This document shows, piece after piece, positions 1 to 64,000 of a stretch of DNA of 64,000 bases. Location of the stretch: the NCBI RefSeq assembly GCF_000022365.1, contig NC_012804.1:806001-870000 (forward strand), in the 5' to 3' direction. The stretch comes from Thermococcus gammatolerans EJ3 (lineage in GTDB: Archaea > Methanobacteriota_B > Thermococci > Thermococcales > Thermococcaceae). The notes beneath the pieces were generated by a model. It made no database searches, was not told the DNA's origin, and saw only the letters and a list, made by a program, of their open reading frames with translations. The position numbers and the translations under genes are program-made. Position 1 is the first letter of the stretch; each line of letters starts with the position of its first letter.

Positions 1-979
1 TCTTGTCGATGTCCCTCAGGTCGGCAGTTTCGACCTGACTGTGCATGTAGCGTATCGGTATGCTGAGGACAGCAGTTGCAACGCCCTCCCTGTTGATCTG
101 CATTATGTTGGCGTCGGTTCCTGTCGGTCTTGGAGATGCCTCCACCTGGAGTGGGATGTTGTACTTCTTTGCAACCTCGTCGGCAAAGGCACGAACCTTG
201 GGGTTGATGTTTGGGCCGACGTCCATGACCGGGCCCCCACCGAGCTTGGGCACAATCTTGCCCTTGTCGCCGACCTGCTTGGCAAAGGTGACGTCCATCG
301 CAATGCCTATCTCGGGATCGATGGCATAGCTGGCAACTCTAGCACCCCTCAAACCGACCTCCTCCTGCACGGAGGCGACGAAGTAGATGTCTGCCTCGTG
401 GTTCTCAACGGCCTTGGCGGCCTCTATCATGGCGTAGAGGCAAACGCGGTCGTCGAGATATGGCGTTGCAATCCTGTTCTCGTTTAGCTGAGTAAAAGCC
501 GGAGCGAACTCGCCAACGGTTCCAACGCGGAAACCCATCTCCTCTGCTTCTTCCTTGCCCTCAGCGCCAACATCCACAACGATGGTGTCCCAGTTCGCCG
601 CTTTCTTTCTGTCCTCGGGTTTCTGAAGGTGGGGGGGTATGTGGCCGACAACCCCAAACCTCTCACCCTTCTCTGTGAAAAACCTTATCCTCTGGGCAAC
701 GAGGGTTCTGGGGTCAACGCCACCGACTGGAACGATGTGAAGGTAGCCCTCCTTGTCTATGTGGTTGACCATGACACCTATCTTGTCCATGTGGGCGGCG
801 ATCATGATCTTTGGCCCGCTGCCCTTCTTGTGAGCTATAACGTTTCCGAGCTTGTCCACTTTGATCTCGTCGACATAGGGCTTGAGCTCCTCCATAACGA
901 CGTCCCTTATTCCGAGGAACTCATAGCCAGAAACGCCGGGGGCCTCAACGATCTTCTTGAGCAGTTCGAGGTTCACCAT
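1..979 (-). CDS. M42 family metallo-aminopeptidase (partial, C-terminus outside window)
   Basis: About 326 codons are visible. The start ATG at 979 follows AAGGAGG, and the frame runs off the left edge. M42 enzymes are dinuclear-metal aminopeptidases that form large tetrahedral particles and trim peptides in the cytosol. The visible metal-site motifs are AAHMDKIG near residue 70, YLDDRV near 180 and [10 protein letters not shown] near 210, the last holding the catalytic Glu pair, followed by a Gly/Pro-rich stretch. The order and spacing fit the family, whose members are about 340-350 residues, so only roughly 20-25 residues are missing. Substrate preference (lysyl, leucyl, acidic or deblocking) cannot be read from these motifs. 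It is transcribed away from the S3Ae cluster and has its own leader. Confidence 0.93.
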
Positions 980-1077
980 GGTTTTCGCCTCCTTTAGATC
1001 TTCATCTGAATGTGTTCGGGTGGCTTAATAAGGTTTACCTTATGGGGAAAACGAATGAATCAGAAAAGTGGGAGAGA

Positions 1078-1680
1078 TCAGGCTTCCGGTTCGGCCAGAA
1101 CCTTGATCTTCCGGATCTCGGCGCGCTTAATCGGGTAGATCTTCCTCGCTTCCTTTGCTATTTCGCTAGCTATCTGGCCGTTGACCGACTGGAGAACGAA
1201 GTCAGCGAAGTTGAGCTCCTCTGCCTTCTTGTATATGATGTCCTGGATGATCCTCCTTATCGCCCTCTCCTGGCTGGTCTGAATCCTCCTGTAGGCGATG
1301 ACCATGCCCATGACCCTCAGCTTGTAACCGTCCTTGGTTGTGATGTTGAATATCCCGTCAACGCGCGTCGTCCTCCTCCTGACGAGCGAGCGGATGTATG
1401 AGCGCGCCAGAGTGTGCCCCTTGAACTTGGTGTAGGCGTTCTGGCCCTTGACGTCGTAGACCTGGAAGTAGAGCTTGACGTGGCCCTTGGTGAAGTCTCC
1501 GGTGAGATCCTTCAGGGTGGTCTCAACAACCCTTCCTATGACCTTTTCGGGTTCGTCAGCTGGTGTGAGGCCGATCTCCTTGCTCCCGAAGAAGTCGGGA
1601 GCGTAAACGACGAACCACTCTTTCATCTTCCACTTATCCTTGGCCGCGGTGGCCCTTCTTCTCGGATTAGCTCTTGCCAT
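1078..1680 (-). CDS. rps3ae: 30S ribosomal protein S3Ae (eS1)
   Basis: A 200-residue protein of the archaeal/eukaryotic eS1 family, a structural protein of the small-subunit platform. The Lys/Arg-rich N-terminus ([17 protein letters not shown]) precedes the conserved core with [11 protein letters not shown] near residue 30 and [19 protein letters not shown] near 102. The length is normal for the family. The ATG at 1680 follows GGAGGTGTTAAG. It is the last gene of the S15-GAN-Pcc1-S3Ae cluster, which is probably one transcription unit, because the gap to Pcc1 is only 15 nucleotides. Confidence 0.97.
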
Positions 1681-1695
1681 CTTAACACCTCCACT

Positions 1696-1956
1696 TCACA
1701 CCTTTTCGGCGATTTCCTCGGCGATCTTGACCGAAAACACAAGGTCATCGAGAGCCTTGATGAGGGTCTCAATATCCCCCGAGTATTTAATCTTTGTCCT
1801 TACGATCCCATCAACCCATCGGGTTTCCACATTTAAACTTTTCTTTAGTTTAGCTGGCATGGACTCGTTATCAACCTGAACAGCCTCGGCAACGGCCTTC
1901 GCAGTTTTCTCATCCCCGTACCTCCAGGTGATCTCAGCCTGAGCCTCAATCTTCAC
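1696..1956 (-). CDS. pcc1: KEOPS complex subunit Pcc1
   Basis: An 86-residue protein matching Pcc1, the small dimerising subunit of KEOPS, the complex that makes threonylcarbamoyl-adenosine (t6A37) in ANN-decoding tRNAs with Kae1, Bud32 and Cgi121. The supporting pattern is a beta-rich start ([20 protein letters not shown]), the central [15 protein letters not shown] and a C-terminal helix [18 protein letters not shown]. Translation starts at GTG 1956, with GGAGG upstream. The start overlaps the last 11 bases of the GAN gene, which indicates translational coupling. The other KEOPS genes are not in this window. Confidence 0.88.
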
Positions 1957-3376
1957 TGTCCTTTCCTCCGGCCACTTGCTTTGCCAGAGCCTCGTTGAAC
2001 AGCTTTATGAACTCGTCTATCCTTTCCTTGGGGAAGCGTATCCCAGCCGCTATCGCGTGACCGCCGCCCTCACCACCGAGCTTCTCGGCAACTTCCCTGA
2101 GGGCCTCCCCGAGATGATAGCCCTTGGCCAGAGCCTTCTCTGTCGTTCTGGCAGATCCCTTGACGAGGTTCTCATCCTCCTCGCTGTCCGCTATGACCAC
2201 CACAGGCTTCTCGGGATCAGCCAGACCGGCGTTTATAGCTATGTTGGCCGCTATGCCCACCAGAGTGTCCCGTATGCTCTTGCCGGCATAGAAAACGTAG
2301 GCGTGCTCTCCTTCCTCAGCCATGCTCCAGTTCTGGATTATGAACTTCCTAGCCTCAATCTGTTCCCTCTTGTAATCGTCGAGCATCTTCCGGGCCTTTC
2401 TGTAGGCCTCCTCGTCGCCGAGGCATATGGCAACTCCAAGCGTTCCAGCGTTCAACCGACCCGTAGCATTGAGGAGCGTTGCGAACTCCCTCGCCTCGTG
2501 CCTCACATCCCCTTCAGGGTAGAGTGGGCTGATTACGACGTCGCCTATCAGCCGGTCTATCATCTCCTTCGGGACGGCGTGCTTTATCATGTGGAGAACG
2601 AGTGCATCGTGAAGTCTCTTCTTCTCCTCCTCGCGGAGCTGCCAGTAGTGTTTGTCGGGGTCAAAGCCCCTCGCCCGGAGCCATTCTATGGCCTTTCTCT
2701 CGTCCCCGGTGATTTCAGGTATCTCTGGGTTGGTGGCGTATGCTAGCATCTGTCTCAGGGGCCTGCTCTCCCTTCCGAAGAGACGGAGCTCCTTCCTGAC
2801 CTCGAGTATGCCGAGCTCTTTGCCGTCCTCAATTATATCGAGGTTCATCCCGTGAAAGGTTCCGTCTATCTCCTGCATGTCCCCGACGGCACCGACAATG
2901 GCTATGTAGGCCAGCTCCCTGTTGGCCCGGTTCATCTCCCTGGCCACGAAGTATGCGGCTCCTGAACCGCTCAGGTCGCGGACGCTGTTGGCGCCGAACG
3001 GTACGGGGTTGACGAGAAGGTGTGAATCAACTGAGAACTTCTCCCTCTCGGGCGGGTGGTGGTCGATAACGACAACCGTTGCAAAATCAAGGTACTTATC
3101 TATCAGTTCGATTGAGCCGCTCCCGAGGTCGCTGAATACGTAGACATCTCTCCTCTCCTCGGCGAGCTCTTTGAGGAGTTCCTCACTTACCTGTTTCACG
3201 ATGCTGAGCTGAAAGCTGCCACCTTCCCTTGCTATCGCCTTGGCCAGGATAGCTCCGGCTGTTATGCCGTCGGCGTCGCGGTGGGAGACAAGCCTTATGG
3301 TGTGTCCTAACTCGATGTGCATCTTGATGAGTTCGGCCCCTTCTCTCGCCCGCTCCAAGAAGGCGTTCTTATCCAC
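1946..3376 (-). CDS. DHH-family single-strand nuclease GAN (GINS-associated nuclease, RecJ-like)
   Basis: A 476-residue DHH/DHHA1 phosphoesterase. The DHH domain motifs are [14 protein letters not shown] near residue 31, FSDLGSGS near 81 and VVIDHHPPE near 101. The C-terminal DHHA1 nucleic-acid-binding motif is [16 protein letters not shown] near 438. In Thermococcales the homologue GAN is a 5'-3' single-strand exonuclease that binds GINS and acts with CMG, the archaeal counterpart of Cdc45/RecJ. Its position between S15 and Pcc1 matches the known conserved context of GAN. The start is GTG 3376 behind GGTGATGCCCA. Archaea of this group may carry a second DHH protein, so assignment to GAN rather than another RecJ-like paralogue rests largely on context. 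Confidence 0.9.
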
Positions 3377-3404
3377 TGGGCATCACCAAGAAGAAGGAAA
3401 GGGA

Positions 3405-3860
3405 TCAGCGGACGAGCAGCTTGGCCTGCTCCGGATCGTAGCGCCACTTGGCGGGCAACTTTCCAGTTCTCCTGTAGTACTTAACGAGTCTCCTGATCTT
3501 GCTCTCGGTGAGCTGGAGACCCCTCCTGGAGTGCTTGTCCTTCGGGTGCTGTTCGAGGTGCTTCCTGAGGTTGACTGCCTTTCTGATGAGGGCCATCAGA
3601 TCCTCCGGTATCTCAGGTGCGAGGCCGTTCTCCTCAAGGATCTTGGTGATCTTCTTCCCTGTTATCAGCTTGACGCTGGGTATTCCATACTGGTCACGGA
3701 GAATCGTCCCTATCATGGCCGCGCTGTAACCTTCCTTCCTGAGCTTTACAACCAGAGCCTCAACCTCCTCCGCCGTGTACTCGACCCACGCCGGGGGAGC
3801 GCTCCTTGGGGGCTTCTTCGAGCCTGACTTACCTCTCTTTCTCGCGTGCATTCTTGCCAT
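3405..3860 (-). CDS. rpsO: 30S ribosomal protein S15 (uS15)
   Basis: A 151-residue archaeal uS15 with the typical basic N-terminal extension ([19 protein letters not shown]). The conserved helical core has the signature [20 protein letters not shown] near residue 97 and ends in a basic [15 protein letters not shown] segment. It binds the central domain of 16S rRNA. The ATG at 3860 has GGGAGGTGGTTGT before it. It is the first gene of the cluster running S15, GAN, Pcc1, S3Ae. Confidence 0.97.
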
Positions 3861-3943
3861 ACAACCACCTCCCGGTGACGGCCAGCTCCCGCCAGCCGCC
3901 CCTTCGGCTCAGAAAGTGGCCGGAAATTTAAAAACCTTTCTCC

Positions 3944-4360
3944 TCACTCAATCGGCACGCCGTCCTTTGTCCTCGGGGCGAGCCACTTCATAAGCTTCCT
4001 CGGGTTCTTCGTGCGGATTATTATCGTTATCGGGCCGAGCGGGCTCTCCTCGTTGAAGTTCACAACTCCCGCGTAGGCCGCCTGCTTGTTCACCTTGACG
4101 ATTATCTCCTCGCCGAAGTAGCCCTCCTCGAGGAAACTCCTTGCCGTGTCGAGTATCGCCTGCCCTCTGAACAGCTCGTAGAGCCTGCTGAGAGCTTTCC
4201 TGCTCCTCGTCTTTCCCGTGAGTATTACGTAATCGCCCCGGTCAAAGGCCTCGAACTCTAAATCGGGCACGAGGTTCAGCATGGCCCTCTTTACCTTCTC
4301 GATGTCCTCGGTCGGGTAAACGTACGCCTCAAGCTCGACTTCCTCAAACAGCTCCTCCAT
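3944..4360 (-). CDS. UPF0201 family RNA-binding-domain-like protein
   Basis: A 138-residue protein of the archaeal UPF0201 (COG1931) type. No catalytic motif is visible. It reads as alternating beta/alpha elements: [20 protein letters not shown] at the start, then [20 protein letters not shown] and a C-terminal [24 protein letters not shown]. Its function is unknown. In many archaea UPF0201 genes lie beside a UPF0200 kinase-like gene, and here the UPF0200 gene is about 0.85 kb away across a ZIP gene on the other strand, so that link is still visible. ATG 4360 has GGTGAGAGC upstream. It diverges from the ZIP transporter. Confidence 0.8.
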
Positions 4361-4430
4361 GCTCTCACCGGGCTAAGGTCGAAAGAAGGCTTATAAACCC
4401 AACCGCCCAGATAATTAGGGTGGCCGAAAT

Positions 4431-5237
4431 ATGTTAGAAGGCTTCATCGAGGGACTCGCTAAGTACCTCCTCAACCTCAGCGGGGGAAGCCTGATATGGG
4501 TGTCATTCTACGCGGGCCTATTCGTCGCGCTCATGACGTCGCTCGGAGCGATGGTGGCGCTTTTCGCAAAAAAGCTCCCGGCTGAAGGCGTTGACTTCTC
4601 GCTCAGCTTCGCGGCCGGGGTTATGATTGTGGCTTCGTTCACCTCGCTCATTCTGCCGGGAATAGAGAGCGCCGGGTTTCCGCCCGTAGCCCTGGGAATA
4701 GCCCTCGGCGTCCTGCTGATTTACGCCGTTGACAGGCTTCTGCCCCACGAACACCTCGTCAGGGGCTACGAGGGTCCGAAGGGAATGAAGGAGAAGCTGA
4801 GAAAGGTCTGGCTCCTCGTTTTCGCGCTCATAATCCACAACCTGCCCGAGGGGTTGGCGGTTGGGACGTCCCTCGTCTACAACCTGGAGGTCGGCCTCGT
4901 TACGGCAATAGCGATAGGCATTCAGGACTTCCCCGAGGGAACCGTCGTCTCGCTCCCGCTCGCTGTCATACAGAAGAAGAGCCTCGGCCCTGTTCTCATC
5001 GGCGTCCTGAGCGGTTTGGCCGAGATGGTCATGGTAATCCTCGGCGCGGTCTTCTTCACTTCCTTCGCCTGGACGCTACCTTACGGCCTCGGCCTCGCAG
5101 GAGGGGCAATGCTCTACGTCACCGTCAAGGAGATGATTCCGGAGATATACAAGGGGGAGAAGAGCGAGACCCTCGTCACGCTGGGCTTCTTCGCGGGCTT
5201 CTACGTCATGCTCCTCCTCGATTCAGCCCTCGGATGA
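4431..5237 (+). CDS. ZIP family divalent metal transporter
   Basis: A 268-residue integral membrane protein with about eight hydrophobic segments. The metal-binding ZIP signature HNLPEGLAVGTSL lies in TM4 (near residue 137). The partner motif in TM5, QDFPEGTVVSLPL, sits near 164 and has Gln-Asp where many ZIPs have His-Asn. A cytosolic loop before TM4 (LLPHEHLVRGYEGPKGMKEK) contains His. ZIP proteins import Zn2+, Fe2+ or other divalent ions; the exact metal is not predictable. The TATA-like GCTTATAAACC lies at 4389-4399 and the ATG follows GGTGGCCGAAAT. The 3' end overlaps the convergent UPF0200 gene by 32 nucleotides. Confidence 0.9.
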   Translation: MLEGFIEGLAKYLLNLSGGSLIWVSFYAGLFVALMTSLGAMVALFAKKLPAEGVDFSLSFAAGVMIVASFTSLILPGIESAGFPPVALGIALGVLLIYAVDRLLPHEHLVRGYEGPKGMKEKLRKVWLLVFALIIHNLPEGLAVGTSLVYNLEVGLVTAIAIGIQDFPEGTVVSLPLAVIQKKSLGPVLIGVLSGLAEMVMVILGAVFFTSFAWTLPYGLGLAGGAMLYVTVKEMIPEIYKGEKSETLVTLGFFAGFYVMLLLDSALG

Positions 5238-5778
5238 TTTTCTCAACGAGGGTCTTTACCTTCTTCTCGTACTCCTCCTTCGAGCCGTCGTTTATCAGCA
5301 TGTGGTCGGCCATCGCTATAACGCCACCGATTCCAAAGCGGAGCTCCTTCCAGTCCCTCTCCTCGAAGTCCTCCCAAGTTTGAGGGTCGTCGTGCCTTCC
5401 TCTTGCCTTTAACCTCTCGAAGCGGAGCCTTGGTGGCGTGTGGACAGCAACGATGATGATTTTTTCCTCAGGAAAGGCCCCCCTAAAGGTTCCCACCTCG
5501 TCGAGGGAACGGACGCCGTCTATGACCACGAGCGGGCTCTTCTCCAAAAGAACCCTCACCTTCCCGACCGCGAGCTTGGCAACGGCGTTCTGACCGAGCT
5601 CCTGCCTCAACCTTATACTTACCTTGGCGACGTTCTCCTTGGTGAGCTCGAGGCCCCGCTTTACGGTCTCCTCGCGGACGATGTCGCCGAGAGAAACGCT
5701 GGGAAAGCCCCTCTTCTCGAATTCCTCCACAATCCTGCTCTTACCTGAACCGGGCATTCCAGTGACTATTACTATCAT
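5206..5778 (-). CDS. UPF0200 family P-loop nucleotide kinase-like protein
   Basis: A 190-residue protein beginning MIVIVTGMPGSGKS, a P-loop of the adenylate/dephospho-CoA kinase type, followed by RKR-like basic lid residues (RLRFERLKARGRHDD near 113) and VVIDGVRSLDEV (Walker-B-like) near 84. The family is annotated as UPF0200/AAA-type kinase; the substrate is not established by the sequence. A GTG three codons upstream (5787) is also open, but the ATG at 5778 has GGGGTGG at proper spacing, and the family begins at the residue right before the P-loop, so I chose the ATG. A TATA-like CTTTTTAAATCC lies near 5805-5816. Confidence 0.85.
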   Translation of the reverse strand: MIVIVTGMPGSGKSRIVEEFEKRGFPSVSLGDIVREETVKRGLELTKENVAKVSIRLRQELGQNAVAKLAVGKVRVLLEKSPLVVIDGVRSLDEVGTFRGAFPEEKIIIVAVHTPPRLRFERLKARGRHDDPQTWEDFEERDWKELRFGIGGVIAMADHMLINDGSKEEYEKKVKTLVEKIIRGLNRGGA

Positions 5779-5881
5779 TGAGCCCACCCCGAGTAGCTCG
5801 GGAAGGATTTAAAAAGGTTGAGTCCTGTTAGGGGGGCAAAACTTTTTAAGGTTCAGTATGAAAACCATCATGGTGGGAAAG

Positions 5882-6217
5882 ATGAACGTAAACTGGTTTA
5901 TCATCGGCCCCATAGTAACGTTTCTGGTAAACATACCGTTCGGCTTCTGGAGAGCCCATGCCAAGAGGACGGGAAACAGGCTGGAGTGGGCTTTGGCTGT
6001 TCACCTTCCTGTCCCGCTGGTCGTGGTGCTGAGGCACTTGGCGGGGCTCAGCTGGAACTCCAGCGGGGCGCCGCTGATACTCGTCTTCGTTCTTGCCTAC
6101 TTCCTCGGGCAGAGAACGGGCGGAAAGCTCTATCAGAGGGCCCACGAGAGCGGTTTGAATCCGGGCAGAAACGTTTTCGTCCTTTGGAGTGGAAGGGGAG
6201 AGGGAGAGGCTATCTGA
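5882..6217 (+). CDS. Small membrane protein, unknown function
   Basis: A 111-residue hydrophobic protein with three likely membrane spans (about residues 5-22, 39-54 and 66-83) and a hydrophilic C-terminal tail containing GLNPGRNVFVLWSGRG. I recognise no family motif. The frame is open from 5858, but the TATA-like ACTTTTTAAGG at 5838-5848 would put the transcription start near 5870, so the ATG at 5882 behind GGTGGGAAAG is the best start. The 3' end overlaps the convergent Hel308 gene by 8 nucleotides. Confidence 0.65.
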   Translation: MNVNWFIIGPIVTFLVNIPFGFWRAHAKRTGNRLEWALAVHLPVPLVVVLRHLAGLSWNSSGAPLILVFVLAYFLGQRTGGKLYQRAHESGLNPGRNVFVLWSGRGEGEAI

Positions 6218-8372
6218 GGAAGTCCTCCAGAGTCCCCTTTCGCTTTGGCTTTTCTTCCGTTACCCTCTTCTCGATTCCAAGGTGGCGGTAGATTCCGTCG
6301 AGGATTTTGGCACCTATTCCCTCGACCGCCAAAAGCTCCGCAGGTTTTGCGTTCGCTATCGCCTCAACGCTTCTAAACCCCGCGTTGTAGAGAGCCCTCG
6401 CCCTCTTCCTTCCGATGTTCGGCAACCTGACGAGTTCGAGGAGCTCTTCTCTAACCCCGTGCCTCAGGCGAAGGTGCAGGTCGCGGAGGTAGTTCAGGAT
6501 TTCCTCCTTCGGCTCGAAGAGCTTGTAGAGCTCGATGAGCGAGTACATGAGCCAGTCGGCAAGCTCAAGAAGCCTGTAGAGGTCGCCGGGGTCTATCGAG
6601 TAGGTCTCGTAAATCCTCGCCTCGGGAACCTCGTTAATCCAGTCGAGGAGAACCTTGGCAGTCTTCACCTGACCGAGGAAGCCCTGGAAGCGCGAGTCTT
6701 CGTAGTAGGGTATGCTCGCGTAGAGCTTGTCCTCGAGCTCATAGGCCAGGTCAAGGTAGTCCTCCATCTCGCGCCTTCTGGCCGTTAAAGTCGCCATGTC
6801 GGGGGTTGAGGCTATGAGCTGAAAGATCCCGAAGGGGTTTGGGTTCCGTTCGATTGCAGGAAAGGCGTCTTTGAACTTCTTGGCCGTGAGAGGGTCTATG
6901 TAGAGCTGGGAGGTTCTCTTTCCAAAGGGCAACGGAATAAACCTGTCCTCAAGGTCCAGGTCAATGAACTCGTTCTCTATTAGGAAGTAGACCACCTCTT
7001 TCGCCTTGTACTCAAGCGAGCTCAAATCCTTCCTCTGGTGGGCATAGAAAGTCCTCTCAAGGAAGCGTACGAGCTCGGGGAAGCTCCTGATTCCAAAGTT
7101 GGTGATTAAAGCCAGAACCTGACTTCTGAAGGCCTGCTCGTTGGCGAGCATCGAGAAGAGCTTCTCGGGCTTCCCGCGGATGTAGCGCTCCATTAGCTTG
7201 CCGGGCTCGTCTGTTCTCGCCACTATTATGGCCTCGCCGTATTTGTCGTACCTCGGCCTTCCAGCGCGACCCATCATCTGCTGGATTTCCAGAACGGGAA
7301 TGTCGGTCCAGCCGAAGCCCGCGTAGCGCTTGGTGTCGCGGATTATTACTCTGAATGAAGGTAAATTCACCCCAGCCGAGAGGGTCGGCGTCGCTGTGAT
7401 TACCTTAATTAGGCCCTCGCGAAAGGCGTCCTCTATCAGGGTTCTCTCAACCCTGCTCAGCCCTGCATGATGGAAGGCAACGCCGCCCCTGAGGGCCCGC
7501 TTTAACTTCTCGCTCGTGGGGTTGTCCTCAAGCTGACTGGCGAGACTTTCTAAGGCCCGCTTTTCAGGCTTGGTAAGATGACTTGAGACCAGCTTCGAGA
7601 GCGCCAAAGCCTCTTTCTCAGCCGAGCGCCTCGTGTTGACGAAAACTAAGGCACCCTTGCCCCTCTTCACAGCATCGACCACGAGGGAGTACCAGTTCTC
7701 GGGATAGCTCTCGACCTTCCCATCCTCCCAGATTAGCGTTCCGAGGTGGAAAACTCCTCGCCTCAGCTGAACGGGTCTCCAATCGCTGACGACGAGGGAA
7801 GCGTCGAGCCACTCAGCCAGCTCCTCCGCGTTGCCGACGGTGGCGCTCAAGGCCAATATCTGCGCCCTGCCGAGCATGTGCGTCAGAATCATCTCGAGCG
7901 TCGCTCCCCTGTCGTAGGAGCCTATTAGGTGAACCTCGTCGGCAACCACGAGCTTAACGTCGTTAATCCACCTCGCGCCGTGCCTGAGAAGGGAGTCGAA
8001 CTTCTCGGCGGTGGCGACTATTATGTCGTACCGCCCAAGCCAGTCGTCGGTTGAGTCGTAGTCTCCTGTGGTTGCCGCGACCTTCAGACCCAGCTTCTCC
8101 CACTCCTTGAACTCTCGGTATTTCTCCTCCGCCAGGGCCTTGAGGGGGACGAGGTAGACTGCCTTGCCCCCCTCTTGGATGAGCTTGTTCACCATAACTA
8201 TCTCGCTCACGAGAGTTTTTCCGCTCGCCGTTGGGATTGCCAGAACGAGGTTTCTGCCCTCTAAGGCACCGCTCTTCAATGCTTCCGCCTGCGGTGGGTA
8301 GAGTTCCTCTATGCCCCTCTCCTTGAGGACTGCCTTAAGCCTCTCGTCAACGGGAAGTTCATCAACCTTCAT
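6210..8372 (-). CDS. hel308: ATP-dependent DNA helicase Hel308 (Hjm)
   Basis: A 720-residue superfamily 2 helicase, the usual length for Hel308. It unwinds forked and lagging-strand DNA with 3'-5' polarity in replication-fork repair. Motifs in order: Q-motif region LYPPQAEALKSGAL near 20, motif I AIPTASGKTLVSE near 45, motif II VADEVHLIG near 142, motif III LALSATVGN near 172, motif VI QQMMGRAGRPRYD near 370. The winged-helix and ratchet domains follow, and a helix-hairpin-helix (LPNIGRKRARALYNAGFRSV) is near 645. The C-terminus ends in a basic KPKRKGTLEDFLR tail, which in homologues resembles a PCNA-interacting peptide. The ATG at 8372 has GAGGGTAG upstream. Confidence 0.96.
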   Translation of the reverse strand: MKVDELPVDERLKAVLKERGIEELYPPQAEALKSGALEGRNLVLAIPTASGKTLVSEIVMVNKLIQEGGKAVYLVPLKALAEEKYREFKEWEKLGLKVAATTGDYDSTDDWLGRYDIIVATAEKFDSLLRHGARWINDVKLVVADEVHLIGSYDRGATLEMILTHMLGRAQILALSATVGNAEELAEWLDASLVVSDWRPVQLRRGVFHLGTLIWEDGKVESYPENWYSLVVDAVKRGKGALVFVNTRRSAEKEALALSKLVSSHLTKPEKRALESLASQLEDNPTSEKLKRALRGGVAFHHAGLSRVERTLIEDAFREGLIKVITATPTLSAGVNLPSFRVIIRDTKRYAGFGWTDIPVLEIQQMMGRAGRPRYDKYGEAIIVARTDEPGKLMERYIRGKPEKLFSMLANEQAFRSQVLALITNFGIRSFPELVRFLERTFYAHQRKDLSSLEYKAKEVVYFLIENEFIDLDLEDRFIPLPFGKRTSQLYIDPLTAKKFKDAFPAIERNPNPFGIFQLIASTPDMATLTARRREMEDYLDLAYELEDKLYASIPYYEDSRFQGFLGQVKTAKVLLDWINEVPEARIYETYSIDPGDLYRLLELADWLMYSLIELYKLFEPKEEILNYLRDLHLRLRHGVREELLELVRLPNIGRKRARALYNAGFRSVEAIANAKPAELLAVEGIGAKILDGIYRHLGIEKRVTEEKPKRKGTLEDFLR

Positions 8373-8444
8373 CTACCCTCAGCTCCACATCCCTTTGATC
8401 GGCGGTTTTATATGTCTATTGTCTTACACTAGGCGGGATGTGCG

Positions 8445-9008
8445 ATGGCCGTAGAGGTACCCTATGTGCTCTTCAGAACGAGATCTGGGGTTTATGGGAT
8501 AGACGGCTACTTCTACCCTGCCCTTGAGAGGGTTGAGCACAGGGCCGCCCTGCTGAGGAAGATGCCACCGAAACCTGTTCCCCGAGCCTACGGGGACTCC
8601 TACGTGACCCCAAGCAACGTGGGGAAAGTCCTCAGGGAGTTGGCCCTTGAGCTGTACGAACTCACCGGCAGAAGTTTTGATGAAAGGGGCCGACACATGA
8701 GACGCTGGAATATACTTCGCTTTCTGGGTATTCCTTCCGGCTATATTAAGAACCTGAAGCGGGACGAGGAACTTGCCGGGAGGGTGAGGCGGGCCCTGTT
8801 GGCCCTCTCAATAGTGGAACACGTCCTCGGGATAAAGGGCCCTGCCGATCTGGATGACCTTTTCGTTGAGCCCCTCGGATGGTCCGTTTTCAGGCTGGAG
8901 ATAGTGAAAGGTAGACCCGTGGATCCAGTTTATTCACAGCTTTACGAAGACGACGCGGGTTTTAGAAGGGCCCTCCATGAAGTGTTGAAAAAAGAAGGGG
9001 GGTTATGA
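8445..9008 (+). CDS. Unknown 187-residue protein
   Basis: I do not recognise this protein. It is soluble and mixed alpha/beta: an N-terminal beta stretch (EVPYVLFRTRSGVYGIDGYF), a basic middle (GRHMRRWNILRFLGIPSGYI) and helical segments (RRALLALSIVEHVLGIK). The YVTPSNVGKVLRELALELYE segment with the following RRWNILRFLGIP could form a helix-turn-helix-like unit, but this is a guess. TATA-like GGTTTTATATG is at 8405-8415 and the ATG follows GGCGGGATGTGCG. The last 6 bases overlap the convergent DppF gene. Confidence 0.6.
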   Translation: MAVEVPYVLFRTRSGVYGIDGYFYPALERVEHRAALLRKMPPKPVPRAYGDSYVTPSNVGKVLRELALELYELTGRSFDERGRHMRRWNILRFLGIPSGYIKNLKRDEELAGRVRRALLALSIVEHVLGIKGPADLDDLFVEPLGWSVFRLEIVKGRPVDPVYSQLYEDDAGFRRALHEVLKKEGGL

Positions 9009-9977
9009 TTTGGCGTAAAGCCAGCAGGCGACGTAGTGATCCTTCTCAACCTCCACCAGAGGAGGCTCCTCTTTCTTGCACCTGTCCATAACCCTGGGAC
9101 ATCTCGGGTGGAAGCGGCAGCCCTTCGGCGGGTTTATTGGGCTCGGAGGTTCTCCCTCTATCTTCATCCGCTTCCTCTTGAGTTCCTGCGCCAGTTCCGG
9201 ATCGGGAACGGGAATCGCCGACAGGAGCATCTGGGTGTAGGGATGCAGTGGGTTCTCAAAGATCTTCTCCGCTGGACCGACTTCAACGAGCTTTCCGAGG
9301 TACATCACGCCCATTCGGTGGCTCATGTACTTGACGACACCGAGGTCGTGACTTATGAATAGGTATGTGAACCCGTACTTCTTCTGGAGATCTTTGAGCA
9401 TGTTGAGTATGTTCGCCTGAACCGAGACGTCTAGGGCAGAGGTGGGCTCGTCGAGTACAATGAACTCTGGCTTGAGGGCCAAGAGCCTCGCGAGGGCTAT
9501 TCTCTGCCTCTGTCCTCCGGAGAATTCGTGGGGATAGCGGTAAAGGTGCATCTCGTTGAGACCGACGCTCTCGAGCAGGTCTATAACGAACTCCTCCGGA
9601 TCGTCAACAGGTATCCCGTGGAAGCGAACGGGTTCCATTATGATTTCAAAAACAGTCTGCCTGGGGTTCAGGGAGGAGTACGGATCCTGAAACATTATCT
9701 GGGCCCTCCTCCTGAAGGCCTTCATTTCCTCACCGCTCAGCTTGGTAACGTCCTTTCCGTCAAAGATTATCCTTCCCGACGTTGGTTCTATGAGCCTCAG
9801 GATTGTTCTTCCCGTTGTGGTCTTTCCACATCCGCTCTCGCCGACGAGCCCAAAGGTTTCACCTCTGTTTATCTCAAAACTTACTCCATCGACGGCCTTG
9901 ACGTATCCTATGGTCCGGAAGAGCCCCCTGACGGGGAAGTACTTCTTAAGGTTTTCAACCTTGAGCAGGGGTTCCAT
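9003..9977 (-). CDS. Oligopeptide ABC transporter ATP-binding protein (DppF/OppF type)
   Basis: A 324-residue ABC ATPase. Walker A GESGCGKTT lies near residue 45, the Q-loop MFQDPYSSLNPRQ near 97, the signature FSGGQRQRIALARLLA near 155 and Walker B FIVLDEPTSALD near 176, with the D-loop/H-loop ISHDLGVVKYMSH near 210. The C-terminal oligopeptide-transporter extension carries CRFHPRCPRVMDRC, the Cys-rich motif typical of Opp/DppD-F proteins, which can hold an iron-sulfur cluster in some members. It is the last gene of the binding protein-DppB-DppC-DppD-DppF operon. Start: ATG 9977 with GAGGTG upstream, in preference to the in-frame GTG at 9986 inside the ribosome-binding site. Confidence 0.94.
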   Translation of the reverse strand: MEPLLKVENLKKYFPVRGLFRTIGYVKAVDGVSFEINRGETFGLVGESGCGKTTTGRTILRLIEPTSGRIIFDGKDVTKLSGEEMKAFRRRAQIMFQDPYSSLNPRQTVFEIIMEPVRFHGIPVDDPEEFVIDLLESVGLNEMHLYRYPHEFSGGQRQRIALARLLALKPEFIVLDEPTSALDVSVQANILNMLKDLQKKYGFTYLFISHDLGVVKYMSHRMGVMYLGKLVEVGPAEKIFENPLHPYTQMLLSAIPVPDPELAQELKRKRMKIEGEPPSPINPPKGCRFHPRCPRVMDRCKKEEPPLVEVEKDHYVACWLYAKS

Positions 9978-9987
9978 CGCCATCACC

Positions 9988-10968
9988 TCAGTACAGGTGG
10001 CAGGCCACGAAGTGGCCCGGTTCGATCTCCTTCAGTTTTGGAACTTCTTTCCTGCAGATCTCGGTCGCGTAGGGACATCTCGGGTGGAAGCGGCAGCCCT
10101 TGGGCGGTGTTATCAGGTTTGGCACTGTTCCCGGTATGGCCTCAAGCCTCTCTATCTTCGCCAGCGGGTTTGGAACAGCCCTCAGCAGGCCCTTTGTATA
10201 CGGGTGGAGGGGATTCTTGAAGATCTGATCCACTGAGCCTATTTCCACGATCTTGCCGGCGTACATGACTGCAACGCGATCTGCCATCTCTGCGACGACT
10301 CCCATGTTGTGGGTGATTAAAATCACGGTCGTGTTGTACTCCTTTTTGAGCTTGTTCATGAGGTCGAGGATTTGGGCCTGGACGGTAACGTCAAGGGCAG
10401 TCGTGGGTTCATCCGCTATCAGGATCTTTGGATCGTTTGAAACCCCGATTCCAATAACAACGCGCTGTTTCATACCTCCACTGAGCTCGTGCGGATAGTT
10501 TTTGACTCTGTTCTCTGGATCGGGGATGAGAACGCGCCTCAGTATGTCCACTGCCCTTCTGAATCCTTCTTTCCAGTCCTTCACGGTCCTGTGGACAACC
10601 ATTGCCTCCGCTATTTGATAGCCGACGGTGTAGAGGGGATCCAGTGATGCATGTGGATCCTGAAAGATATACGCTATTTCCTTACCCCTTATCTCCCTGA
10701 TCTCTTCCTCACTGAGCTTGAGCAGGTCAACTGTCGAGCCGTCTTCCCTGTGATAGATAACTTTCCCCCTCACGATCCTTCCTGGACTTTCTATGAGCTG
10801 GGTCAATGCCCTTGATGTCACGCTCTTTCCACAGCCTGTTTCACCGACTAGGGCAAAGGTTTCACCCCTGTAAACATCAAATGAGACTCCCTCTATTGCC
10901 TTGACTATACCGGCGTAGGTGTAGAAGTGGACCGTGAGATCGCGAACTTCGAGAACGGGTTCAGGCAT
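9988..10968 (-). CDS. Oligopeptide ABC transporter ATP-binding protein (DppD/OppD type)
   Basis: A 326-residue ABC ATPase. Walker A is GETGCGKSV (near residue 37), Q-loop FQDPHASLDPLYTV (near 100), signature LSGGMKQRVVIGIGVS (near 158) and Walker B ILIADEPTTALD (near 178). The C-terminal CRFHPRCPYATEIC motif again marks the oligopeptide family. The ATG at 10968 overlaps the end of the DppC gene and has GGTGGGGAGA before it; the upstream in-frame GTG at 10977 lies within that site. With DppF it should form the ATPase heterodimer under the DppBC channel. Confidence 0.94.
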   Translation of the reverse strand: MPEPVLEVRDLTVHFYTYAGIVKAIEGVSFDVYRGETFALVGETGCGKSVTSRALTQLIESPGRIVRGKVIYHREDGSTVDLLKLSEEEIREIRGKEIAYIFQDPHASLDPLYTVGYQIAEAMVVHRTVKDWKEGFRRAVDILRRVLIPDPENRVKNYPHELSGGMKQRVVIGIGVSNDPKILIADEPTTALDVTVQAQILDLMNKLKKEYNTTVILITHNMGVVAEMADRVAVMYAGKIVEIGSVDQIFKNPLHPYTKGLLRAVPNPLAKIERLEAIPGTVPNLITPPKGCRFHPRCPYATEICRKEVPKLKEIEPGHFVACHLY

Positions 10969-12121
10969 TCTCCCCACCCTCCTTCTCTTCCATCTGCTTC
11001 TGCTTCTTCACCTTGAACTCTATGCTCCGCCTCATCTTTGGATCGAGGATGTCTCTGAGCGTGTCACCGAGGAGGTTCCATCCGAGGGCAACGAGCAGGA
11101 TCATAAATCCCGAGAACGTAACAAGCCACCATTTTTCGGGGAAGTACTGGGAGCCGTCGTAGACTATCCTACCCCAGTCAGCTATTGGAGGTGTTGCACC
11201 GAGGCCGAGGAAGCTCAGGCCGGCCTCCATGAGGATAACTCCACCGAAGTCAAGGGTTATGTAAACTAGAATCGGCCCGATGATGTTCGGCAGGATATGT
11301 TTGAACATTATCGTTCTGGAGCTCAGACCTATTGCCCTTGCCGCCTCAACGTAGAGCTTCTCCCTCTCCGTCAGCGTTGAACCTCTGGTTATCCTCGCAT
11401 ATGCCGGCCACCAGACTATGACCATTGCCAGTATAACCGCCAGCAGCTTTCCGAGGTTTCCTGCTTCCTGCGGTTTCAACGCGAATATCTTTAGGAACAG
11501 GCTCTCAAAGACCTTGTGACTGCTGATGAAGGATTGAAGTCTCTCGGGCAGGACGGCCGAGAACGCTATAGCGAGGATCAACGCCGGGAAGGCCAGAAAC
11601 ATGTCGGTTATGCGCATTATGAGCTCGTCGATCTTCCCTCCGTAATAGCCTGCTATGAGGCCGAGGATTATGCCAAGGGGCACTCCAAGGACAATGACTA
11701 TGATGGATATCACGAAGGACGTTCTTGCCCCGTAGAGGATCAGGCTCAGCAGATCCCTTCCATAATTGTCGGCTCCGAGGGGGTAGGATATCGTCTTGTT
11801 GGAAAACGGTAAGTAAGCGTGGGATCCCGGGGGTGCAAGGTAAGTCGACATGTTCTCGAGGGCGGGGAAGTAGCGGTAGCTCCAAGGTGCGAGAGTTGGA
11901 CCGAAGATGCCGAGGAAGATGAACATGCCTATCAGGACTAGGCCTATTAATCCGGGGGGTGAGCGGTTGAGGGCGTAGAGCATCAGCTTCCACTCTTCCA
12001 TCTTCGAGCGGTTTTTCCTCTTCCAATCCTTCTTAAAGAGGGATATGAATGAGCCTATCCCCTCGACGAGATTATCAGCAAACCTGTCAAGAATCCCCTT
12101 CTTGTACTCTTCCTGTGACAT
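10961..12121 (-). CDS. Oligopeptide ABC transporter permease (DppC/OppC type)
   Basis: A 386-residue permease with an N-terminal cytoplasmic segment of about 60 residues, a first span (GLIGLVLIGMFIFLGIFG), a large external loop, and the BPD-type transport core. The EAA loop region is EKLYVEAARAIGLSSRTIMFKHILPN (described by its ends: EKLYVEAARAIGLS then MFKHILPNIIGP), which contacts the ATPase. It is slightly longer than typical DppC, mainly from the charged N-terminus and the external loop (LENMSTYLAPPG). ATG 12121 has GAGGTGGTGATAA before it. It overlaps DppD by 8 nucleotides. Confidence 0.92.
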   Translation of the reverse strand: MSQEEYKKGILDRFADNLVEGIGSFISLFKKDWKRKNRSKMEEWKLMLYALNRSPPGLIGLVLIGMFIFLGIFGPTLAPWSYRYFPALENMSTYLAPPGSHAYLPFSNKTISYPLGADNYGRDLLSLILYGARTSFVISIIVIVLGVPLGIILGLIAGYYGGKIDELIMRITDMFLAFPALILAIAFSAVLPERLQSFISSHKVFESLFLKIFALKPQEAGNLGKLLAVILAMVIVWWPAYARITRGSTLTEREKLYVEAARAIGLSSRTIMFKHILPNIIGPILVYITLDFGGVILMEAGLSFLGLGATPPIADWGRIVYDGSQYFPEKWWLVTFSGFMILLVALGWNLLGDTLRDILDPKMRRSIEFKVKKQKQMEEKEGGENA

Positions 12122-12132
12122 TTATCACCACC

Positions 12133-13134
12133 TCAGTACCTCACCCTCGGGTCAACGACCGCGTACAGTATGTCCACTATCAGGTTGGTAGTCACGAAGA
12201 TCAGGGCGAAGATGAAGGTTATGGCCACTACCGCTGGAAAGTCAAGGTTCCTTATGGCGTCGAGAACGTATGAGCCCATCCCTGGTAGGCCAAATACTGT
12301 CTCGGTTATTGGGGTTCCGCCGAGCAGCCCACCGAACTGGAGGCCGAGAACTGTAAGTATGGGCACGAGGGCGTTTTTCAGGGCGTGACGGTATATCCTG
12401 AGCTTTGGAACTCCCTTTGCCTTGAGGAAGGCCACGTAGTCACTGCTGAGTGCCTCAAGGAACGAGTTTCTGACGAACCTGGCAAGAACGCCCGAGCCCG
12501 TAAAACCAAGAGTAAGGCCTGGAAGCCAGAGCCTGTTAAGGTGCTGGCTGAAGATCTTGAAATCTCCAGTGAGGAGCGCGTCTATCATGGGGATGTGGGT
12601 TATTTCATGGGCTGGAGGGGCAGGAAAACCGGCGAGTGTTATAACACGCCATTTGACGAAGAATATGTACATGAGCATGTAACCGAGCCAGAATATCGGC
12701 ATGGAAACTCCGGTCAGGGCAAAAATCCTGACGAGGGTATCAACCCACGTGTTCCTCTTGAGGGCAGCCAGTATACCAAGGGGAAGACCTATTATCAGTA
12801 TGAAGAAGAACGCCACCAACGTTAGCTCAAACGTCACCGGAAACCTCTTTCCAATATCATCAAACACGTAGTTTGACGTTCTTGGGTCAACGATCTTGTT
12901 CTTGGCAAGTCCGCTGATTAGAAACCAGTACTGCTCGTACCACGGGTCGTTCATATGGTACTGTTCCTTTATCTTCTGAATGGCCTCGGGGGTGGCCTTT
13001 TCTCCACCCGCCCATGCCCTTGCCGGATCGGCTGGAATGACGTAGGCGATTATAAACACAATGAGAGTAACTCCGATGATCGTTGGAATGAACGTAAGAA
13101 GCCTCCTCACAAGGAACTTCCTAAGGTTCGCCAA
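12133..13134 (-). CDS. Oligopeptide ABC transporter permease (DppB/OppB type)
   Basis: A 333-residue six-span permease. The N-terminal span (FLVRRLLTFIPTIIGVTLIV) is characteristic of DppB, followed by ADPARAWAGGEKATPEAIQK. The EAA-type loop DYVAFLKAKGVPKLRIYRHA is near residue 230 and ends near LKNALVPILTVLG. Translation most likely starts at TTG 13134, 8 bases after GAGGTGAGC; no in-frame ATG is suitably placed. The gene follows the binding-protein gene after 66 bases and precedes DppC by 11. Confidence 0.92.
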   Translation of the reverse strand: MANLRKFLVRRLLTFIPTIIGVTLIVFIIAYVIPADPARAWAGGEKATPEAIQKIKEQYHMNDPWYEQYWFLISGLAKNKIVDPRTSNYVFDDIGKRFPVTFELTLVAFFFILIIGLPLGILAALKRNTWVDTLVRIFALTGVSMPIFWLGYMLMYIFFVKWRVITLAGFPAPPAHEITHIPMIDALLTGDFKIFSQHLNRLWLPGLTLGFTGSGVLARFVRNSFLEALSSDYVAFLKAKGVPKLRIYRHALKNALVPILTVLGLQFGGLLGGTPITETVFGLPGMGSYVLDAIRNLDFPAVVAITFIFALIFVTTNLIVDILYAVVDPRVRY

Positions 13135-13200
13135 CTTTGCTCACCTCTCTGGAGTTTGTTGTTCTCGATACTCGATAAGAGGGGAAAGAAAAGAAAGATA
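13135..13200 (-). terminator. T-rich stretch between binding-protein gene and dppB
   Basis: Directly after the binding-protein stop codon the minus strand reads TATCTTTCTTTTCTTTCCCC. This is the pyrimidine/T-rich type of signal that terminates archaeal transcription. It would allow partial termination, giving more binding protein than permease, while the downstream ribosome-binding site for dppB keeps the operon readable. There is no strong hairpin, as is usual in archaea. Confidence 0.4.
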
Positions 13201-15348
13201 TCATCCGGAAACGTTGATTTCGAGGCTCTTGAACTCTGTGGCACCATAGAGGAATGGTCCAACCCAGTTGTCCGAGTCAAGGTAGTCCGGAACCCATCCA
13301 ACGATGTAGACGTCGTAGTCGCCGTGCTCTGTCTTGCTGAGGTAGGTCGGCCAGTTGTAGCTGTTTACCGTGACCTGGAATCCGAGCTGGCTCCAGACGT
13401 TCTGGAGGAGGGTCATTATCTTCTCACGGGCACTGTTGCCCTCGTTGTAGATGAGCTCGATCTTGTACTTGCTCGGGTCAACACCAGCCTCCTGGAGGAG
13501 CTGCTTGGCCTTGTTGACGTTGTAAGTGTACTTAATGATGCCCTCCTCCATGTAACCCGGCCACGGCTTGGGTATCGGGCCGTAGTTGGGCTCGAGGAGT
13601 CCTTGGTAGACGAGCTGCCTTATCTGATCGTACGGAACTGCATAGGCGAGGGCCTGCCTGACCTTCGGGTCATTGAAGGGCTCCTTCTGGGTGTTGAAGA
13701 CGAGGAAGGTCAGTATTGGCTGGAGGATGTCGGTCTTGACAACTGAGTGGAAGCCGTTGAGCTCAAGCCCCTTCACGCTCTCCATCTTTTCAGGGGGTAT
13801 GGCAACGACATCGGCGGTGCCAGTCTTGAACAGGTTGATCCTTGCCTGAGCGTCGTTGTTGATGACGTAGATAACGTACTTGTGGCCTGGGTTGCTGGTG
13901 GCGTTCCAGTAGTGCGGGTTGTACTCGAGGACTATGTAGCTGTTCTCCTGGTAGTCCTTGACGTAGAACGGTCCGGTTCCAACGGGCTTCTGGTGCATAA
14001 GCTGGTGGGTTGGGTCATCCTTACCAGACTGGAGGTAGTTCCACCAGGCGCTCGGGTCATGGCCGTTGTTGCTGGCCTGCAGGGCCTCTTGGTACTTGTC
14101 GCCGAGGAGGTACTCCATCGGGACGACGCTGAGGAACGGGTCGGCCAGTATGCTTAGAACCGGAGCGTACGGGTTCGGAAGGACGAGCTTGAAGACACCT
14201 GCAGTCTCGCCGTTGTAGCCGAAGAACTGCTTGAGTTCGTCAAGTGAGTGAACCTCCTTAACCTGACCGTTGTACTCGGCAACGAGCGGGTGATCCTTGA
14301 GGTAGTTGTTGAATTCTTCCTCAGTCATGGCCTGGGAGTTGTTGACGTCCATGAAGCTGTCCACCATCCAGCTGACGCTGTGTCCAAGCCTCTCGACGCG
14401 GAGGAACGTGAAGGCAACGTCGGTTGCGTCTATCGGGTAGGTCTTGTCGTTCCAGGGGTCATAGGCCTTAACGCCGCCACGGATAAGGAAGTACCACTCT
14501 GTGCCGTCTTCGTTGTGGGCCCAGGCAACTGCCAGGTCAGGGCTTACGGTCTCGGTGTTCTCCTTCCAGTAAGTAACGAGCGTGTCACCTATCTCGTGCC
14601 AGAGTTCCCATCCAAAGGTCTCGTACGTCATGGCCGGGTCAAAGCTCTCCGGCCAGCCGATGGTGGCTATAACGTAGGTATCGGGGCCATTCTTGTAGTC
14701 CTTGATACCGATCTCGACGGACGGAGCGTTCGAATCCTCGCTGAGGAGGTCGTAGCGCTCCGCGAGGGTCGGGTGGTAGTAGCGGCCCTTCACCCATTCC
14801 CAGTAGACGCGGAGCTGCTTGTTCTGACCGAGGATTACCTCTGGCACGAGCTTGTTTCCGAGCATGTAGAGGGCCTTGAATATCTCGGTTCTGATCTCGG
14901 GGTTGGTCTCGCGCCTCGCGGCTATAACGAGGGCATCAACGTGTTCATCACGGAAGAAGGCGGGGTCAATGGCACCGAATCCCTGACCCTGCTCCATCAG
15001 GGTCTTAACATCGGGAGTATTCTCGGTATCTACCTCGTACTGGATTTTTATGGTCTTCACGCCGCTTGGGATCTGGGCGGTTGGGTTCTCACCCTTCGGA
15101 CCGACGATTATAACACTCTTGTCAGTCTCTATAACGTAGACCTTATCCATCTCGAGTATCTGGGGTGTCAATTTCGCTTGTGTGCTTGTGGTAGTTGTGC
15201 TGGACGTTTGAGTCTGGCTTGGACTCGAGCTCTGCGTTGGGCTTGAGCTCGTGCCGCCTCCGCCACCACCGATACAGCCGCTGGCCACGACTGAAAAAGC
15301 CACCAAAAACACTACCAAAACAGCCAGTACCTGGCTTTTGGTTCTCAT
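13201..15348 (-). CDS. Family 5 peptide-binding lipoprotein with apparently permuted domain order
   Basis: A 715-residue extracellular solute-binding protein. The signal peptide ends in a lipobox (VVASGC, Cys25) followed by a Gly tract and a Ser/Thr-rich linker to residue 57. The SBP_bac_5 core begins only at about residue 224 (TYVIATIGWPESFDPAM), continues with SPDLAVAWAHNEDGTEWYF, and stops at GWVPDYLDSDNWVGPFLYGA just before the end. Residues 125-202 instead resemble the normal C-terminal part of the family (DEHVDALVIAARRETNPEIR, then GQNKQLRVYWEWVKGRYYHP). The order therefore looks circularly permuted. It is the first gene of the dpp operon. The ATG follows GAGGTGATACCC, and a T-rich stretch follows the stop. 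Confidence 0.92.
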   Translation of the reverse strand: MRTKSQVLAVLVVFLVAFSVVASGCIGGGGGGTSSSPTQSSSPSQTQTSSTTTTSTQAKLTPQILEMDKVYVIETDKSVIIVGPKGENPTAQIPSGVKTIKIQYEVDTENTPDVKTLMEQGQGFGAIDPAFFRDEHVDALVIAARRETNPEIRTEIFKALYMLGNKLVPEVILGQNKQLRVYWEWVKGRYYHPTLAERYDLLSEDSNAPSVEIGIKDYKNGPDTYVIATIGWPESFDPAMTYETFGWELWHEIGDTLVTYWKENTETVSPDLAVAWAHNEDGTEWYFLIRGGVKAYDPWNDKTYPIDATDVAFTFLRVERLGHSVSWMVDSFMDVNNSQAMTEEEFNNYLKDHPLVAEYNGQVKEVHSLDELKQFFGYNGETAGVFKLVLPNPYAPVLSILADPFLSVVPMEYLLGDKYQEALQASNNGHDPSAWWNYLQSGKDDPTHQLMHQKPVGTGPFYVKDYQENSYIVLEYNPHYWNATSNPGHKYVIYVINNDAQARINLFKTGTADVVAIPPEKMESVKGLELNGFHSVVKTDILQPILTFLVFNTQKEPFNDPKVRQALAYAVPYDQIRQLVYQGLLEPNYGPIPKPWPGYMEEGIIKYTYNVNKAKQLLQEAGVDPSKYKIELIYNEGNSAREKIMTLLQNVWSQLGFQVTVNSYNWPTYLSKTEHGDYDVYIVGWVPDYLDSDNWVGPFLYGATEFKSLEINVSG

Positions 15349-15392
15349 TGGGTATCACCTCAGGGGTATCTGCACTATAAGTGTGCCTCATG

Positions 15393-15402
15393 ACTATAAT
15401 AA
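15393..15402 (-). promoter_or_regulatory. TATA box of the peptide ABC operon
   Basis: On the minus strand GATTTATTATAG lies about 50 bases upstream of the binding-protein ATG, preceded by purines that could serve as BRE. It leaves an untranslated leader of roughly 25 bases including GAGGTGATACCC. Confidence 0.4.
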
Positions 15403-15585
15403 ATCTTTCGATGCGCACATATGGATATAAGAGCCAGCACTTTGACACGGAGATGTATAGTGAATCATTGGTAAAAGCTGTGCTCCGTTGAGTTCTCTGC
15501 CTTCGCACTCCGGGAGCAAATTGCGAAAAGCTTAAATTACCCCCGAGACAAGAGAATACCGTAAAAACTCCACAGGTGATTTGAT

Positions 15586-15828
15586 ATGGTCAAGGCCTAT
15601 GTTTTGTTGACTATTGAGATCGGAAAAGTTGAAAGCGTTATAGAGGCCCTGAAGCAGATACCCGGCGTCATCAAGGCGGATGCAGTCACAGGCCCCTATG
15701 ACGCGATCGTTTACATTGAGGCAAACGACCTTGGAGAGCTAACCAGAAAGATACTCCACGACATACACAACATCGACGGTGTTATAGACACGACAACCGC
15801 AATAGTAGTGGAAATGGAAGAGGAGTGA
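15586..15828 (+). CDS. Stand-alone RAM (Lrp/AsnC ligand-binding) domain protein
   Basis: An 80-residue protein made only of the RAM/AsnC ligand-binding fold. The sequence MVKAYVLLTIEIGKVESVIE, a central GVIKADAVTGPYDAIVYIEA and a C-terminal VIDTTTAIVVEMEEE give the beta-alpha-beta-beta-alpha-beta pattern, and there is no helix-turn-helix. Such SARD proteins form dimers/octamers, bind amino acids and can modulate full-length Lrp regulators. TATA-like GCTTAAATTA is about 55 bases upstream. It lies divergent to the peptide ABC operon, 237 bases from its start, so a role in amino-acid sensing for that operon is possible but unproven. Confidence 0.9.
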   Translation: MVKAYVLLTIEIGKVESVIEALKQIPGVIKADAVTGPYDAIVYIEANDLGELTRKILHDIHNIDGVIDTTTAIVVEMEEE

Positions 15829-15829
15829 T

Positions 15830-16159
15830 TCAGCGCTTCTTCCGCTTGTGTTTCCTTACCTCTGCCCGTTTCCTTAGTTCACGTATCTTTTCGGCGATCA
15901 TTTTGAGGCTCTTCACCTTTCCGTGCGGTGCCTCTATGACAAGAACACCCCTTGAGCGATACTCTTCCTCGAGGCCCGAGAGCCGGGGATTGAGCTTTGA
16001 TGGATCCTTCTCCACTACCTTGAAACCGAGGGCAACTGCAGCATCCTCGATCTCCCTGAGGGTCGGGGACTTGATGGCAATGTTCTTTGGAACGCTCCTT
16101 CCGTACTTCTTGGAGAGCCTCGCGTCAAATTCGCTGGGCCACACTACGAACCGCGGCAT
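15830..16159 (-). CDS. srp19: Signal recognition particle protein SRP19
   Basis: A 109-residue basic protein. SRP19 binds helices 6 and 8 of 7S RNA and enables SRP54 assembly. The diagnostic start is FVVWPSEFDARLSKKYGR, followed by VPKNIAIKSPTLREIEDAA and a Lys/Arg-rich end (RKRAEVRKHKRKKR). The frame is open much further upstream to 16333, but the ATG at 16159 has GGTGGTGA before it and matches the family N-terminus. The stop lies one base from the stop of the convergent RAM gene. Confidence 0.95.
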   Translation of the reverse strand: MPRFVVWPSEFDARLSKKYGRSVPKNIAIKSPTLREIEDAAVALGFKVVEKDPSKLNPRLSGLEEEYRSRGVLVIEAPHGKVKSLKMIAEKIRELRKRAEVRKHKRKKR

Positions 16160-16215
16160 TTCACCACCCAAACTTTTAAAATTTTGAAGCTTTAAAAACC
16201 ATTGTGGTGAGGACG

Positions 16216-16854
16216 ATGCTAAAATATGAAAAAATATCCAAGATAATCCCCCTCTTCCAGCCGGGCGATAGGGTTCTGGTTGAGTACACCTCAAACGTGC
16301 CGATCTCGAAGATACTGTGGCAGAGCATAACACACCATATCCTGAACGATGAAACCATCATAATCTTTGACTTTTACGGGATAGGGGACATAACCTTCAG
16401 GAACTACCTTCGATCGGCCGTTAGTGAGGAGTACAAAAAGCTCATTGAATCAAAGAAGAACATTTACCTGTTCAAAATAGGGCCCGGAGGGGCGAGCTAC
16501 GGCAGGATCGTCGGCCAGGAGAAGGTCTACACGGACACCGAGAGTTTTCTCAAGGCTTACTACTCCATGGTTCACCGGGCCCTTAGCCTCCCCCGAAAAC
16601 CGAGGTACGCCGTTGTGTTCGGTCTGTCTGAGTACCTGTACTTTACCGGTTCCTCTGGACTGTTCAACCTCTTAAACGTCATAAGCACAATTCCCATAGA
16701 GGACTGGGTAACGGTGGTACCCCTCAACATCGATGCGATAGACGGGCGGCAGAGGGCAATACTCGAGGAGATATCTTCGTGGGTCATCAGAATAACCGAG
16801 GAAGGCTGCCAGATCATAAAAGGGGGTAAAGAGCGTGACGATACGAAGCGGTGA
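16216..16854 (+). CDS. DUF257 family protein
   Basis: A 212-residue protein resembling DUF257, a family largely restricted to Thermococcales and of unknown function. It reads as a Rossmann-like alpha/beta protein: PGDRVLVEYTSNVPISKIL near residue 17, DETIIIFDFYGIGDITF near 45, YAVVFGLSEYLYFTGSSG near 130 and DWVTVVPLNIDAIDGRQRA near 162. These alternating strands recall RecA/KaiC-like folds, but there is no P-loop. GTG 16204 is also open; ATG 16216 with GGTGAGGACG is the better start. It overlaps the TrmI gene by 20 bases, so the two are co-translated. Confidence 0.78.
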   Translation: MLKYEKISKIIPLFQPGDRVLVEYTSNVPISKILWQSITHHILNDETIIIFDFYGIGDITFRNYLRSAVSEEYKKLIESKKNIYLFKIGPGGASYGRIVGQEKVYTDTESFLKAYYSMVHRALSLPRKPRYAVVFGLSEYLYFTGSSGLFNLLNVISTIPIEDWVTVVPLNIDAIDGRQRAILEEISSWVIRITEEGCQIIKGGKERDDTKR

Positions 16855-17599
16855 CAGGGTTCTGCTCGTCGATAAGAGGGGAAAACGCTACCTCGTGAAG
16901 GTTGAGGAGAGGGAGTTCCACACCGACCTCGGAATCCTCAGGCTGGGTGAGCTCATAGGGAAGCCCTACGGGAGCAGGATAGAGAGCCACAGGGGAGAGA
17001 CATTCGTGGCGCTCAAGCCCGACATCAACGACATAATAGCGAAGATGAGGCGCGGGCCCCAGATAGTCCATCCCAAAGACGCGGGCATAATCATAGCCTA
17101 CGCAGGAATCTCACCGGGGGACACCGTTATAGAGGCCGGAGCCGGGAGCGGGGCTTTGACGATATTCCTCGCGAACGCCGTTGGGCCGCATGGCAAGGTC
17201 ATAAGCTACGAGGTCAGGAAGGACTTCTACGAGATAGCGAAAAAGAATATCGAGCTTGCCGGCTTCTCCGAGAGAGTAACCCTCAAGAACAAAAACATCT
17301 ACGACGGCATAGAGGAGGAGAGCGTTGATCACATCGTTCTGGATTTGCCTCAGCCCGAGAACGTCCTCCCGTACGCGGTGGACGTTTTGAGGCCCGGGGG
17401 CTACTTCGTCGCCTACACCCCGTGTATGAACCAGGTTCACCGCTTCTTCCAGGCTTTGGAGGAGTACAGAGGGCACTTCATGAGGCCAAGGGTTGTGGAG
17501 GTTCTCGTAAGGGAACACGAGGTAAAGAGGGAGTGCATGCGGCCGAAGACGACGATGCTCGCTCACACTGGCTACATAACCTTCCTCAGAAAGCTGTAA
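16835..17599 (+). CDS. trmI: tRNA (adenine-N1-)-methyltransferase TrmI (m1A57/58)
   Basis: A 254-residue SAM-dependent methyltransferase. The N-terminal beta domain (GDRVLLVDKRGKRYLVKVEE) precedes the Rossmann core with SAM-binding EAGAGSGALTIFLA near residue 102, the acidic strand end VISYEVRKDFYE near 122 and the catalytic LDLPQPENVLPYA near 172. In Thermococcales/Pyrococcus the enzyme methylates A57 and A58 in the T-loop. Its length is normal. GTG 16835 is the start, with GGGGGTAAAGAGC upstream, embedded in the end of the DUF257 gene. Confidence 0.94.
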   Translation: MTIRSGDRVLLVDKRGKRYLVKVEEREFHTDLGILRLGELIGKPYGSRIESHRGETFVALKPDINDIIAKMRRGPQIVHPKDAGIIIAYAGISPGDTVIEAGAGSGALTIFLANAVGPHGKVISYEVRKDFYEIAKKNIELAGFSERVTLKNKNIYDGIEEESVDHIVLDLPQPENVLPYAVDVLRPGGYFVAYTPCMNQVHRFFQALEEYRGHFMRPRVVEVLVREHEVKRECMRPKTTMLAHTGYITFLRKL

Positions 17600-17786
17600 C
17601 GTCTTCTTTTTCACTGTTCTCCTCATAGGTTGCGTACGCAAGCAGTCCGAAGACTATGGTTCCTATCACCGCCTGGAGGGTTGGGTTCCCGGGAATTCTC
17701 CTGAGGGCCTCCAAGCTTCCGTAGAGCACGGGCCAGAAGATAAATATCGCGGTGAGGATTATGAAGATTTTGTAAAGTTCTCGCAT
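17586..17786 (-). CDS. Small two-span membrane protein, unknown
   Basis: A 66-residue protein with two predicted spans, residues about 7-25 (IFIILTAIFIFWPVLYGS) and 38-55 (LQAVIGTIVFGLLAYATY), and a charged tail. I recognise no family. The ATG has GGGGGAAGAAAG upstream. It converges on TrmI with a 14-base overlap and lies just downstream of the toxin/immunity array on the same strand, so it could be read through from it, though it looks like ordinary chromosomal sequence. Confidence 0.55.
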   Translation of the reverse strand: MRELYKIFIILTAIFIFWPVLYGSLEALRRIPGNPTLQAVIGTIVFGLLAYATYEENSEKEDVTAF

Positions 17787-17827
17787 CTTTCTTCCCCCTG
17801 CACTCCTCTCAATCAGGCTTTTAACGT

Positions 17828-18499
17828 TTACCGTTCCGGCATGCCCTTATTATCTGATCCGAACCTCTTTTCGTACAGCTCTTTAACTTCCTGGTAAAGC
17901 TCCCAGAGGTAGTCGTACTTCTCGGGAGTTCTCCCGTGCTCAAGCCGAATTTTTGCAATAAGCGGAGCGTACTTCTCCAGGTACTCCTTGCTGATCTTCA
18001 AAACGTCCTCAACAAACTCCTTGAGGGGAAGCTCAACAACACCCTTGTGCTTGCCCTTGAATTCCGGGCAATCTGTGTTGGCTAATAAGTCTTCGTAATA
18101 GTGTATCCTTAATGTGTTCCCGACTAATTCGAAAAAAACATTGGCCGAGTAAGTTAGGAGGTCCGTCCCATAAAGGGGAGTGGAGTCTCCAACGTTGAAT
18201 CCAAGTTCTCTGGCATACTTTCTTACATTACCTCCCAAGTTTCCGTTCTCTCTAAAACGCGGATCAAGCAAGGATAAACAGCAGAATAAAAGTTCCTGAA
18301 TAATCCCATCTGGATTTCCGTAGGTTCCCATTAAGTTATTTCCCAGAATTCTCCAGCACATTCCAGCTATTATCTGTTCACCAAAAAGTATAAGGGTATA
18401 AAAGGAGAGAATTGGTTCTGTTTCATTGAACTTGTCTAAGCTAATCTCAATGCGGAGGTGTCTTCCTTTAAGGATTATTTTTTGTGGGTTTTCATCCAT
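17828..18499 (-). CDS. Putative immunity protein, array copy I8
   Basis: A 223-residue member of the paralogous family that repeats eight times in this region. The conserved parts are an N-terminal strand pair (KIILKGRHLRIEISLDKF), an AGMCW motif near 46, HYYEDLLANTDCPEFKGKHK near 130 and the helical PLKEFVEDVLKISKEYLEKY near 155. There is no signal peptide or membrane span, so it is cytoplasmic. By position directly behind a toxin tip it is inferred to be that toxin's immunity protein; no named immunity family is recognised. Its ATG overlaps the end of tip remnant T8 by 8 bases. It is the last unit of the array. Confidence 0.7.
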   Translation of the reverse strand: MDENPQKIILKGRHLRIEISLDKFNETEPILSFYTLILFGEQIIAGMCWRILGNNLMGTYGNPDGIIQELLFCCLSLLDPRFRENGNLGGNVRKYARELGFNVGDSTPLYGTDLLTYSANVFFELVGNTLRIHYYEDLLANTDCPEFKGKHKGVVELPLKEFVEDVLKISKEYLEKYAPLIAKIRLEHGRTPEKYDYLWELYQEVKELYEKRFGSDNKGMPER

Positions 18500-18677
18500 T
18501 GATTACCCACCTCCTACTCCAGCTTTCATACTGATAGATAGCCCCATCTCGCGTTGGGTAAGCCGTTTTAAGGACATAATAATCTCCTTCACGGCTGAAC
18601 TCCAGTGTAATTTTTTCTATCCCCTCAACATGTATTCCAAGCCCACTGTCCGTTTTTTCATGAAAATATTGTCTCTC
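18492..18677 (-). pseudogene. Toxin-tip remnant T8 (C-terminal half only)
   Basis: In the frame that ends in the I8 start codon I read GLGIHVEGIEKITLEF, then DYYVLKTAYPTRDGAIYQYE and SWSRRWVING, which aligns with the C-terminal half of the other tips (GI..GI..., LKTAYP..G). The frame opens just after a TAG at 18678-18680 and has no start codon. The N-terminal half (QLPKVFNSEEEL) is missing. It is a truncated orphan tip between I7 and I8. Confidence 0.7.
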
Positions 18678-18687
18678 CTAAAACCCA

Positions 18688-19321
18688 TTATACCTCGCTG
18701 AATTCTACTCTTCTTCTTAACCTCCTGAGGAGAGCCAATTTGGCAGCAATGACCTCTTCTTTTTCTCCCAGCTCTACCAATATTTTAGCCTCTACCGGAG
18801 CTATTTCCTCGATGTACTTTTTGGAGAGACTTAGTACATCTTGCACGAAATCATTCAGGGGGACAGACACTGTCCCCTTCCAGTTTCCTATAAATTCTGG
18901 GCAGTTCGTATCCTTTAGAGGAATGTTGTTGTAATGGACATTTATGATATTCCCATCAAGTTCGAAGATGTACTCGCCCAAGTATATCACTAGGCTTGTA
19001 AAGTACAGCTTTGTATTTCTCTTTATAGGAAAGTCTAGTTTTCGCGCATACTCCCTGAGGTTACCGATAAAACCTCCTCCTTCAAGTTTTTCACTGTTAA
19101 TAAGGAAATCACAGCAGTAGAGAAACTCCTGAATAATTCCTGCAGGATCCCCCTGAATTGGATACAGCTCTTTATTTCCATCCTTTCCAATCCAGCAGGT
19201 TCCGGCGATTAGATTATCATCGATTAAAAAGAAGAATTGGAAAAGGAAAGACTAAATCAAGGGCCTTTTTAAGGTATATCTTCAGTGAAATGTGCTTTCC
19301 TCGGAGGACTACCTCTTTCAT
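18688..19321 (-). pseudogene. Putative immunity protein, array copy I7, frameshifted
   Basis: The gene starts at ATG 19321 behind GGGGTGAAGGAC and reads KEVVLRGKHISLKIYLKK up to FPFPILLFNR then stop. In the +1-corrected frame it continues as IDDNLIAGTCWIGKDG and on through NNIPLKDTNCPEFIGNWKG and PLNDFVQDVLSLSKKYIEE to 18688, which restores the full family. One extra base in the A5/T5 run at 19226-19230 explains the shift. It could be real decay, a sequencing or assembly error in the homopolymer, or phase variation. Without the shift the protein would be about 210 residues, normal for the family. Confidence 0.75.
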
Positions 19322-19326
19322 GTCCT

Positions 19327-19662
19327 TCACCCCACAGGCTCTATAACTCTTTTCCATGGTTTGTAAGCCCAAACATTGTATCCTGTTTTCGAATATGTCG
19401 TCTTTAGGTAGTGGATACCGTTTTTGTATTCGAATGCAAACTCTACTGATGTTATGCCCTCCTTGTAAATGCCAACGTCCGAAAGTTCAACAGTTAAGGT
19501 AACACTACCCTCCTTGAACTTACTCGCATAGTCCGGATTTTTGAGTGCCCTCTCCAGTACTTCATCAAGGAACTCTGCCAGCTCCTCCTCACTATTAAAG
19601 ACCTTAGGAAGTTGCTTAACCTCACCGTTCACTATGATTTTCTGCCCCAATAAACCAAGCAC
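19327..19662 (-). CDS. Orphan toxin tip T7
   Basis: A 111-codon frame with the full orphan-tip length: LGQKIIVNGEVKQLPKVF, NSEEELAEFLDEVLERALKN, then PDYASKFKEGSVTLTVEL and HYLKTTYSKTGYNVWAYKP. It lacks the H..RH segment of the complete toxin domain in T1. The frame can start at GTG 19662, but no convincing ribosome-binding site precedes it, so it may be silent. Its TGA at 19327 lies inside the ribosome-binding site of I7. Confidence 0.65.
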   Translation of the reverse strand: MLGLLGQKIIVNGEVKQLPKVFNSEEELAEFLDEVLERALKNPDYASKFKEGSVTLTVELSDVGIYKEGITSVEFAFEYKNGIHYLKTTYSKTGYNVWAYKPWKRVIEPVG

Positions 19663-19708
19663 TAAAAAATTAGGTAATTATCTGAGAAGATCACACTTTT
19701 TAAGATTT

Positions 19709-20368
19709 TCATTTGTTTTTGCTGACCTTTAATTTCTCTTTCAGTGTCTTCCAGTCCTCTAAATCCTCTAAGTATTGCTTTAGATAAAGCTTATACTCAT
19801 CCATTCTGTTGTATCCGTAGGCTTCTTGTCTGACTTTTTCAACGCGCTTGTAGTGCCTCTCCAAGTACTCGCCAAAAACCCTCAAAACATCCTCCCCAAA
19901 CTCGATTAATGGAACCTCAATAGTACCCTTATGCTTACCCTTATACTCCGGACAATCAGTCCCCTCAAGAAGACCATTATAATAATGGATTTTCACACTA
20001 TCCCCAATCCTCTCAAAGAAAACATAAGATTGCATCGCCAGTACTGAACGGTATATGGGAGTGTCATTGGCAACGTTGAAACCATACTCTCTAGCCATTT
20101 CTCGATGTCTGTTGCAGCCTCCCTGTTCATCAGGTTCTAGTAAAGCTCCATCAAGCCCCCAAACCAGCCCATCGAGGACAATTAAAGGATCCGTGCATGT
20201 TCCTTGGAGTTTTCCGCCTTTTGGAGTCCAGCACTGTCCAACCAGGACGTGCTCATCAAAAAGTAAAATAACTGGGAAAGGATCGTAAACTTCGGCCTCC
20301 TTAAACCAGCCTAGCGCAACCTCAAAGTAAATATGCTTACCCTTAATTACAATCTTCTCCACGGGCAT
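19709..20368 (-). CDS. Putative immunity protein, array copy I6
   Basis: A 219-residue member of the array family: KIVIKGKHIYFEVALGWF at the start, VGQCWTPKGGKLQGTCTDP near 44, HYYNGLLEGTDCPEYKGKHK near 130 and an altered PLIEFGEDVLRVFGEYLERH helix. The C-terminus diverges into a Lys/Glu-rich coiled-coil-like tail (LEDLEDWKTLKEKLKVSKNK). The start is ATG 20368 behind GGAGAAGGGTG; the GTG one codon earlier is also open. Toxin T7 follows after about 45 bases. Confidence 0.7.
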   Translation of the reverse strand: MPVEKIVIKGKHIYFEVALGWFKEAEVYDPFPVILLFDEHVLVGQCWTPKGGKLQGTCTDPLIVLDGLVWGLDGALLEPDEQGGCNRHREMAREYGFNVANDTPIYRSVLAMQSYVFFERIGDSVKIHYYNGLLEGTDCPEYKGKHKGTIEVPLIEFGEDVLRVFGEYLERHYKRVEKVRQEAYGYNRMDEYKLYLKQYLEDLEDWKTLKEKLKVSKNK

Positions 20369-20406
20369 CACCCTTCTCCACTCAAGACAAACACCCCATC
20401 TTCAAA
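20368..20406 (-). pseudogene. Toxin-tip relic T6 (13 codons)
   Basis: Between the stop of I5 and the start of I6 only 13 codons remain: FEDGVFVLSGEG then TGA. They match the FEDGEFVLKTAYP region of the complete T1 toxin. The TGA overlaps the start of I6. It is too short to be a gene, and it is best read as the last trace of a deleted tip. Confidence 0.5.
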
Positions 20407-20408
20407 GC

Positions 20409-20987
20409 TCAAGACTCTGACTTAAACCTCTTCTCATACAACTCTTTCACTTCACTGTAGAGCCCCCAAAGGCTATCGTAATTATCAGGCTCTTCTCCAT
20501 GCGCAAGCCTGATTTTCTCAATAACAGGAACGTACTTCTCCAAGTACTCCTTGCTGACTTTCAAGACATCCTCAACGAACTCTTTAAGAGGAACTTCAAC
20601 AACACCCCTATGCTTACCCTTGAATTCCGGACAGTCGGTGTAAGATAGAAGCTCGTTATTGTAATATATCAGCAAACTGCTCTCATCCTCACATTTAAAT
20701 AGATAATCACTGAAGTATATGAACAACGTTGTTCTATATTCGGCTTGTTTTTGTAGCACTGACTTCAATACGTTTAGGAGTTCTTGGAGTAACCCGTAGG
20801 GGTCCCCCGGCTGTCCGGTTAGTTTCCCACCTTCCCTGCTCCAGCATGTCCCGGCCAAAATTTGTCTGTTTACGATCAAAATAATTGGAAAGGGAAAGGC
20901 AGGCTCTGCTGTGTTAAAGGTTGAGATGTCTATGGTTATCTCAATATGGGTTCCCTTGAGAGTTATGGAATTGGCTAGATTTTTCAT
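20409..20987 (-). CDS. Putative immunity protein, array copy I5
   Basis: A 192-residue member, the shortest intact copy. It has SITLKGTHIEITIDISTF at the start, AGTCWSREGGKLTGQPGDP near 46, then lacks about 20 residues before IYYNNELLSYTDCPEFKGK, and ends PLKEFVEDVLKVSKEYLEKY plus EVKELYEKRFKSES. The start is ATG 20987 with GGTGAGC 7 bases before; the in-frame GTG at 21002 belongs to the upstream Shine-Dalgarno region and overlaps the end of tip T5. Confidence 0.7.
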   Translation of the reverse strand: MKNLANSITLKGTHIEITIDISTFNTAEPAFPFPIILIVNRQILAGTCWSREGGKLTGQPGDPYGLLQELLNVLKSVLQKQAEYRTTLFIYFSDYLFKCEDESSLLIYYNNELLSYTDCPEFKGKHRGVVEVPLKEFVEDVLKVSKEYLEKYVPVIEKIRLAHGEEPDNYDSLWGLYSEVKELYEKRFKSES

Positions 20988-20989
20988 GT

Positions 20990-21328
20990 TTAGCTCACCC
21001 ACCTACCAATTGTTGAGACGTACTTTGCAACTGCTGAACCTGCTTTGGGATAGGCTGTTTTCAGATAGTAACTGTTTCCTCCTTTCTCTTTCAGGAATAC
21101 GAACTCCACAACATCAATTCCATCTTTTCTTATGCCGAGTTTTTTAAGATCGACTGTTAGTATAACTTTATCGTTACCGTTGAACTTACTTGCATAATCT
21201 GGATCCTTGAGAGCCTTGTTCACCACTTCCTTCAAAAACTCTACCAGCTCCTCCTCACTGTTAAAGACCTTCGGCAACTGCTTAGCCCGACTGTTCCCTA
21301 TGGGTTTCTGAGCCAAACCTCTTCTCAT
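20990..21328 (-). CDS. Orphan toxin tip T5
   Basis: A tip reading LAQKPIGNSRAKQLPKVF, NSEEELVEFLKEVVNKALKD, PDYASKFNGNDKVILTVDL, then SYYLKTAYPKAGSAVAKYVS. The frame is intact from the GLAQK junction to the stop. The conserved GQKI(I/M)VNG has decayed to AQKPIGNS. The junction lies inside the last codons of I4 in another frame. No start codon with a ribosome-binding site is apparent, so it is probably silent unless recombined. Confidence 0.65.
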   Translation of the reverse strand: MRRGLAQKPIGNSRAKQLPKVFNSEEELVEFLKEVVNKALKDPDYASKFNGNDKVILTVDLKKLGIRKDGIDVVEFVFLKEKGGNSYYLKTAYPKAGSAVAKYVSTIGRWVS

Positions 21329-21923
21329 ACAACTCTTTTACTTCGCGATAGAACTTTTGGAGGAAGTCATAATCATCGGACCATATCCCGTGCTCATGCA
21401 GGACTTCCTCGATGACCGGAGCGTATTTTTCTAAGTATTCCCTGCTGATTTTCAAAACATCCTCAATGAACTCTTTGAGAGGAAGCTCAACAACACCCCT
21501 GTGCCTGCCCTTGAATTCCGGACAGTCAGTAAATTCAAGGAGTTCATTGTGATAGTAGATTCTCGCTGTTTTTCCGTTGGAGCAGAAGTAGTACATGCCC
21601 GACCTCTCAGACACTTGGTACACAACAACCTCATCCTTCAACTCAAACCCATCTTTCTCCGCATTCTCTCTGTCGAATTTAGTTATTTTTTGAACGTGTG
21701 GGTGTTCTGGCTGTAAAAAGTAATAACAGGCAGTTAACAAACTCTCAAAAAACCCGTAAACGTCAGCCTCGGCTCCTTCTAGTTTGTTGTTCCAGCAGGT
21801 TCCAAGGAGTATTGTGTTGTCGATGATAAAAACTAAAGTGAAGGGGTCTGGGGAGGGTACGTACTCTGTCCAGGCCCTTACGAACACGTGCCTCTCCTTT
21901 AAATCAAAATACTCAATACTCAA
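21282..21923 (-). CDS. Putative immunity protein, array copy I4
   Basis: A 213-residue member with a more divergent N-terminus (YFDLKERHVFVRAWTEYVPS), LGTCWNNKLEGAEADVYGF near 45, YYHNELLEFTDCPEFKGRHR and PLKEFIEDVLKISREYLEKY. The best start is TTG 21923, immediately after the TGA of remnant T4 (TGATTG) and 8 bases after GGTGA, so it appears translationally coupled to the remnant. Its last codons (FGSETHREQSG) are read from the out-of-frame start of tip T5, so the C-terminus was created by the fusion. Confidence 0.68.
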   Translation of the reverse strand: MSIEYFDLKERHVFVRAWTEYVPSPDPFTLVFIIDNTILLGTCWNNKLEGAEADVYGFFESLLTACYYFLQPEHPHVQKITKFDRENAEKDGFELKDEVVVYQVSERSGMYYFCSNGKTARIYYHNELLEFTDCPEFKGRHRGVVELPLKEFIEDVLKISREYLEKYAPVIEEVLHEHGIWSDDYDFLQKFYREVKELYEKRFGSETHREQSG

Positions 21924-22013
21924 TCATTTTTTCACCCTGTACCTATTGTACTCCCACACCGCACTACCCTCCTTAGGATAAGCAGTCCTTAAGACAAACG
22001 CCCCATCTTCTAA
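21924..22013 (-). pseudogene. Toxin-tip remnant T4 (about 29 codons)
   Basis: Immediately in frame after the TAA of I3 the sequence reads LEDGAFVLRTAYPKEGSAVW then EYNRYRVKK and TGA. This is the C-terminal end of a toxin tip (compare FEDGEFVLKTAYPTKGWAVE in T1). Everything upstream in the tip has been deleted. It has no start codon. Confidence 0.65.
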
Positions 22014-22655
22014 TTAAATCACATTTGCCTTCAAAAATTTCAATTCTTTTTTGTGCGACTCTTTGATTTCTTGGTACCATTTCCAGAGGACATCGTGATC
22101 ATATGGTTCCTCCCCTCGCTCCATCATGATCTGTTCTATTATACTTGCATAGTTTTTGAGATATTCCCCTGAAATTCTGAGCACATCTTCGACAAATTCC
22201 GCAAATAGTAGTTCGATGGTGCCTTTTTGCTTCTCCTTGAATTCCGGACAGTCAGTTTCGTCAAGGAGTCTGTTGTAGTAATGCACATTCACGATATCCT
22301 TCGTTCTTTCGAGGAAAATGTAGACAGAGTCCGCTATGGATGTTGCAGAGTAAATTAGAGAGTCTTCTTCCACATGAAAGCCGTATTCCCTAACTGTGTC
22401 CCTCTTTACACCCACAAGCTCTCCTGGTTTTGCTCTCATAAAGAACCTGATGCTGTCAAGCAAGTCCTGCACAATCCCGTAAGGATCCCCGGGTGCTCCA
22501 GTCAGCTTTCCAGAACTCCATTTTTCCCAACACATGCCTACAATAACGTGGCCGTCCACCAACATAACAACAGGAAACGGATATGCTCCCCCGTAAAACT
22601 TCCTTAAATCCGCTTCTATATAGATGTGTTTGCTTGATAGTTTAAGTGTGTCCAT
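22014..22655 (-). CDS. Putative immunity protein, array copy I3
   Basis: A 213-residue member: LKLSSKHIYIEADLRKFYGG at the start, VGMCWEKWSSGKLTGAPGDP near 43, HYYNRLLDETDCPEFKEKQK and a variant LFAEFVEDVLRISGEYLKNY helix. The ATG has a strong GGAGGTGATAAT site. The C-terminus (ELKFLKANVI) differs from the other copies. It is followed in frame, after its stop, by remnant T4. Confidence 0.7.
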   Translation of the reverse strand: MDTLKLSSKHIYIEADLRKFYGGAYPFPVVMLVDGHVIVGMCWEKWSSGKLTGAPGDPYGIVQDLLDSIRFFMRAKPGELVGVKRDTVREYGFHVEEDSLIYSATSIADSVYIFLERTKDIVNVHYYNRLLDETDCPEFKEKQKGTIELLFAEFVEDVLRISGEYLKNYASIIEQIMMERGEEPYDHDVLWKWYQEIKESHKKELKFLKANVI

Positions 22656-22694
22656 ATTATCACCTCCATACCGATGGAAAATGAAATAGGTAGT

Positions 22695-23038
22695 CTATCC
22701 AGTTACTACCCATTCTCTGCTCCATTTCCGATATTCGAGAACTTTGTTGCCTCTTGTGGGATATGCTGTCTTAAGGTAGTAGTTGGAGGAGCCTTTTGCT
22801 TTTGGGAACACTAATTCGACCTCTTCGATTCCTTCTACATTTATTCCAATTAAGATCAACTGTCAGTACAACCTTCCCTCCACCATTGAACTTACTCGCA
22901 TAATCTGGATCCTTGAGCGCCTTGTTCACAACTTCCTTCAAAAACTCCACTAACTCCTCCTCACTATTAAAGACCTTAGGAAGTTGCTTAACCTCACCGT
23001 TCACCATGATTTTCTGACCCAATGGCCAGAAGGTCGTT
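22695..23038 (-). pseudogene. Orphan toxin tip T3, frameshifted
   Basis: The tip begins KTTFWPLGQKIMVNG, continues EVKQLPKVFNSEEELVEFLK, PDYASKFNGGGKVVLTVDL, and then the frame is lost near 22850. In the next frame it resumes as GINVEGIEEVELVFPKAKGS and YYLKTAYPTRGNKVLEYRK to a TAG at 22695. A net loss of bases near 22850 explains the shift. Its first 31 bases match the corresponding part of T1 at 29 positions. A TTG at 23022 could start the first part. Confidence 0.7.
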
Positions 23039-23040
23039 TT

Positions 23041-23646
23041 TCAATATAATGCAATGCTTAAATCCAGCTCTGTTTTAATTTCTTGTATGAGGTTTTCTAG
23101 GTATCGCCTAAGCCGAGAAATTTCCTCTGCAAATCCGTCATATTGCGTGGCTTTAATCTCCATTTCTATTGGGAAGCATTTTTCAAGGTACTCCTCGCTT
23201 ATTTTGAGAATATCGGCGACGAAGGCCTCAAACAGTAATTCAATGGTGCCCTGAAGAGGGTTCTTTGAGGAAATGTATCTGGGAGCCTCATTTATGAAAT
23301 GAAAACGCAACAATTCCCCTTTTCTTTCGAGATAATACGTGTTAAAATCAAGGTCAAGTATTGGCCCGCAGACATAGCTATCAGGCAATAAATCAAAACC
23401 GTCATTCTCAGCGTTTTTCCTTTTGTTAAAACAACTTTCAGGGTACTTCAGGAGATCTCTAGTACAGAGAAGTAGATCCTGAAAGAGAGCATATAAGTCG
23501 CCAAGCCATCCCTCATCGGGGTATCCCCCTACTTCATGCCCAGCCACCAAAAAAAGAATAGGAAAACGGCCGGGAAATGGTTCTGGCTCAAAGGATTCCA
23601 TATCTATTTCAATCTCAATGAATTTTCCACGAAGTCTGCACCTCAT
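23041..23646 (-). CDS. Putative immunity protein, array copy I2 (most divergent)
   Basis: A 201-residue protein with the same architecture but low similarity: RCRLRGKFIEIEIDMESF at the start, a HEVGGYPDEGWLGDLYALF region where other copies have CW, and EAFVADILKISEEYLEKCFP in place of the PLKEF helix. The TDCPEFKGK motif is replaced by SSKNPLQGTIEL. ATG 23646 follows GGGGTGACTTCA; the frame is also open to 23670. It follows tip T2, which is equally divergent from the other tips, so pair and tip diverged together. Confidence 0.62.
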   Translation of the reverse strand: MRCRLRGKFIEIEIDMESFEPEPFPGRFPILFLVAGHEVGGYPDEGWLGDLYALFQDLLLCTRDLLKYPESCFNKRKNAENDGFDLLPDSYVCGPILDLDFNTYYLERKGELLRFHFINEAPRYISSKNPLQGTIELLFEAFVADILKISEEYLEKCFPIEMEIKATQYDGFAEEISRLRRYLENLIQEIKTELDLSIALY

Positions 23647-23651
23647 TGAAG

Positions 23652-23999
23652 TCACCCCATGTATATCCATCTACCAGATTGTTTTTCTCTGTCCCACACG
23701 TACCCTAAAACTTTCCTGCCTTTTGAGGGATACGCCGTAATGATCTCGTAGGCACCCTTAGCTTGGTTGTATGAGAACTGGAACTCCACCGCATCTATTC
23801 CATCTATGTGCATGCCAAGCTTATCCAAGTTTACCCTTAGCTTCACAAAGCTCTGTCCCCTAAATTCTGTGTAGTACTCTTCCTTCTGAAGGGCCCTCTC
23901 CAGTACTTCATCAAGGAACTCTCTGAGCTCGTGCTCGTCCCTGAAGACCTTAGGGATCTGGACAACCCTCCCGGTTTTGAGGTCAACGATTTTCTGGCC
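23652..23999 (-). CDS. Orphan toxin tip T2
   Basis: An intact tip of about 115 codons: SGQKIVDLKTGRVVQIPKVF, RDEHELREFLDEVLERALQK, then QSFVKLRVNLDKLGMHIDG and YEIITAYPSKGRKVLGYVW. It differs strongly from T3-T7. It has no start codon of its own near the junction; the frame continues upstream antisense-free through the 3' end of I1 but in a different frame from I1. The junction at GQK overlaps the last five codons of I1. Confidence 0.62.
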   Translation of the reverse strand, partial: GQKIVDLKTGRVVQIPKVFRDEHELREFLDEVLERALQKEEYYTEFRGQSFVKLRVNLDKLGMHIDGIDAVEFQFSYNQAKGAYEIITAYPSKGRKVLGYVWDREKQSGRWIYMG

Positions 24000-24600
24000 T
24001 GAACTTCTTCTCGTACAGGTCTTTAACTTCCCGGTAAAGCCCCCAGAGGAAGTCATAATCGTCCAGCTCTTCCCCGTGCTCAAGCCTGATTTTCTCGATG
24101 ACTGAAGCGTACTTTTCCAGATACTCCCTGCTGATTTTCAAAACATCCTCAATGAACTCTTTGAGAGGAACTTCAACGACACCCCTATGCTTACCCTTGA
24201 ATTCCGGACAGTCAGTATACGAGAGAAAGTCGTTATAATAATGAATTTTTAAAGTGCTTCCCTCTGCTTCAAGGTAATAAATGCTGGATGGATTGGATGA
24301 TGTGATGATTTCATAGGCAGGATTGCCTTCTTTAAGAGCAAATCCCATCCACATGGCTTCTTTTCTTGCAAAATTGGAAGTGCTTTCCTTTGGATTAAGA
24401 ATCTGAATGCACGCTATAAGGAGCTCTTGTAAGAATCCATGGATGTTTGCGTTGGCTCCGTCTATTTTTCCTTTCCAGCATGCTCCTAGGAGTAAGTGCT
24501 CATCAACAGTAAAAATCAAAAAGAATGGGTGGGGGGAGGAAACGTACCTGCTCACGTCTATCTTAACGGTTAAGTGCTTCCCCTTCAGTGTAACCCACAT
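23983..24600 (-). CDS. Putative immunity protein, array copy I1 (partner of T1)
   Basis: A 205-residue member following the only near-complete toxin gene, so it is the best candidate for a functional immunity protein. It has VTLKGKHLTVKIDVSRYVSS, LGACWKGKIDGANANIHGFL near 44, HYYNDFLSYTDCPEFKGKHR and PLKEFIEDVLKISREYLEKY. ATG 24600 follows GAGGTGGTTAG and lies 10 bases after the T1 stop. The frame is open further upstream to 24702, but the site and family N-terminus favour 24600. The last codons (FRPENR) overlap the junction of tip T2. Confidence 0.75.
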   Translation of the reverse strand: MWVTLKGKHLTVKIDVSRYVSSPHPFFLIFTVDEHLLLGACWKGKIDGANANIHGFLQELLIACIQILNPKESTSNFARKEAMWMGFALKEGNPAYEIITSSNPSSIYYLEAEGSTLKIHYYNDFLSYTDCPEFKGKHRGVVEVPLKEFIEDVLKISREYLEKYASVIEKIRLEHGEELDDYDFLWGLYREVKDLYEKKFRPENR

Positions 24601-24610
24601 TCTAACCACC

Positions 24611-25315
24611 TCACTGCCAGCCACCCCTGCCAGGAATAAACGTCTCAACCGCCCAGCCCTTCGTTGGATACGCTGTCTTAAGCACAAACTCCCCATCCTC
24701 AAAACTAAAGCTTAAATGTATTTGGTCTATTCCGTCTATTTTGATCCCAAACTTCTCTAAGGGGAATTCTAATTCTACCGTTGTTTTGGGAACCCCATTT
24801 TTAAAGAACTTCTCAGACACGTACTCAGGATTCTTGCTTACTCTTTCAACGACTTCCTTCAAAAACTCCACCAGCTCCTCCTCGTTCCTGAATACCTTCG
24901 GCAACTGCTTAGCCCGGCCGTTCACTATGATCTTCTGACCCAACGGCCAGAAGGTCGTTATTCCTGCGTCCTCCATCTCGTACCCCCTCACGTGCCTGAG
25001 ATAGGCGTGGATCAGCCCACTCCTTTCGTTACCCCCTTGCATTATGACTCTTATTGTTTTGAGTTCCCCGTTGACGTTGACCGTTAGGGTGATCTCTTTC
25101 TTCAGATTTTCTGCACTCTCAAGGAACATCCCAAGCCCCTGAACCAGGCTGCTCGCCGGGGTTCCGTGCTTTGCAGTCTCCTCGATGACGTGCCCGACCT
25201 GATTCCTGGAAACGCCCATCTCGACGAGGTCGTCCGCGTAGCGCCTCAGGGCCTTTATCGTGATCCCGTGCTCGGCCTCGTACTTCACGACGGTTCCAAC
25301 GCTTTCCTCCTTCAT
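24611..25315 (-). CDS. Polymorphic-toxin-like protein T1, only copy with complete toxin domain
   Basis: A 234-residue protein. Residues 1-75 are helical (KALRRYADDLVEMGVSRNQV; VIEETAKHGTPASSLVQGLG), residues 76-100 are a beta segment (ITLTVNVNGELKTIRVIMQG), and then comes the toxin domain: GLIHAYLRHVRGYE near 104, LGQKIIVNGRAKQLPKVF near 124, NEEELVEFLKEVVERVSKNP and DGEFVLKTAYPTKGWAVETF. The H..RH motif plus terminal (V/L)KTAYP resembles BECR-fold RNase toxins, which is an inference. ATG 25315 is used; TTG 25342 is also open. A coding trace in another frame upstream suggests a lost N-terminal part. No secretion signal is present. Confidence 0.68.
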   Translation of the reverse strand: MKEESVGTVVKYEAEHGITIKALRRYADDLVEMGVSRNQVGHVIEETAKHGTPASSLVQGLGMFLESAENLKKEITLTVNVNGELKTIRVIMQGGNERSGLIHAYLRHVRGYEMEDAGITTFWPLGQKIIVNGRAKQLPKVFRNEEELVEFLKEVVERVSKNPEYVSEKFFKNGVPKTTVELEFPLEKFGIKIDGIDQIHLSFSFEDGEFVLKTAYPTKGWAVETFIPGRGGWQ

Positions 25316-25326
25316 CCCCCGTGCCA

Positions 25327-25406
25327 AGGAGGTACTTCGCAATTCTTGACAGTTCTCGCAACTTTGTGAGTCCTAGCCCATAGAGTGCCTTAGTTCAAAC
25401 GGGTCT
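25327..25406 (-). pseudogene. Fragment of a longer N-terminus upstream of T1
   Basis: In a frame different from T1, between a TGA and the T1 start region, the minus strand reads TKALYGLGLTKLRELSRIAK then YLLGTG. This is a plausible amphipathic helix that could join the T1 helices (GMKEESVGTVVKYEAEHG) after a one- or two-base frameshift. It suggests that T1 descends from a larger toxin whose trunk has been lost. It is short, so the coding nature is uncertain. Confidence 0.4.
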
Positions 25407-25462
25407 TTGGTGAATCATCTTTACTTTCCCAGACACTTCGCCGAAGGGCCCTCACAATCTTG

Positions 25463-25507
25463 AACCTTTAGTTGAGGACATATTTATAAACACCAAAGGT
25501 TCTAAAC
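25463..25507 (+). promoter_or_regulatory. nfn promoter with SurR-like sites flanking the TATA box
   Basis: The TATA box TATTTATAAA is at 25481-25490. Upstream AACctttaGTT (25463-25473) matches the AACn5GTT part of the SurR consensus GTTn3AACn5GTT, and downstream GTTctaAAC (25499-25507) matches GTTn3AAC. Both copies contain AACCTTTAG. The downstream copy lies between TATA and the expected start of transcription (about 25512), where a bound regulator would block polymerase. SurR is the Thermococcales redox switch for hydrogen/sulfur metabolism; its involvement here is inferred from the motif. Confidence 0.5.
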
Positions 25508-25550
25508 CTTTAGATGTCCAACTTTGGGCTCATGCACGGAGGTGTTCATC

Positions 25551-27861
<2,311 letters not shown>

Positions 27862-27876
27862 GCGTTTCTTCTCTCC

Positions 27877-27892
27877 CTGTTTTTCTTGTTAC
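27877..27892 (+). terminator. T-rich terminator after nfnSL
   Basis: Just downstream of nfnL the plus strand reads CTGTTTTTCTTGTT, a T-run typical of archaeal intrinsic termination, between nfnL and the convergent AAA ATPase gene. No hairpin is needed in this system. Confidence 0.4.
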
Positions 27893-28986
27893 TTGAACAC
27901 CGCCTCAAGCACCGGGTCGGGAATTCTATAATGGACGTTCCGACCGTCCCTGACCTTCTGGAGGAAGGAGGAATCTACGAGCGCCTTCAAAAGTCTCGCC
28001 AGCACGCTGTCGGCTATGCTTTTGCCTTCCTTCCGTTCGAGGTGCTCCTTTATCCCTTCCCACGTGTTCCTTCCGCTCGCAACTGCGCGCATTATCTCCA
28101 CGTAGCGTTTCCTCGCAGAGGGCCTCTTTGAGAGGAAGTTCTCGAACTCCTCCAGCGCGAGTCTCCTGGCCTCTTCAAAGACCTCCTCAATGACTTCTTC
28201 AGAGGGGCCCTTCTCAAGAACCCTCCTGCCAAAGAGAACGAGCCAGCCTACGATGCCGTCGAGCCTCTCCACCGCGGTCTCGATTAGCTCTTCTGGAGGG
28301 GAAAGTCCAACCTGCTCGAACCCCTTAATCAGAAAGTCCCTGCTCTGCTCCCGCGTGAACTTTGGGAGTGTAACCTCGTGGAAGTACCTGCCGTAGAGGG
28401 GCGCCCGGGGGTCGTCAACGCCGAGGTAGTCGTGGAGCAGGCCAACTTCAGAGCCCGTCATGACTATTCTCAGGTTCGAGTAGTCGTAGAGGTGAGCGAT
28501 TAGGCCCGCGAACTCGCTCCCGACGGGGCCCCTCAAATACTGCACCTCGTCGAAGGCCAGAACGACGTCGTGCTTTTCGAGATCCCGGAACAGGGCTATA
28601 AAGTCCGTCTTCTCCTCGCGCCAGGAGAGGTTGACGCCGAAGCTCAGAACTCGAAGGCCCGTTATGGCCCTTAGGTTTTCCTTGAGTTCCTCCCAGAGGT
28701 TGCGGTTCTCGCGGAAGAAAAGGTTTAGGGAGCTCTCTATCCGCTTGTAAACGTCCATTCTGGAGTTTGGATTCACCCCCCTGAAGTCCACGAGGACGTA
28801 GGGAAGGCCGAGTTCGTTCAGCCCCACGAGGAGGAGGGAAGTCTTCCCCAACCTTCTGATTCCCGTGATGACCGTGAGGGGGTTGTTCGAGCGGAGGGAG
28901 TTTTCAAAATCGCTCAGCTCCTTCTCACGGTCATACAAATCCTCACGCTTTCTCTTGGGTCTGGTATCGAAGTACGTAACTACCAC
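27889..28986 (-). CDS. Archaeal AAA-type ATPase with C-terminal winged helix
   Basis: A 365-residue protein of the archaeal STAND/AAA ATPase group (pfam01637 type). A conserved start (YFDTRPKRKREDLYDREKEL) precedes the P-loop TGIRRLGKTSLL near residue 41, Walker B DVVLAFDEVQYLRG near 139, sensor 1 RIVMTGSEVGLLHDYLG near 174, and a C-terminal winged-helix region (YVEIMRAVASGRNTWEGIK) ending in HYRIPDPVLEAVF. These proteins are common in many copies in Thermococcales; their function is unknown. The start is GTG 28986, which lies at the edge of a perfect 22-bp palindrome. Confidence 0.86.
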   Translation of the reverse strand: MVVTYFDTRPKRKREDLYDREKELSDFENSLRSNNPLTVITGIRRLGKTSLLLVGLNELGLPYVLVDFRGVNPNSRMDVYKRIESSLNLFFRENRNLWEELKENLRAITGLRVLSFGVNLSWREEKTDFIALFRDLEKHDVVLAFDEVQYLRGPVGSEFAGLIAHLYDYSNLRIVMTGSEVGLLHDYLGVDDPRAPLYGRYFHEVTLPKFTREQSRDFLIKGFEQVGLSPPEELIETAVERLDGIVGWLVLFGRRVLEKGPSEEVIEEVFEEARRLALEEFENFLSKRPSARKRYVEIMRAVASGRNTWEGIKEHLERKEGKSIADSVLARLLKALVDSSFLQKVRDGRNVHYRIPDPVLEAVFK

Positions 28987-29007
28987 CCCAGTAGTTAACT
29001 ACTGGGG
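28986..29007. promoter_or_regulatory. Perfect 22-bp palindrome at the AAA ATPase start
   Basis: The arms CCCCAGTAGTT and AACTACTGGGG are exact reverse complements with no spacer. On the minus strand the TATA-like CTTATAAC at about 29013-29020 lies just upstream, so the palindrome covers the expected transcription start and reaches the GTG start codon. That is the usual place for an archaeal repressor site; the factor is unknown. Confidence 0.6.
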
Positions 29008-29063
29008 CAGAAGTTATAAGGGTTTTGACGTTCCAAAGCTTGGAGAAGGAAGTTGCATGAGGT

Positions 29064-29420
29064 TTAACCCTTCAGCTTCAGCTCACCTTCCTTCTCTATG
29101 GCCTTTAGCGTGGACTCCAGCCTGCTGAAGAGCGCTTGGAGAGCCTCCCTGGGGGCCTTGGCGTAGTAAACGTAGCCCAGCCAGCCCCTGTTCACGAGGG
29201 TTCTCTCGACGAGGCCCAGCTCGAGGAGGTGCTTAAGCTTTTCCCTTACAATCCTTTCAGATAGGCCGAGCGTCTTTGCAATCTGCCTCGGCGTAAGCGC
29301 CTCCCGCTGGAGGAGGGAGTAGATTTTTATCTCGGACTCCCCGAGCTCAAAGACCCTGAGGGTTTTGGACAGGGCTCGGAGTATCTCCTCCATTCCAATC
29401 CCCTGAAGATTTTTCTTCAT
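29064..29420 (-). CDS. TrmB-type winged-helix transcriptional regulator
   Basis: A 118-residue DNA-binding protein with a TrmB/Rrf2-like winged helix and no sugar-binding C-terminal domain. The helix-turn-helix is ALTPRQIAKTLGLSERIVRE near residue 40, followed by KLKHLLELGLVERTLVNRGW and a wing with GYVYYAKAPREALQALF. A second start, ATG 29393 with GGGGATTGG upstream, would give 109 residues; ATG 29420 sits about 30 bases from the shared TATA and would be nearly leaderless. It is divergent from the UbiA operon and may control it and itself. Confidence 0.85.
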   Translation of the reverse strand: MKKNLQGIGMEEILRALSKTLRVFELGESEIKIYSLLQREALTPRQIAKTLGLSERIVREKLKHLLELGLVERTLVNRGWLGYVYYAKAPREALQALFSRLESTLKAIEKEGELKLKG

Positions 29421-29444
29421 ACCTGTCTACAACTTTGTGAAAAG

Positions 29445-29453
29445 GTTTATAAC
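29445..29453. promoter_or_regulatory. Shared bidirectional TATA element (TrmB regulator / UbiA operon)
   Basis: GTTTATAAC reads as GTTATAAAC on the other strand and is the only TATA-like element in the 63-75 bases between the two divergent start codons. It lies about 30 bases from the regulator start and 34 from the UbiA start, as expected for both. Confidence 0.5.
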
Positions 29454-29483
29454 ACTTTCTTCAAAGGGTGAGCGGTGGTAGCG

Positions 29484-30293
29484 ATGGCATCGATTTCAGC
29501 CGTTGTCAGAAACCTCCGGCCACTGGAGGGGAGGGCATACATAGCACTGATTGGGTTCGCCCTTCTGATGAACTGGAGGAGTGCCGAGGTATATGAGCTC
29601 GTTACAGCGTTCCTGGCGGGAGTCCTCTTCGTGTGGTATGCGTTCTCGATAAACAACTGCTTCGACGTTGATACGGATTCTAAAAATCCAGTGAAGGTTA
29701 AGAAGAACCCCATAGCCTCTGGAGAGCTGTCGTTTAGTGAAGGGCTGGCGATATCTGCTCTGCTCGCGGTGACGGGGCTCGGGCTTGCACTAACCACAAA
29801 TGGAACCGCGTTTGCGGTTTACGTTGCAATGCTAATCCTCGCCACACTCTATTCGGCCCCACCGAGGCTTAAAGCGAGGCCCGTAGTGGATGTGCTGTCC
29901 CACGGGCTGTTCTTCGGGGGTCTGCCCTTCATCTACGGGGCGCTCATCGATGGGAACCTTTCAGAGGCGGAAATCCTGATGGCTACGGGGATAACCCTCT
30001 ACTCTTTCGCCCTCGAGCTGAGGAATCACCTCTCGGACTACGAGAGCGACCTAAGGGCTGGACTCAGGACAACCCCGATAGTCATTGGAAAAGGAAGGAG
30101 CGAGCTCTTAGTGGAGGTTTTCTCAGTCCTCGCCCTCGCGGTAACTCTGTACACCCTCAAGCCCCACCTGATAATCGCCTCCTCCCTGATGTTCGCGGGG
30201 CGCGGGCTGAGGGTTGATCAGAGAACGGTCTACCGCATGTTCGACGTGGCAATGGTTGGGGCAGTTTTAGCGGCTGGAGGGACGGCATTATGA
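29484..30293 (+). CDS. UbiA-family prenyltransferase-like membrane protein
   Basis: A 269-residue multi-span protein with the two Mg-diphosphate-binding motifs of the UbiA superfamily: NNCFDVDTD near residue 54 (NxxxDxxxD) and NHLSDYESDL near 178 (DxxxD). UbiA enzymes transfer a prenyl group from a prenyl diphosphate to an acceptor. Here the acceptor is unknown; the flippase-like and glycosyltransferase genes downstream suggest a lipid-linked sugar or membrane lipid rather than quinone synthesis, since Thermococcales lack respiratory quinones as far as known. Start ATG 29484 (GGTGGTAGCG); GTG 29475 is also open. It overlaps the next gene by four bases (ATGA). Confidence 0.84.
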   Translation: MASISAVVRNLRPLEGRAYIALIGFALLMNWRSAEVYELVTAFLAGVLFVWYAFSINNCFDVDTDSKNPVKVKKNPIASGELSFSEGLAISALLAVTGLGLALTTNGTAFAVYVAMLILATLYSAPPRLKARPVVDVLSHGLFFGGLPFIYGALIDGNLSEAEILMATGITLYSFALELRNHLSDYESDLRAGLRTTPIVIGKGRSELLVEVFSVLALAVTLYTLKPHLIIASSLMFAGRGLRVDQRTVYRMFDVAMVGAVLAAGGTAL

Positions 30294-31186
30294 AGAAAAG
30301 AACCCTCCTTTCAGTCCTCGCCCTCCTGTTCTCGGTAGGCTACATTGCCCATACAATAGAGGTGGAGGAACTGGGGGAGGCAATCTCGACGGCCGACCCG
30401 AGGTTTCTCCTCCTGGCTTTTGGGATGGCGTTTTCGGCTATACTTGTCTCAACTCTGAGGTGGTACATCGTCCTCAGAAAGCTCCAGAAGACGAGCTTCA
30501 GGAAAACCTTTACCGCAATTCTGAGCGGTTTCTACATGATGGCCTTCCTCCCCCCGAGTGTGGGGCACGTTGCCAAGGTGAAGCTCGTCGGAGGGGACTA
30601 CTTCAAAGCATTGTCCGCCCTCGCCTTCGGGATTTTCCTGGAGGTTCTAATCATCGCCGGTATCTCCCTCCTCGTATTCGGCGCCACCAAGTGGGGTATC
30701 TTTCTGCTTGGGATTCTCTCCCTAATCCTGTTCTACGATAAAGGAGCCTATGCACTCCTCAACGGGGGGATTGCCGTAATCCAAAGGCTCAGTCCCAAGC
30801 TCGCCGAAAGGCTCGGAAACTACCTTGAGAGGACGTATTCGGGGTGGAGGTCCTCCAGAAAGGACCCAACAACCTTCACGCTGTCGCTTCTCCTCTCTGT
30901 GCTCGCGGTGCTCCTGCAGGTTGCTGGAATAATCGCCGTTGGAAGGGCCTTCGGACTTCCTGTTGGCCTGCTGGATGCCTTCAAGGCCTTCATACTCAGC
31001 ACCCTTTTCGCGAGCCTGAGCGGTATCCCCTCGGGAATCGGGGCAAACGAGCTCGGTATAACCCTCGCCCTCGGCTCGTCAACGAAGAGCACGGTTGTGG
31101 CCTTCACCTACAAGTTCATCTACCAGTACCTCTGGTCGCTTGTCGGAGCGGTCGAGTTCTACAGGGTAGTGGGGGGTCGGTCATGA
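30290..31186 (+). CDS. Flippase-like membrane protein (LPG_synthase_TM family)
   Basis: A 298-residue protein with about seven spans of the AglD/LPG-synthase transmembrane family: VSTLRWYIVLRKLQKTSFRK near residue 53, MMAFLPPSVGHVAKVKLVGG near 84 and LSGIPSGIGANELGITLALG near 242, which are the conserved patches of the family. Members act in lipid flipping or glycolipid transfer. The ATG overlaps the UbiA stop and the stop overlaps the GT4 start, so the three genes are tightly coupled. Confidence 0.85.
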   Translation: MKKRTLLSVLALLFSVGYIAHTIEVEELGEAISTADPRFLLLAFGMAFSAILVSTLRWYIVLRKLQKTSFRKTFTAILSGFYMMAFLPPSVGHVAKVKLVGGDYFKALSALAFGIFLEVLIIAGISLLVFGATKWGIFLLGILSLILFYDKGAYALLNGGIAVIQRLSPKLAERLGNYLERTYSGWRSSRKDPTTFTLSLLLSVLAVLLQVAGIIAVGRAFGLPVGLLDAFKAFILSTLFASLSGIPSGIGANELGITLALGSSTKSTVVAFTYKFIYQYLWSLVGAVEFYRVVGGRS

Positions 31187-32355
31187 GGATAGCCCTCGTG
31201 AGCGACTGGTACTACCCGAAGGTCGGTGGCGTTGCGAGCCACATGCACCACCTTGCGATACACCTGAGGGAGAGGGGCCACGAGGTCGCAATCGTGACGA
31301 ACGACCTCGAAACCGGGAAGGAGGAAGAGCTTGAGAAGCTGGGCATCGAGCTGAGAAAGATTCCAGGGACGGTGAGCCCAATCCTGGGCATAAACCTCAC
31401 CTACAGCCTCAAATCCAACAGGGAGCTCGGCGAGTACCTGAAAGATTTCGACGTGATTCACTCCCACCACGCCTTCACGCCACTGTCCCTCAAAGCCGTA
31501 AAAGCTGGCAGAAACCTCGGGAAGGCCACGCTCCTGACGACGCACAGCATATCGCTCTCCCACGAGTCCTCGCTCTGGAAGGCCCTCGGGCTGACGTTCC
31601 CCCTCTTCAGCCACTACCTGGGCTTTCCCCACAGGATAATAGCCGTCAGCAAGGCGGCAAAAGCGTTCATAGAGCACTTCACGGACTCTCCCGTCGAGAT
31701 AATCCCGAACGGCGTTGACGACGAGCTCTTCAGACCCATTAGCGAGGGGGAGAAGGAAAAAGTCAAGGAGGAGCTCGGCATTGAGGGGCGCGTTGTCCTC
31801 TACGTCAGCAGGATGTCACCGAGGAAGGGGCCTCACGTTCTCCTAAACGCCTTTCAGAGGATTGCGAGGGAGTTCGATGACGTCGGTCTCGTGATGGTCG
31901 GCTCGGGTGAGATGCTCCCCCTGCTCAAGGCCCAGGCGAAGTTCCTTGGAATAAGTGAGAGGGTTCGTTTTATGGGCTACGTCCCCAACGAGCTCCTGCC
32001 GAAGGTGTACGCGTCGGCTGATGTCTTCGTGCTCCCCTCCATAACGGCTGAAGCCTTTGGAATAGTGGTCCTTGAGGCGATGGCCTCGGGCGTTCCAGTG
32101 GTGGCGACGACTGTTGGTGGGATTCCCGAGGTGGTTGAGAGGAGCGGAAGCGGTCTTTTAGTGCCCCCAGGGGATGAACTCGCACTCGGGCGGGCCATAG
32201 GCAGAATTTTGGCGGACGAGGATTTTGCAAGGGAGCTCGGGGAAGCGGGGAGAAGGGCTGTCGAGGCAGAATACTCCTGGAAGGTCGTGGCTGGCAAGAT
32301 TGAGAAGGCTTACGAGGAAGTCCTACTCCCCCCTCGGCTGAGCTACCTTTTTTAA
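31183..32355 (+). CDS. GT4 family glycosyltransferase
   Basis: A 390-residue GT-B glycosyltransferase. The N-terminal acceptor domain has SDWYYPKVGGVASHMHHLAI near residue 6, with HSHHAFTPLSLKA near 92. The C-terminal donor domain has LYVSRMSPRKGPHVLLNAF near 206 and the nucleotide-sugar motif EAFGIVVLEAMASGVPVVAT near 290 (E..G...E). The sugar is not predictable. The start ATG 31183 overlaps the stop of the flippase-like gene. The frame is open further upstream, but that stretch is a shadow of the flippase gene. Confidence 0.92.
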   Translation: MRIALVSDWYYPKVGGVASHMHHLAIHLRERGHEVAIVTNDLETGKEEELEKLGIELRKIPGTVSPILGINLTYSLKSNRELGEYLKDFDVIHSHHAFTPLSLKAVKAGRNLGKATLLTTHSISLSHESSLWKALGLTFPLFSHYLGFPHRIIAVSKAAKAFIEHFTDSPVEIIPNGVDDELFRPISEGEKEKVKEELGIEGRVVLYVSRMSPRKGPHVLLNAFQRIAREFDDVGLVMVGSGEMLPLLKAQAKFLGISERVRFMGYVPNELLPKVYASADVFVLPSITAEAFGIVVLEAMASGVPVVATTVGGIPEVVERSGSGLLVPPGDELALGRAIGRILADEDFARELGEAGRRAVEAEYSWKVVAGKIEKAYEEVLLPPRLSYLF

Positions 32356-32374
32356 GGGACGTTTCCAGGGAGAG

Positions 32375-32434
32375 ACGGCGATGACGAGCCTCACGGTAGC
32401 TGAAACGTGATGAGGGGTATACTGACTGAGCCGT
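32375..32434 (+). ncRNA. C/D box sRNA 1
   Basis: The plus strand has box C-like GCGATGA (32378-32384), D' CTGA (32400-32403), C' GTGATGA (32407-32413) and D CTGA (32426-32429), enclosed by a 5-bp stem ACGGC/GCCGT. The guide before D' is GAGCCTCACGGTAG and the one before D is GGGGTATACTGA. Box spacings (15 and 12 bases) fit archaeal 2'-O-methylation guides. The second position of box C is C instead of U. Targets were not determined. Confidence 0.72.
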
Positions 32435-32467
32435 TAGGCTTTTATCTTCCCTTTCTTGAAGAGAAGC

Positions 32468-32542
32468 GAGCGATGACGACCTCTAGGGTATCTGAGTCCG
32501 TGACTTACACGGCAAAAATGATGAGAACCAAGGGCTGAGCTC
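32468..32542 (+). ncRNA. C/D box sRNA 2, with hairpin between D' and C'
   Basis: Box C-like GCGATGA (32470-32476), D' CTGA (32492-32495), C' ATGATGA (32518-32524) and D CTGA (32535-32538) are closed by GAGC/GCTC. Guides are GACCTCTAGGGTAT before D' and GAACCAAGGG before D. Between D' and C' lie 22 bases that can fold as CCGTG-ACTTA-CACGG, much longer than the usual few bases. The 3' end touches the stop codon of the convergent gene at 32541. Confidence 0.65.
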
Positions 32543-32882
32543 ACTCCTCTTCAAGCTCCTCAATTTCCTCAAGGATTTCCTCGAACTTCTTGAAGTCCTC
32601 GCTTTGTGCTAACAGCGTTATGAAGTCATCTATCTCCTGCTTTTCTAAAAACGCCCCGGCGAGGAGCTTTCCGGTGTAGCGGTTGTTCTTAATCTCCCAG
32701 AACATGTAGAACTCGGGGAAGTGCTCCTTTATCTTCCTGTAGGCGACGCCGTACTTGGAGTCCTTGAGGGGGTTCTGTTCGAGGTAGAAATGCCCGGGTT
32801 CAAGCTCAATCATGTGGAGAATCGCTCCCCTCTTTGTCCTTACAAGCTTCACCTTAACGTCCCATTCCTTCAGAACCTTCAT
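32541..32882 (-). CDS. Conserved small protein, unknown function
   Basis: A 113-residue soluble protein. It starts MKVLKEWDVKVKLVRTKRGA, contains HMIELEPGHFYLEQNPLKDS and YMFWEIKNNRYTGKLLAGAF, and ends in an acidic helix (FKKFEEILEEIEELEEE). I recognise no domain. The frame is open to 33107, but ATG 32882 has GGTGGTTTCC and the upstream part is a Ser/Arg/Thr-rich shadow of gcvH. Confidence 0.7.
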   Translation of the reverse strand: MKVLKEWDVKVKLVRTKRGAILHMIELEPGHFYLEQNPLKDSKYGVAYRKIKEHFPEFYMFWEIKNNRYTGKLLAGAFLEKQEIDDFITLLAQSEDFKKFEEILEEIEELEEE

Positions 32883-32952
32883 GGAAACCACCAAAGTTTG
32901 TGGGCTCTTTAGATACTTAAGGATTCCGAAAGGAGGAAGAAAAGTTGGAAGC

Positions 32953-33357
32953 TCAGAGGCTCTCCAGGTACTTCGCGTAGGCCTCAGCGTCCATGAGCTC
33001 CTTGAGCTCCTCATCGAGGTTGCTCGGCTTGAGCTTGGCAATCCAGTTCTCGTAGGGGTCCTCGTTGAGGAGCTCGGGGCTGTCTTCAAGGGCCTCGTTA
33101 ACCTCAATGACCTCTCCGCTGACCGGGGCGTAGACCTCGCTGACAGCTTTGACGCTCTCTATCTCACAGAGGACGTCGCCCTTGTTGACCTCCTTACCGA
33201 CCTCGGGAAGCTCGACGTAGGCGAGGTCGCCGAGTTCCTTCTGGGCGTAGTCCGTTATACCAACCAGAACGGTTCCGTCGTCAAGAACCTTGGCCCACTC
33301 GTGGTCTTTCGTGTAGTAGAGGCCTTCCTTAACCTTGTATTCGCCGACTTCGATCAT
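32953..33357 (-). CDS. gcvH: Glycine cleavage system H protein
   Basis: A 134-residue lipoyl carrier protein. The lipoylated Lys lies in VLCEIESVKAVSEVYAPVSG near residue 60, flanked by DYAQKELGDLAYVELPEVGK and a C-terminal NLDEELKELMDAEAYAKYL. It shuttles the aminomethyl group between P, T and L proteins. No other gcv gene is beside it. The ATG 33357 has GGTGATGTTC; an in-frame GTG nine bases earlier is inside that site. Confidence 0.95.
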   Translation of the reverse strand: MIEVGEYKVKEGLYYTKDHEWAKVLDDGTVLVGITDYAQKELGDLAYVELPEVGKEVNKGDVLCEIESVKAVSEVYAPVSGEVIEVNEALEDSPELLNEDPYENWIAKLKPSNLDEELKELMDAEAYAKYLESL

Positions 33358-33385
33358 GAACATCACCGGAAGTTCTTCAATGAAT

Positions 33386-34839
<1,454 letters not shown>

Positions 34840-34902
34840 CTTCTCTCCCCCAGAAATTTACTCTCCAGAAGTTTTTATACTTTGTGAAGAAAAATAGAAG
34901 AG

Positions 34903-35271
34903 TTACTCGAGGGGTCTGTACTCGTCTATCAGGTTGATAATCTCCTCGGCCTCTTCCTTGGTGGGCATGTGCTCCTCCTTGGCGAAGATAACCCTGATGT
35001 CAAAGTAGTCCTCTGGGAGGAGGTCGACAAGCTTGGCCGCGATTCTCTCGTCGATCCAGTCGAAGAGGTTCATCAGCTTCTCCTTGAGCTCCCTAGCCTG
35101 CTCTGGCTTCAGTTTGGCAAAGCGTTCCGCGTGTTCAAGGCTGATCCTGGCCTCGTAGAACATGGGCTCCTCGGGATTCTCCTCCATCCCCTCTGCTCTG
35201 CGCTTTTCGAGGAGTTCTTTGGCTTCTGCCAGCGTGACGTAGTGTTCCTCCAGCTTTTTTCTCCCGATCAT
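34903..35271 (-). CDS. rpoF: RNA polymerase subunit F (Rpo4/RpoF)
   Basis: A 122-residue homologue of eukaryotic Rpb4, which pairs with Rpo7 in the stalk of RNA polymerase. It begins IGRKKLEEHYVTLAEAKELL and has FAKLKPEQARELKEKLMNLF and a C-terminal LVDLLPEDYFDIRVIFAKEE, all typical. ATG 35271 behind GGGATGAGC is preferred to the upstream in-frame ATG at 35277, which overlaps the L21e stop. Confidence 0.93.
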   Translation of the reverse strand: MIGRKKLEEHYVTLAEAKELLEKRRAEGMEENPEEPMFYEARISLEHAERFAKLKPEQARELKEKLMNLFDWIDERIAAKLVDLLPEDYFDIRVIFAKEEHMPTKEEAEEIINLIDEYRPLE

Positions 35272-35273
35272 GC

Positions 35274-35570
35274 TCATCCCTTCTGGGGCCTGAGGTGGAC
35301 CGGGTGTATGAAGAATGTCTTAACCTTGCCGCCGTCCTTTATCTCGACGATGTAGGCGTCGCCGCGCTTGCCGACGACGGTCCCGGTCCTTCCGTGGAAC
35401 CTCGGGTCGGGCATTCCCCTGTGGTAACTCGGCTCTATGACAATGTGGACCTTCTGCCCGACCTCAAACTCCTGGAGGAACCTCGTGAGAGGGGGAAGGC
35501 CCCTTCTCCGCGGGTGCTTGCTGAGCTTTCCGCGGGTCTTCCTCCTGAAGCTGTGCGCCTTCTTAACCAT
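35274..35570 (-). CDS. rpl21e: 50S ribosomal protein L21e (eL21)
   Basis: A 98-residue basic protein: [20 protein letters not shown] at the start, [20 protein letters not shown] near 40 and [20 protein letters not shown] near 58. ATG 35570 has GGTGGTTGGA before it; the GTG at 35579 is inside the site. A TATA box (GATTTATAAAGG, about 35716-35727) gives a leader of about 120 bases. Confidence 0.96.
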
Positions 35571-35642
35571 TCCAACCACCTCTTAACGACTTCAATATAC
35601 AGGTATCATCCAGCGGGACAACTTAGAGATCCAATTTTTCAG

Positions 35643-35697
35643 AGGGGGAAACCTTTTCGCTCCGTTTAGACTTAGGACTAACCCCCTGGGAATCACT
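35643..35697 (-). promoter_or_regulatory. Possible hairpin in the L21e leader
   Basis: In the roughly 120-base leader the minus strand can pair AGGGGG (35697-35692) with CCCCCT (35648-35643), enclosing 43 bases. This may be an autoregulatory structure or chance; a long leader before a ribosomal-protein operon makes it worth noting. It matches no riboswitch I know. Confidence 0.25.
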
Positions 35698-35753
35698 AAA
35701 ACCTACAGAGGCCCCTTTATAAATCTTTCAGTTGGAGAAAAAGAAAAGAGAAC

Positions 35754-37274
35754 TCATCTGCGCTTCCAAAGTGCGACGAGAAGCAGAAGGAGAATGCTGA
35801 TCCCAGGCCCGCAGATGCTTTTCTCGGAGGAATCCTTCACTGAGATAACCCTAACCGGTATTCCATTCGCCCTCTTGACGGTTACCTGACCCTCAACAAC
35901 TTTTATGATAAGCTTCTTCTTTGTAGTAGGAGATCCAGGTATTAATTTGACATCAGTAGGTGTTGTCTTGACTTGGAAGCTGTAGGCCTCAATGGCCGGG
36001 CCTTTGGGTTTCGCTTTTAGGTTGGACACTATGGCAAAGCTCCGGAACTGTAGCATGGGCCCGGAAGAAATCGTTTCCCTCCAGAGTGCTATGAATGAAT
36101 CCCCGTTTGCGCTTATCCCCTCCGGCTCTCCAAAGTTCCCAAGGAGTATCGTATCCTCCTCTTTTCCTTCTGTGACCACAGTAAAGCTATCTACAACTGT
36201 TCCCATCCTATCAGTTTTGATGAGTGCATAGGTTGTATTGAGACCATCACTGCAAGTCAGCCTGAATGCCTTGACAATCGCTGGCTGGAAAATGAGATGC
36301 CCCTCTGAAACGGTCAACACGGGTGCGGGCTCGGTTGAAGAGGTCTCTGAGCTCAAGAGGGTGACGTTTCCGCTTTTTTCAGTGCAGGTTTTCTCAGGAC
36401 TCAGGGTGTACAGCCTGGCCCATGCGGTTGAGTTTCCAGTTATTGCCCCGAGGACGGTTCCGTTGGAGGAGCCCCCGAGGAAATAAACGGTATCGCCCAC
36501 TGAAAGAGCCGACTTTATGAAGAACCCTTCAAGAGGGCTTATGATTTTCCATGTTCCGAGGGGATTTCCGTTTTTATCGAGAATCACGTAGTACCAGGTT
36601 TCCTCATCGTGCAGTATCAGATAGTATCCATCCTTAACCTTTCCAATCGCCGTGCTGTAAAGTTCCCTTGGACCATGAGGTATTTGGTACGCCCCTGCCC
36701 AGAGGGGGTTTCCGCTTCCGTCAAGTGCCAGTACAACCGGAGCCGTGACTCTCCCATCCCCTCCGAAGCTATCAACGTGAGTCGCAATGAGTATCTCATC
36801 CTCCATCTGCACAACATTATCAATGAACATTATCCAGCCGGGGCTTACATTGAGCAGGTAGTCCTTGGACCACCGGAGCCTTCCATCCCCCTCGAGTTTA
36901 ATCACCCAGATGTCCGTGTGGTTTCCCGCGTCGCTCTGCCCGACGAGCAGGATTGAGCCGTTGGCGGTTGCCCGGAGCACTCTTGGTGAGGGTCGGAACG
37001 GAAAGCCTTTCACGTATTCACCCCACTTAAGCGAGCCGTTCGGGTAAAAATCACCAATCCAAGCCCCGGGAACCACAGGTGTTCCACTGGCGGTCATGTT
37101 GAAGGGAACAACGACAATGAAGCCTCCAGCTCCATCGCTTCCGACACCAGCTATAACCTCCGGATACGTTACAGTCCCTCTTGGCGGAGCAACTATAACA
37201 GCAGAACCGCTGACGAGAGCGGTCGTGAGCAATGCCACAAACACTGCCGGGAGGAACTTCCAATTCCGAAGCAT
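35754..37274 (-). CDS. Secreted beta-propeller-like protein with CGP-CTERM anchor
   Basis: A 506-residue surface protein. A signal peptide (FLPAVFVALLTTALVSGSAV) is followed by repeats of the type GSILLVGQSDAGNHTDIWVI and GDGRLRWSKDYLLNVSPGW, typical of bacterial/archaeal propeller proteins. The C-terminus is the Thermococcales CGP-CTERM signal: CGPGISILLLLLVALWKRR, with a Cys-Gly-Pro, a span and basic residues, which is thought to be cleaved and anchored at Cys. The ligand is unknown. ATG 37274 has GGTGGTAAAA. Confidence 0.88.
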   Translation of the reverse strand: MLRNWKFLPAVFVALLTTALVSGSAVIVAPPRGTVTYPEVIAGVGSDGAGGFIVVVPFNMTASGTPVVPGAWIGDFYPNGSLKWGEYVKGFPFRPSPRVLRATANGSILLVGQSDAGNHTDIWVIKLEGDGRLRWSKDYLLNVSPGWIMFIDNVVQMEDEILIATHVDSFGGDGRVTAPVVLALDGSGNPLWAGAYQIPHGPRELYSTAIGKVKDGYYLILHDEETWYYVILDKNGNPLGTWKIISPLEGFFIKSALSVGDTVYFLGGSSNGTVLGAITGNSTAWARLYTLSPEKTCTEKSGNVTLLSSETSSTEPAPVLTVSEGHLIFQPAIVKAFRLTCSDGLNTTYALIKTDRMGTVVDSFTVVTEGKEEDTILLGNFGEPEGISANGDSFIALWRETISSGPMLQFRSFAIVSNLKAKPKGPAIEAYSFQVKTTPTDVKLIPGSPTTKKKLIIKVVEGQVTVKRANGIPVRVISVKDSSEKSICGPGISILLLLLVALWKRR

Positions 37275-37333
37275 TTTTACCACCAAGTCAACTCCGCAAA
37301 GAAAATATATAAAGATTTCCCAGAGGAATGACC

Positions 37334-38494
37334 CTACTCGTCAAGTATGTTTAGCACGTCGAGCCTCTCGCACCACGCCTTCTTCCCGAGCAACTCGCTA
37401 ACGCTCGGCCTCGTCCTTCCCTTATCGCCGGAAACAAGTTCCTTGATGTAGAGCCCGCCGTCGGTGACGAGGCGAAGCTCAAAGTGCTTTTCGTCAACCC
37501 ACCTCGCCTCGGCCTCGTGGACCCTTTTCACCCTCACTTTGTCGGCCCTCGCCTTCCTGACGCGCCAGGGCGTTCTCTGGTGTATCTCAAGGCCACTTAG
37601 CCTCCTCGCCACTTCCTCAGCCTCCTCAGGGGTTACCCCCTCCTCAACGAGAACGAGCGCGAGGTATTCCTTTCGGTGATTCTTCGTGAGAACTTCCTCG
37701 GCCTCCTTCGCCGAGACGAAGCGCAGATCGAGAACCTCCACCTTCCCGCTCGCATTTATCTCTTCCGCTACCTTTCCAAGGTCAACCCTTCTCCTCTTCG
37801 GTCTCTTAATTTCGACGATGAAGGGCCTCCCGTTGCCGAGCATTCTTACGTCCACGTCCTCCCTTCCGGCACCCTTGAAGACGCACTTGCCTTCAAATGC
37901 CTTTGAAAACGCCCTGCAGATTATAGAGGCTACGCTGTCCTTGAAGTCCGGCAAAGGGGTCTGGGGAATCCCCCTGATCAGCTTTCTGTAGCGCCCGTAA
38001 ACGTAAACCGGGTTGATTTGAATTTCAACCTTGCCCGAAAACGGCTCTACTATGAAAACCACATCGGGGTTCTTCGAGGTTTCCTTCCCGGTTGCTTTTC
38101 CAAAGGCCTTGCCGAGCTCGCGGTTAAATTCTCTGTTTATCGGCTCGGCGGTCTCGATATCAAACGCCTCCCAGATTGCTTTCTCTTTCTCCTTGATTTC
38201 CTCCGGAAAGCGGGAACCCACGAGGAAAGTTTCAAATTCAATCCCTTCGCTCGCCTTTTTCATGGTCTCGACGAGCTCAGGAACCCTGTCAAAGGCACTG
38301 TGGCAGAGCTCACACTCCTCGGGCTCTTCTATCGGTTGTAACCCTCTTGCGGAGCGCTCCATGTTGAGGACGAACCTTATAGCCTTTCCACGCTCTTCGT
38401 TTGTCCCCTTGCCGAGCATTGCGAACAGTCTTCCAAGGCAGTGGTCGCAGAGTTCGTGCTTCTCAAGGATCCTTTCGGCCTTCTCGAGTATCAT
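37334..38494 (-). CDS. pus10: tRNA pseudouridine(54/55) synthase Pus10
   Basis: A 386-residue enzyme that makes pseudouridine at tRNA positions 54 and 55. The N-terminal zinc-finger/THUMP part has CDHCLGRLF near 17 and ECELCHSAFDRV near 60; the catalytic core follows with YVYGRYRKLIRGIPQTPLPD near 173 and REDVDVRMLGNGRPFIVEI near 215, and a C-terminal THUMP-like HQRTPWRVRKARADKVRVK. Its length is normal for archaea. The ATG has GGTGGGAAG. Confidence 0.94.
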   Translation of the reverse strand: MILEKAERILEKHELCDHCLGRLFAMLGKGTNEERGKAIRFVLNMERSARGLQPIEEPEECELCHSAFDRVPELVETMKKASEGIEFETFLVGSRFPEEIKEKEKAIWEAFDIETAEPINREFNRELGKAFGKATGKETSKNPDVVFIVEPFSGKVEIQINPVYVYGRYRKLIRGIPQTPLPDFKDSVASIICRAFSKAFEGKCVFKGAGREDVDVRMLGNGRPFIVEIKRPKRRRVDLGKVAEEINASGKVEVLDLRFVSAKEAEEVLTKNHRKEYLALVLVEEGVTPEEAEEVARRLSGLEIHQRTPWRVRKARADKVRVKRVHEAEARWVDEKHFELRLVTDGGLYIKELVSGDKGRTRPSVSELLGKKAWCERLDVLNILDE

Positions 38495-38538
38495 CTTCCC
38501 ACCCTAAAGCTTTTTATTTCTCCATCCTACTTTTTCCG

Positions 38539-38838
38539 ATGGCCACTCGGAGGGAACGGATAATAAGCCTTTTGGAGGAGCGCGACTATTCCGTAAGCGA
38601 GCTAGCCCAAGTTCTCGGTATCAGGGGAAAGGGCAGTAAAAAACTCATCTTAGAGGACCTTAAGGCGATTCAGAAGACCCTGAAGCGAGAAGGGAAAGTT
38701 CTGCTCGTCAAACCCGCCGAGTGCAGAAAGTGTGGCTTCCGTTTCAAGCCTGAAATCAACATCCCCTCCCGCTGTCCGCGCTGTAAGTCCGAGTGGATTG
38801 AGGAGCCGAGGTTCAGGATCGAGTCGAAAAGCTTATAA
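38539..38838 (+). CDS. Helix-turn-helix/zinc-ribbon predicted regulator
   Basis: A 99-residue protein of the COG3357 type. Residues 1-60 form a helix-turn-helix (RRERIISLLEERDYSVSELA, ILEDLKAIQKTLKR) and the C-terminus is a zinc ribbon CRKCGFRF...CPRCKSEW with two CxxC pairs. The frame is open upstream to 38401, but this is antisense to pus10. ATG 38539 lies about 28 bases behind the TATA-like CTTTTTATTTC, so the mRNA is probably leaderless. It is divergent from pus10. Confidence 0.85.
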   Translation: MATRRERIISLLEERDYSVSELAQVLGIRGKGSKKLILEDLKAIQKTLKREGKVLLVKPAECRKCGFRFKPEINIPSRCPRCKSEWIEEPRFRIESKSL

Positions 38839-38893
38839 TTCCGACGTGTTTTCTACCTTGTGAGTAAAAAGCACCTCCCACTGAGGGGTACTA

Positions 38894-40243
38894 ATGTTCG
38901 CGGTTAGGTACCTGCTCGTGTTTACCATTGTCCTTATTTTCATCGCCCCAGGGGTCAGTGCGGCGAAGGTCGTGTGTCCAAAGGAGATCGACATGGGGAA
39001 AACCTCTGAACTTATCTGCCACGTCTATGGCAAAGGTAACGCCTCCGTGAGGGTAATCTCCATAAACGGGGTAAACCTGTCACGTTCGGGATCCTCCTAT
39101 CTTTACGCGTACGATTCAAGAGGCGATTTCCTGAATAGGGGAGAATCTGGGAGTTTGCCCCTAGAGCTCAGGGTGTTTATGGGGTGGTTGATCAAGGACT
39201 CAAGTCCCCAAACAGCCGAGGGCCTTTATTGGGTATACTACAACAAGGTTAACCACGTTGGGTTTTTAATCTCAGATAAGAACGGAAGCGAGATCGTGAA
39301 TGTCCCGGTGTACGTGAAAGGGAGCCCCTGGAAGGAAGTTCAATATTTCATTTACCTCGGACTCTTTGTGGGGCTCGTCCTTCTTGTCCTCTACCTGGTT
39401 TCCCTGCTCAGAGGCAGGACTAAGAGGACTGAAAGGGCCACCGAGGCTATAACCAAGGTGAGTTATTTCTTCCTTGTGCTCGGTTCGACCAAAATATTCA
39501 AGGTCTTCGCCGCTGGTCTCGTTTACTACCTCGGCAGAGCCGCGTCTGAGGTTCTTGCCGATCTTGTTCTGAGCTGGTCATCGGTGATACTTGGTGTGCT
39601 GATTTTAGTAACTCTTGATATAGCACGAATGAGCCCTGAAAACAGAAAGCAAATGTGGCTGACCGGTATGGAGTGGATCCCGGTTTCATTATACATGATG
39701 AGCATTAAAATGAGCCTCCTCAGCTTTCTTTTCCTGATGGTTTATCTGGCGCTGGTTAGGGTAAGGCCTCTTGCCGAGGGTATGAGAAGGGTTTCTCTCC
39801 TGGCTTCGCCACTGTGGGCGTTTCTCCTTTACGGATATGTTGGAGGGGAGGCGGTGTTTTTGGGTCTCCTACTGTTTTTATCCCTGCTCTACCCTTACTT
39901 GGTTCACGTTATCGTCCCAACGGAGGACGAGGAGTTCGTGGAGGAGAATGGCATCATAAGGGTTTACACTACTTCCAACGTGGTCACTGAGAGTATACCG
40001 GTTGAAAATGAGGCTCTTTTGATAGATGATCCCAAGAAGACGAGACCACTGAAGACCGAACCTCCAACTGTTAAAGAACTCGTGGTTCGATTTGATAGGG
40101 TAATAAAAAGCATGGAGTTTGATGACAAATCCCTCCAGAAAGTTCAATCTTCCGTAGAATCCTCGGATACTCCCTCAGATGAACCTTTGGAGCCATATCG
40201 GGTCTTTAGCGTTGAGCATTACAGAGAGTACCTAGAAATGTAG
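38894..40243 (+). CDS. Multi-span membrane protein with Cys-containing ectodomain (paralogue A)
   Basis: A 449-residue protein. Signal peptide 1-23, then a short external domain with Cys28 and Cys42 (VVCPKEIDMGKTSELICHV) and Asn-rich glycosylation-like sites, followed by about seven spans (residues 160-355) and a long hydrophilic tail (VTESIPVENEALLIDDPKKT). I recognise no family, but two related genes lie at 59108 and 60220. Shared features are the signal peptide, the C-x(10-14)-C start of the mature part, and the membrane block. No function is assignable. Confidence 0.62.
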   Translation: MFAVRYLLVFTIVLIFIAPGVSAAKVVCPKEIDMGKTSELICHVYGKGNASVRVISINGVNLSRSGSSYLYAYDSRGDFLNRGESGSLPLELRVFMGWLIKDSSPQTAEGLYWVYYNKVNHVGFLISDKNGSEIVNVPVYVKGSPWKEVQYFIYLGLFVGLVLLVLYLVSLLRGRTKRTERATEAITKVSYFFLVLGSTKIFKVFAAGLVYYLGRAASEVLADLVLSWSSVILGVLILVTLDIARMSPENRKQMWLTGMEWIPVSLYMMSIKMSLLSFLFLMVYLALVRVRPLAEGMRRVSLLASPLWAFLLYGYVGGEAVFLGLLLFLSLLYPYLVHVIVPTEDEEFVEENGIIRVYTTSNVVTESIPVENEALLIDDPKKTRPLKTEPPTVKELVVRFDRVIKSMEFDDKSLQKVQSSVESSDTPSDEPLEPYRVFSVEHYREYLEM

Positions 40244-40262
40244 CGGAATAAAGAGAGGCAGT

Positions 40263-40472
40263 TCAGTCCTCCTTAGCCTTGACGAGGATTATGTCGCCTA
40301 TTGCAATAACACGCTCGTAGGGTATTCCAACCTTTTCTCCCGGAAGTGCGAGGGCGAGAACCCTTCCGTAGCCCGTGTCTATCTCTATCAAAACCTCGTC
40401 AACGTAACCAACGTAGTTCCCCTTTGTGTTGTAGATCTGCTTTCCGTATATCCTCGACAGTCTCATGACCAT
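40263..40472 (-). CDS. PRC-barrel domain protein
   Basis: A 69-residue PRC-barrel domain: RLSRIYGKQIYNTKGNYVGY, VDEVLIEIDTGYGRVLALAL and GIPYERVIAIGDIILVKA form the expected beta-barrel strands. Such small archaeal proteins may act in RNA or ribosome maturation or in cell division (CdpB-like); the role here is unknown. The ATG has GGTGGTTTAA. Confidence 0.85.
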   Translation of the reverse strand: MVMRLSRIYGKQIYNTKGNYVGYVDEVLIEIDTGYGRVLALALPGEKVGIPYERVIAIGDIILVKAKED

Positions 40473-40508
40473 TTAAACCACCCCCTGAATTCTGCTTTTC
40501 AATCGTAT

Positions 40509-41027
40509 TTAAGGTTTCGGTTTTGCGAAGAGCAGCCTCGCGGCGGCACCGGTAACCACACCTATCATCCCGAGGAAACCTATGAAGACGGTTACCATAA
40601 AAAGGCCTATGCTGTTCCCTGGGAGATCTAGGGCGCCAGCTATGGCCATTACCGTTATTGTTCCAGCGAAGTAGAGGGGACCGGAGAGAAGGACATCCAA
40701 GACACCGCAGGGGTCGGGGTAAAGGACTATCAGCAGGGAAATCAGTATAGCAATGAAAATTGCCCCCTTGCCAAAGCTGACGACTGGGGAAAGGAGGACA
40801 AGTGCAAAGACCGTCCCGAGCCCGGATAGATAGCTCAGGGCGGAGGTTCTGAAGTTAAAACGGCTTCTCGAGAAGATCCACCCTAGTGGAATCATGAAGA
40901 GTAAATAGATCCAGAGTACAGTTTTGACGTCTGTCAGGTCGGGGATTCCCACGACCACAAAGATGAAGGCGAGGAGTGCACCAACTCCGGCCCCCGCTAC
41001 GGCTTTAAAGAGTTTCTCCAACTTCAT
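40509..41027 (-). CDS. Membrane protein, unknown function
   Basis: A 172-residue protein with five or six predicted spans (for example [36 protein letters not shown] and [20 protein letters not shown]), and a Pro-rich C-terminus. I recognise no family. Its ATG overlaps the ribK stop, so it is translated with ribK. Confidence 0.6.
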
Positions 41028-41668
41028 CTACCTCCCACAGCCTTTATCCTGATCCTACTACCGTCCCTCAGGTTGAGGGTTTCCCTGAGGTTTACAGGGG
41101 CTATTATCTCAGCTATCTTTGGTGGATGAACGCTCCGGGAGGGAACCACGATAGCCCCCTCTACATCCTCTACTCTCACTGGATAAGCCTTAACGTCTCC
41201 GAAGGTTCTGCCGTCCCGAACGAAGCCGGGGATGAGGATTGGTCTAACATCAATTAGGGCGTCGAATATTGTCCGGGGAAAGAGCACTTTCACGTTCAAC
41301 GTCCCCGGAAATGGATCGAAGCCGAGGTACTCCCTTATCCTGTCCCTGTAAAGCCGGACGTAGTATGAGCCCTCTCCGAGGCCCGAGACAACCTCTCCGA
41401 TGATGAGGCCGCAGTAGAGGGCCTTTTCAAGCCTTTCGTGGAGCTCTTCGAGGATTTCCAGCCCCTTTTCTGTCAGGCCAAGACGTGTCTTTCTGCCGGA
41501 AGTTTCCCTGGAGATCAGGCCCTCCCTTTCCATTTCCCTGAGGAGCCTGAGGATGCTCTGGGGTGAGGTGTTGAGCCGGGAGGCAAGTTCCCTGAGGGTT
41601 ACTTCCCTCTTCCGTCCGATCGCACCTAATTCAGCCAGTTCAATCAGAAGCTCGATTCTCTCGCTCAT
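41024..41668 (-). CDS. ribK: CTP-dependent riboflavin kinase with N-terminal HTH
   Basis: A 214-residue protein. Residues 1-85 form a winged helix ([20 protein letters not shown]); residues 86-214 are the archaeal DUF120/RibK fold with [20 protein letters not shown] near 95, [11 protein letters not shown] near 118 and [19 protein letters not shown] near 180, where CTP and riboflavin bind. It makes FMN from riboflavin using CTP. The DNA-binding domain is common in this family and may allow autoregulation. The ATG has GGGGAAGCGAA. Confidence 0.92.
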
Positions 41669-42227
41669 TTCGCTTCCCCTTGGAGAGTTCGTCCGCCAGC
41701 TTCAGCGGTAGTGGGTAGCCTCCTCGGCTTAAAGCCTTAACTATCTTCACGGCGGAGGGGAGGTCTATAAGGTGTCCAACGCTTACATAGGCTTTGCCAA
41801 CCTTTGCCCAGGAGCCCTCAGGAGTATTCCTGAGGAGTCTCTTTGCTATCCCTATGGTGGGCACGTTTAGAATCAGACCGATGTGAGAGGCCAGACCGTA
41901 TCCCCTTGGATGTGCCCGTCCGTGTCCCTCAACTAGTAGAACGTCAGGCCTCTCTTTTCCGATGGCCATGAGTGCAGGTTTAGTTTCGCGGAGAAAGAAG
42001 AAAGTCGGGATGTAAGGGAATCTCACAGTCGTTTCAATTGTTCGAGCTTTTAAAAGCCTGCACTCAGGAAAACTGCAGAGGACGAAGGCGCTCCTGGCTT
42101 TCTCTCCCTTGTACGAAACGTCCACCGCCCCGACTGTTGAGACGTCATCGAGAGGCAGTGGCCTCTCTACTATCTTCCTGGCCAGTTCAAGTTGAACCTC
42201 CGCGATTCTCTTAAGGAGTTTATCCAT
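41640..42227 (-). CDS. nfi: Endonuclease V
   Basis: A 195-residue nuclease that cuts DNA one base 3' of deaminated bases such as hypoxanthine. The active-site signature is [17 protein letters not shown] near 33 (Asp), [19 protein letters not shown] near 72 (Glu) and [20 protein letters not shown] near 96, which is the classic endonuclease V core, with [19 protein letters not shown] downstream represented as [19 protein letters not shown]. Start: ATG 42227, or TTG 42233, both overlapping the end of the translin gene. It overlaps ribK by 29 bases. Confidence 0.93.
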
Positions 42228-42840
42228 CTCCAATCGCCGCTCTCAGCTTTTCCTCAAGACTCCTGTTGAGTTTTGCCCTCGTGAGGTCTTCGAGGGTTCT
42301 TTCTAGTGCGTACCTGGCCTGATCCTGCTTTGCCCTGACGTTCACAACGCCTTTGGGGTACTCCAGCGTCATAAGTTCACCGTACAGCTTCTCCATAAAC
42401 TCGTACACGCTCTCGGCTCTCTCTATCTCCCCCCGGAGGAGCAGATGAAGGAAGTGTCTCCTCAGTTCCCCTATGAAGTCGCCGAGACCGAGGAGGTAAT
42501 CGGCCTCGGGGACTCCAAGATCCCAGGGAGAGGGCAGCTCCTCCTCCGTCAGATACGCCAGTAAAAGATTGGCCTCGACGAACTCCTGGTGGGCGCTCTG
42601 GACGTAGCCAGAGTAGTAGAGCATTGGGTAGGGAGATAAGAGATCTTTAAGCTCGTCAACGAGATTTCCCGCCAGTTTAAGCCTTTTCCGGGCTTTCTCA
42701 ATCTCTCCTCTGTGGAGGGCCTTGACGGCGTCGCCGCTCAGCCTTACGATTTCTCGCGTCATCCTTAGGGCCTCCTCCCTGGCCCCATCCACTTCATCGA
42801 GCCTTTTCCTTATGCCTTCTATTATCTCCTCGATCTTCAT
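42220..42840 (-). CDS. Translin-family RNA-binding protein
   Basis: A 206-residue all-alpha protein of the archaeal translin family (COG2178). It has [40 protein letters not shown], the conserved [20 protein letters not shown] near 78 and [20 protein letters not shown] near 113, matching translin/TRAX helices. Eukaryotic translin is an RNA/DNA-binding octamer with RNase activity through TRAX; the archaeal role is uncertain. Only eight or so bases separate functional signals here, and it overlaps the endonuclease V gene. Confidence 0.87.
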
Positions 42841-42932
42841 GTTCCCACCGACTCATTTTGGAAAAAGAACTTATAAGGGCCCCGGCATTGTTTTATAGTG
42901 GTTGTGTGAGAGCAAGTGCCGGGGGAAGGAAG

Positions 42933-44252
42933 ATGAGAAAGGTTGAGGAGTTCATGAAAAGGCATAACCTTGAAGTGGGCGATCTCGTGAGGCTTGTCAA
43001 GAGGGAAGGGGACGAGAAAATTACCTTTGAGGGCCTCGTGATGCCACCCTACGAGCTTTCGCCCGGCGAAACGCTGACGATAAAGCTCGACAACGGCTAC
43101 AACGTCGGCGTTCTCATTGATGCAATCGAAAGCGTTGAAATCCTTGAGAAGGCCGCTGAGAAGCCGAAGATGGAGTTCAAGGAGGTCCTTCCGAGGAAGA
43201 AGGGCCTCCCAAACGTCAGGATTCTTGGAACCGGAGGAACGATAGCGAGCAGGATTGACTACAAGACAGGTGCCGTTCATCCTGCCTTCACAGCCGAAGA
43301 GCTCGCGAAGGCCGTCCCAGAGATATTCGAGATGGCCAACGTTACGCCAAAGCTCATAATGAACATCCTCAGTGAGGACATGAAGCCTGCCTACTGGGCG
43401 AAGATAGCGGAGGAAGTTGCAAAAGCCCTTAACAGTGGAGAAGACGGCGTTGTAATAGCGCACGGGACGGACACGATGGCCTACACTTCCGCTGCTTTAA
43501 GCTTCATGCTGAGGAACCTCACGAAGCCGGTTGTCCTCGTTGGGGCCCAGAGGAGCTCCGACAGGCCGAGTAGCGACGCGGCCATGAACCTCACCTGTGC
43601 CGTTAAGATGGCGACGAGCGACGTCGCCGAGGTCATGGTGGTGATGCATGGCGAGACGAGCGACACCTACTGTTTAGCTCATAGGGGAACCAAGGTCAGG
43701 AAGATGCACACCAGCAGGAGAGACGCCTTCAGGAGCATCAACGACGTCCCGATAGCAAAGATATGGCCGAAAGGGGGAATAGAGTTCCTCAGGAACGACT
43801 ACAGGAGAAAGAGCGAGGGAGAAGTTATAGCGGACACGAAGATGGAGGAGAAAGTTGCAATCATGAAAATCTACCCCGGAATCAGTGGTGAGCTCCTCGA
43901 CTTCCTCGTTGATAAGGGCTACAGGGGCGTTGTCATAGAGGGAACCGGTCTCGGCCACGTTCCGCAGGATTTCATCCCCCACGTCCAGCGCGCGGTCGAG
44001 GAGGGCGTTGCCGTCTGTGTGACCAGCCAGTGCCTCTACGGCAGGGTCAACCTCAACGTCTACTCCAACGGCAGAAAGCTCCTGAAGGCTGGAGCCATAC
44101 CCTGTGAGGACATGCTTCCAGAGACGGCCTACGTCAAGCTCATGTGGGTCCTCGGCCACACCGATGACCTAGGCGAGGTAAGGAAGATAATGCTGACGAA
44201 CTACGCCGGCGAAATCACGCCCTACACGAGGTACGACACGTTCCTGAGGTGA
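42933..44252 (+). CDS. gatD: Glutamyl-tRNA(Gln) amidotransferase subunit D (GatD)
   Basis: A 439-residue archaeal amidotransferase subunit. The N-terminal beta domain (VGDLVRLVKREGDEKITFEG) precedes an L-asparaginase-like core: ILGTGGTIASRIDYKTGAVH near 98 (catalytic Thr), VIAHGTDTMAYTSAALSF near 180 and HTSRRDAFRSINDVPIAKI near 260. It produces ammonia from glutamine for GatE. ATG 42933 with GGGGGAAGGAAG is the start; the open frame from 42858 is in the leader. Its stop overlaps vapB, then vapC and gatE follow. Confidence 0.96.
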   Translation: MRKVEEFMKRHNLEVGDLVRLVKREGDEKITFEGLVMPPYELSPGETLTIKLDNGYNVGVLIDAIESVEILEKAAEKPKMEFKEVLPRKKGLPNVRILGTGGTIASRIDYKTGAVHPAFTAEELAKAVPEIFEMANVTPKLIMNILSEDMKPAYWAKIAEEVAKALNSGEDGVVIAHGTDTMAYTSAALSFMLRNLTKPVVLVGAQRSSDRPSSDAAMNLTCAVKMATSDVAEVMVVMHGETSDTYCLAHRGTKVRKMHTSRRDAFRSINDVPIAKIWPKGGIEFLRNDYRRKSEGEVIADTKMEEKVAIMKIYPGISGELLDFLVDKGYRGVVIEGTGLGHVPQDFIPHVQRAVEEGVAVCVTSQCLYGRVNLNVYSNGRKLLKAGAIPCEDMLPETAYVKLMWVLGHTDDLGEVRKIMLTNYAGEITPYTRYDTFLR

Positions 44253-44257
44253 TGAGT

Positions 44258-44458
44258 GTGGGCATTAAAGCAGTTTATAAAAATGGGGTCTTCAGGCCTT
44301 TAGAAAGCGTCAAACTACCCGAGGGAACAGAGGTTGAGGTCATAGTGAAGAGCGCCGGTCCAATCCTGAGGAAATACGCGGGCATGTTGAAGAAGAGCGA
44401 GCATGATTGGGAGGCAGAGTACTATGAGTACATCGAGGAAAGAGCTGGCGGTAGTTGA
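44258..44458 (+). CDS. DUF104-type antitoxin (VapB-like) inside the gatDE operon
   Basis: A 66-residue antitoxin of the AF2212/DUF104 type: GIKAVYKNGVFRPLESVKLP, EGTEVEVIVKSAGPILRKYA and a C-terminal acidic tail ([16 protein letters not shown]) that would bind VapC. The start is GTG 44258, five bases after GAGGTGA; ATG 44252 is the other option and would overlap the gatD stop. The end overlaps vapC by 35 bases. Confidence 0.84.
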   Translation: MGIKAVYKNGVFRPLESVKLPEGTEVEVIVKSAGPILRKYAGMLKKSEHDWEAEYYEYIEERAGGS

Positions 44459-44897
44459 CAGCAACGTGTGGGTTGAAGTCCTCAGTGGAAACCAGAGGGC
44501 AGTTGAACTCCTTGACAGAGTCAGCAGAGAGTGCAAGCTGTGTATAACTCCCACCATCTATTCGGAGGTTTCCTTTGTCATTCTTGGCCATCATTTCACC
44601 TCCAAAACAGGAAAAAAAGGAACCTATGCACTCAAGAAAGAACTGAAAAGAGACCCCTCACTTTATGAGATTGTTGATACCTTCGACAGCCTACTCGATG
44701 AGCTCCACATTGCTGGATTGCTCGAGTTCTTGGAAGAAACTGAGGAAGTTGTCAGGAAGAGCAGGGACTTACGGAAAAAATATGGTCTCCTGCCCAATGA
44801 TGCCTTAATACTTGCAACTTGTGAAGTATATGGAATTTCAAAATTGGTCACCTTCGACGATGACTTTTTGAGAACCAATCTGGAGGTGTTAAGATGA
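44424..44897 (+). CDS. PIN-domain RNase toxin (VapC-like) inside the gatDE operon
   Basis: A 157-residue PIN-domain protein. Catalytic acids: [13 protein letters not shown] near residue 10 (Asp), [15 protein letters not shown] (Glu) near 47, [15 protein letters not shown] near 129 (Asp) and [12 protein letters not shown] near 147 (Asp). All four are present, so it should be an active Mg-dependent RNase neutralised by the upstream DUF104 protein. Start ATG 44424 (GGGAGG upstream). It overlaps gatE by four bases. Confidence 0.86.
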
Positions 44898-46780
44898 CCG
44901 AGAAGTTCGATTACAAAGAGCTCGGCCTTAAGGTCGGCCTTGAGATTCACAGACAGCTCGATACCAAAAAGCTGTTCTCGCCCGTCCCGAGTGAGCTGAC
45001 TGAGAAGGTTGACTTCACCTTTGAAAGGCGCCTCAGACCCACGATGAGCGAGCTCGGCGAGATAGACCCCGCGGCACTTGAGGAGTTCAAGAAGGGAAGG
45101 AAGTACATCTACGAGGGCAACTACGAGCTGAGCGACCTCGTTTACATGGACGAGGAACCGCCGAGGGGGCCTGACAGGGAAGCCCTTGAGGTTACCCTCC
45201 AGATTGCCTACCTGCTGAACGCCAAGCCCGTTGACGAGGTTCACTTCATGCGTAAAATCGTCATCGACGGCTCGAACGTCTCCGGCTTCCAGAGGACGGC
45301 GATAATAGCGCTCGATGGGAAAGTTGACACGCCTTGGGGAAGCGTTGGGATCCCGACGATATGCCTTGAGGAGGACGCCTGCAGAATCGTCGAGAGGAAG
45401 GAGAAGGAGGTAATCTACCGCCTTGACCGCCTCGGTATTCCGCTCGTTGAGATAAGCACGACCCCAGACATACACCACCCGGAGCAGGCCAAGGTGGTCG
45501 CTAAATACATCGGCGATGCCCTGAGGGCAACTCGGAAGGTCAAGCGCGGTCTTGGAACGATAAGGCAGGATTTGAACGTCTCGATTAAAGGTGGCGCCCG
45601 CGTTGAGATTAAAGGTGTGCAGGAGCTCGACATGATTCCGCTCATCATCGAGAGGGAAGTGGAGAGACAGCTCAACTTACTCAAAATCCGCGACGAGCTC
45701 CGCGAGAGGGGCGTTAGGCCCGAGGACATTAAGGAGGAGTTCTACGACGTTACCGACGTCTTCGAGAACACTGAGTCTAAGATAATCGCGCGGACGATAA
45801 AGAAGGGCGGGAATGTTTTGGCCGTCAAACTGCCGAAGTTCAGGGGTTTAATCGGCAGAGAAATCCAGCCCGGCAGGAGGCTTGGCACCGAGATGGCCGA
45901 CAGGGCGAAGAAGTACGTGAAGGGCATCTTCCACATCGATGAATTACCGAATTATGGAATTACAGAAAAAGAGGTTAATGCAGTTATTGAAAAACTCGGC
46001 CTCGGAGAGCTCGACGCCTTCGTGCTGGTTGCCGCCGATGAGGAGACTGCGAAGAAAGCCCTCCGCGAGGTCATCAAGCGCGCAAGGGAAGCTATCGAGG
46101 GCGTCCCAGAGGAGACGAGGAGGGCCCTGCCGGACGGAAACACCCAGTACATGCGCCCGCTCCCCGGAAAGGCGAGGATGTACCCCGAGACTGACATACC
46201 CTCGATTTTCATCCCGCCTGAGGAGAAAGAGAGGATTAAGGCAAACCTCCCAGAGCTCCCGCAGGAGAGGGTCGAGCGCTACGTGAAGGAGTACAGGATT
46301 GACAAGAGCTTGGCCGAGACCCTCGTTAACGACGAGCGCGACGAGCTCTTCGAGGAGCTCGTGAAGAAGGGCGTAAAACCCTCGCTGGCCGCTTCAATCC
46401 TCGTGGTCGTCCTCAAGGGCCTCAAGAAGGAAGTTCCAATTGAAAACATCACGGACGACCACATCAGAGAGGCCTTCCAGCTCTACACCGAGGGCAAGAT
46501 AGCCAAAGAGGCCTTCGAGGAGATATTCAAGGAGCTCGCACTCCACCCGGAGAAGAGCGCCGCCCAGGTGGCAGAGGAGAAGGGACTAACCCTGCTCAGC
46601 GAAGAGGAAGTTGAGCGCATCATAGACGAGGTCGTCCAGCAGAACATCGAGGTCATCAAGGCGAAGGGCATGGGAGCGATGGGCATGATAATGGGAAGGG
46701 CAATGGCGAAGCTTCGTGGAAGGGCCGACGGCAAGCTCGTGAGCACCCTGGTGAGAAGGAAGATTCAGGAGCTGAGCTAA
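44894..46780 (+). CDS. gatE: Glutamyl-tRNA(Gln) amidotransferase subunit E (GatE)
   Basis: A 628-residue GatB-family transamidase. The N-terminal kinase/transamidase core has [20 protein letters not shown] near 12 and [20 protein letters not shown] near 168, with [20 protein letters not shown] near 189. A GAD domain (AspRS-like insert, about 300-410) and the C-terminal helical/YqeY domains end in [20 protein letters not shown]. It amidates Glu-tRNA(Gln) with GatD. ATG 44894 overlaps the vapC stop (ATGA), so expression is coupled to the toxin pair. Confidence 0.96.
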
Positions 46781-46908
46781 AGTTTTAAGTTTCTTTTCTT
46801 ACTTTTCTCTCAATGGTTAAGATGAGTCCTTCAGGGTTCTTCTGGAATGCTTTCATGTTTGCCCTATTAGGTTTTAGGTTTCTCAGGCAAATTAAAGAGA
46901 ACTGGAAT

Positions 46909-46964
46909 GGTCAGAGCATCGGCTCCTCATCACGACTCAGAGTGAGGGAAATTGCTCATCATCC
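46909..46964 (-). ncRNA. C/D box sRNA 3
   Basis: On the minus strand box C ATGATGA (46962-46956), D' CTGA (46940-46937), C' GTGATGA (46933-46927) and D CTGA (46914-46911) occur in order, with short GG/CC closing bases. Guides are GCAATTTCCCTCACT before D' and GGAGCCGATGCT before D. Box sequences are canonical. It lies in the 235-base gap after gatE, antisense to an unlikely short plus-strand frame. Confidence 0.8.
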
Positions 46965-47015
46965 CCGAGGTGGTTTGGGGTTAGGCTTTTAAAAATCTCC
47001 TCCTACCCGTGAAAG

Positions 47016-48080
47016 ATGTTGGCTGAGATCCTCCTCTCCCTCATCCTGCTCTGGGACGGCTACTTCTTCCTCCGCTACCTGCTCAGTCTCAGAAGAGCCT
47101 ATCCCACGCGGGAGTGGAGCCCAATGGTTAGCGTCGTTATTCCCGCATACAACGAGGAGGAGAACATCGAGGATGCGGTTAAGGCTGCCCTCTCCCAGGA
47201 TTACCCAAACTTTGAGGTAATCGTAGTGGACGACGGTAGCACCGATGGAACCTACGAAAAAGCCCTCTCGATCAAGGATGAGAGGCTCAGGGTCATTAGA
47301 ATTAATCATGGAGGAAAAACTAGGGCTTTAAACGTGGGGCTTGAATTCTCCGCTGGAGAAATCATCGTTACAATCGACGCAGATGGTCTCCTTGAGAAAA
47401 ACGCCGTTTCACGGCTTGTTGAGAGGTTTTATTCCGATGACATTGCCGCGGTTGGCGGCCAGGTGAGAGTTCGGGGAGAGACTTTCCTTGAGCTCGCCCA
47501 GGATATTGAGCACCTGAGGATAGCGACTTTCCGAAGGGCTAAGGAGCTTGAGAACCTCAGCCTTGCCCCCGGGCCTATCTCGGCCTTCAGGAAAAGGTCT
47601 CTGCTTAAGATTGGGGGCTTCGTCAATGATCTCGTTGAGGACTATGCAACCACGCTGGCCCTGAAGAAAATCGGGCGGGTGGTTTACGCCCCGGGGGCGA
47701 GGGTGTGGGTTCGAATGCCCTCCGGGTTAGGGGCTCTGTGGAGGCAACGGAGGAGGTGGTTCCTCGGTGACCTGCCGAAACTCTCCTCAAAGCCATTCAA
47801 AGAAAAACTGGTTTTCATTATGAGTGATCTCGTTGCTCTCTTGGACGTTCTCTTCCCCTTGGCCGCGCTTATGGCTGGAAAGTGGTCCTTGCTATTGATA
47901 TTTCTGGTTCTTGAATGGCTCATGATGTATTTGATAGTCAGGGTTGAGGGTGGTATGCTCGTAGAGGTTGCTCTCTTCCCGGTTATTCTGTGGTTCTGGG
48001 CGGCCTTTTATCTCAGTCTGCACATCTACGGCTTAATCCTATATGCCTTCGGAAAGAAGACACCATCGGAGTGGAATTAG
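47016..48080 (+). CDS. GT2 family membrane glycosyltransferase
   Basis: A 354-residue processive-type glycosyltransferase. An N-terminal span (AEILLSLILLWDGYFFLRYL) precedes the GT-A domain with VSVVIPAYNEEENIEDAVKA near 44, VIVVDDGSTDGTYEKALS near 70 (D..D), IVTIDADGLLEKNAVSR (DxD) near 120, LVEDYATTLALKKIGRV (ED) and LWRQRRRWFLGDL (QxxRW) near 245, then three spans at the C-terminus. This is the hyaluronan/cellulose synthase-like pattern; the polymer is unknown. The ATG has GTGAAAG upstream. Confidence 0.9.
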   Translation: MLAEILLSLILLWDGYFFLRYLLSLRRAYPTREWSPMVSVVIPAYNEEENIEDAVKAALSQDYPNFEVIVVDDGSTDGTYEKALSIKDERLRVIRINHGGKTRALNVGLEFSAGEIIVTIDADGLLEKNAVSRLVERFYSDDIAAVGGQVRVRGETFLELAQDIEHLRIATFRRAKELENLSLAPGPISAFRKRSLLKIGGFVNDLVEDYATTLALKKIGRVVYAPGARVWVRMPSGLGALWRQRRRWFLGDLPKLSSKPFKEKLVFIMSDLVALLDVLFPLAALMAGKWSLLLIFLVLEWLMMYLIVRVEGGMLVEVALFPVILWFWAAFYLSLHIYGLILYAFGKKTPSEWN

Positions 48081-48155
48081 CAGAATGGGGGTTAAAAACC
48101 CTTAGTTTAGGAAACTCTTTTTATGGGTTTGCTGGAATTTTTATGGTGAGTCTAA

Positions 48156-48833
48156 ATGAAAACAAAGACATGTGAAGTTGATCTTCCCTATAACTGGGAC
48201 GTGGTCGTTAGAGTAATCAGTAAACCCGAGAAAACGCTTCCTTTCTTCCCCTACTTCGAGAGCATCGAGGGAGACACCGTCAGGTTTAATGTTCCCCGTT
48301 TTATGGCGAAGATAGGCTACGAGTTCAAGCTTAGCGTTGCCGTCCAAGAGAACCGCGCGGTCTATACTTTCACAGGGGACAGGGGCATACTGACAGTAGT
48401 CTTTGAGATGGAGGGGAAGCATTTGAAGGTCATCGCCAGCTGGTCAGGCTTTGCGGAGCTCATCATGGGGAAGCCTCTCCAGAAGTTCGTGAATGGAATT
48501 GCCAACGCTGTGAAGGAGTTCTGTTCCGCAGAGATGTGTCCGCTCACTCTAACCGGTGATGAGGGGTATTTAGATTTTAAAACCGTGTGCTCCCTCTTTA
48601 AGAAAACCGCTATGGAGATGGGCGGTGATTTCTTGGTTGAGTGCACTTCAGAGGACGGTACGGTTTTGAAGGGCAGAGTACACGAGGGAAACCTCGTCGA
48701 AGTTGAGGTTATTGAGCCTTCGGGCAGGAAGACAACGGTTCGGACAGAGATACCGGTTCTTGAAGTTGATGAGGATCTATTCAAGGATCTACCCCTTGAG
48801 AAAAGGTTCAGAATAAGGGTAAAGAGGAACTAG
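48156..48833 (+). CDS. START-like/DUF3211-type protein
   Basis: A 225-residue protein whose first 130 residues look like a SRPBCC/START cavity (KTCEVDLPYNWDVVVRVISK; RFNVPRFMAKIGYEFKLSVA; KHLKVIASWSGFAELIMGKP). The rest is a beta-rich domain (DGTVLKGRVHEGNLVEVEVI). It resembles the DUF3211 group of archaeal proteins; ligand and role are unknown. ATG 48156 has GGTGAGTCTAA. It converges with the HIT gene, overlapping by four bases. Confidence 0.68.
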   Translation: MKTKTCEVDLPYNWDVVVRVISKPEKTLPFFPYFESIEGDTVRFNVPRFMAKIGYEFKLSVAVQENRAVYTFTGDRGILTVVFEMEGKHLKVIASWSGFAELIMGKPLQKFVNGIANAVKEFCSAEMCPLTLTGDEGYLDFKTVCSLFKKTAMEMGGDFLVECTSEDGTVLKGRVHEGNLVEVEVIEPSGRKTTVRTEIPVLEVDEDLFKDLPLEKRFRIRVKRN

Positions 48834-49327
48834 ATGCCCTCTTTTAGTACTTCCCCTATTGCTTTTTTTAGCTCGTCGTAGGCCTCTTGCAGCGACTCTG
48901 GGATAACCTTGGTGTCCGCTATGACGGGCATGAAGTTCGTGTCACCATTCCAGCGCGGCACTATGTGCAGGTGAACGTGGTCGTCAATTCCTGCGCCGGC
49001 GACTCTACCGAGGTTAACGCCCATATTGAAGCCATCCGGGTTCATAGCCTTTTTTATTGCCCTGATCATCAGCTGTGAGAGTTTCATTATCTCAAGCAAC
49101 TCCTCGTCCCTCAAATCCTCCCATCTTCCGATGTGCCGGTAGGGGGCTATCATAACGTGCCCTGGGTTGTAGGGATAGTTGTTCATTATAACGAAGCTGT
49201 GTTCTCCCCTGTAAAGAATGAGCCTTTCCCTGTCGCGGTTTTCTCTTGGAAAGTCGCAGAATATGCAGCCCTTATGCTTGGGGGAGCGTATGTATTCTAT
49301 CCTCCAAGGGGCCCACAGGATCTTCAA
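48830..49327 (-). CDS. HIT family hydrolase
   Basis: A 165-residue HIT protein. CIFCDFPRENRD near 20 is a zinc-binding-like start, RGEHSFVIMNNYPYNPGHVM near 40, and the catalytic histidine triad is DDHVHLHIVPRWNGDTNFMP near 115. The family hydrolyses or phosphorylyses AMP-linked compounds such as Ap4A or AMP-lysine; the substrate is not resolved. The start is TTG 49327 behind GGAGGTGAGAG. Confidence 0.93.
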   Translation of the reverse strand: MKILWAPWRIEYIRSPKHKGCIFCDFPRENRDRERLILYRGEHSFVIMNNYPYNPGHVMIAPYRHIGRWEDLRDEELLEIMKLSQLMIRAIKKAMNPDGFNMGVNLGRVAGAGIDDHVHLHIVPRWNGDTNFMPVIADTKVIPESLQEAYDELKKAIGEVLKEGI

Positions 49328-49360
49328 CCTCTCACCTCCGGAAGGGAATAAATAGAGGGG

Positions 49361-51748
49361 TTAAAAAGTTTCCTGGGATCCGTGAATCCTGCGGAGGAGG
49401 GGAACAACTGCAAAGAGAAGGAAGGTTGCTGGTCCGCAGATTCCGTGAGTGCTCTTTCTGTGAGCTTTGGTCCGGTAGAGTACTATTCCATTTTCAGGAG
49501 AAACTCGGGTGAACTTAACAATGACTTTCGTGCCGTTTGCAGGAAGAATTTTATAGTGTGGTGTGAAAGTGCGCTCCTTCACCATAATGGCCTTCGTCGT
49601 GATGTGGTCGAGTTCCTGATAGTAGGCTTCTTCGTAGAACTTCTCAGGGGAAATCCTGCTGAGGGTCATCTTGGACTCCTGTAACTTGCCGTTTTCGATC
49701 TTCACTCCAATGGCGTCTTTGGATACCTCCACCCAGTTACATTCGGAGAGGGCTGGCGGTTTATTCTGAATCTCCACCTCAATAATTCCGTTTCTGTCGT
49801 ATGCGAGAACCGTGGAGTTAGTAGCTTTGAGAATTCCCAGGAGGGGCCTATAAACTGTTGCCTCCTTCATATTGCCGTTTTTGCCAATCAGAATGATCTT
49901 CGTCTGGTTTATGCCTAAAAACTGGTCGTACTCTTTCGTGAGGATTACCAACAGTCCGGGGGCTTTCGAGATAGAGACGTTCTCTCCCTCGCTGAATCCC
50001 AACGTTTTGACCGTGTACGAGCCGCCGTTTTCTAGGGTTATAAGGCAGAGCATCCCACCACTTTTCACGATTGTGATTACCGTCCCGTTGAAGTGGAAGG
50101 CCTTTAGAATCCTGCCCCCTGATATAGAATATCTCCGGGCGGTCTCAAACTTCTTGTCCTCGATGACTATTAGATACCCGTTGCTCCACAGTATCGTCTG
50201 ATTGTCTTCTCTAATTCCTCCTGTTATGGGCCCCCTGAAAAGTGCCTTCAAAGGCATCACCAACTCTTTGAACTCGCCCGGAGATTCCATAGAATACGGC
50301 CAGTAGGAGGTGTGGAATTTCACGAGTAGCCCATTTCTTGTACCACTGAGAAAGCTTCCTCCAGTGGGATACGGATCAACGGCCTCCCGCTTTCTTGGTG
50401 GCTTATATGATCTCTCGCCCATTAAATCCTCAAGACTTTCGCTCCCGTTATGGGACAGCATAACGTAGACGCTGCCCCCATAAGGGACCATTCCTTCAAC
50501 CACGTGTTCGCTCGGTATCCTGAAGGCGTTCTCAAGGGTTCCGTTGGATGAATAGTGGAGGATATATCCCCACGGCCAGGAGCTCGTCTTTATGTGCACA
50601 CAGTATCCATCGTTGAGAACGATCCTTTCTATGGTGAACCCTTTCAGGAACGTTTTTGCCCATTTCAGTTTCATGTCTTTGGAGAGCATGTAGATGTTTA
50701 TTCCGTCCCGGGATGTTGAAGCGATTGCAATGTTTCCCTTGTACCCGCCTAACTTTCCGGGGTTCCTCTCACCGAGGTAAATGCCTCTTAGGAACTTCCC
50801 CCACTTTGAGAACTCCATGACATAGGTGTCCCCTTTCTCGCTTCTCAGAAGCACTGCGAGGTTCTCATTAGAGAAAGTGATTGACTCAGGGGTCAGAATG
50901 GCGGATTTTTCGTTCTTGGTCTTAACGGAGTACTCAATGCTGAACTCTGTCTGGAGTTCCCTACTGGAGGTTCCCGCTATTATCGGCCCCAATCTCCCTG
51001 GCCGAAGGTCCACAATTCCGAGGGTGCATCCATCACTGGTGGGAACCGTGCCGATTAGGTAAATGAGATCCCCGTTTCCCGCTCCATAAATGCCGGTCAT
51101 CCCTTCAATCTGAGCGCTCCAGTTCAATTTTCCGTTAGGAGCAACAAAAATTATTCTAGTGAAAACGCCTGGGATACTTTTTAGGACGTATATTCCAAAT
51201 GGGGTTGGGATCACGTCAAAGTTTGAACCCAGTTGATTCACTGTTAGAACACTATTTTCCGTTTCAAGTTCCACAGTCCATTCTACACTCAAATCCGGTA
51301 GCAACTGGCTGAGGTACAGGCCGTTTCCAGACCAGAGGACGTATATAAATTTCCCAGATTTGGCCATCCTTATGCCCTTAACGGCCAGATTTATAGTCTC
51401 GGGCTTGGCCGCCTTGAGAATTCCGCCGGTCTCGTTTATCTCGACAACCTCTCCGTCAACTGTGAGCACGTAGAGGTTGCTCCCAAGAGAAACCGCGTCC
51501 TCTGCAATGAAATCCTCGTATCCAATGGCCTTTTGGAGAGTTCCATCATCAGAAACCAGCAAAAGAAGCGTTCCTTGGCCGGAGGTAAGAACTGCAAGAT
51601 TATCCCCGAGTTCGCCCACCCATATTATCTGGTGTTCATATTTAGCGGGGTTCTCAATCGGATGCAGGGAGCGTGCATTAACACTTGGAATAAGTGTCAC
51701 AAATACAATCAGAACCCACGCAATAGCCGTTACTCTCTGTCTTCTCAT
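49361..51748 (-). CDS. Large secreted propeller protein with CGP-CTERM anchor
   Basis: A 795-residue surface protein. Signal peptide (TAIAWVLIVFVTLIPSVNA) then repeated blades of the type LGDNLAVLTSGQGTLLLLVS, GSNLYVLTVDGEVVEINETG and GKFIYVLWSGNGLYLSQLLP. Many NxS/T sites suggest glycosylation. The C-terminus CGPATFLLFAVVPLLRR plus IHGSQETF is a CGP-CTERM with an unusual 8-residue extension beyond the basic residues. ATG 51748 has GGTGGGAATT; a frame open to 51817 is unsupported. Confidence 0.85.
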   Translation of the reverse strand: MRRQRVTAIAWVLIVFVTLIPSVNARSLHPIENPAKYEHQIIWVGELGDNLAVLTSGQGTLLLLVSDDGTLQKAIGYEDFIAEDAVSLGSNLYVLTVDGEVVEINETGGILKAAKPETINLAVKGIRMAKSGKFIYVLWSGNGLYLSQLLPDLSVEWTVELETENSVLTVNQLGSNFDVIPTPFGIYVLKSIPGVFTRIIFVAPNGKLNWSAQIEGMTGIYGAGNGDLIYLIGTVPTSDGCTLGIVDLRPGRLGPIIAGTSSRELQTEFSIEYSVKTKNEKSAILTPESITFSNENLAVLLRSEKGDTYVMEFSKWGKFLRGIYLGERNPGKLGGYKGNIAIASTSRDGINIYMLSKDMKLKWAKTFLKGFTIERIVLNDGYCVHIKTSSWPWGYILHYSSNGTLENAFRIPSEHVVEGMVPYGGSVYVMLSHNGSESLEDLMGERSYKPPRKREAVDPYPTGGSFLSGTRNGLLVKFHTSYWPYSMESPGEFKELVMPLKALFRGPITGGIREDNQTILWSNGYLIVIEDKKFETARRYSISGGRILKAFHFNGTVITIVKSGGMLCLITLENGGSYTVKTLGFSEGENVSISKAPGLLVILTKEYDQFLGINQTKIILIGKNGNMKEATVYRPLLGILKATNSTVLAYDRNGIIEVEIQNKPPALSECNWVEVSKDAIGVKIENGKLQESKMTLSRISPEKFYEEAYYQELDHITTKAIMVKERTFTPHYKILPANGTKVIVKFTRVSPENGIVLYRTKAHRKSTHGICGPATFLLFAVVPLLRRIHGSQETF

Positions 51749-51889
51749 AATTCCCACCGTTGTTAGTACTATGGATGACCTTAAAAAACTTTCCAAAATC
51801 AGAATGTTAGGCCTCAACTTTTAAACATAATCAGAATGTCCCACGGATTACAGTTGACCAGAAAACTGTGAATTGCTGCCCAATAAAGC

Positions 51890-51967
51890 TGGTGGGCCCG
51901 CGGGGCTTCGAACCCCGGACCTCCGCCTCGTGAGGGCGGCGTCATAACCAGACTAGACCACGGGCCC
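51890..51967 (-). tRNA. tRNA-Val (CAC)
   Basis: A 75-base cloverleaf plus encoded CCA. Acceptor GGGCCCG/CGGGCCC, D-arm GTC...GAC, anticodon stem CCGCC/GGCGG around the loop CTCACGA with anticodon CAC, T-arm CGGGG/CCCCG with TTCGAAG. Discriminator A and genomically encoded CCA. No intron. A TATA element (TTATAAATT, 51994-52002) lies about 30 bases upstream. Confidence 0.97.
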
Positions 51968-51993
51968 GCCCGGTTATTGGAGGAAAGGCCGGG

Positions 51994-52002
51994 TTATAAA
52001 TT
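51994..52002 (-). promoter_or_regulatory. TATA box of tRNA-Val
   Basis: AATTTATAA on the minus strand is about 27-35 bases upstream of the tRNA 5' end, the normal distance. Confidence 0.5.
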
Positions 52003-52052
52003 TTTCGTCGCAGGGCCTCAACTTTTTAAACATTCCTCCACAACTTCATCCG

Positions 52053-53048
52053 ATGCTCGCCGTTAGAGTCCCCAAGAGAGAGGCAGAAAAAGCGCGGAGG
52101 AAGCTCATCGAACTCGGCGTTCTGGCGAAGGGATACGCCGTCAGGCGGGAGGGTGAGTTCGTTCTGTTCCCCGTGACTGAAGAAGTAGAGGGCTTCGAGC
52201 TGGTCGAGGCCGAGTTCGAGAGGCTTGAGAGGAGACCCCACAGCTACCGCGAGGTCGTTGAAGTCCCGGATAGTGTTAAACCGCTCCTTCCAAGTTCCTT
52301 CGACGTAATCGGGGACATCGCGATAATCGAGCTCCCCGACGAGCTGATGCCCTACGGGAAGGCAATCGGCGAGGCAATTCTCAAAGTCCACAAGCACATC
52401 AAAGCAGTCTTCGCCAAGGGAAGTAAAGTCGAGGGAGAATACCGCGTTAGAGAGTTAATCTACCTTGCTGGGGAGAAAAGAACCGAAACCCTCCACCGCG
52501 AGAACGGGATAAGGCTCAAGCTCGACGTTGCCAAGGTCTACTTCTCCCCCCGCCTTGCCACAGAGAGGATGAGAATTTTTAAGAAGACAAGGTCTGGAGA
52601 GGTCGTCTTCGACATGTTCGCCGGCGTCGGGCCGTACTCAATCCTCCTCGCGAGGAAGGCGAAGCTCGTCTTCGCCTGTGACCTGAATCCTTGGGCAATC
52701 CGCTACCTTGAGGAGAACATCAGGCTGAACAAAGCTCACAACCTCGTCCCAATCCTTGGGGACGTCAGGAAAGTTGCCGGAAAGCTCAAGGCTGACCGCG
52801 TCATAATGAACCTCCCCAAGTTCGCAGATAGGTTTTTGAGAGAGGCCATGCTTAGCGTCAGGTCCGGCGGGATAATCCACTACTATGGCTTTTCCCCGGA
52901 GGAAGACCTCTACTCGGAGCACGAGGCGAGGATTAAGGCCGTCGCGCGGGAGCTGGGCTTCTCGGTCGAGTTCCTTGAGCGGAGGAAAGTCCGCCCCTAC
53001 GCGCCGAGGCAGTTCAACATCGCGATTGACTTTAGGGTTCTGAAGTGA
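52053..53048 (+). CDS. trm5: tRNA (guanine37-N1)-methyltransferase Trm5
   Basis: A 331-residue class I methyltransferase that methylates G37 next to the anticodon. D1-like N-terminal domain, then YFSPRLATERMRIFKKTRSG near 167, SAM site VVFDMFAGVGPYSILLARKA near 188, catalytic NLPKFADRFLREAMLSV near 249 and FSVEFLERRKVRPYAPRQFN near 303. NLPK and the length favour Trm5 (type b) over TYW2. The TATA-like CTTTTTAAA at 52022-52030 lies 23-30 bases before the ATG, so the mRNA is leaderless. Confidence 0.91.
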   Translation: MLAVRVPKREAEKARRKLIELGVLAKGYAVRREGEFVLFPVTEEVEGFELVEAEFERLERRPHSYREVVEVPDSVKPLLPSSFDVIGDIAIIELPDELMPYGKAIGEAILKVHKHIKAVFAKGSKVEGEYRVRELIYLAGEKRTETLHRENGIRLKLDVAKVYFSPRLATERMRIFKKTRSGEVVFDMFAGVGPYSILLARKAKLVFACDLNPWAIRYLEENIRLNKAHNLVPILGDVRKVAGKLKADRVIMNLPKFADRFLREAMLSVRSGGIIHYYGFSPEEDLYSEHEARIKAVARELGFSVEFLERRKVRPYAPRQFNIAIDFRVLK

Positions 53049-53149
53049 TGTTTCGTATGGAAAACGGGACTTTAAAAGCAGGTGTTTTCCCGATAAAACA
53101 CCCTTAAGGTTATAAAAACGGAAAGATTGAAGATGACAGAGGAGTCGGT

Positions 53150-54475
53150 TCACTTCCCCGCTATCCTGACGTTCTCGAACCTTATGAAGGGCGTCGTCAT
53201 GGTGTTCATAAAGGGCATCACGGTCTGCTCCCTGCTCACCTCGCTCGCCTGCCTGAGGAGCTCGTAGACGTTGCCAGCGATGAGGAAGACGCTCGAGCCG
53301 ACGACTTCCCCGTCCTCGATGAGGAAGGCAGGGTTGGCAGTTACGGCGAAGTTTCCGTTGTCGGGGTTGCTGGAGTGTGCGCCCTGGAAGCCGTCCACGA
53401 AGTAGCCCCTGTCGATTTCGGCTATCATATCCTCAAGGGAGCGCTTGCCCTTCTCAATAACCACGTTGTGGAAGCCGATGTTAATTCCGCCACTTCTCAG
53501 GTCGCGCTTCCCGTTTCCGGTGCTCTCGGTTCCGTAAACCTTCGCCCAGTAGTTGTCCCAGACGAATCCCCTGAATGTTCCGTTTTCAATGAGGACGTTC
53601 TTCCTCGTCGGAACACCCTCGCCGTCCGCTATGACGGGCTCAAGCGACAGCTCGTGGAACGGGTCGTCGTACATCGTGAGGACGTCGCTCGCAATCTTCT
53701 CGCCTACCTTGCCAGCTAAGGGCGTGGTTTCCTTGACCAGGCGCTCACCGCTGAAAGCAGGGAGGAGCGCGTAGCTGAAGAGGCCTGCAATCGCCCAGGG
53801 GCCGAGGATTATCGGAACCTCCTCGTTCCTGCTCGGCTTGACGCTGTAGGCCCACTTGACCTTCTGGACGGCCTTCTCGACAACCCCCTCAACGTCGAGG
53901 TTTAGGTCACGCTTCGCGTCGAAGTCGAAAATTCCAGGCGTCACAACGCCTTCCTTCCTGCCTACGAGCTCAACGAAGAAGAACGCCGCGCCTCCCTCCT
54001 GGAAGACGTCTATTCCATGGGAGTTGACGACGTGCCTTTCCTCCCAGCTGACGCCACCTTCTCCGCCGGCGACGACGGCGTTCGGCTCTTTCTCGCGGGC
54101 GAGCTTTATAGCCCTGACGAGCATCTCGACGAGAACGTCCGGCGAGGCCTCCTTCAGCTCGTAGTTGGGCTTCGGCGCCTCCCTGTATTTCCCCGGCTCC
54201 GGCAGTGAGAGCCACTTCTCGTCCCTGCTGTTGAGCCTCGCCATCTTCGCGGCCTGCTCTATCGCTTCCTTAACGCGCTTCTCCTCGTCGCTGTCCACTA
54301 TAGCTAAACCGAGGCGCTTGTCCTTTATACCGCGGATTATCGTTACGGCCCCGCTCCTCGTAGAGGCCATCGAAATCTCGTTAAGCTCGACGCTCGCGCT
54401 GACCTCCCTCGAGCGGTAAACTGCAATCTCAACCTCATCGAAGAGCTTCTCAGCGTAGCGTATGAGGTTCTCCAT
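53150..54475 (-). CDS. PmbA/TldE-like metalloprotease-family protein
   Basis: A 441-residue partner of TldD. It lacks the HExxH motif, as expected of the TldE/PmbA half, and has VAGGEGGVSWEERHVVNSHG near 145, DLRSGGINIGFHNVVIEKGK near 315 and GAHSSNPDNGNFAVTANPAF near 360. With TldD it forms a heterodimeric protease that processes unfolded peptides or antibacterial peptides such as microcins in bacteria; the archaeal substrate is unknown. ATG 54475 with GAGGTGGTGACG, 10 bases after tldD. Confidence 0.9.
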   Translation of the reverse strand: MENLIRYAEKLFDEVEIAVYRSREVSASVELNEISMASTRSGAVTIIRGIKDKRLGLAIVDSDEEKRVKEAIEQAAKMARLNSRDEKWLSLPEPGKYREAPKPNYELKEASPDVLVEMLVRAIKLAREKEPNAVVAGGEGGVSWEERHVVNSHGIDVFQEGGAAFFFVELVGRKEGVVTPGIFDFDAKRDLNLDVEGVVEKAVQKVKWAYSVKPSRNEEVPIILGPWAIAGLFSYALLPAFSGERLVKETTPLAGKVGEKIASDVLTMYDDPFHELSLEPVIADGEGVPTRKNVLIENGTFRGFVWDNYWAKVYGTESTGNGKRDLRSGGINIGFHNVVIEKGKRSLEDMIAEIDRGYFVDGFQGAHSSNPDNGNFAVTANPAFLIEDGEVVGSSVFLIAGNVYELLRQASEVSREQTVMPFMNTMTTPFIRFENVRIAGK

Positions 54476-54485
54476 CGTCACCACC

Positions 54486-55853
54486 TCAGCCAATCAGTAT
54501 TCCCCCGTCAAACCTCATGTGCGGGCCACCTGAGCTCACGAAGGCGGTCTGTCCCTTTCCGCAGAAGCCGACCTCGAGGCCGAAGTCCTTGCCGACGGCG
54601 CTTATCTTTTTGAGGGCCTCTATCGCAACGCCGGTAATCGAAGTGTCCCTTATCGGTTCCGCTATCTCGCCGTTCCTGATGACGTAACCCTCCTGGATTC
54701 CGACTTGGAAGGCGCTGTTGAGCTGGGCCTGACCGCCGCGGAAGTCAACGACGTAATAGCCGAATTTGATGTCCTCGATGAGCTCTTCGAAGGAGTGGTC
54801 GCCTGCCTCGAAGACCGTGTTCCTCATTCTGATGATCGGCGGGTAGCGGTAGCTTTCAGCTCTGGCATGGCCGTTCGGCTCCATTCCCCACTTGTGGGCG
54901 TACTCGCGGTTGAGCATTATCTCCTTCAGGATTCCGTTCTCGATGATGTGGATGTCCTTGACCGGAACCCCCTCGTCGTCGTACTTGTCGTTTCCGAAGC
55001 CGCCTTCAACGATGCGCTCGCTCATCGTGACGTACTCGGGGGCAATCTGCTTGCCGATGAGGTCCTTGAAGGGCGAGTTTATCGTGAGGTCTGCCTCGGC
55101 GAGGTGGCCTAAAGCCTCGTGGGCGATGATTCCAACGACTATCGGGCCAGCCACAATCGGCCACTCACCGCGCTTCGGAGCCACTCCTTTCAGCTGGCTG
55201 TGCATCTTCCTGAGAAGCCTCTCCTTCACCTTCTCGTTCGGCTCTATCTCGGTCATAAGCTCCCAGCCGTAGTCAACGGCTCCAATGCTGTCCCTCGCCA
55301 TCGCGAGCTTTCCGTCGGCCTTACCGGTGACGTATGTTCCTTGGTAGAGGTAGTTGTAGTCCCACTCTATCCTCGTCCCCTCGTTGGTGAGGAGTATCTT
55401 CTTCCCTCCGCCGTCCTCGTAGCGAATCTGAACGCTCTTGACGGCCTCGTCTTCCTTGAGGAGCTTCTCAAGCTCTCTGAGATGGGAAACTTTCTCCTCA
55501 ATGTCCACTTCCCTTGGCTTGACGCGCATCTTGCTCTTCACGAAGTCTTCGACTGGGTCTATCTCTGCGAGCTGGATTTTCTCCTTCTTCGTCTGCGCGG
55601 CCGCCCTGGCGAGCTTGTAGGCCTCTTCAATCTTCTTCTCAAGGTTCTCAAGCTCGCTCGTCGAGGCAAAGCCCCAGGCACCGTCCGCCAGAACCCTTAT
55701 GGCAACGCCCCTGTGGAGCTTCCCCGTGAAACTCGTAAAGACGCCGTCCTTGAGGCCGAGCGTGGTCTTCCTTAAGTCCTCGTAGCGCAGCTCGATGTAC
55801 TCGGCCTTCAGGTTTTCTTCAGCCCACTTAAGGGCCCTTTCAAGTGCCTCCAT
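54486..55853 (-). CDS. tldD: TldD metalloprotease-family protein
   Basis: A 455-residue protein. HExxH-type site GIIAHEALGHLAEADLTINS near 240 and YDDEGVPVKDIHIIENGILK near 295, with VDFRGGQAQLNSAFQVGIQE and GFCGKGQTAFVSSGGPHMRF towards the end, all family hallmarks. It pairs with the following PmbA-like gene. ATG 55853 with GGTGGTGGAC; the frame to 55898 is open but without a site. Confidence 0.93.
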   Translation of the reverse strand: MEALERALKWAEENLKAEYIELRYEDLRKTTLGLKDGVFTSFTGKLHRGVAIRVLADGAWGFASTSELENLEKKIEEAYKLARAAAQTKKEKIQLAEIDPVEDFVKSKMRVKPREVDIEEKVSHLRELEKLLKEDEAVKSVQIRYEDGGGKKILLTNEGTRIEWDYNYLYQGTYVTGKADGKLAMARDSIGAVDYGWELMTEIEPNEKVKERLLRKMHSQLKGVAPKRGEWPIVAGPIVVGIIAHEALGHLAEADLTINSPFKDLIGKQIAPEYVTMSERIVEGGFGNDKYDDEGVPVKDIHIIENGILKEIMLNREYAHKWGMEPNGHARAESYRYPPIIRMRNTVFEAGDHSFEELIEDIKFGYYVVDFRGGQAQLNSAFQVGIQEGYVIRNGEIAEPIRDTSITGVAIEALKKISAVGKDFGLEVGFCGKGQTAFVSSGGPHMRFDGGILIG

Positions 55854-56000
55854 GTCCACCACCGTTGACCTTTGTCCAATCTCTTGTGAGAGGGGCAACT
55901 ATAAAAGCCTTTTGAGCCTTTCGATGAGCATCTAAGCATAGTCAGGACATTGGGGAATAAAGTTTTTAATGAAGTAAGAACCTAGAACACTGGGGATGCT

Positions 56001-56657
56001 ATGATGAAAAAAGTCGTACCATTGGTTATCTTAGTCGTTGCCCTTTCCCTCGTTGCTGCCGGCTGTGTGTCCGTTGAGGAGCACGTGAAGGTAAGTTCCG
56101 ACGGGAAAATAGCGCTCCTCAAGATGGCCATCAACATGAGCAGGGATGTGTACTCTCTCGCGCTCTCCAACACCAGCGAGGGCTCCTTCTGCGCGGACTT
56201 CAGGGAGAACCTGACGGATTACGAGAAGGAGCACTTTACCTGCGAGGAAAAGGTTTCTGGGGAGACCGCGACGATCGTCATAACCGGAAAGGACATAGAC
56301 CCATCCAAGCTCACGGGAGACACTAAAATGAAAGTGGAGAAGCAGGGCGATTACATTGAGTTCTGGGACTACACCTGGTACGAAGAGGGCAAAAAAGAGG
56401 AGAAAAATGAAACCGACTGGGATAAAGAGATCGCAAGCCTTTTCACGATAGACTACTACCTTGAAATGCCGGGAGAGATCGTTGATTCCAACGCTCAGGT
56501 GGTTAACGGGAACAAGGCCGAGTGGCACTGGAACCTTTACGTGGCCTCAAAGCGTCCGATCTACGCCAAGGCAAAGGTTGAGGAGAAGAAGGGTCTCTGC
56601 GGTCCGGCTTTCCTCGTGGGTCTGGCAATAGTGCCGCTTCTCTTACGGAGGCGTTAA
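56001..56657 (+). CDS. Lipobox- and CGP-CTERM-bearing surface protein
   Basis: A 218-residue secreted protein. The N-terminus has a signal with a lipobox (ALSLVAAGCVSVEEHVKVSS, Cys22 region), the C-terminus a CGP-CTERM (CGPAFLVGLAIVPLLLRRR). In between is a beta-rich part (KVSGETATIVITGKDIDPSK) with an acidic segment (EEGKKEEKNETDWDKEI). Having both lipid-anchor signals in one short protein is unusual. No known domain. ATG 56001 has GGGGATGCT. Confidence 0.82.
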   Translation: MMKKVVPLVILVVALSLVAAGCVSVEEHVKVSSDGKIALLKMAINMSRDVYSLALSNTSEGSFCADFRENLTDYEKEHFTCEEKVSGETATIVITGKDIDPSKLTGDTKMKVEKQGDYIEFWDYTWYEEGKKEEKNETDWDKEIASLFTIDYYLEMPGEIVDSNAQVVNGNKAEWHWNLYVASKRPIYAKAKVEEKKGLCGPAFLVGLAIVPLLLRRR

Positions 56658-56819
56658 GGGGTTCTTTCCTTTAATCTTTGCCTTCAAAATAATGACCTCT
56701 TTCATTGAAAGGACGTCTTTTCGTGTTCTTTGACTTTGATTGATTTGCCTCTTTATTTAGATATTAGTCGAAACGCTAAGCTTTTATACGAAAAGAGCCG
56801 ATTTATCTTGGTGGTTTCT

Positions 56820-58718
56820 ATGGCCAAAGGGCTGGGTATTAAAGACATCGGAAAGTTCAAGCTCGTTGGGAACATCGACGCCTTCGGGAGAAGGCTTGTT
56901 TTCCAGGTCACGGAAATAAGCGTCGAGAAGGACGACTACTTCTCAAAGCTTTACCTCTACGACGGCAGGAAAGTTAAGCCCTTCACCTCCGGAAAGAAGG
57001 ACGGAAACCCGCGCTTCTCCCCGGACGGAAAGCTGATAGCCTTCACCTCCAAGCGCGATAAGGAGAGCAAGGAGGCCGAGCTGTATGTTATTCCGACCGA
57101 CGGCGGCGAGGCGAGGCTTTTAACGAAGTTCAAGTACGGGATTAAGAACCTCCGCTTCACTGAGGACGGGAAGAGCGTAGCGGTCGTTACGCCGGTAAAG
57201 GTTGAGAAGAAGCCGAAGGACGACGTGCACGTCATCAGGGAGATCCCCTTCTGGTTCAACGGTGTGGGCTGGGTCTATGGAAAGAGGAGCGTTGTCCATC
57301 TGGTGGACGTGGAGAGCGGAAAGAAGAGGCGCGTAACGCCGAAGAGCCTCGACGTCTCGCAGGTTCGCTTCCACAACGGCAGGCTGTACTTCGTTGCCCA
57401 GGAAGACCGCGAGAAAAAGCCGATGGTCAGCGACCTCTACATCCTTGAGGGCAGGAAGGCAAGAAAGCTGACTCCGGGGAAGTGGAGCGTGAGCGACTTC
57501 ATTCCGCTCGACGACGGCACTTTCATCCTCAAGGCTAACACGCGCGAGCGCGGGATTCCGACGAACACTCACATCTACCACTACAACCCAGAGACGGGCG
57601 AGCTGAGGAAACTCACCGCTGGCTTGGACCGTTCTGCATACAACTCCCTCAACAGCGACGTCCGCGGAAGCCAGAGGGCAGAACTGGTTTTCAAGGATGG
57701 CTGGGTTTACTACGTCGCGACCGACGGCCCGAGGGCGAACCTCTTCCGCGTGAACCTTGAGGGGAAGATAGAGCGCGTCGTTGGTGGAAATAGGAGCGTC
57801 GAGAGCTTCGCAATCGGGGACTACATAGCCTTCACCGCCCAGGACGCGGTCACTCCGACGGAGCTCTACGTTCTCAGAGACGGGAAGGAGAAAAAGCTCA
57901 CCGACTTCAACGGCTGGATTAAGGGCTACAAGCTCTCCAGACCGGAGCACTTCAAGGTCAAGGCCAGCGACGGCGCCGAGATTGACGCGTGGATTATGAA
58001 GCCCGTTGATTTTGAGCCGGGCAGGAAATATCCAGCCGTTCTGGAGATTCACGGTGGGCCTAAGACGGCTTACGGTTACTCATTCATGCACGAGTTCCAC
58101 GTTTTGACGGCTAAAGGCTTCGTGGTAATATTCTCCAACCCGCGCGGCAGCGACGGCTACGGTGAGGAGTTCGCCGACATAAGGGGTCACTATGGGGAGA
58201 GGGATTACCAGGACCTCATGGAGGTCGTTGATGAAGCACTGAAGCGCTTCGACTTCATTGACGAGGAGAGAATAGGCGTCACCGGCGGTTCCTACGGCGG
58301 CTTCATGACGAACTGGATAGTCGGCCACACGAACAGGTTCAAAGCGGCCGTGACCCAGCGCTCAATCTCAAACTGGGTGAGCTTCTTCGGAACGACGGAC
58401 ATCGGCTACTTCTTTGCTCCAGACCAGATAGGGGGCGATCCCTGGAGTAACACCGAAGGCTACTGGGAGAAGAGCCCGCTGAAGTACGCGCCGAACGTGG
58501 AAACTCCGCTCCTCATAATCCACTCGATGGAAGACTACCGCTGCTGGCTCCCGGAGGCGTTGCAGTTCTACACGGCGCTCAAATACCTCGGCAAGACCGT
58601 TGAGCTGGCGCTCTTTCCGGGCGAGAACCACGACCTGAGCAGGGGCGGAAAGCCGAAGCATCGCGTTAAGAGGCTTGAGCTGATAGCAGGATGGATGGAG
58701 AGGTGGCTAAAGGGGTGA
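56820..58718 (+). CDS. Acylaminoacyl-peptidase (S9 family)
   Basis: A 632-residue cytosolic serine peptidase. N-terminal beta-propeller (GNPRFSPDGKLIAFTSKRD) and C-terminal alpha/beta-hydrolase with oxyanion EIHGGPKTAYGYSFMHEFH near 423, nucleophile VTGGSYGGFMTNWIVGHTNR near 482 (Ser), and the acid/His region with HSMEDYRC and FPGENHDLSRGGKPKHR near 600. It removes N-acyl amino acids from peptides. ATG 56820 follows GGTGGTTTCT and TATA AAGCTTTTATACG; the frame back to 56730 lies in the promoter. Confidence 0.94.
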   Translation: MAKGLGIKDIGKFKLVGNIDAFGRRLVFQVTEISVEKDDYFSKLYLYDGRKVKPFTSGKKDGNPRFSPDGKLIAFTSKRDKESKEAELYVIPTDGGEARLLTKFKYGIKNLRFTEDGKSVAVVTPVKVEKKPKDDVHVIREIPFWFNGVGWVYGKRSVVHLVDVESGKKRRVTPKSLDVSQVRFHNGRLYFVAQEDREKKPMVSDLYILEGRKARKLTPGKWSVSDFIPLDDGTFILKANTRERGIPTNTHIYHYNPETGELRKLTAGLDRSAYNSLNSDVRGSQRAELVFKDGWVYYVATDGPRANLFRVNLEGKIERVVGGNRSVESFAIGDYIAFTAQDAVTPTELYVLRDGKEKKLTDFNGWIKGYKLSRPEHFKVKASDGAEIDAWIMKPVDFEPGRKYPAVLEIHGGPKTAYGYSFMHEFHVLTAKGFVVIFSNPRGSDGYGEEFADIRGHYGERDYQDLMEVVDEALKRFDFIDEERIGVTGGSYGGFMTNWIVGHTNRFKAAVTQRSISNWVSFFGTTDIGYFFAPDQIGGDPWSNTEGYWEKSPLKYAPNVETPLLIIHSMEDYRCWLPEALQFYTALKYLGKTVELALFPGENHDLSRGGKPKHRVKRLELIAGWMERWLKG

Positions 58719-58792
58719 GTCTGTCTTTTTCCTTTCATAACCTTTCATAACCCTCAAATATGTGAATCCACGTATTTCTGTGCGGCGATGGC

Positions 58793-58927
58793 ATGCCAAA
58801 CATAACCCTCTCAGTCCCGCCCGACCTCTACAGGAGAATGAAGAAGCACCCTGAAATAAAGTGGAGCGAAGTGGTAAGGAAAGCCATAGCGGAGTATTTG
58901 GCCAAAATCGAGGCAGAAAAGCTTTAG
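58793..58927 (+). CDS. Ribbon-helix-helix antitoxin (VapB-like), short
   Basis: A 44-residue protein too short for the usual annotation cut-off: PNITLSVPPDLYRRMKKHPE, then IKWSEVVRKAIAEYLAKIEA. This is a CopG/VapB-type ribbon-helix-helix, the DNA-binding half of a VapBC pair. The C-terminal toxin-binding tail is only a few residues. It is followed by a truncated PIN fragment. Confidence 0.72.
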   Translation: MPNITLSVPPDLYRRMKKHPEIKWSEVVRKAIAEYLAKIEAEKL

Positions 58928-59111
58928 CTCGGATGAACTGTTATCACTCCTTGGCGAGGATGTGATAGTCAAGAAAGGGGCACCCGGGCCGGTGGTTGAT
59001 GCGGTAATTGTTGCGGTTGCAATGAACCGGGAGCTGACGCTCTTTACGAGGGGCAAACACTTCGAGTGGATAAAAGAAGAGTTTGAAGGGCTAAAGCTTT
59101 TAGAGCGTTAA
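58926..59111 (+). pseudogene. Truncated VapC (PIN) remnant
   Basis: After the VapB-like stop, in another frame, the sequence reads SSDELLSLLGEDVIVKKGAP, DAVIVAVAMNRELTLFTRGK, HFEWIKEEFEGLKLLER and stop. DAVIVAVA and LTLFTRGKHF are the C-terminal half of a PIN domain. The first Asp and the Glu region are missing, so it cannot be active. No start codon with a site. Confidence 0.7.
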
Positions 59112-60208
59112 ATTGTTTTACTTTCTCCCCGTATTCTCTCAATGTCTTCGTCGAACTTTTTCTTCGCCCACTCCAGCTTGTCAAAGGCGAGTTTTGAGGT
59201 GAGAGTGTAGACAAACAGAGAAACGAGGAACACCGCGAGCAGTAGCAGTGAAATCGTTTCCTCGGTTGTGTACTGAAGCGCGAGGACGAGCGCAACGCCA
59301 GCACTCAGGGGTACGGAGTAAGTTTTGAAGAGTGAGAGGGCTTTGTGACACTTTGAATACGGCAGTTCGGCATATTTCCAGAGGATTATGAATAGTGGAA
59401 TTCCGATCAAAAAGCCAAGGAATAATGGAGTTACGTAGTGCTCCGGCCATACAAAGTAGAGAGCAATCGGTAGGCCGATGATCCATTCAAAGCCTGTGTA
59501 AAAGCTTACCTTTGGATACTTTGCCTTGTGGAATCCGAGGGCGTAAGCACTCTGAAGGAGGAAGAGGGCCGAGAGACCGCTCAGGGCGAGAAGGGAGTGT
59601 CCTATTTTGAGATCGGTCAAAGCCTTGGAGCTCACTGAAACGTAGACGAACGGGGCGGAGACGTCCCAGAAGCCACCAGCCCTGAAAATCAGCTGGAGTC
59701 CGAGAACGTCGATTGCGAAGTCCCAGCCGCTTTTGTAGTCCATCGTTGGGCCGGAGAAAAAGACCAAAATAACGAGCAGAGCCCAGAGCAGTGGGAGATA
59801 ACTCTTCAGGCTTGGTTTGAGCCTTAAAACAGCTTTGTAGTCCTTGGTGGTAGTGGTGTTTTTTCTTATTTCTTCGGCATTAATGTAAATGGGGACTCTG
59901 ACGTTCGCGAATGTATAGGATGGAAAGACCCTGAACTCCTCGGGCGCAATATCTTTGATCTGGAAGCTTGCGTTGAATTCTATTTTCCCACCAAGAGGTA
60001 CATAAAAGTCCCTGTAGAAGAGCTGAACGTTGGATGAGTACCCGTAAACTCTCACAATTGAGTCATTTTGAATGCCGCTCACTCCGCACGAAAACTTTGC
60101 AACTCCATGAGAGTAAGCTGCGACATCATCGCATGATATCGAGAGGGCTGAAACCCCATGAATGAGGAGCAGTGCAAGCGTGATTCCTACCAACACGCTT
60201 ATCCTCAT
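59108..60208 (-). CDS. Multi-span membrane protein with Cys-containing ectodomain (paralogue B)
   Basis: A 366-residue protein: signal peptide 1-21, Cys26 and Cys41 in SISCDDVAAYSHGVAKFSCG, a short external domain (GKIEFNASFQIKDIAPEEF), about eight spans (VLVILVFFSGPTMDYKS...) and a charged tail (EWAKKKFDEDIERIRGES). It resembles the genes at 60220 and 38894. Function unknown. ATG has GGGGGCAGGAAT. Confidence 0.62.
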   Translation of the reverse strand: MRISVLVGITLALLLIHGVSALSISCDDVAAYSHGVAKFSCGVSGIQNDSIVRVYGYSSNVQLFYRDFYVPLGGKIEFNASFQIKDIAPEEFRVFPSYTFANVRVPIYINAEEIRKNTTTTKDYKAVLRLKPSLKSYLPLLWALLVILVFFSGPTMDYKSGWDFAIDVLGLQLIFRAGGFWDVSAPFVYVSVSSKALTDLKIGHSLLALSGLSALFLLQSAYALGFHKAKYPKVSFYTGFEWIIGLPIALYFVWPEHYVTPLFLGFLIGIPLFIILWKYAELPYSKCHKALSLFKTYSVPLSAGVALVLALQYTTEETISLLLLAVFLVSLFVYTLTSKLAFDKLEWAKKKFDEDIERIRGESKTI

Positions 60209-60219
60209 ATTCCTGCCCC

Positions 60220-61383
60220 CTAGATTTTTGCAACCCTCTCCTCAATTTCCGCAATCAGGCGTTCTTTTTCCGTCGTGAAGCGCTTGAGACACTTTTTCTG
60301 AATAACGTACACCGCGAAGAGGAGGATGACGAGGAGGGCCACGAACGCGAAATCCGGACGGTATTTGAGTGCGAGAAAGCCCGCGATGACGAGGTTGATG
60401 AAAAGAACGCCCTCTGGTTTTAATAATGTTTCGAGGATGTAATGGGTGAACATCGCGAGGACTACCACAAGAGATATCAGAGGGAGAATTTCAATCTTAG
60501 AGTCAATTGCTCCGGAGACCAGTGCGAGAGGGGCGATAAACCACGCGAGCCCGGAACAGTCTGTTAATTTTTGTTTCCTCAGTTCCGAAAGGAGCTCTTG
60601 ATGGGTCATACGTCTCAGGTCTGGCGCCACCCTAAGATAGGTAAAGATATACAGTGGTACCAGCGTGGTGAGTGCCCATATGCCCCACCAGACTACAATG
60701 TCTCCCCATAGTTTGTCCTCATGCCCAAAATAATAGTAAGGTATCCCAAAGGTAACTGGTCGAAAGTTGAACAGACTAAACATCGCCACTATAAGCAATG
60801 CGGTGGATGATAATGAAAGTCGTGTAATCTCTATAAAACGCATGAAGTCTCTGCTGCGCCACCACTCTGCAATTCCCCAGAACACGGACAGTATAATCCA
60901 GAGGATAAAAGCCCCTCGAAGTGAGTCAACTAAATCTTCTTTCAGGCCACCCCAGTTGGGGTTAGTCACTAAGAAAATTTTCTTCTCAAAAGTCTCCCTA
61001 CTGCCATTTTCCATGACCAGCTCAAATACAAAAGTATGCTCCTTGTTCATGAGAAGCCAACTGGGAATTGAACCAACGTAAAAACCTACAATATTCTCTA
61101 ATGCGTTATTGGCCCAGAGGAAAACCTCGGCCGGGAACTCAAATGTATCATGAAAGTTGCTTGAGGATACAACGTCTCTGCTATTATGCTCTATAATGAT
61201 TGTGTAGTCTTCAGCGGGAACTCCGTCAACGCTCTTCAGGTAGAGCTTTCCCGTTCCATTGCCCTCCAGCCTGCAAATGACTTTATCTGCGGGGGCTTTG
61301 GAGGGACATTCCAGTGTTGCACCTGCAACGAGCGGAATGAGCATGAGGAGCAGGATTACCACTACGAAGGGGCTTCGTCTCAC
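60220..61383 (-). CDS. Multi-span membrane protein with Cys-containing ectodomain (paralogue C)
   Basis: A 387-residue protein: signal peptide 1-21, Cys26 and Cys37 in TLECPSKAPADKVICRLEGN, external domain (GKLYLKSVDGVPAEDYTIII), about seven spans (AFILWIILSVFWGIAEWWRS; TALLIVAMFSLFNFRP) and a tail (FTTEKERLIAEIEERVAKI). The start is GTG 61383 behind GGTGGTTGG. It is in tandem with paralogue B. The ectodomain pattern is a surface family specific to this group as far as I can tell. Confidence 0.62.
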   Translation of the reverse strand: MRRSPFVVVILLLMLIPLVAGATLECPSKAPADKVICRLEGNGTGKLYLKSVDGVPAEDYTIIIEHNSRDVVSSSNFHDTFEFPAEVFLWANNALENIVGFYVGSIPSWLLMNKEHTFVFELVMENGSRETFEKKIFLVTNPNWGGLKEDLVDSLRGAFILWIILSVFWGIAEWWRSRDFMRFIEITRLSLSSTALLIVAMFSLFNFRPVTFGIPYYYFGHEDKLWGDIVVWWGIWALTTLVPLYIFTYLRVAPDLRRMTHQELLSELRKQKLTDCSGLAWFIAPLALVSGAIDSKIEILPLISLVVVLAMFTHYILETLLKPEGVLFINLVIAGFLALKYRPDFAFVALLVILLFAVYVIQKKCLKRFTTEKERLIAEIEERVAKI

Positions 61384-61472
61384 CCAACCACCGCTCAGAA
61401 TAAGACACGGGGCTTATAAGTGTTTCTCCTTGAGGGTGTAAAGAAAAGTAACTTTAGAACAGAAGAAAGGCA

Positions 61473-61934
61473 TCAGAGCGTGTAGTCCAGAACCTTCTTT
61501 GCCTCCTCGATATGCTCCGGGTAGACGTTCTTAATCTCCGGGTGGAGCGCCTTGATGACCCTTCCTATGAGCACGAAGAGGGTTCCTGCGATAATCGGGA
61601 GCTCGTTGACGACGTCCTCCTCGAGCGGGATGTCTCCGGGTATCTTCTTCAGCAGGAACTTCCTGATTGGCTCGATCTGGACTTTCTCGTCCTCGATGAC
61701 CGCCCTGAAGAGGTTCAGGCTGTTCTTGAAGCCCTTGGTAATCGGTATGTGACGCATCTTTATCGTATCCGAGCGCTCGGCTTTGGCGTTCTCGTAGGCG
61801 ACCTCGAAGAGATCTGCCAGCTTCTTTTCGACTATCTCCATCATCTCCTCGGCCCTCGGCTTGATGACCGCGAGCTCGCAGGTCCTCTCCAGGATCTTCT
61901 GGAGCTGCGGGTAGGGTATTATCATCTCGGCCAT
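61473..61934 (-). CDS. DUF1931 histone-fold protein
   Basis: A 153-residue protein with two histone-fold-like halves: [40 protein letters not shown] and [20 protein letters not shown]. The family (DUF1931) adopts a doubled histone fold but is not established as a nucleosomal protein. TATA GTTTTATATACTC (61979-61991) is strong. ATG has GGAGGTGATGAGAG. Confidence 0.86.
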
Positions 61935-62036
61935 CTCTCATCACCTCCGTGTTCTTGCCGATGAATTTTAGTAACCCAGAGTATATAAAACTTTCGGGGG
62001 CGGGAGATTTTTAAAGAGAATCCTTTAGTTCGCACT

Positions 62037-62627
62037 ATGCTCGGCTTAATCCTCGCGTTTCCCGAAAAGCGGTGGGAAAACTACACCCTGCCCGTGAAAG
62101 GAGAGCCCATCGTCAGGCTCACGGAGAGGAGGCTCTTAACCGCCAAAAGAATAAACAAAACGCTTACAATCGTCAGAAAGGACAAGCTGAAGACTTACTC
62201 GCTCCACGTTTCAAACCCTGTCCCCGTGACTGCAAGAAACAAGATGGAGGCGCTCCTCAGGGCACTTCCTGACGAGCCTTTTTTCCTTGTCGAAGGCAAC
62301 ATGCCCCTTATAATGCCCTTCTTCGTGAACTATCTCGTCGGTCTCTTCTACGAGGACGAGCCCGAGGCGCTAATCCCCGTCTGGAGCGATGGAAGTGCTG
62401 AGGTATTCCACGCGGTTTACGAGGCAGATGCGCTGAGAGAGGCAATAGAATCGGCAATGGCAGAGGGATACAGGAGCTTTTCAAGGATTACAGAGTTCCT
62501 TGATTACGAGTCAGTTTCGATTGAAGAGCTGGCAAGGAGGAACCCCAAGGTAACGCTGAGCTTCTTCAGGGTGAGGAGTGGCTTCGACGCGAAGTTTGCA
62601 GATGAATCGCTTAGGTCTGGAGTTTAG
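62037..62627 (+). CDS. Divergent MobA-like nucleotidyltransferase-fold protein
   Basis: A 196-residue protein with the Rossmann-like order of MobA: GLILAFPEKRWENYTLPVKG at the start (replacing the LAGGxSxRMG loop), TAKRINKTLTIVRKDKLKTY, PDEPFFLVEGNMPLIMPFFV near 78 (DMP-like) and EALIPVWSDGSAEVFHAVYE near 113. The nucleotide loop is degenerate, so activity is doubtful. It is leaderless: TATA-like TTTTTAAAG is about 27 bases before the ATG. Confidence 0.62.
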   Translation: MLGLILAFPEKRWENYTLPVKGEPIVRLTERRLLTAKRINKTLTIVRKDKLKTYSLHVSNPVPVTARNKMEALLRALPDEPFFLVEGNMPLIMPFFVNYLVGLFYEDEPEALIPVWSDGSAEVFHAVYEADALREAIESAMAEGYRSFSRITEFLDYESVSIEELARRNPKVTLSFFRVRSGFDAKFADESLRSGV

Positions 62628-62676
62628 CAACCATAACGTTTAAGGGCCCTCCGCTGGAGTTTCCCCGGTGGTTGAG

Positions 62677-64000
62677 TTGAAGGGTGCGTACCTCGCGGCG
62701 ATAACGCTCATGCTGCTCTTCTCTACCTTAGCCGGTGCCTCCGACTACTGGGTGGGCTTCTACGGCACGACCGGCTACGATGAGCTCAGGGCCGTTTCCA
62801 TAATGCCGAACGGGGACATCGTGGCCGCTGGAAAGGCTTCTTTTAACGGTACAACCGCTCCCTGGGTGATACGGCTCGACCGTTACGGGAGGGTTCTGTG
62901 GTCGAAGTACTACACGATCCCGGGCGTGGAGGCCGATGTGAGGGCTCTTGCCATCGATAACAACGGTAACATCATAGCGGTTGGATCCGTCAGGAGGAAA
63001 GCAGGTGAAACGCTGACCTCTGACCTTCTCGTCATGAAGCTCGACGGAGACGGAAACGTCCTTTGGGCGAGGGATTACGATGCAGGATCGCTTGAAGTTG
63101 CCAGTTCGATTGTGATTGACGGCAACGCCATCTTTGTGGGTGGCTACGCAACGCCCGAAAGCCCGGAGGTCTGGGTTCTCCGCTTGAACCCCTACGGTGA
63201 TGTCGTCTGGGGGAAAGTTTATCCTGCAGTTTACCCAACTTTCAAGCCGTTCCTCGCCCTCAACGGAAGTGCACTTTTGGCCCTAGGCCTGCTCGGATCG
63301 GGAAGTCCCGTTTTGATGAGGCTTAACCCCCTCAGCGGGGGGGTGATAGAGGCCACAGGGTGCTCAAACTTCCCTGTTTCGTCGCCCGTTCTTGCGGTTG
63401 GGGGGAATCACTCCTCAATACTGAACGGTAACGGGACTTGTTTGGCTGTTCTCCTGCCCTCGGGGGAATGGAGCTGCTACAACCCCGGCTTCGGAGGCGT
63501 TGACGTTGTCGGGGCGGGCTACTCAGATGATGGGACCCTCTACGCCCTGAGCGTTGCGAAGCCTTGGCCCGGGATCAACTTCTACGTTCTGGGCCTCAGG
63601 GGGGAATCCATCAAAGTGAGCAGGGCCTATCGGCTGAGCGATCTCGACATTCCAAGAGGGATGGAGGTTTCCCAGGATTCCCTGCTCATAGTCGGTTCAA
63701 GCGAACGCTTCTCCCGGGCCGTTAAAACAGAGGGCTTCGTCGCCAAGCTGCCGCTCAACGGCGCCATTGGAAGTTACGGATCGAAGGATGCGGATCCATC
63801 AATTTTCACCGGGAGTTCCAGGGTTGAGGGGGTAGATATCTCGTCTAGAACGCTCCTGCCGAAGGTTTTCACGCTTGAAGTCAGGGTCGGAGACATCAAA
63901 CCCGTTGGATTCCTGAGGATTGAAGTTGGGATAGACGAGCCTGTTAAGCTCTACATTGACGGCGAGTTCAGGGCCCTCTTGGGCCGGGAGGGCGTTTTGG
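62677..64000 (+). CDS. Secreted propeller-like protein (partial, C-terminus beyond window)
   Basis: At least 441 codons. A signal peptide (AITLMLLFSTLAGAS) then repeats such as GDIVAAGKASFNGTTAPWVI, RLDRYGRVLWSKYYTIPGV and GNVLWARDYDAGSLEVASSI. The pattern matches the CGP-CTERM protein at 35.7-37.3 kb, so a C-terminal CGP anchor is expected outside the window. Start is TTG 62677 with GGTGG five bases upstream; GTG 62668 is an alternative. Confidence 0.8.
   Translation, partial: MKGAYLAAITLMLLFSTLAGASDYWVGFYGTTGYDELRAVSIMPNGDIVAAGKASFNGTTAPWVIRLDRYGRVLWSKYYTIPGVEADVRALAIDNNGNIIAVGSVRRKAGETLTSDLLVMKLDGDGNVLWARDYDAGSLEVASSIVIDGNAIFVGGYATPESPEVWVLRLNPYGDVVWGKVYPAVYPTFKPFLALNGSALLALGLLGSGSPVLMRLNPLSGGVIEATGCSNFPVSSPVLAVGGNHSSILNGNGTCLAVLLPSGEWSCYNPGFGGVDVVGAGYSDDGTLYALSVAKPWPGINFYVLGLRGESIKVSRAYRLSDLDIPRGMEVSQDSLLIVGSSERFSRAVKTEGFVAKLPLNGAIGSYGSKDADPSIFTGSSRVEGVDISSRTLLPKVFTLEVRVGDIKPVGFLRIEVGIDEPVKLYIDGEFRALLGREGVL

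Follow-up and report, generated by a model that had tools for sequence, protein, structure and literature searches.

How does a substrate-binding protein come to carry its C-terminal tail in front of its N-terminal part, and is such a chain still an intact member of its family? The question is raised by a gene (P0001, table 1) in the window analysed here, a stretch of 64,000 nucleotides from the genome of Thermococcus gammatolerans EJ3 (NC_012804.1, positions 806,001 to 870,000). A preliminary description made from sequence alone had claimed that this gene encodes, in frame, a family 5 binding protein with its usual start at residue 224, its expected tail ahead of it at residues 134-192 and roughly 100 residues missing at the C-terminus; it left undecided whether this is a true permutation that keeps the fold or a deletion between tandem copies, and whether the arrangement is general in Thermococcales. 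The answer that we reach is that the window protein is, with little doubt, a naturally permuted, lipid-anchored substrate-binding protein of an archaeal importer of Dpp/Opp type, a reading in which the fold and the capture of ligand are inferred. The permuted order itself is shown, as are its conservation, its association with the same operon and the presence of a second rotation among the orthologues.

Block order of the window protein

The reading frame is open over 715 codons, without frameshift or stop, and its product matches the Pfam family SBP_bac_5 (PF00496) with 244.2 bits against a curated cut-off of 32.4, even if the match covers residues 268-703 only. Against DppA, phmmer aligns residues 224-318 with the N-terminal part and residues 449-697 with DppA 201-445, and then places residues 139-206 on the C-terminus (DppA 469-536), the last alignment being non-significant at 0.5 bits. 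Profiles are far more explicit. When a profile of the X block (residues 67-223; blocks Y and Z are delimited in table 1), built from 47 family members, is compared by hhalign with a canonical profile from 12 archaeal relatives, residues 127-203 fall on the last 77 columns of the latter (488-564 of 567) with a probability of 97.6-97.8%, an E value of 4e-12 to 8e-13 and a score of about 86, against at most 19.4 for 30 column shuffles and 15.0 for the reversed block. Moreover, once the family profile is rotated to the canonical order Y-Z-X, it aligns collinearly in a single stretch over 481 columns (score 738), compared with 406 columns (score 673) in the natural order. A single canonical homologue, L114, reveals the same order on its own, aligning with residues 222-702 and then with 132-199 (E 4e-4). 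Rotation of the window sequence by itself brought no gain in phmmer, because this program scores local pieces; profiles are needed here.

Table 1. Features of the permuted gene and its operon in window coordinates (X, Y and Z, blocks of the window protein)
Feature	Position	Strand	Residues	Basis
DppF-like ATPase, operon	9003..9986	-		operon comparison
DppD-like ATPase, operon	9988..10977	-		operon comparison
DppC-like permease, operon	10961..12121	-		operon comparison
DppB-like permease, operon	12133..13134	-		operon common to X-Y-Z, Z-X-Y and canonical orders
P0001, whole gene, permuted family 5 (cluster C) substrate-binding lipoprotein, order X-Y-Z	13201..15348	-	715 aa	
Z, canonical middle part, last in the window chain	13204..13884	-	489-715	hhalign to canonical columns 269-484
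Asp688, aligned with DppA Asp436	13285..13287	-	688	phmmer alignment and family alignment
Y-Z loop, opening site of Z-X-Y relatives	13885..13896	-	485-488	alignments
Y, canonical N-terminal part	13897..14679	-	224-484	hhalign to canonical columns 74-263
X-Y linker joining canonical C- and N-termini	14680..14739	-	204-223	alignments
X2, homologous to canonical C-terminal tail	14740..14970	-	127-203	hhalign, phmmer
X1, beta-rich insert at the Z-X junction	14980..15150	-	67-123	no canonical counterpart (hhalign)
Signal peptide, archaeal lipobox VVASG/CIGGG and Ser/Thr-rich linker	15166..15348	-	1-61	
Lipobox Cys25	15274-15276	-	25	sequence inspection

With its tail ahead of its N-terminal part, the window protein fails the canonical order of SBP_bac_5 and cluster C proteins, of which it is a permuted relative and not an ordinary member. 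It does meet the sequence criterion of a circular permutant, namely that homology becomes collinear along the entire chain only once the sequence is rotated, with the old termini joined by a linker. The X1 segment is an insert specific to this family, in which the AlphaFold2 model places strands at residues 63-67, 71-74, 78-84 and 98-106. The chain begins with the signal sequence, whose lipobox (residues 20-29) satisfies by inspection the criterion of archaeal lipoproteins, the attachment of lipid being inferred.

The claim of a tail block preceding the usual start in frame has consequently held, on the strength of the open frame, the profile alignment and its controls, as has the start at about residue 224. 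Two claims have held only in part: the tail block is longer than described, extending from about 127 to 203, and what is missing at the C-terminus amounts to about 77 residues plus the junction. The homology of the tail contradicts the arrangement that would have refuted the permutation, in which a separate N-terminal domain precedes a chain that is complete at its C-terminus.

Distribution, operon and a second rotation

The X-Y-Z protein was found as a single full-length collinear match in 56 of the 115 genomes of the window's phylum, in four genus groups (a tally counted by hand from the match table), with full-length frames and many invariant residues kept down to 52% identity. The order is therefore general in Thermococcales, which settles the question left by the preliminary description; its alternative of a deletion between tandem copies has failed, the order being full length in these 56 Thermococcales genomes and in Thermoproteota too. 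What that description had missed is that in other lineages this protein occurs in another rotation. In genus group g4 each of the three genomes (G004, G009, G014) has the signal peptide followed by the equivalents of window residues 489-715 and then 67-482, that is Z-X-Y, in proteins 73-79% identical to that of the window. Group g4 is probably Palaeococcus, and G004 presumably Palaeococcus pacificus, the operon PAP_00150-00170 of which has been described as a dipeptide/oligopeptide transporter (PMC6981617); this numbering would, we presume, fit the G004 locus near 30 kb. Among 398 sampled genomes of Thermoproteota, 40 match the query, 17 of them with X-Y-Z and 21 with Z-X-Y, the rest being canonical or fragmentary (counts read by hand off match coordinates, G269 carrying both orders).

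All three rotations, X-Y-Z, Z-X-Y and canonical Y-Z-X, thus exist, and the X-Y linker is present in the alignments of X-Y-Z as well as Z-X-Y proteins. Canonical archaeal members of SBP_bac_5 (L061, L068, L114, L063-L066) are about 25-33% identical to the window protein and share its N-terminal anchor, and L061 also its type of operon, but they have the order Y-Z-X and lack the X1 insert; no member combining canonical order with X1 was present in the sample. The binding-protein gene heads a five-gene operon resembling dppABCDF, in which the genes of two permeases and two ATPases come after it, as the criterion for an importer operon requires. At the loci checked the composition of this operon is alike for all three orders, and the remaining operon proteins of g4 share 77-91% identity with their window counterparts.

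Some loci deserve separate mention. The two rotations of G269 lie at L107 and L108, each with its own operon, and G017 has two X-Y-Z copies (L049, L050), one of which spans contig ends. In G041 (L048, 2777-4863) the gene is split into two overlapping frames, corresponding to query residues 1-426 and 419-714, with the other operon genes open; broken copies of the binding-protein gene occur in G020 and G059 too.

Predicted fold and function

Structure prediction, the check proposed in the preliminary description, gives for the X-Y-Z protein (36 sequences) one globule with the N-terminal block inside it, at a pLDDT of 89.5 overall and mostly 91-97 in the block, and a pTM of 0.86; values under 50 are confined to residues 1-56, which are disordered in the model. 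The model of the Z-X-Y protein (17 sequences) is less confident, with a pLDDT of 75.3 and a pTM of 0.68. After rotation, the helices and strands predicted for the two proteins match, with offsets of 432 for Z and about 225 for X and Y, as obtained by manual comparison of the two element lists (for example, strands 491-496, 533-551 and 706-714 of X-Y-Z vs. 59-64, 101-119 and 274-281 of Z-X-Y). For both models Foldseek retrieves cluster C binding proteins, with alignments spanning about 490-510 columns in the case of X-Y-Z and 350-390 in that of Z-X-Y, a difference to be expected because a sequential aligner would lose X or Y. The matches to cluster C structures reach an E value of 2e-25 and a TM score of up to 0.69 by target length, the aligner being blind to the permuted part; sequential structure searches and domain databases cover only part of such permuted proteins. 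A true permutation that keeps the fold is hence supported by the homology of the tail, its conservation and the AlphaFold2 model, yet the canonical cluster C fold remains a prediction, for there is no solved structure and the packing of X2 has not been measured.

In functional terms, the nearest reference is DppA of E. coli and its DppABCDF system (PDB 1dpe, 1dpp, 8z1z), which is among the best matches in fold and sequence and has the same operon composition. By analogy with DppA, we infer that the window protein most likely binds a peptide-like solute and hands it to the permeases. In DppA, Asp436 contacts the amino group of the ligand and Arg383 the carboxylate of the dipeptide (PMC12136057). 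The equivalent of the former, Asp688, is invariant in all 61 family members, whereas the position of Arg383 is occupied by Asn in 54 of the 61 and by Arg in none, so that the permuted family departs from the canonical Y-Z-X protein of E. coli also in this residue. The contact to the amino group may therefore remain, while the clamp on the dipeptide carboxylate is absent. The window protein also fails the NCBIfam criterion for dipeptide-binding DppA, scoring 127 bits where 1005 are required. We infer that oligopeptides, or some other ligand, are more likely than dipeptides, and a plain dipeptide ligand is doubtful.

Evidence that such proteins are made comes from Pyrococcus furiosus, the culture supernatant of which contains PF1408, a lipoprotein of 79.4 kDa identified by 30 unique peptides (52% coverage), annotated as dipeptide-binding and provided with a G/CIGG lipobox (PMC3824201). 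The window protein shares this lipobox, and in most genomes of group g2 the PF1408 signal peptide, used as query, hit the window gene's family before any other. PF1408 is thus a likely orthologue, an assignment resting on the signal peptide only and not on the full sequence; a permuted order is not mentioned in the relevant parts of that paper. Since PF1408 was detected in the supernatant, a protein of this kind is made and exported, and through this probable orthologue it appears likely that the permuted protein is abundant outside P. furiosus cells.

Cut sites, history and rival explanations

Where was the chain opened? When an 85-column profile of the Z-X junction, made from Z-X-Y proteins, is searched in X-Y-Z proteins, the start of the junction is found at their C-terminus and the remainder near their N-terminus, essentially without overlap, the split lying at about column 16, 28 or 45. 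In the thermococcal X-Y-Z proteins the split falls near column 16, and the next helix is lost or N-terminal (L052, L041 and L053 retain it N-terminally from column 18-20); a group of Thermoproteota (L083, L088, L090, L091, L092, L095, L096, L109) retains columns 1-23 to 1-28 C-terminally, and the L071 group columns 1-45. One and the same Z-X junction has been opened, then, at a minimum of three different positions. Z-X-Y proteins, by comparison, all open in the Y-Z loop, ending with NPYYWN..LW..LYGFKP and starting with ..HKxVIYxIN, and this loop is intact in several X-Y-Z proteins, for example as NPYYWNKELWQDLYGQDKPQHELAIFLIN in L090. The body of the g4 proteins matches thermococcal proteins throughout, but their residues 65-90, in the Z-X junction, and their C-terminal extension are nearer to the Z-X-Y proteins of Thermoproteota, which the junction resembles more than the nearest X-Y-Z relatives do.

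In trees of all proteins rotated to one order and stripped of junction columns, a single Z-X-Y clade is rejected by the AU test (log-likelihood 278 lower, p 1e-4; p 2e-48 with junctions included) and appears in none of 200 bootstrap trees. A thermococcal X-Y-Z clade excluding g4 is also rejected (93 lower, p 8e-8; when the divergent L052 group is left out, 41 lower and p 0.007), while the Z-X-Y proteins of Thermoproteota alone may form one clade (p 0.14, junctions included). The main thermococcal clade includes group g4 with a support of 100/99, the exact neighbour of g4 being less sure (85-93), and in the tree of permeases and ATPases g4 falls in Thermococcaceae, near an unresolved base. Without a single origin of Z-X-Y, the cut point has shifted two or more times, in a direction and total number that are unsettled. 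Neither an intermediate of tandem duplication nor leftover Z or X sequence was found beside the thermococcal Z-X-Y genes. Two long frames were rejected as tandem intermediates, that of 1107 aa in G058, which holds a single copy only, and that of 1297 aa in G305 (L101, 2241-6131), in which a run of N joins a glycoside-hydrolase-like frame to a Z-X-Y protein across a scaffold gap, without true fusion.

In evolutionary terms, g4 is the puzzle: How did it obtain its Z-X-Y protein? The data are compatible with retention, with recombination and with the refusion of an X-Y-Z gene, though the Thermoproteota-like junction counts against simple refusion, which does not predict that likeness. A transferred Thermoproteota gene could have had its body overwritten by the resident X-Y-Z gene via gene conversion, leaving the foreign junctions. 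This possibility, clearly less likely than not, draws support from the g4 Z-X junction (DATADDISSMMSEA, GSGASV) and the C-terminal LW..EYGYKP, both resembling Thermoproteota Z-X-Y proteins; against it stand the high identity of g4 to thermococcal X-Y-Z proteins elsewhere, the absence of any visible resident second copy and the fact that X-Y-Z loops in other genomes keep LW..LYG..KP, so that the same loop could be cut twice. Alternatively, Z-X-Y might be ancestral in Thermococcaceae and retained in g4, with X-Y-Z arising independently in the others. The position of g4 near the unresolved base in the operon tree and the ancestral look of its junction speak for retention, which is likewise less likely than not and has slightly less standing than the transfer; against it, the junction-free tree of the binding protein rejects the clade that it requires, and the remaining thermococcal genera have one cut point in common.

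These alternatives concern history only; two others touch the nature of the protein. In a domain swap or oligomer, the N-terminal X block would complete the fold of a neighbouring molecule. The sequence does not rule out such completion in trans, but the confident monomer model includes X (pLDDT mostly above 90), and a short conserved linker ties X to Y in every member, whichever junction is open; we hold this to be very improbable. Gene damage, by which a deletion between tandem copies would have left a truncated, non-functional protein in odd order, can claim that a permutation made by duplicating and trimming the gene would involve such an intermediate and that broken copies exist (G041, G020, G059). 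It is practically eliminated by the open full-length frame in 56 genomes, the conserved operon and the probable abundance of the protein outside P. furiosus cells.

Under the preferred reading, a natural permutant, the chain would fold into a cluster C 'Venus flytrap' with the canonical termini joined at X-Y and new termini opened within the Z-X junction, where the membrane tether would enter. The permutation may have proceeded by in-frame gene duplication followed by trimming at both ends, presumably leaving ligand capture unchanged. More weakly, the chain may tolerate cuts in surface loops from which the Ser/Thr tether can offer the binding protein to the permease. Because the anchor is N-terminal in all three orders, rotation shifts the point at which the tether emerges from the fold. 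An origin of the rotation from a C-terminal anchor was considered and dropped, for wherever the canonical archaeal relatives show an anchor it is at the N-terminus, the distant L003, with a C-terminal one, being the sole exception.

Natural permutation of a tethered binding protein has one precedent. TpMglB-2 (Tp0684) of Treponema pallidum is a tethered lipoprotein of an ABC importer, known from its crystal structure and proposed as 'cluster Bc', and Brautigam and colleagues suggested tethering as the reason for its permutation (PMC4990184). It has a cluster B sugar-binding fold, another cut point and a permuted part poorly conserved in sequence, in contrast to the cluster C fold, the clearly homologous permuted part and the two rotations among orthologues of the window family. 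Apart from TpMglB-2 as a permuted binding protein, we found none, and no permuted family 5 protein, in the open-access literature (subscription journals were not covered), and alternative permutants within one orthologous operon are thus likely to be new. The family fits the tethering idea without proving it, as drift between tolerated surface loops would look alike. A bolder reading, towards which the balance tips slightly, is that of a permutation series, in which the chain was repeatedly reopened at two loops and several positions while fold, operon and permeases stayed constant, with selection acting on the entry of the tether. Circular permutants in nature are, as a rule, old and highly diverged. 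In the present family, permutants of 73-79% identity occupy the same operon in sister genera, which allows folding, stability, tether geometry and docking to the transporter to be compared directly; as a second, independent fold class of permuted tethered binding proteins, they make the hypothesis advanced for TpMglB-2 testable.

Elsewhere in the window, on the reverse strand (17828-24943), lies a tandem array of paralogous unknown ORFs of 197-239 aa with the motif TDCPEFKGKHKG..E.PL.EF.EDVLKIS.EYLEKY, interleaved with ORFs of about 110 aa (PKVFNSEEEL.EFL.EVLERAL). A Pfam search of five ORFs of this array returned no family above the cut-off; its layout recalls that of immunity-gene arrays.
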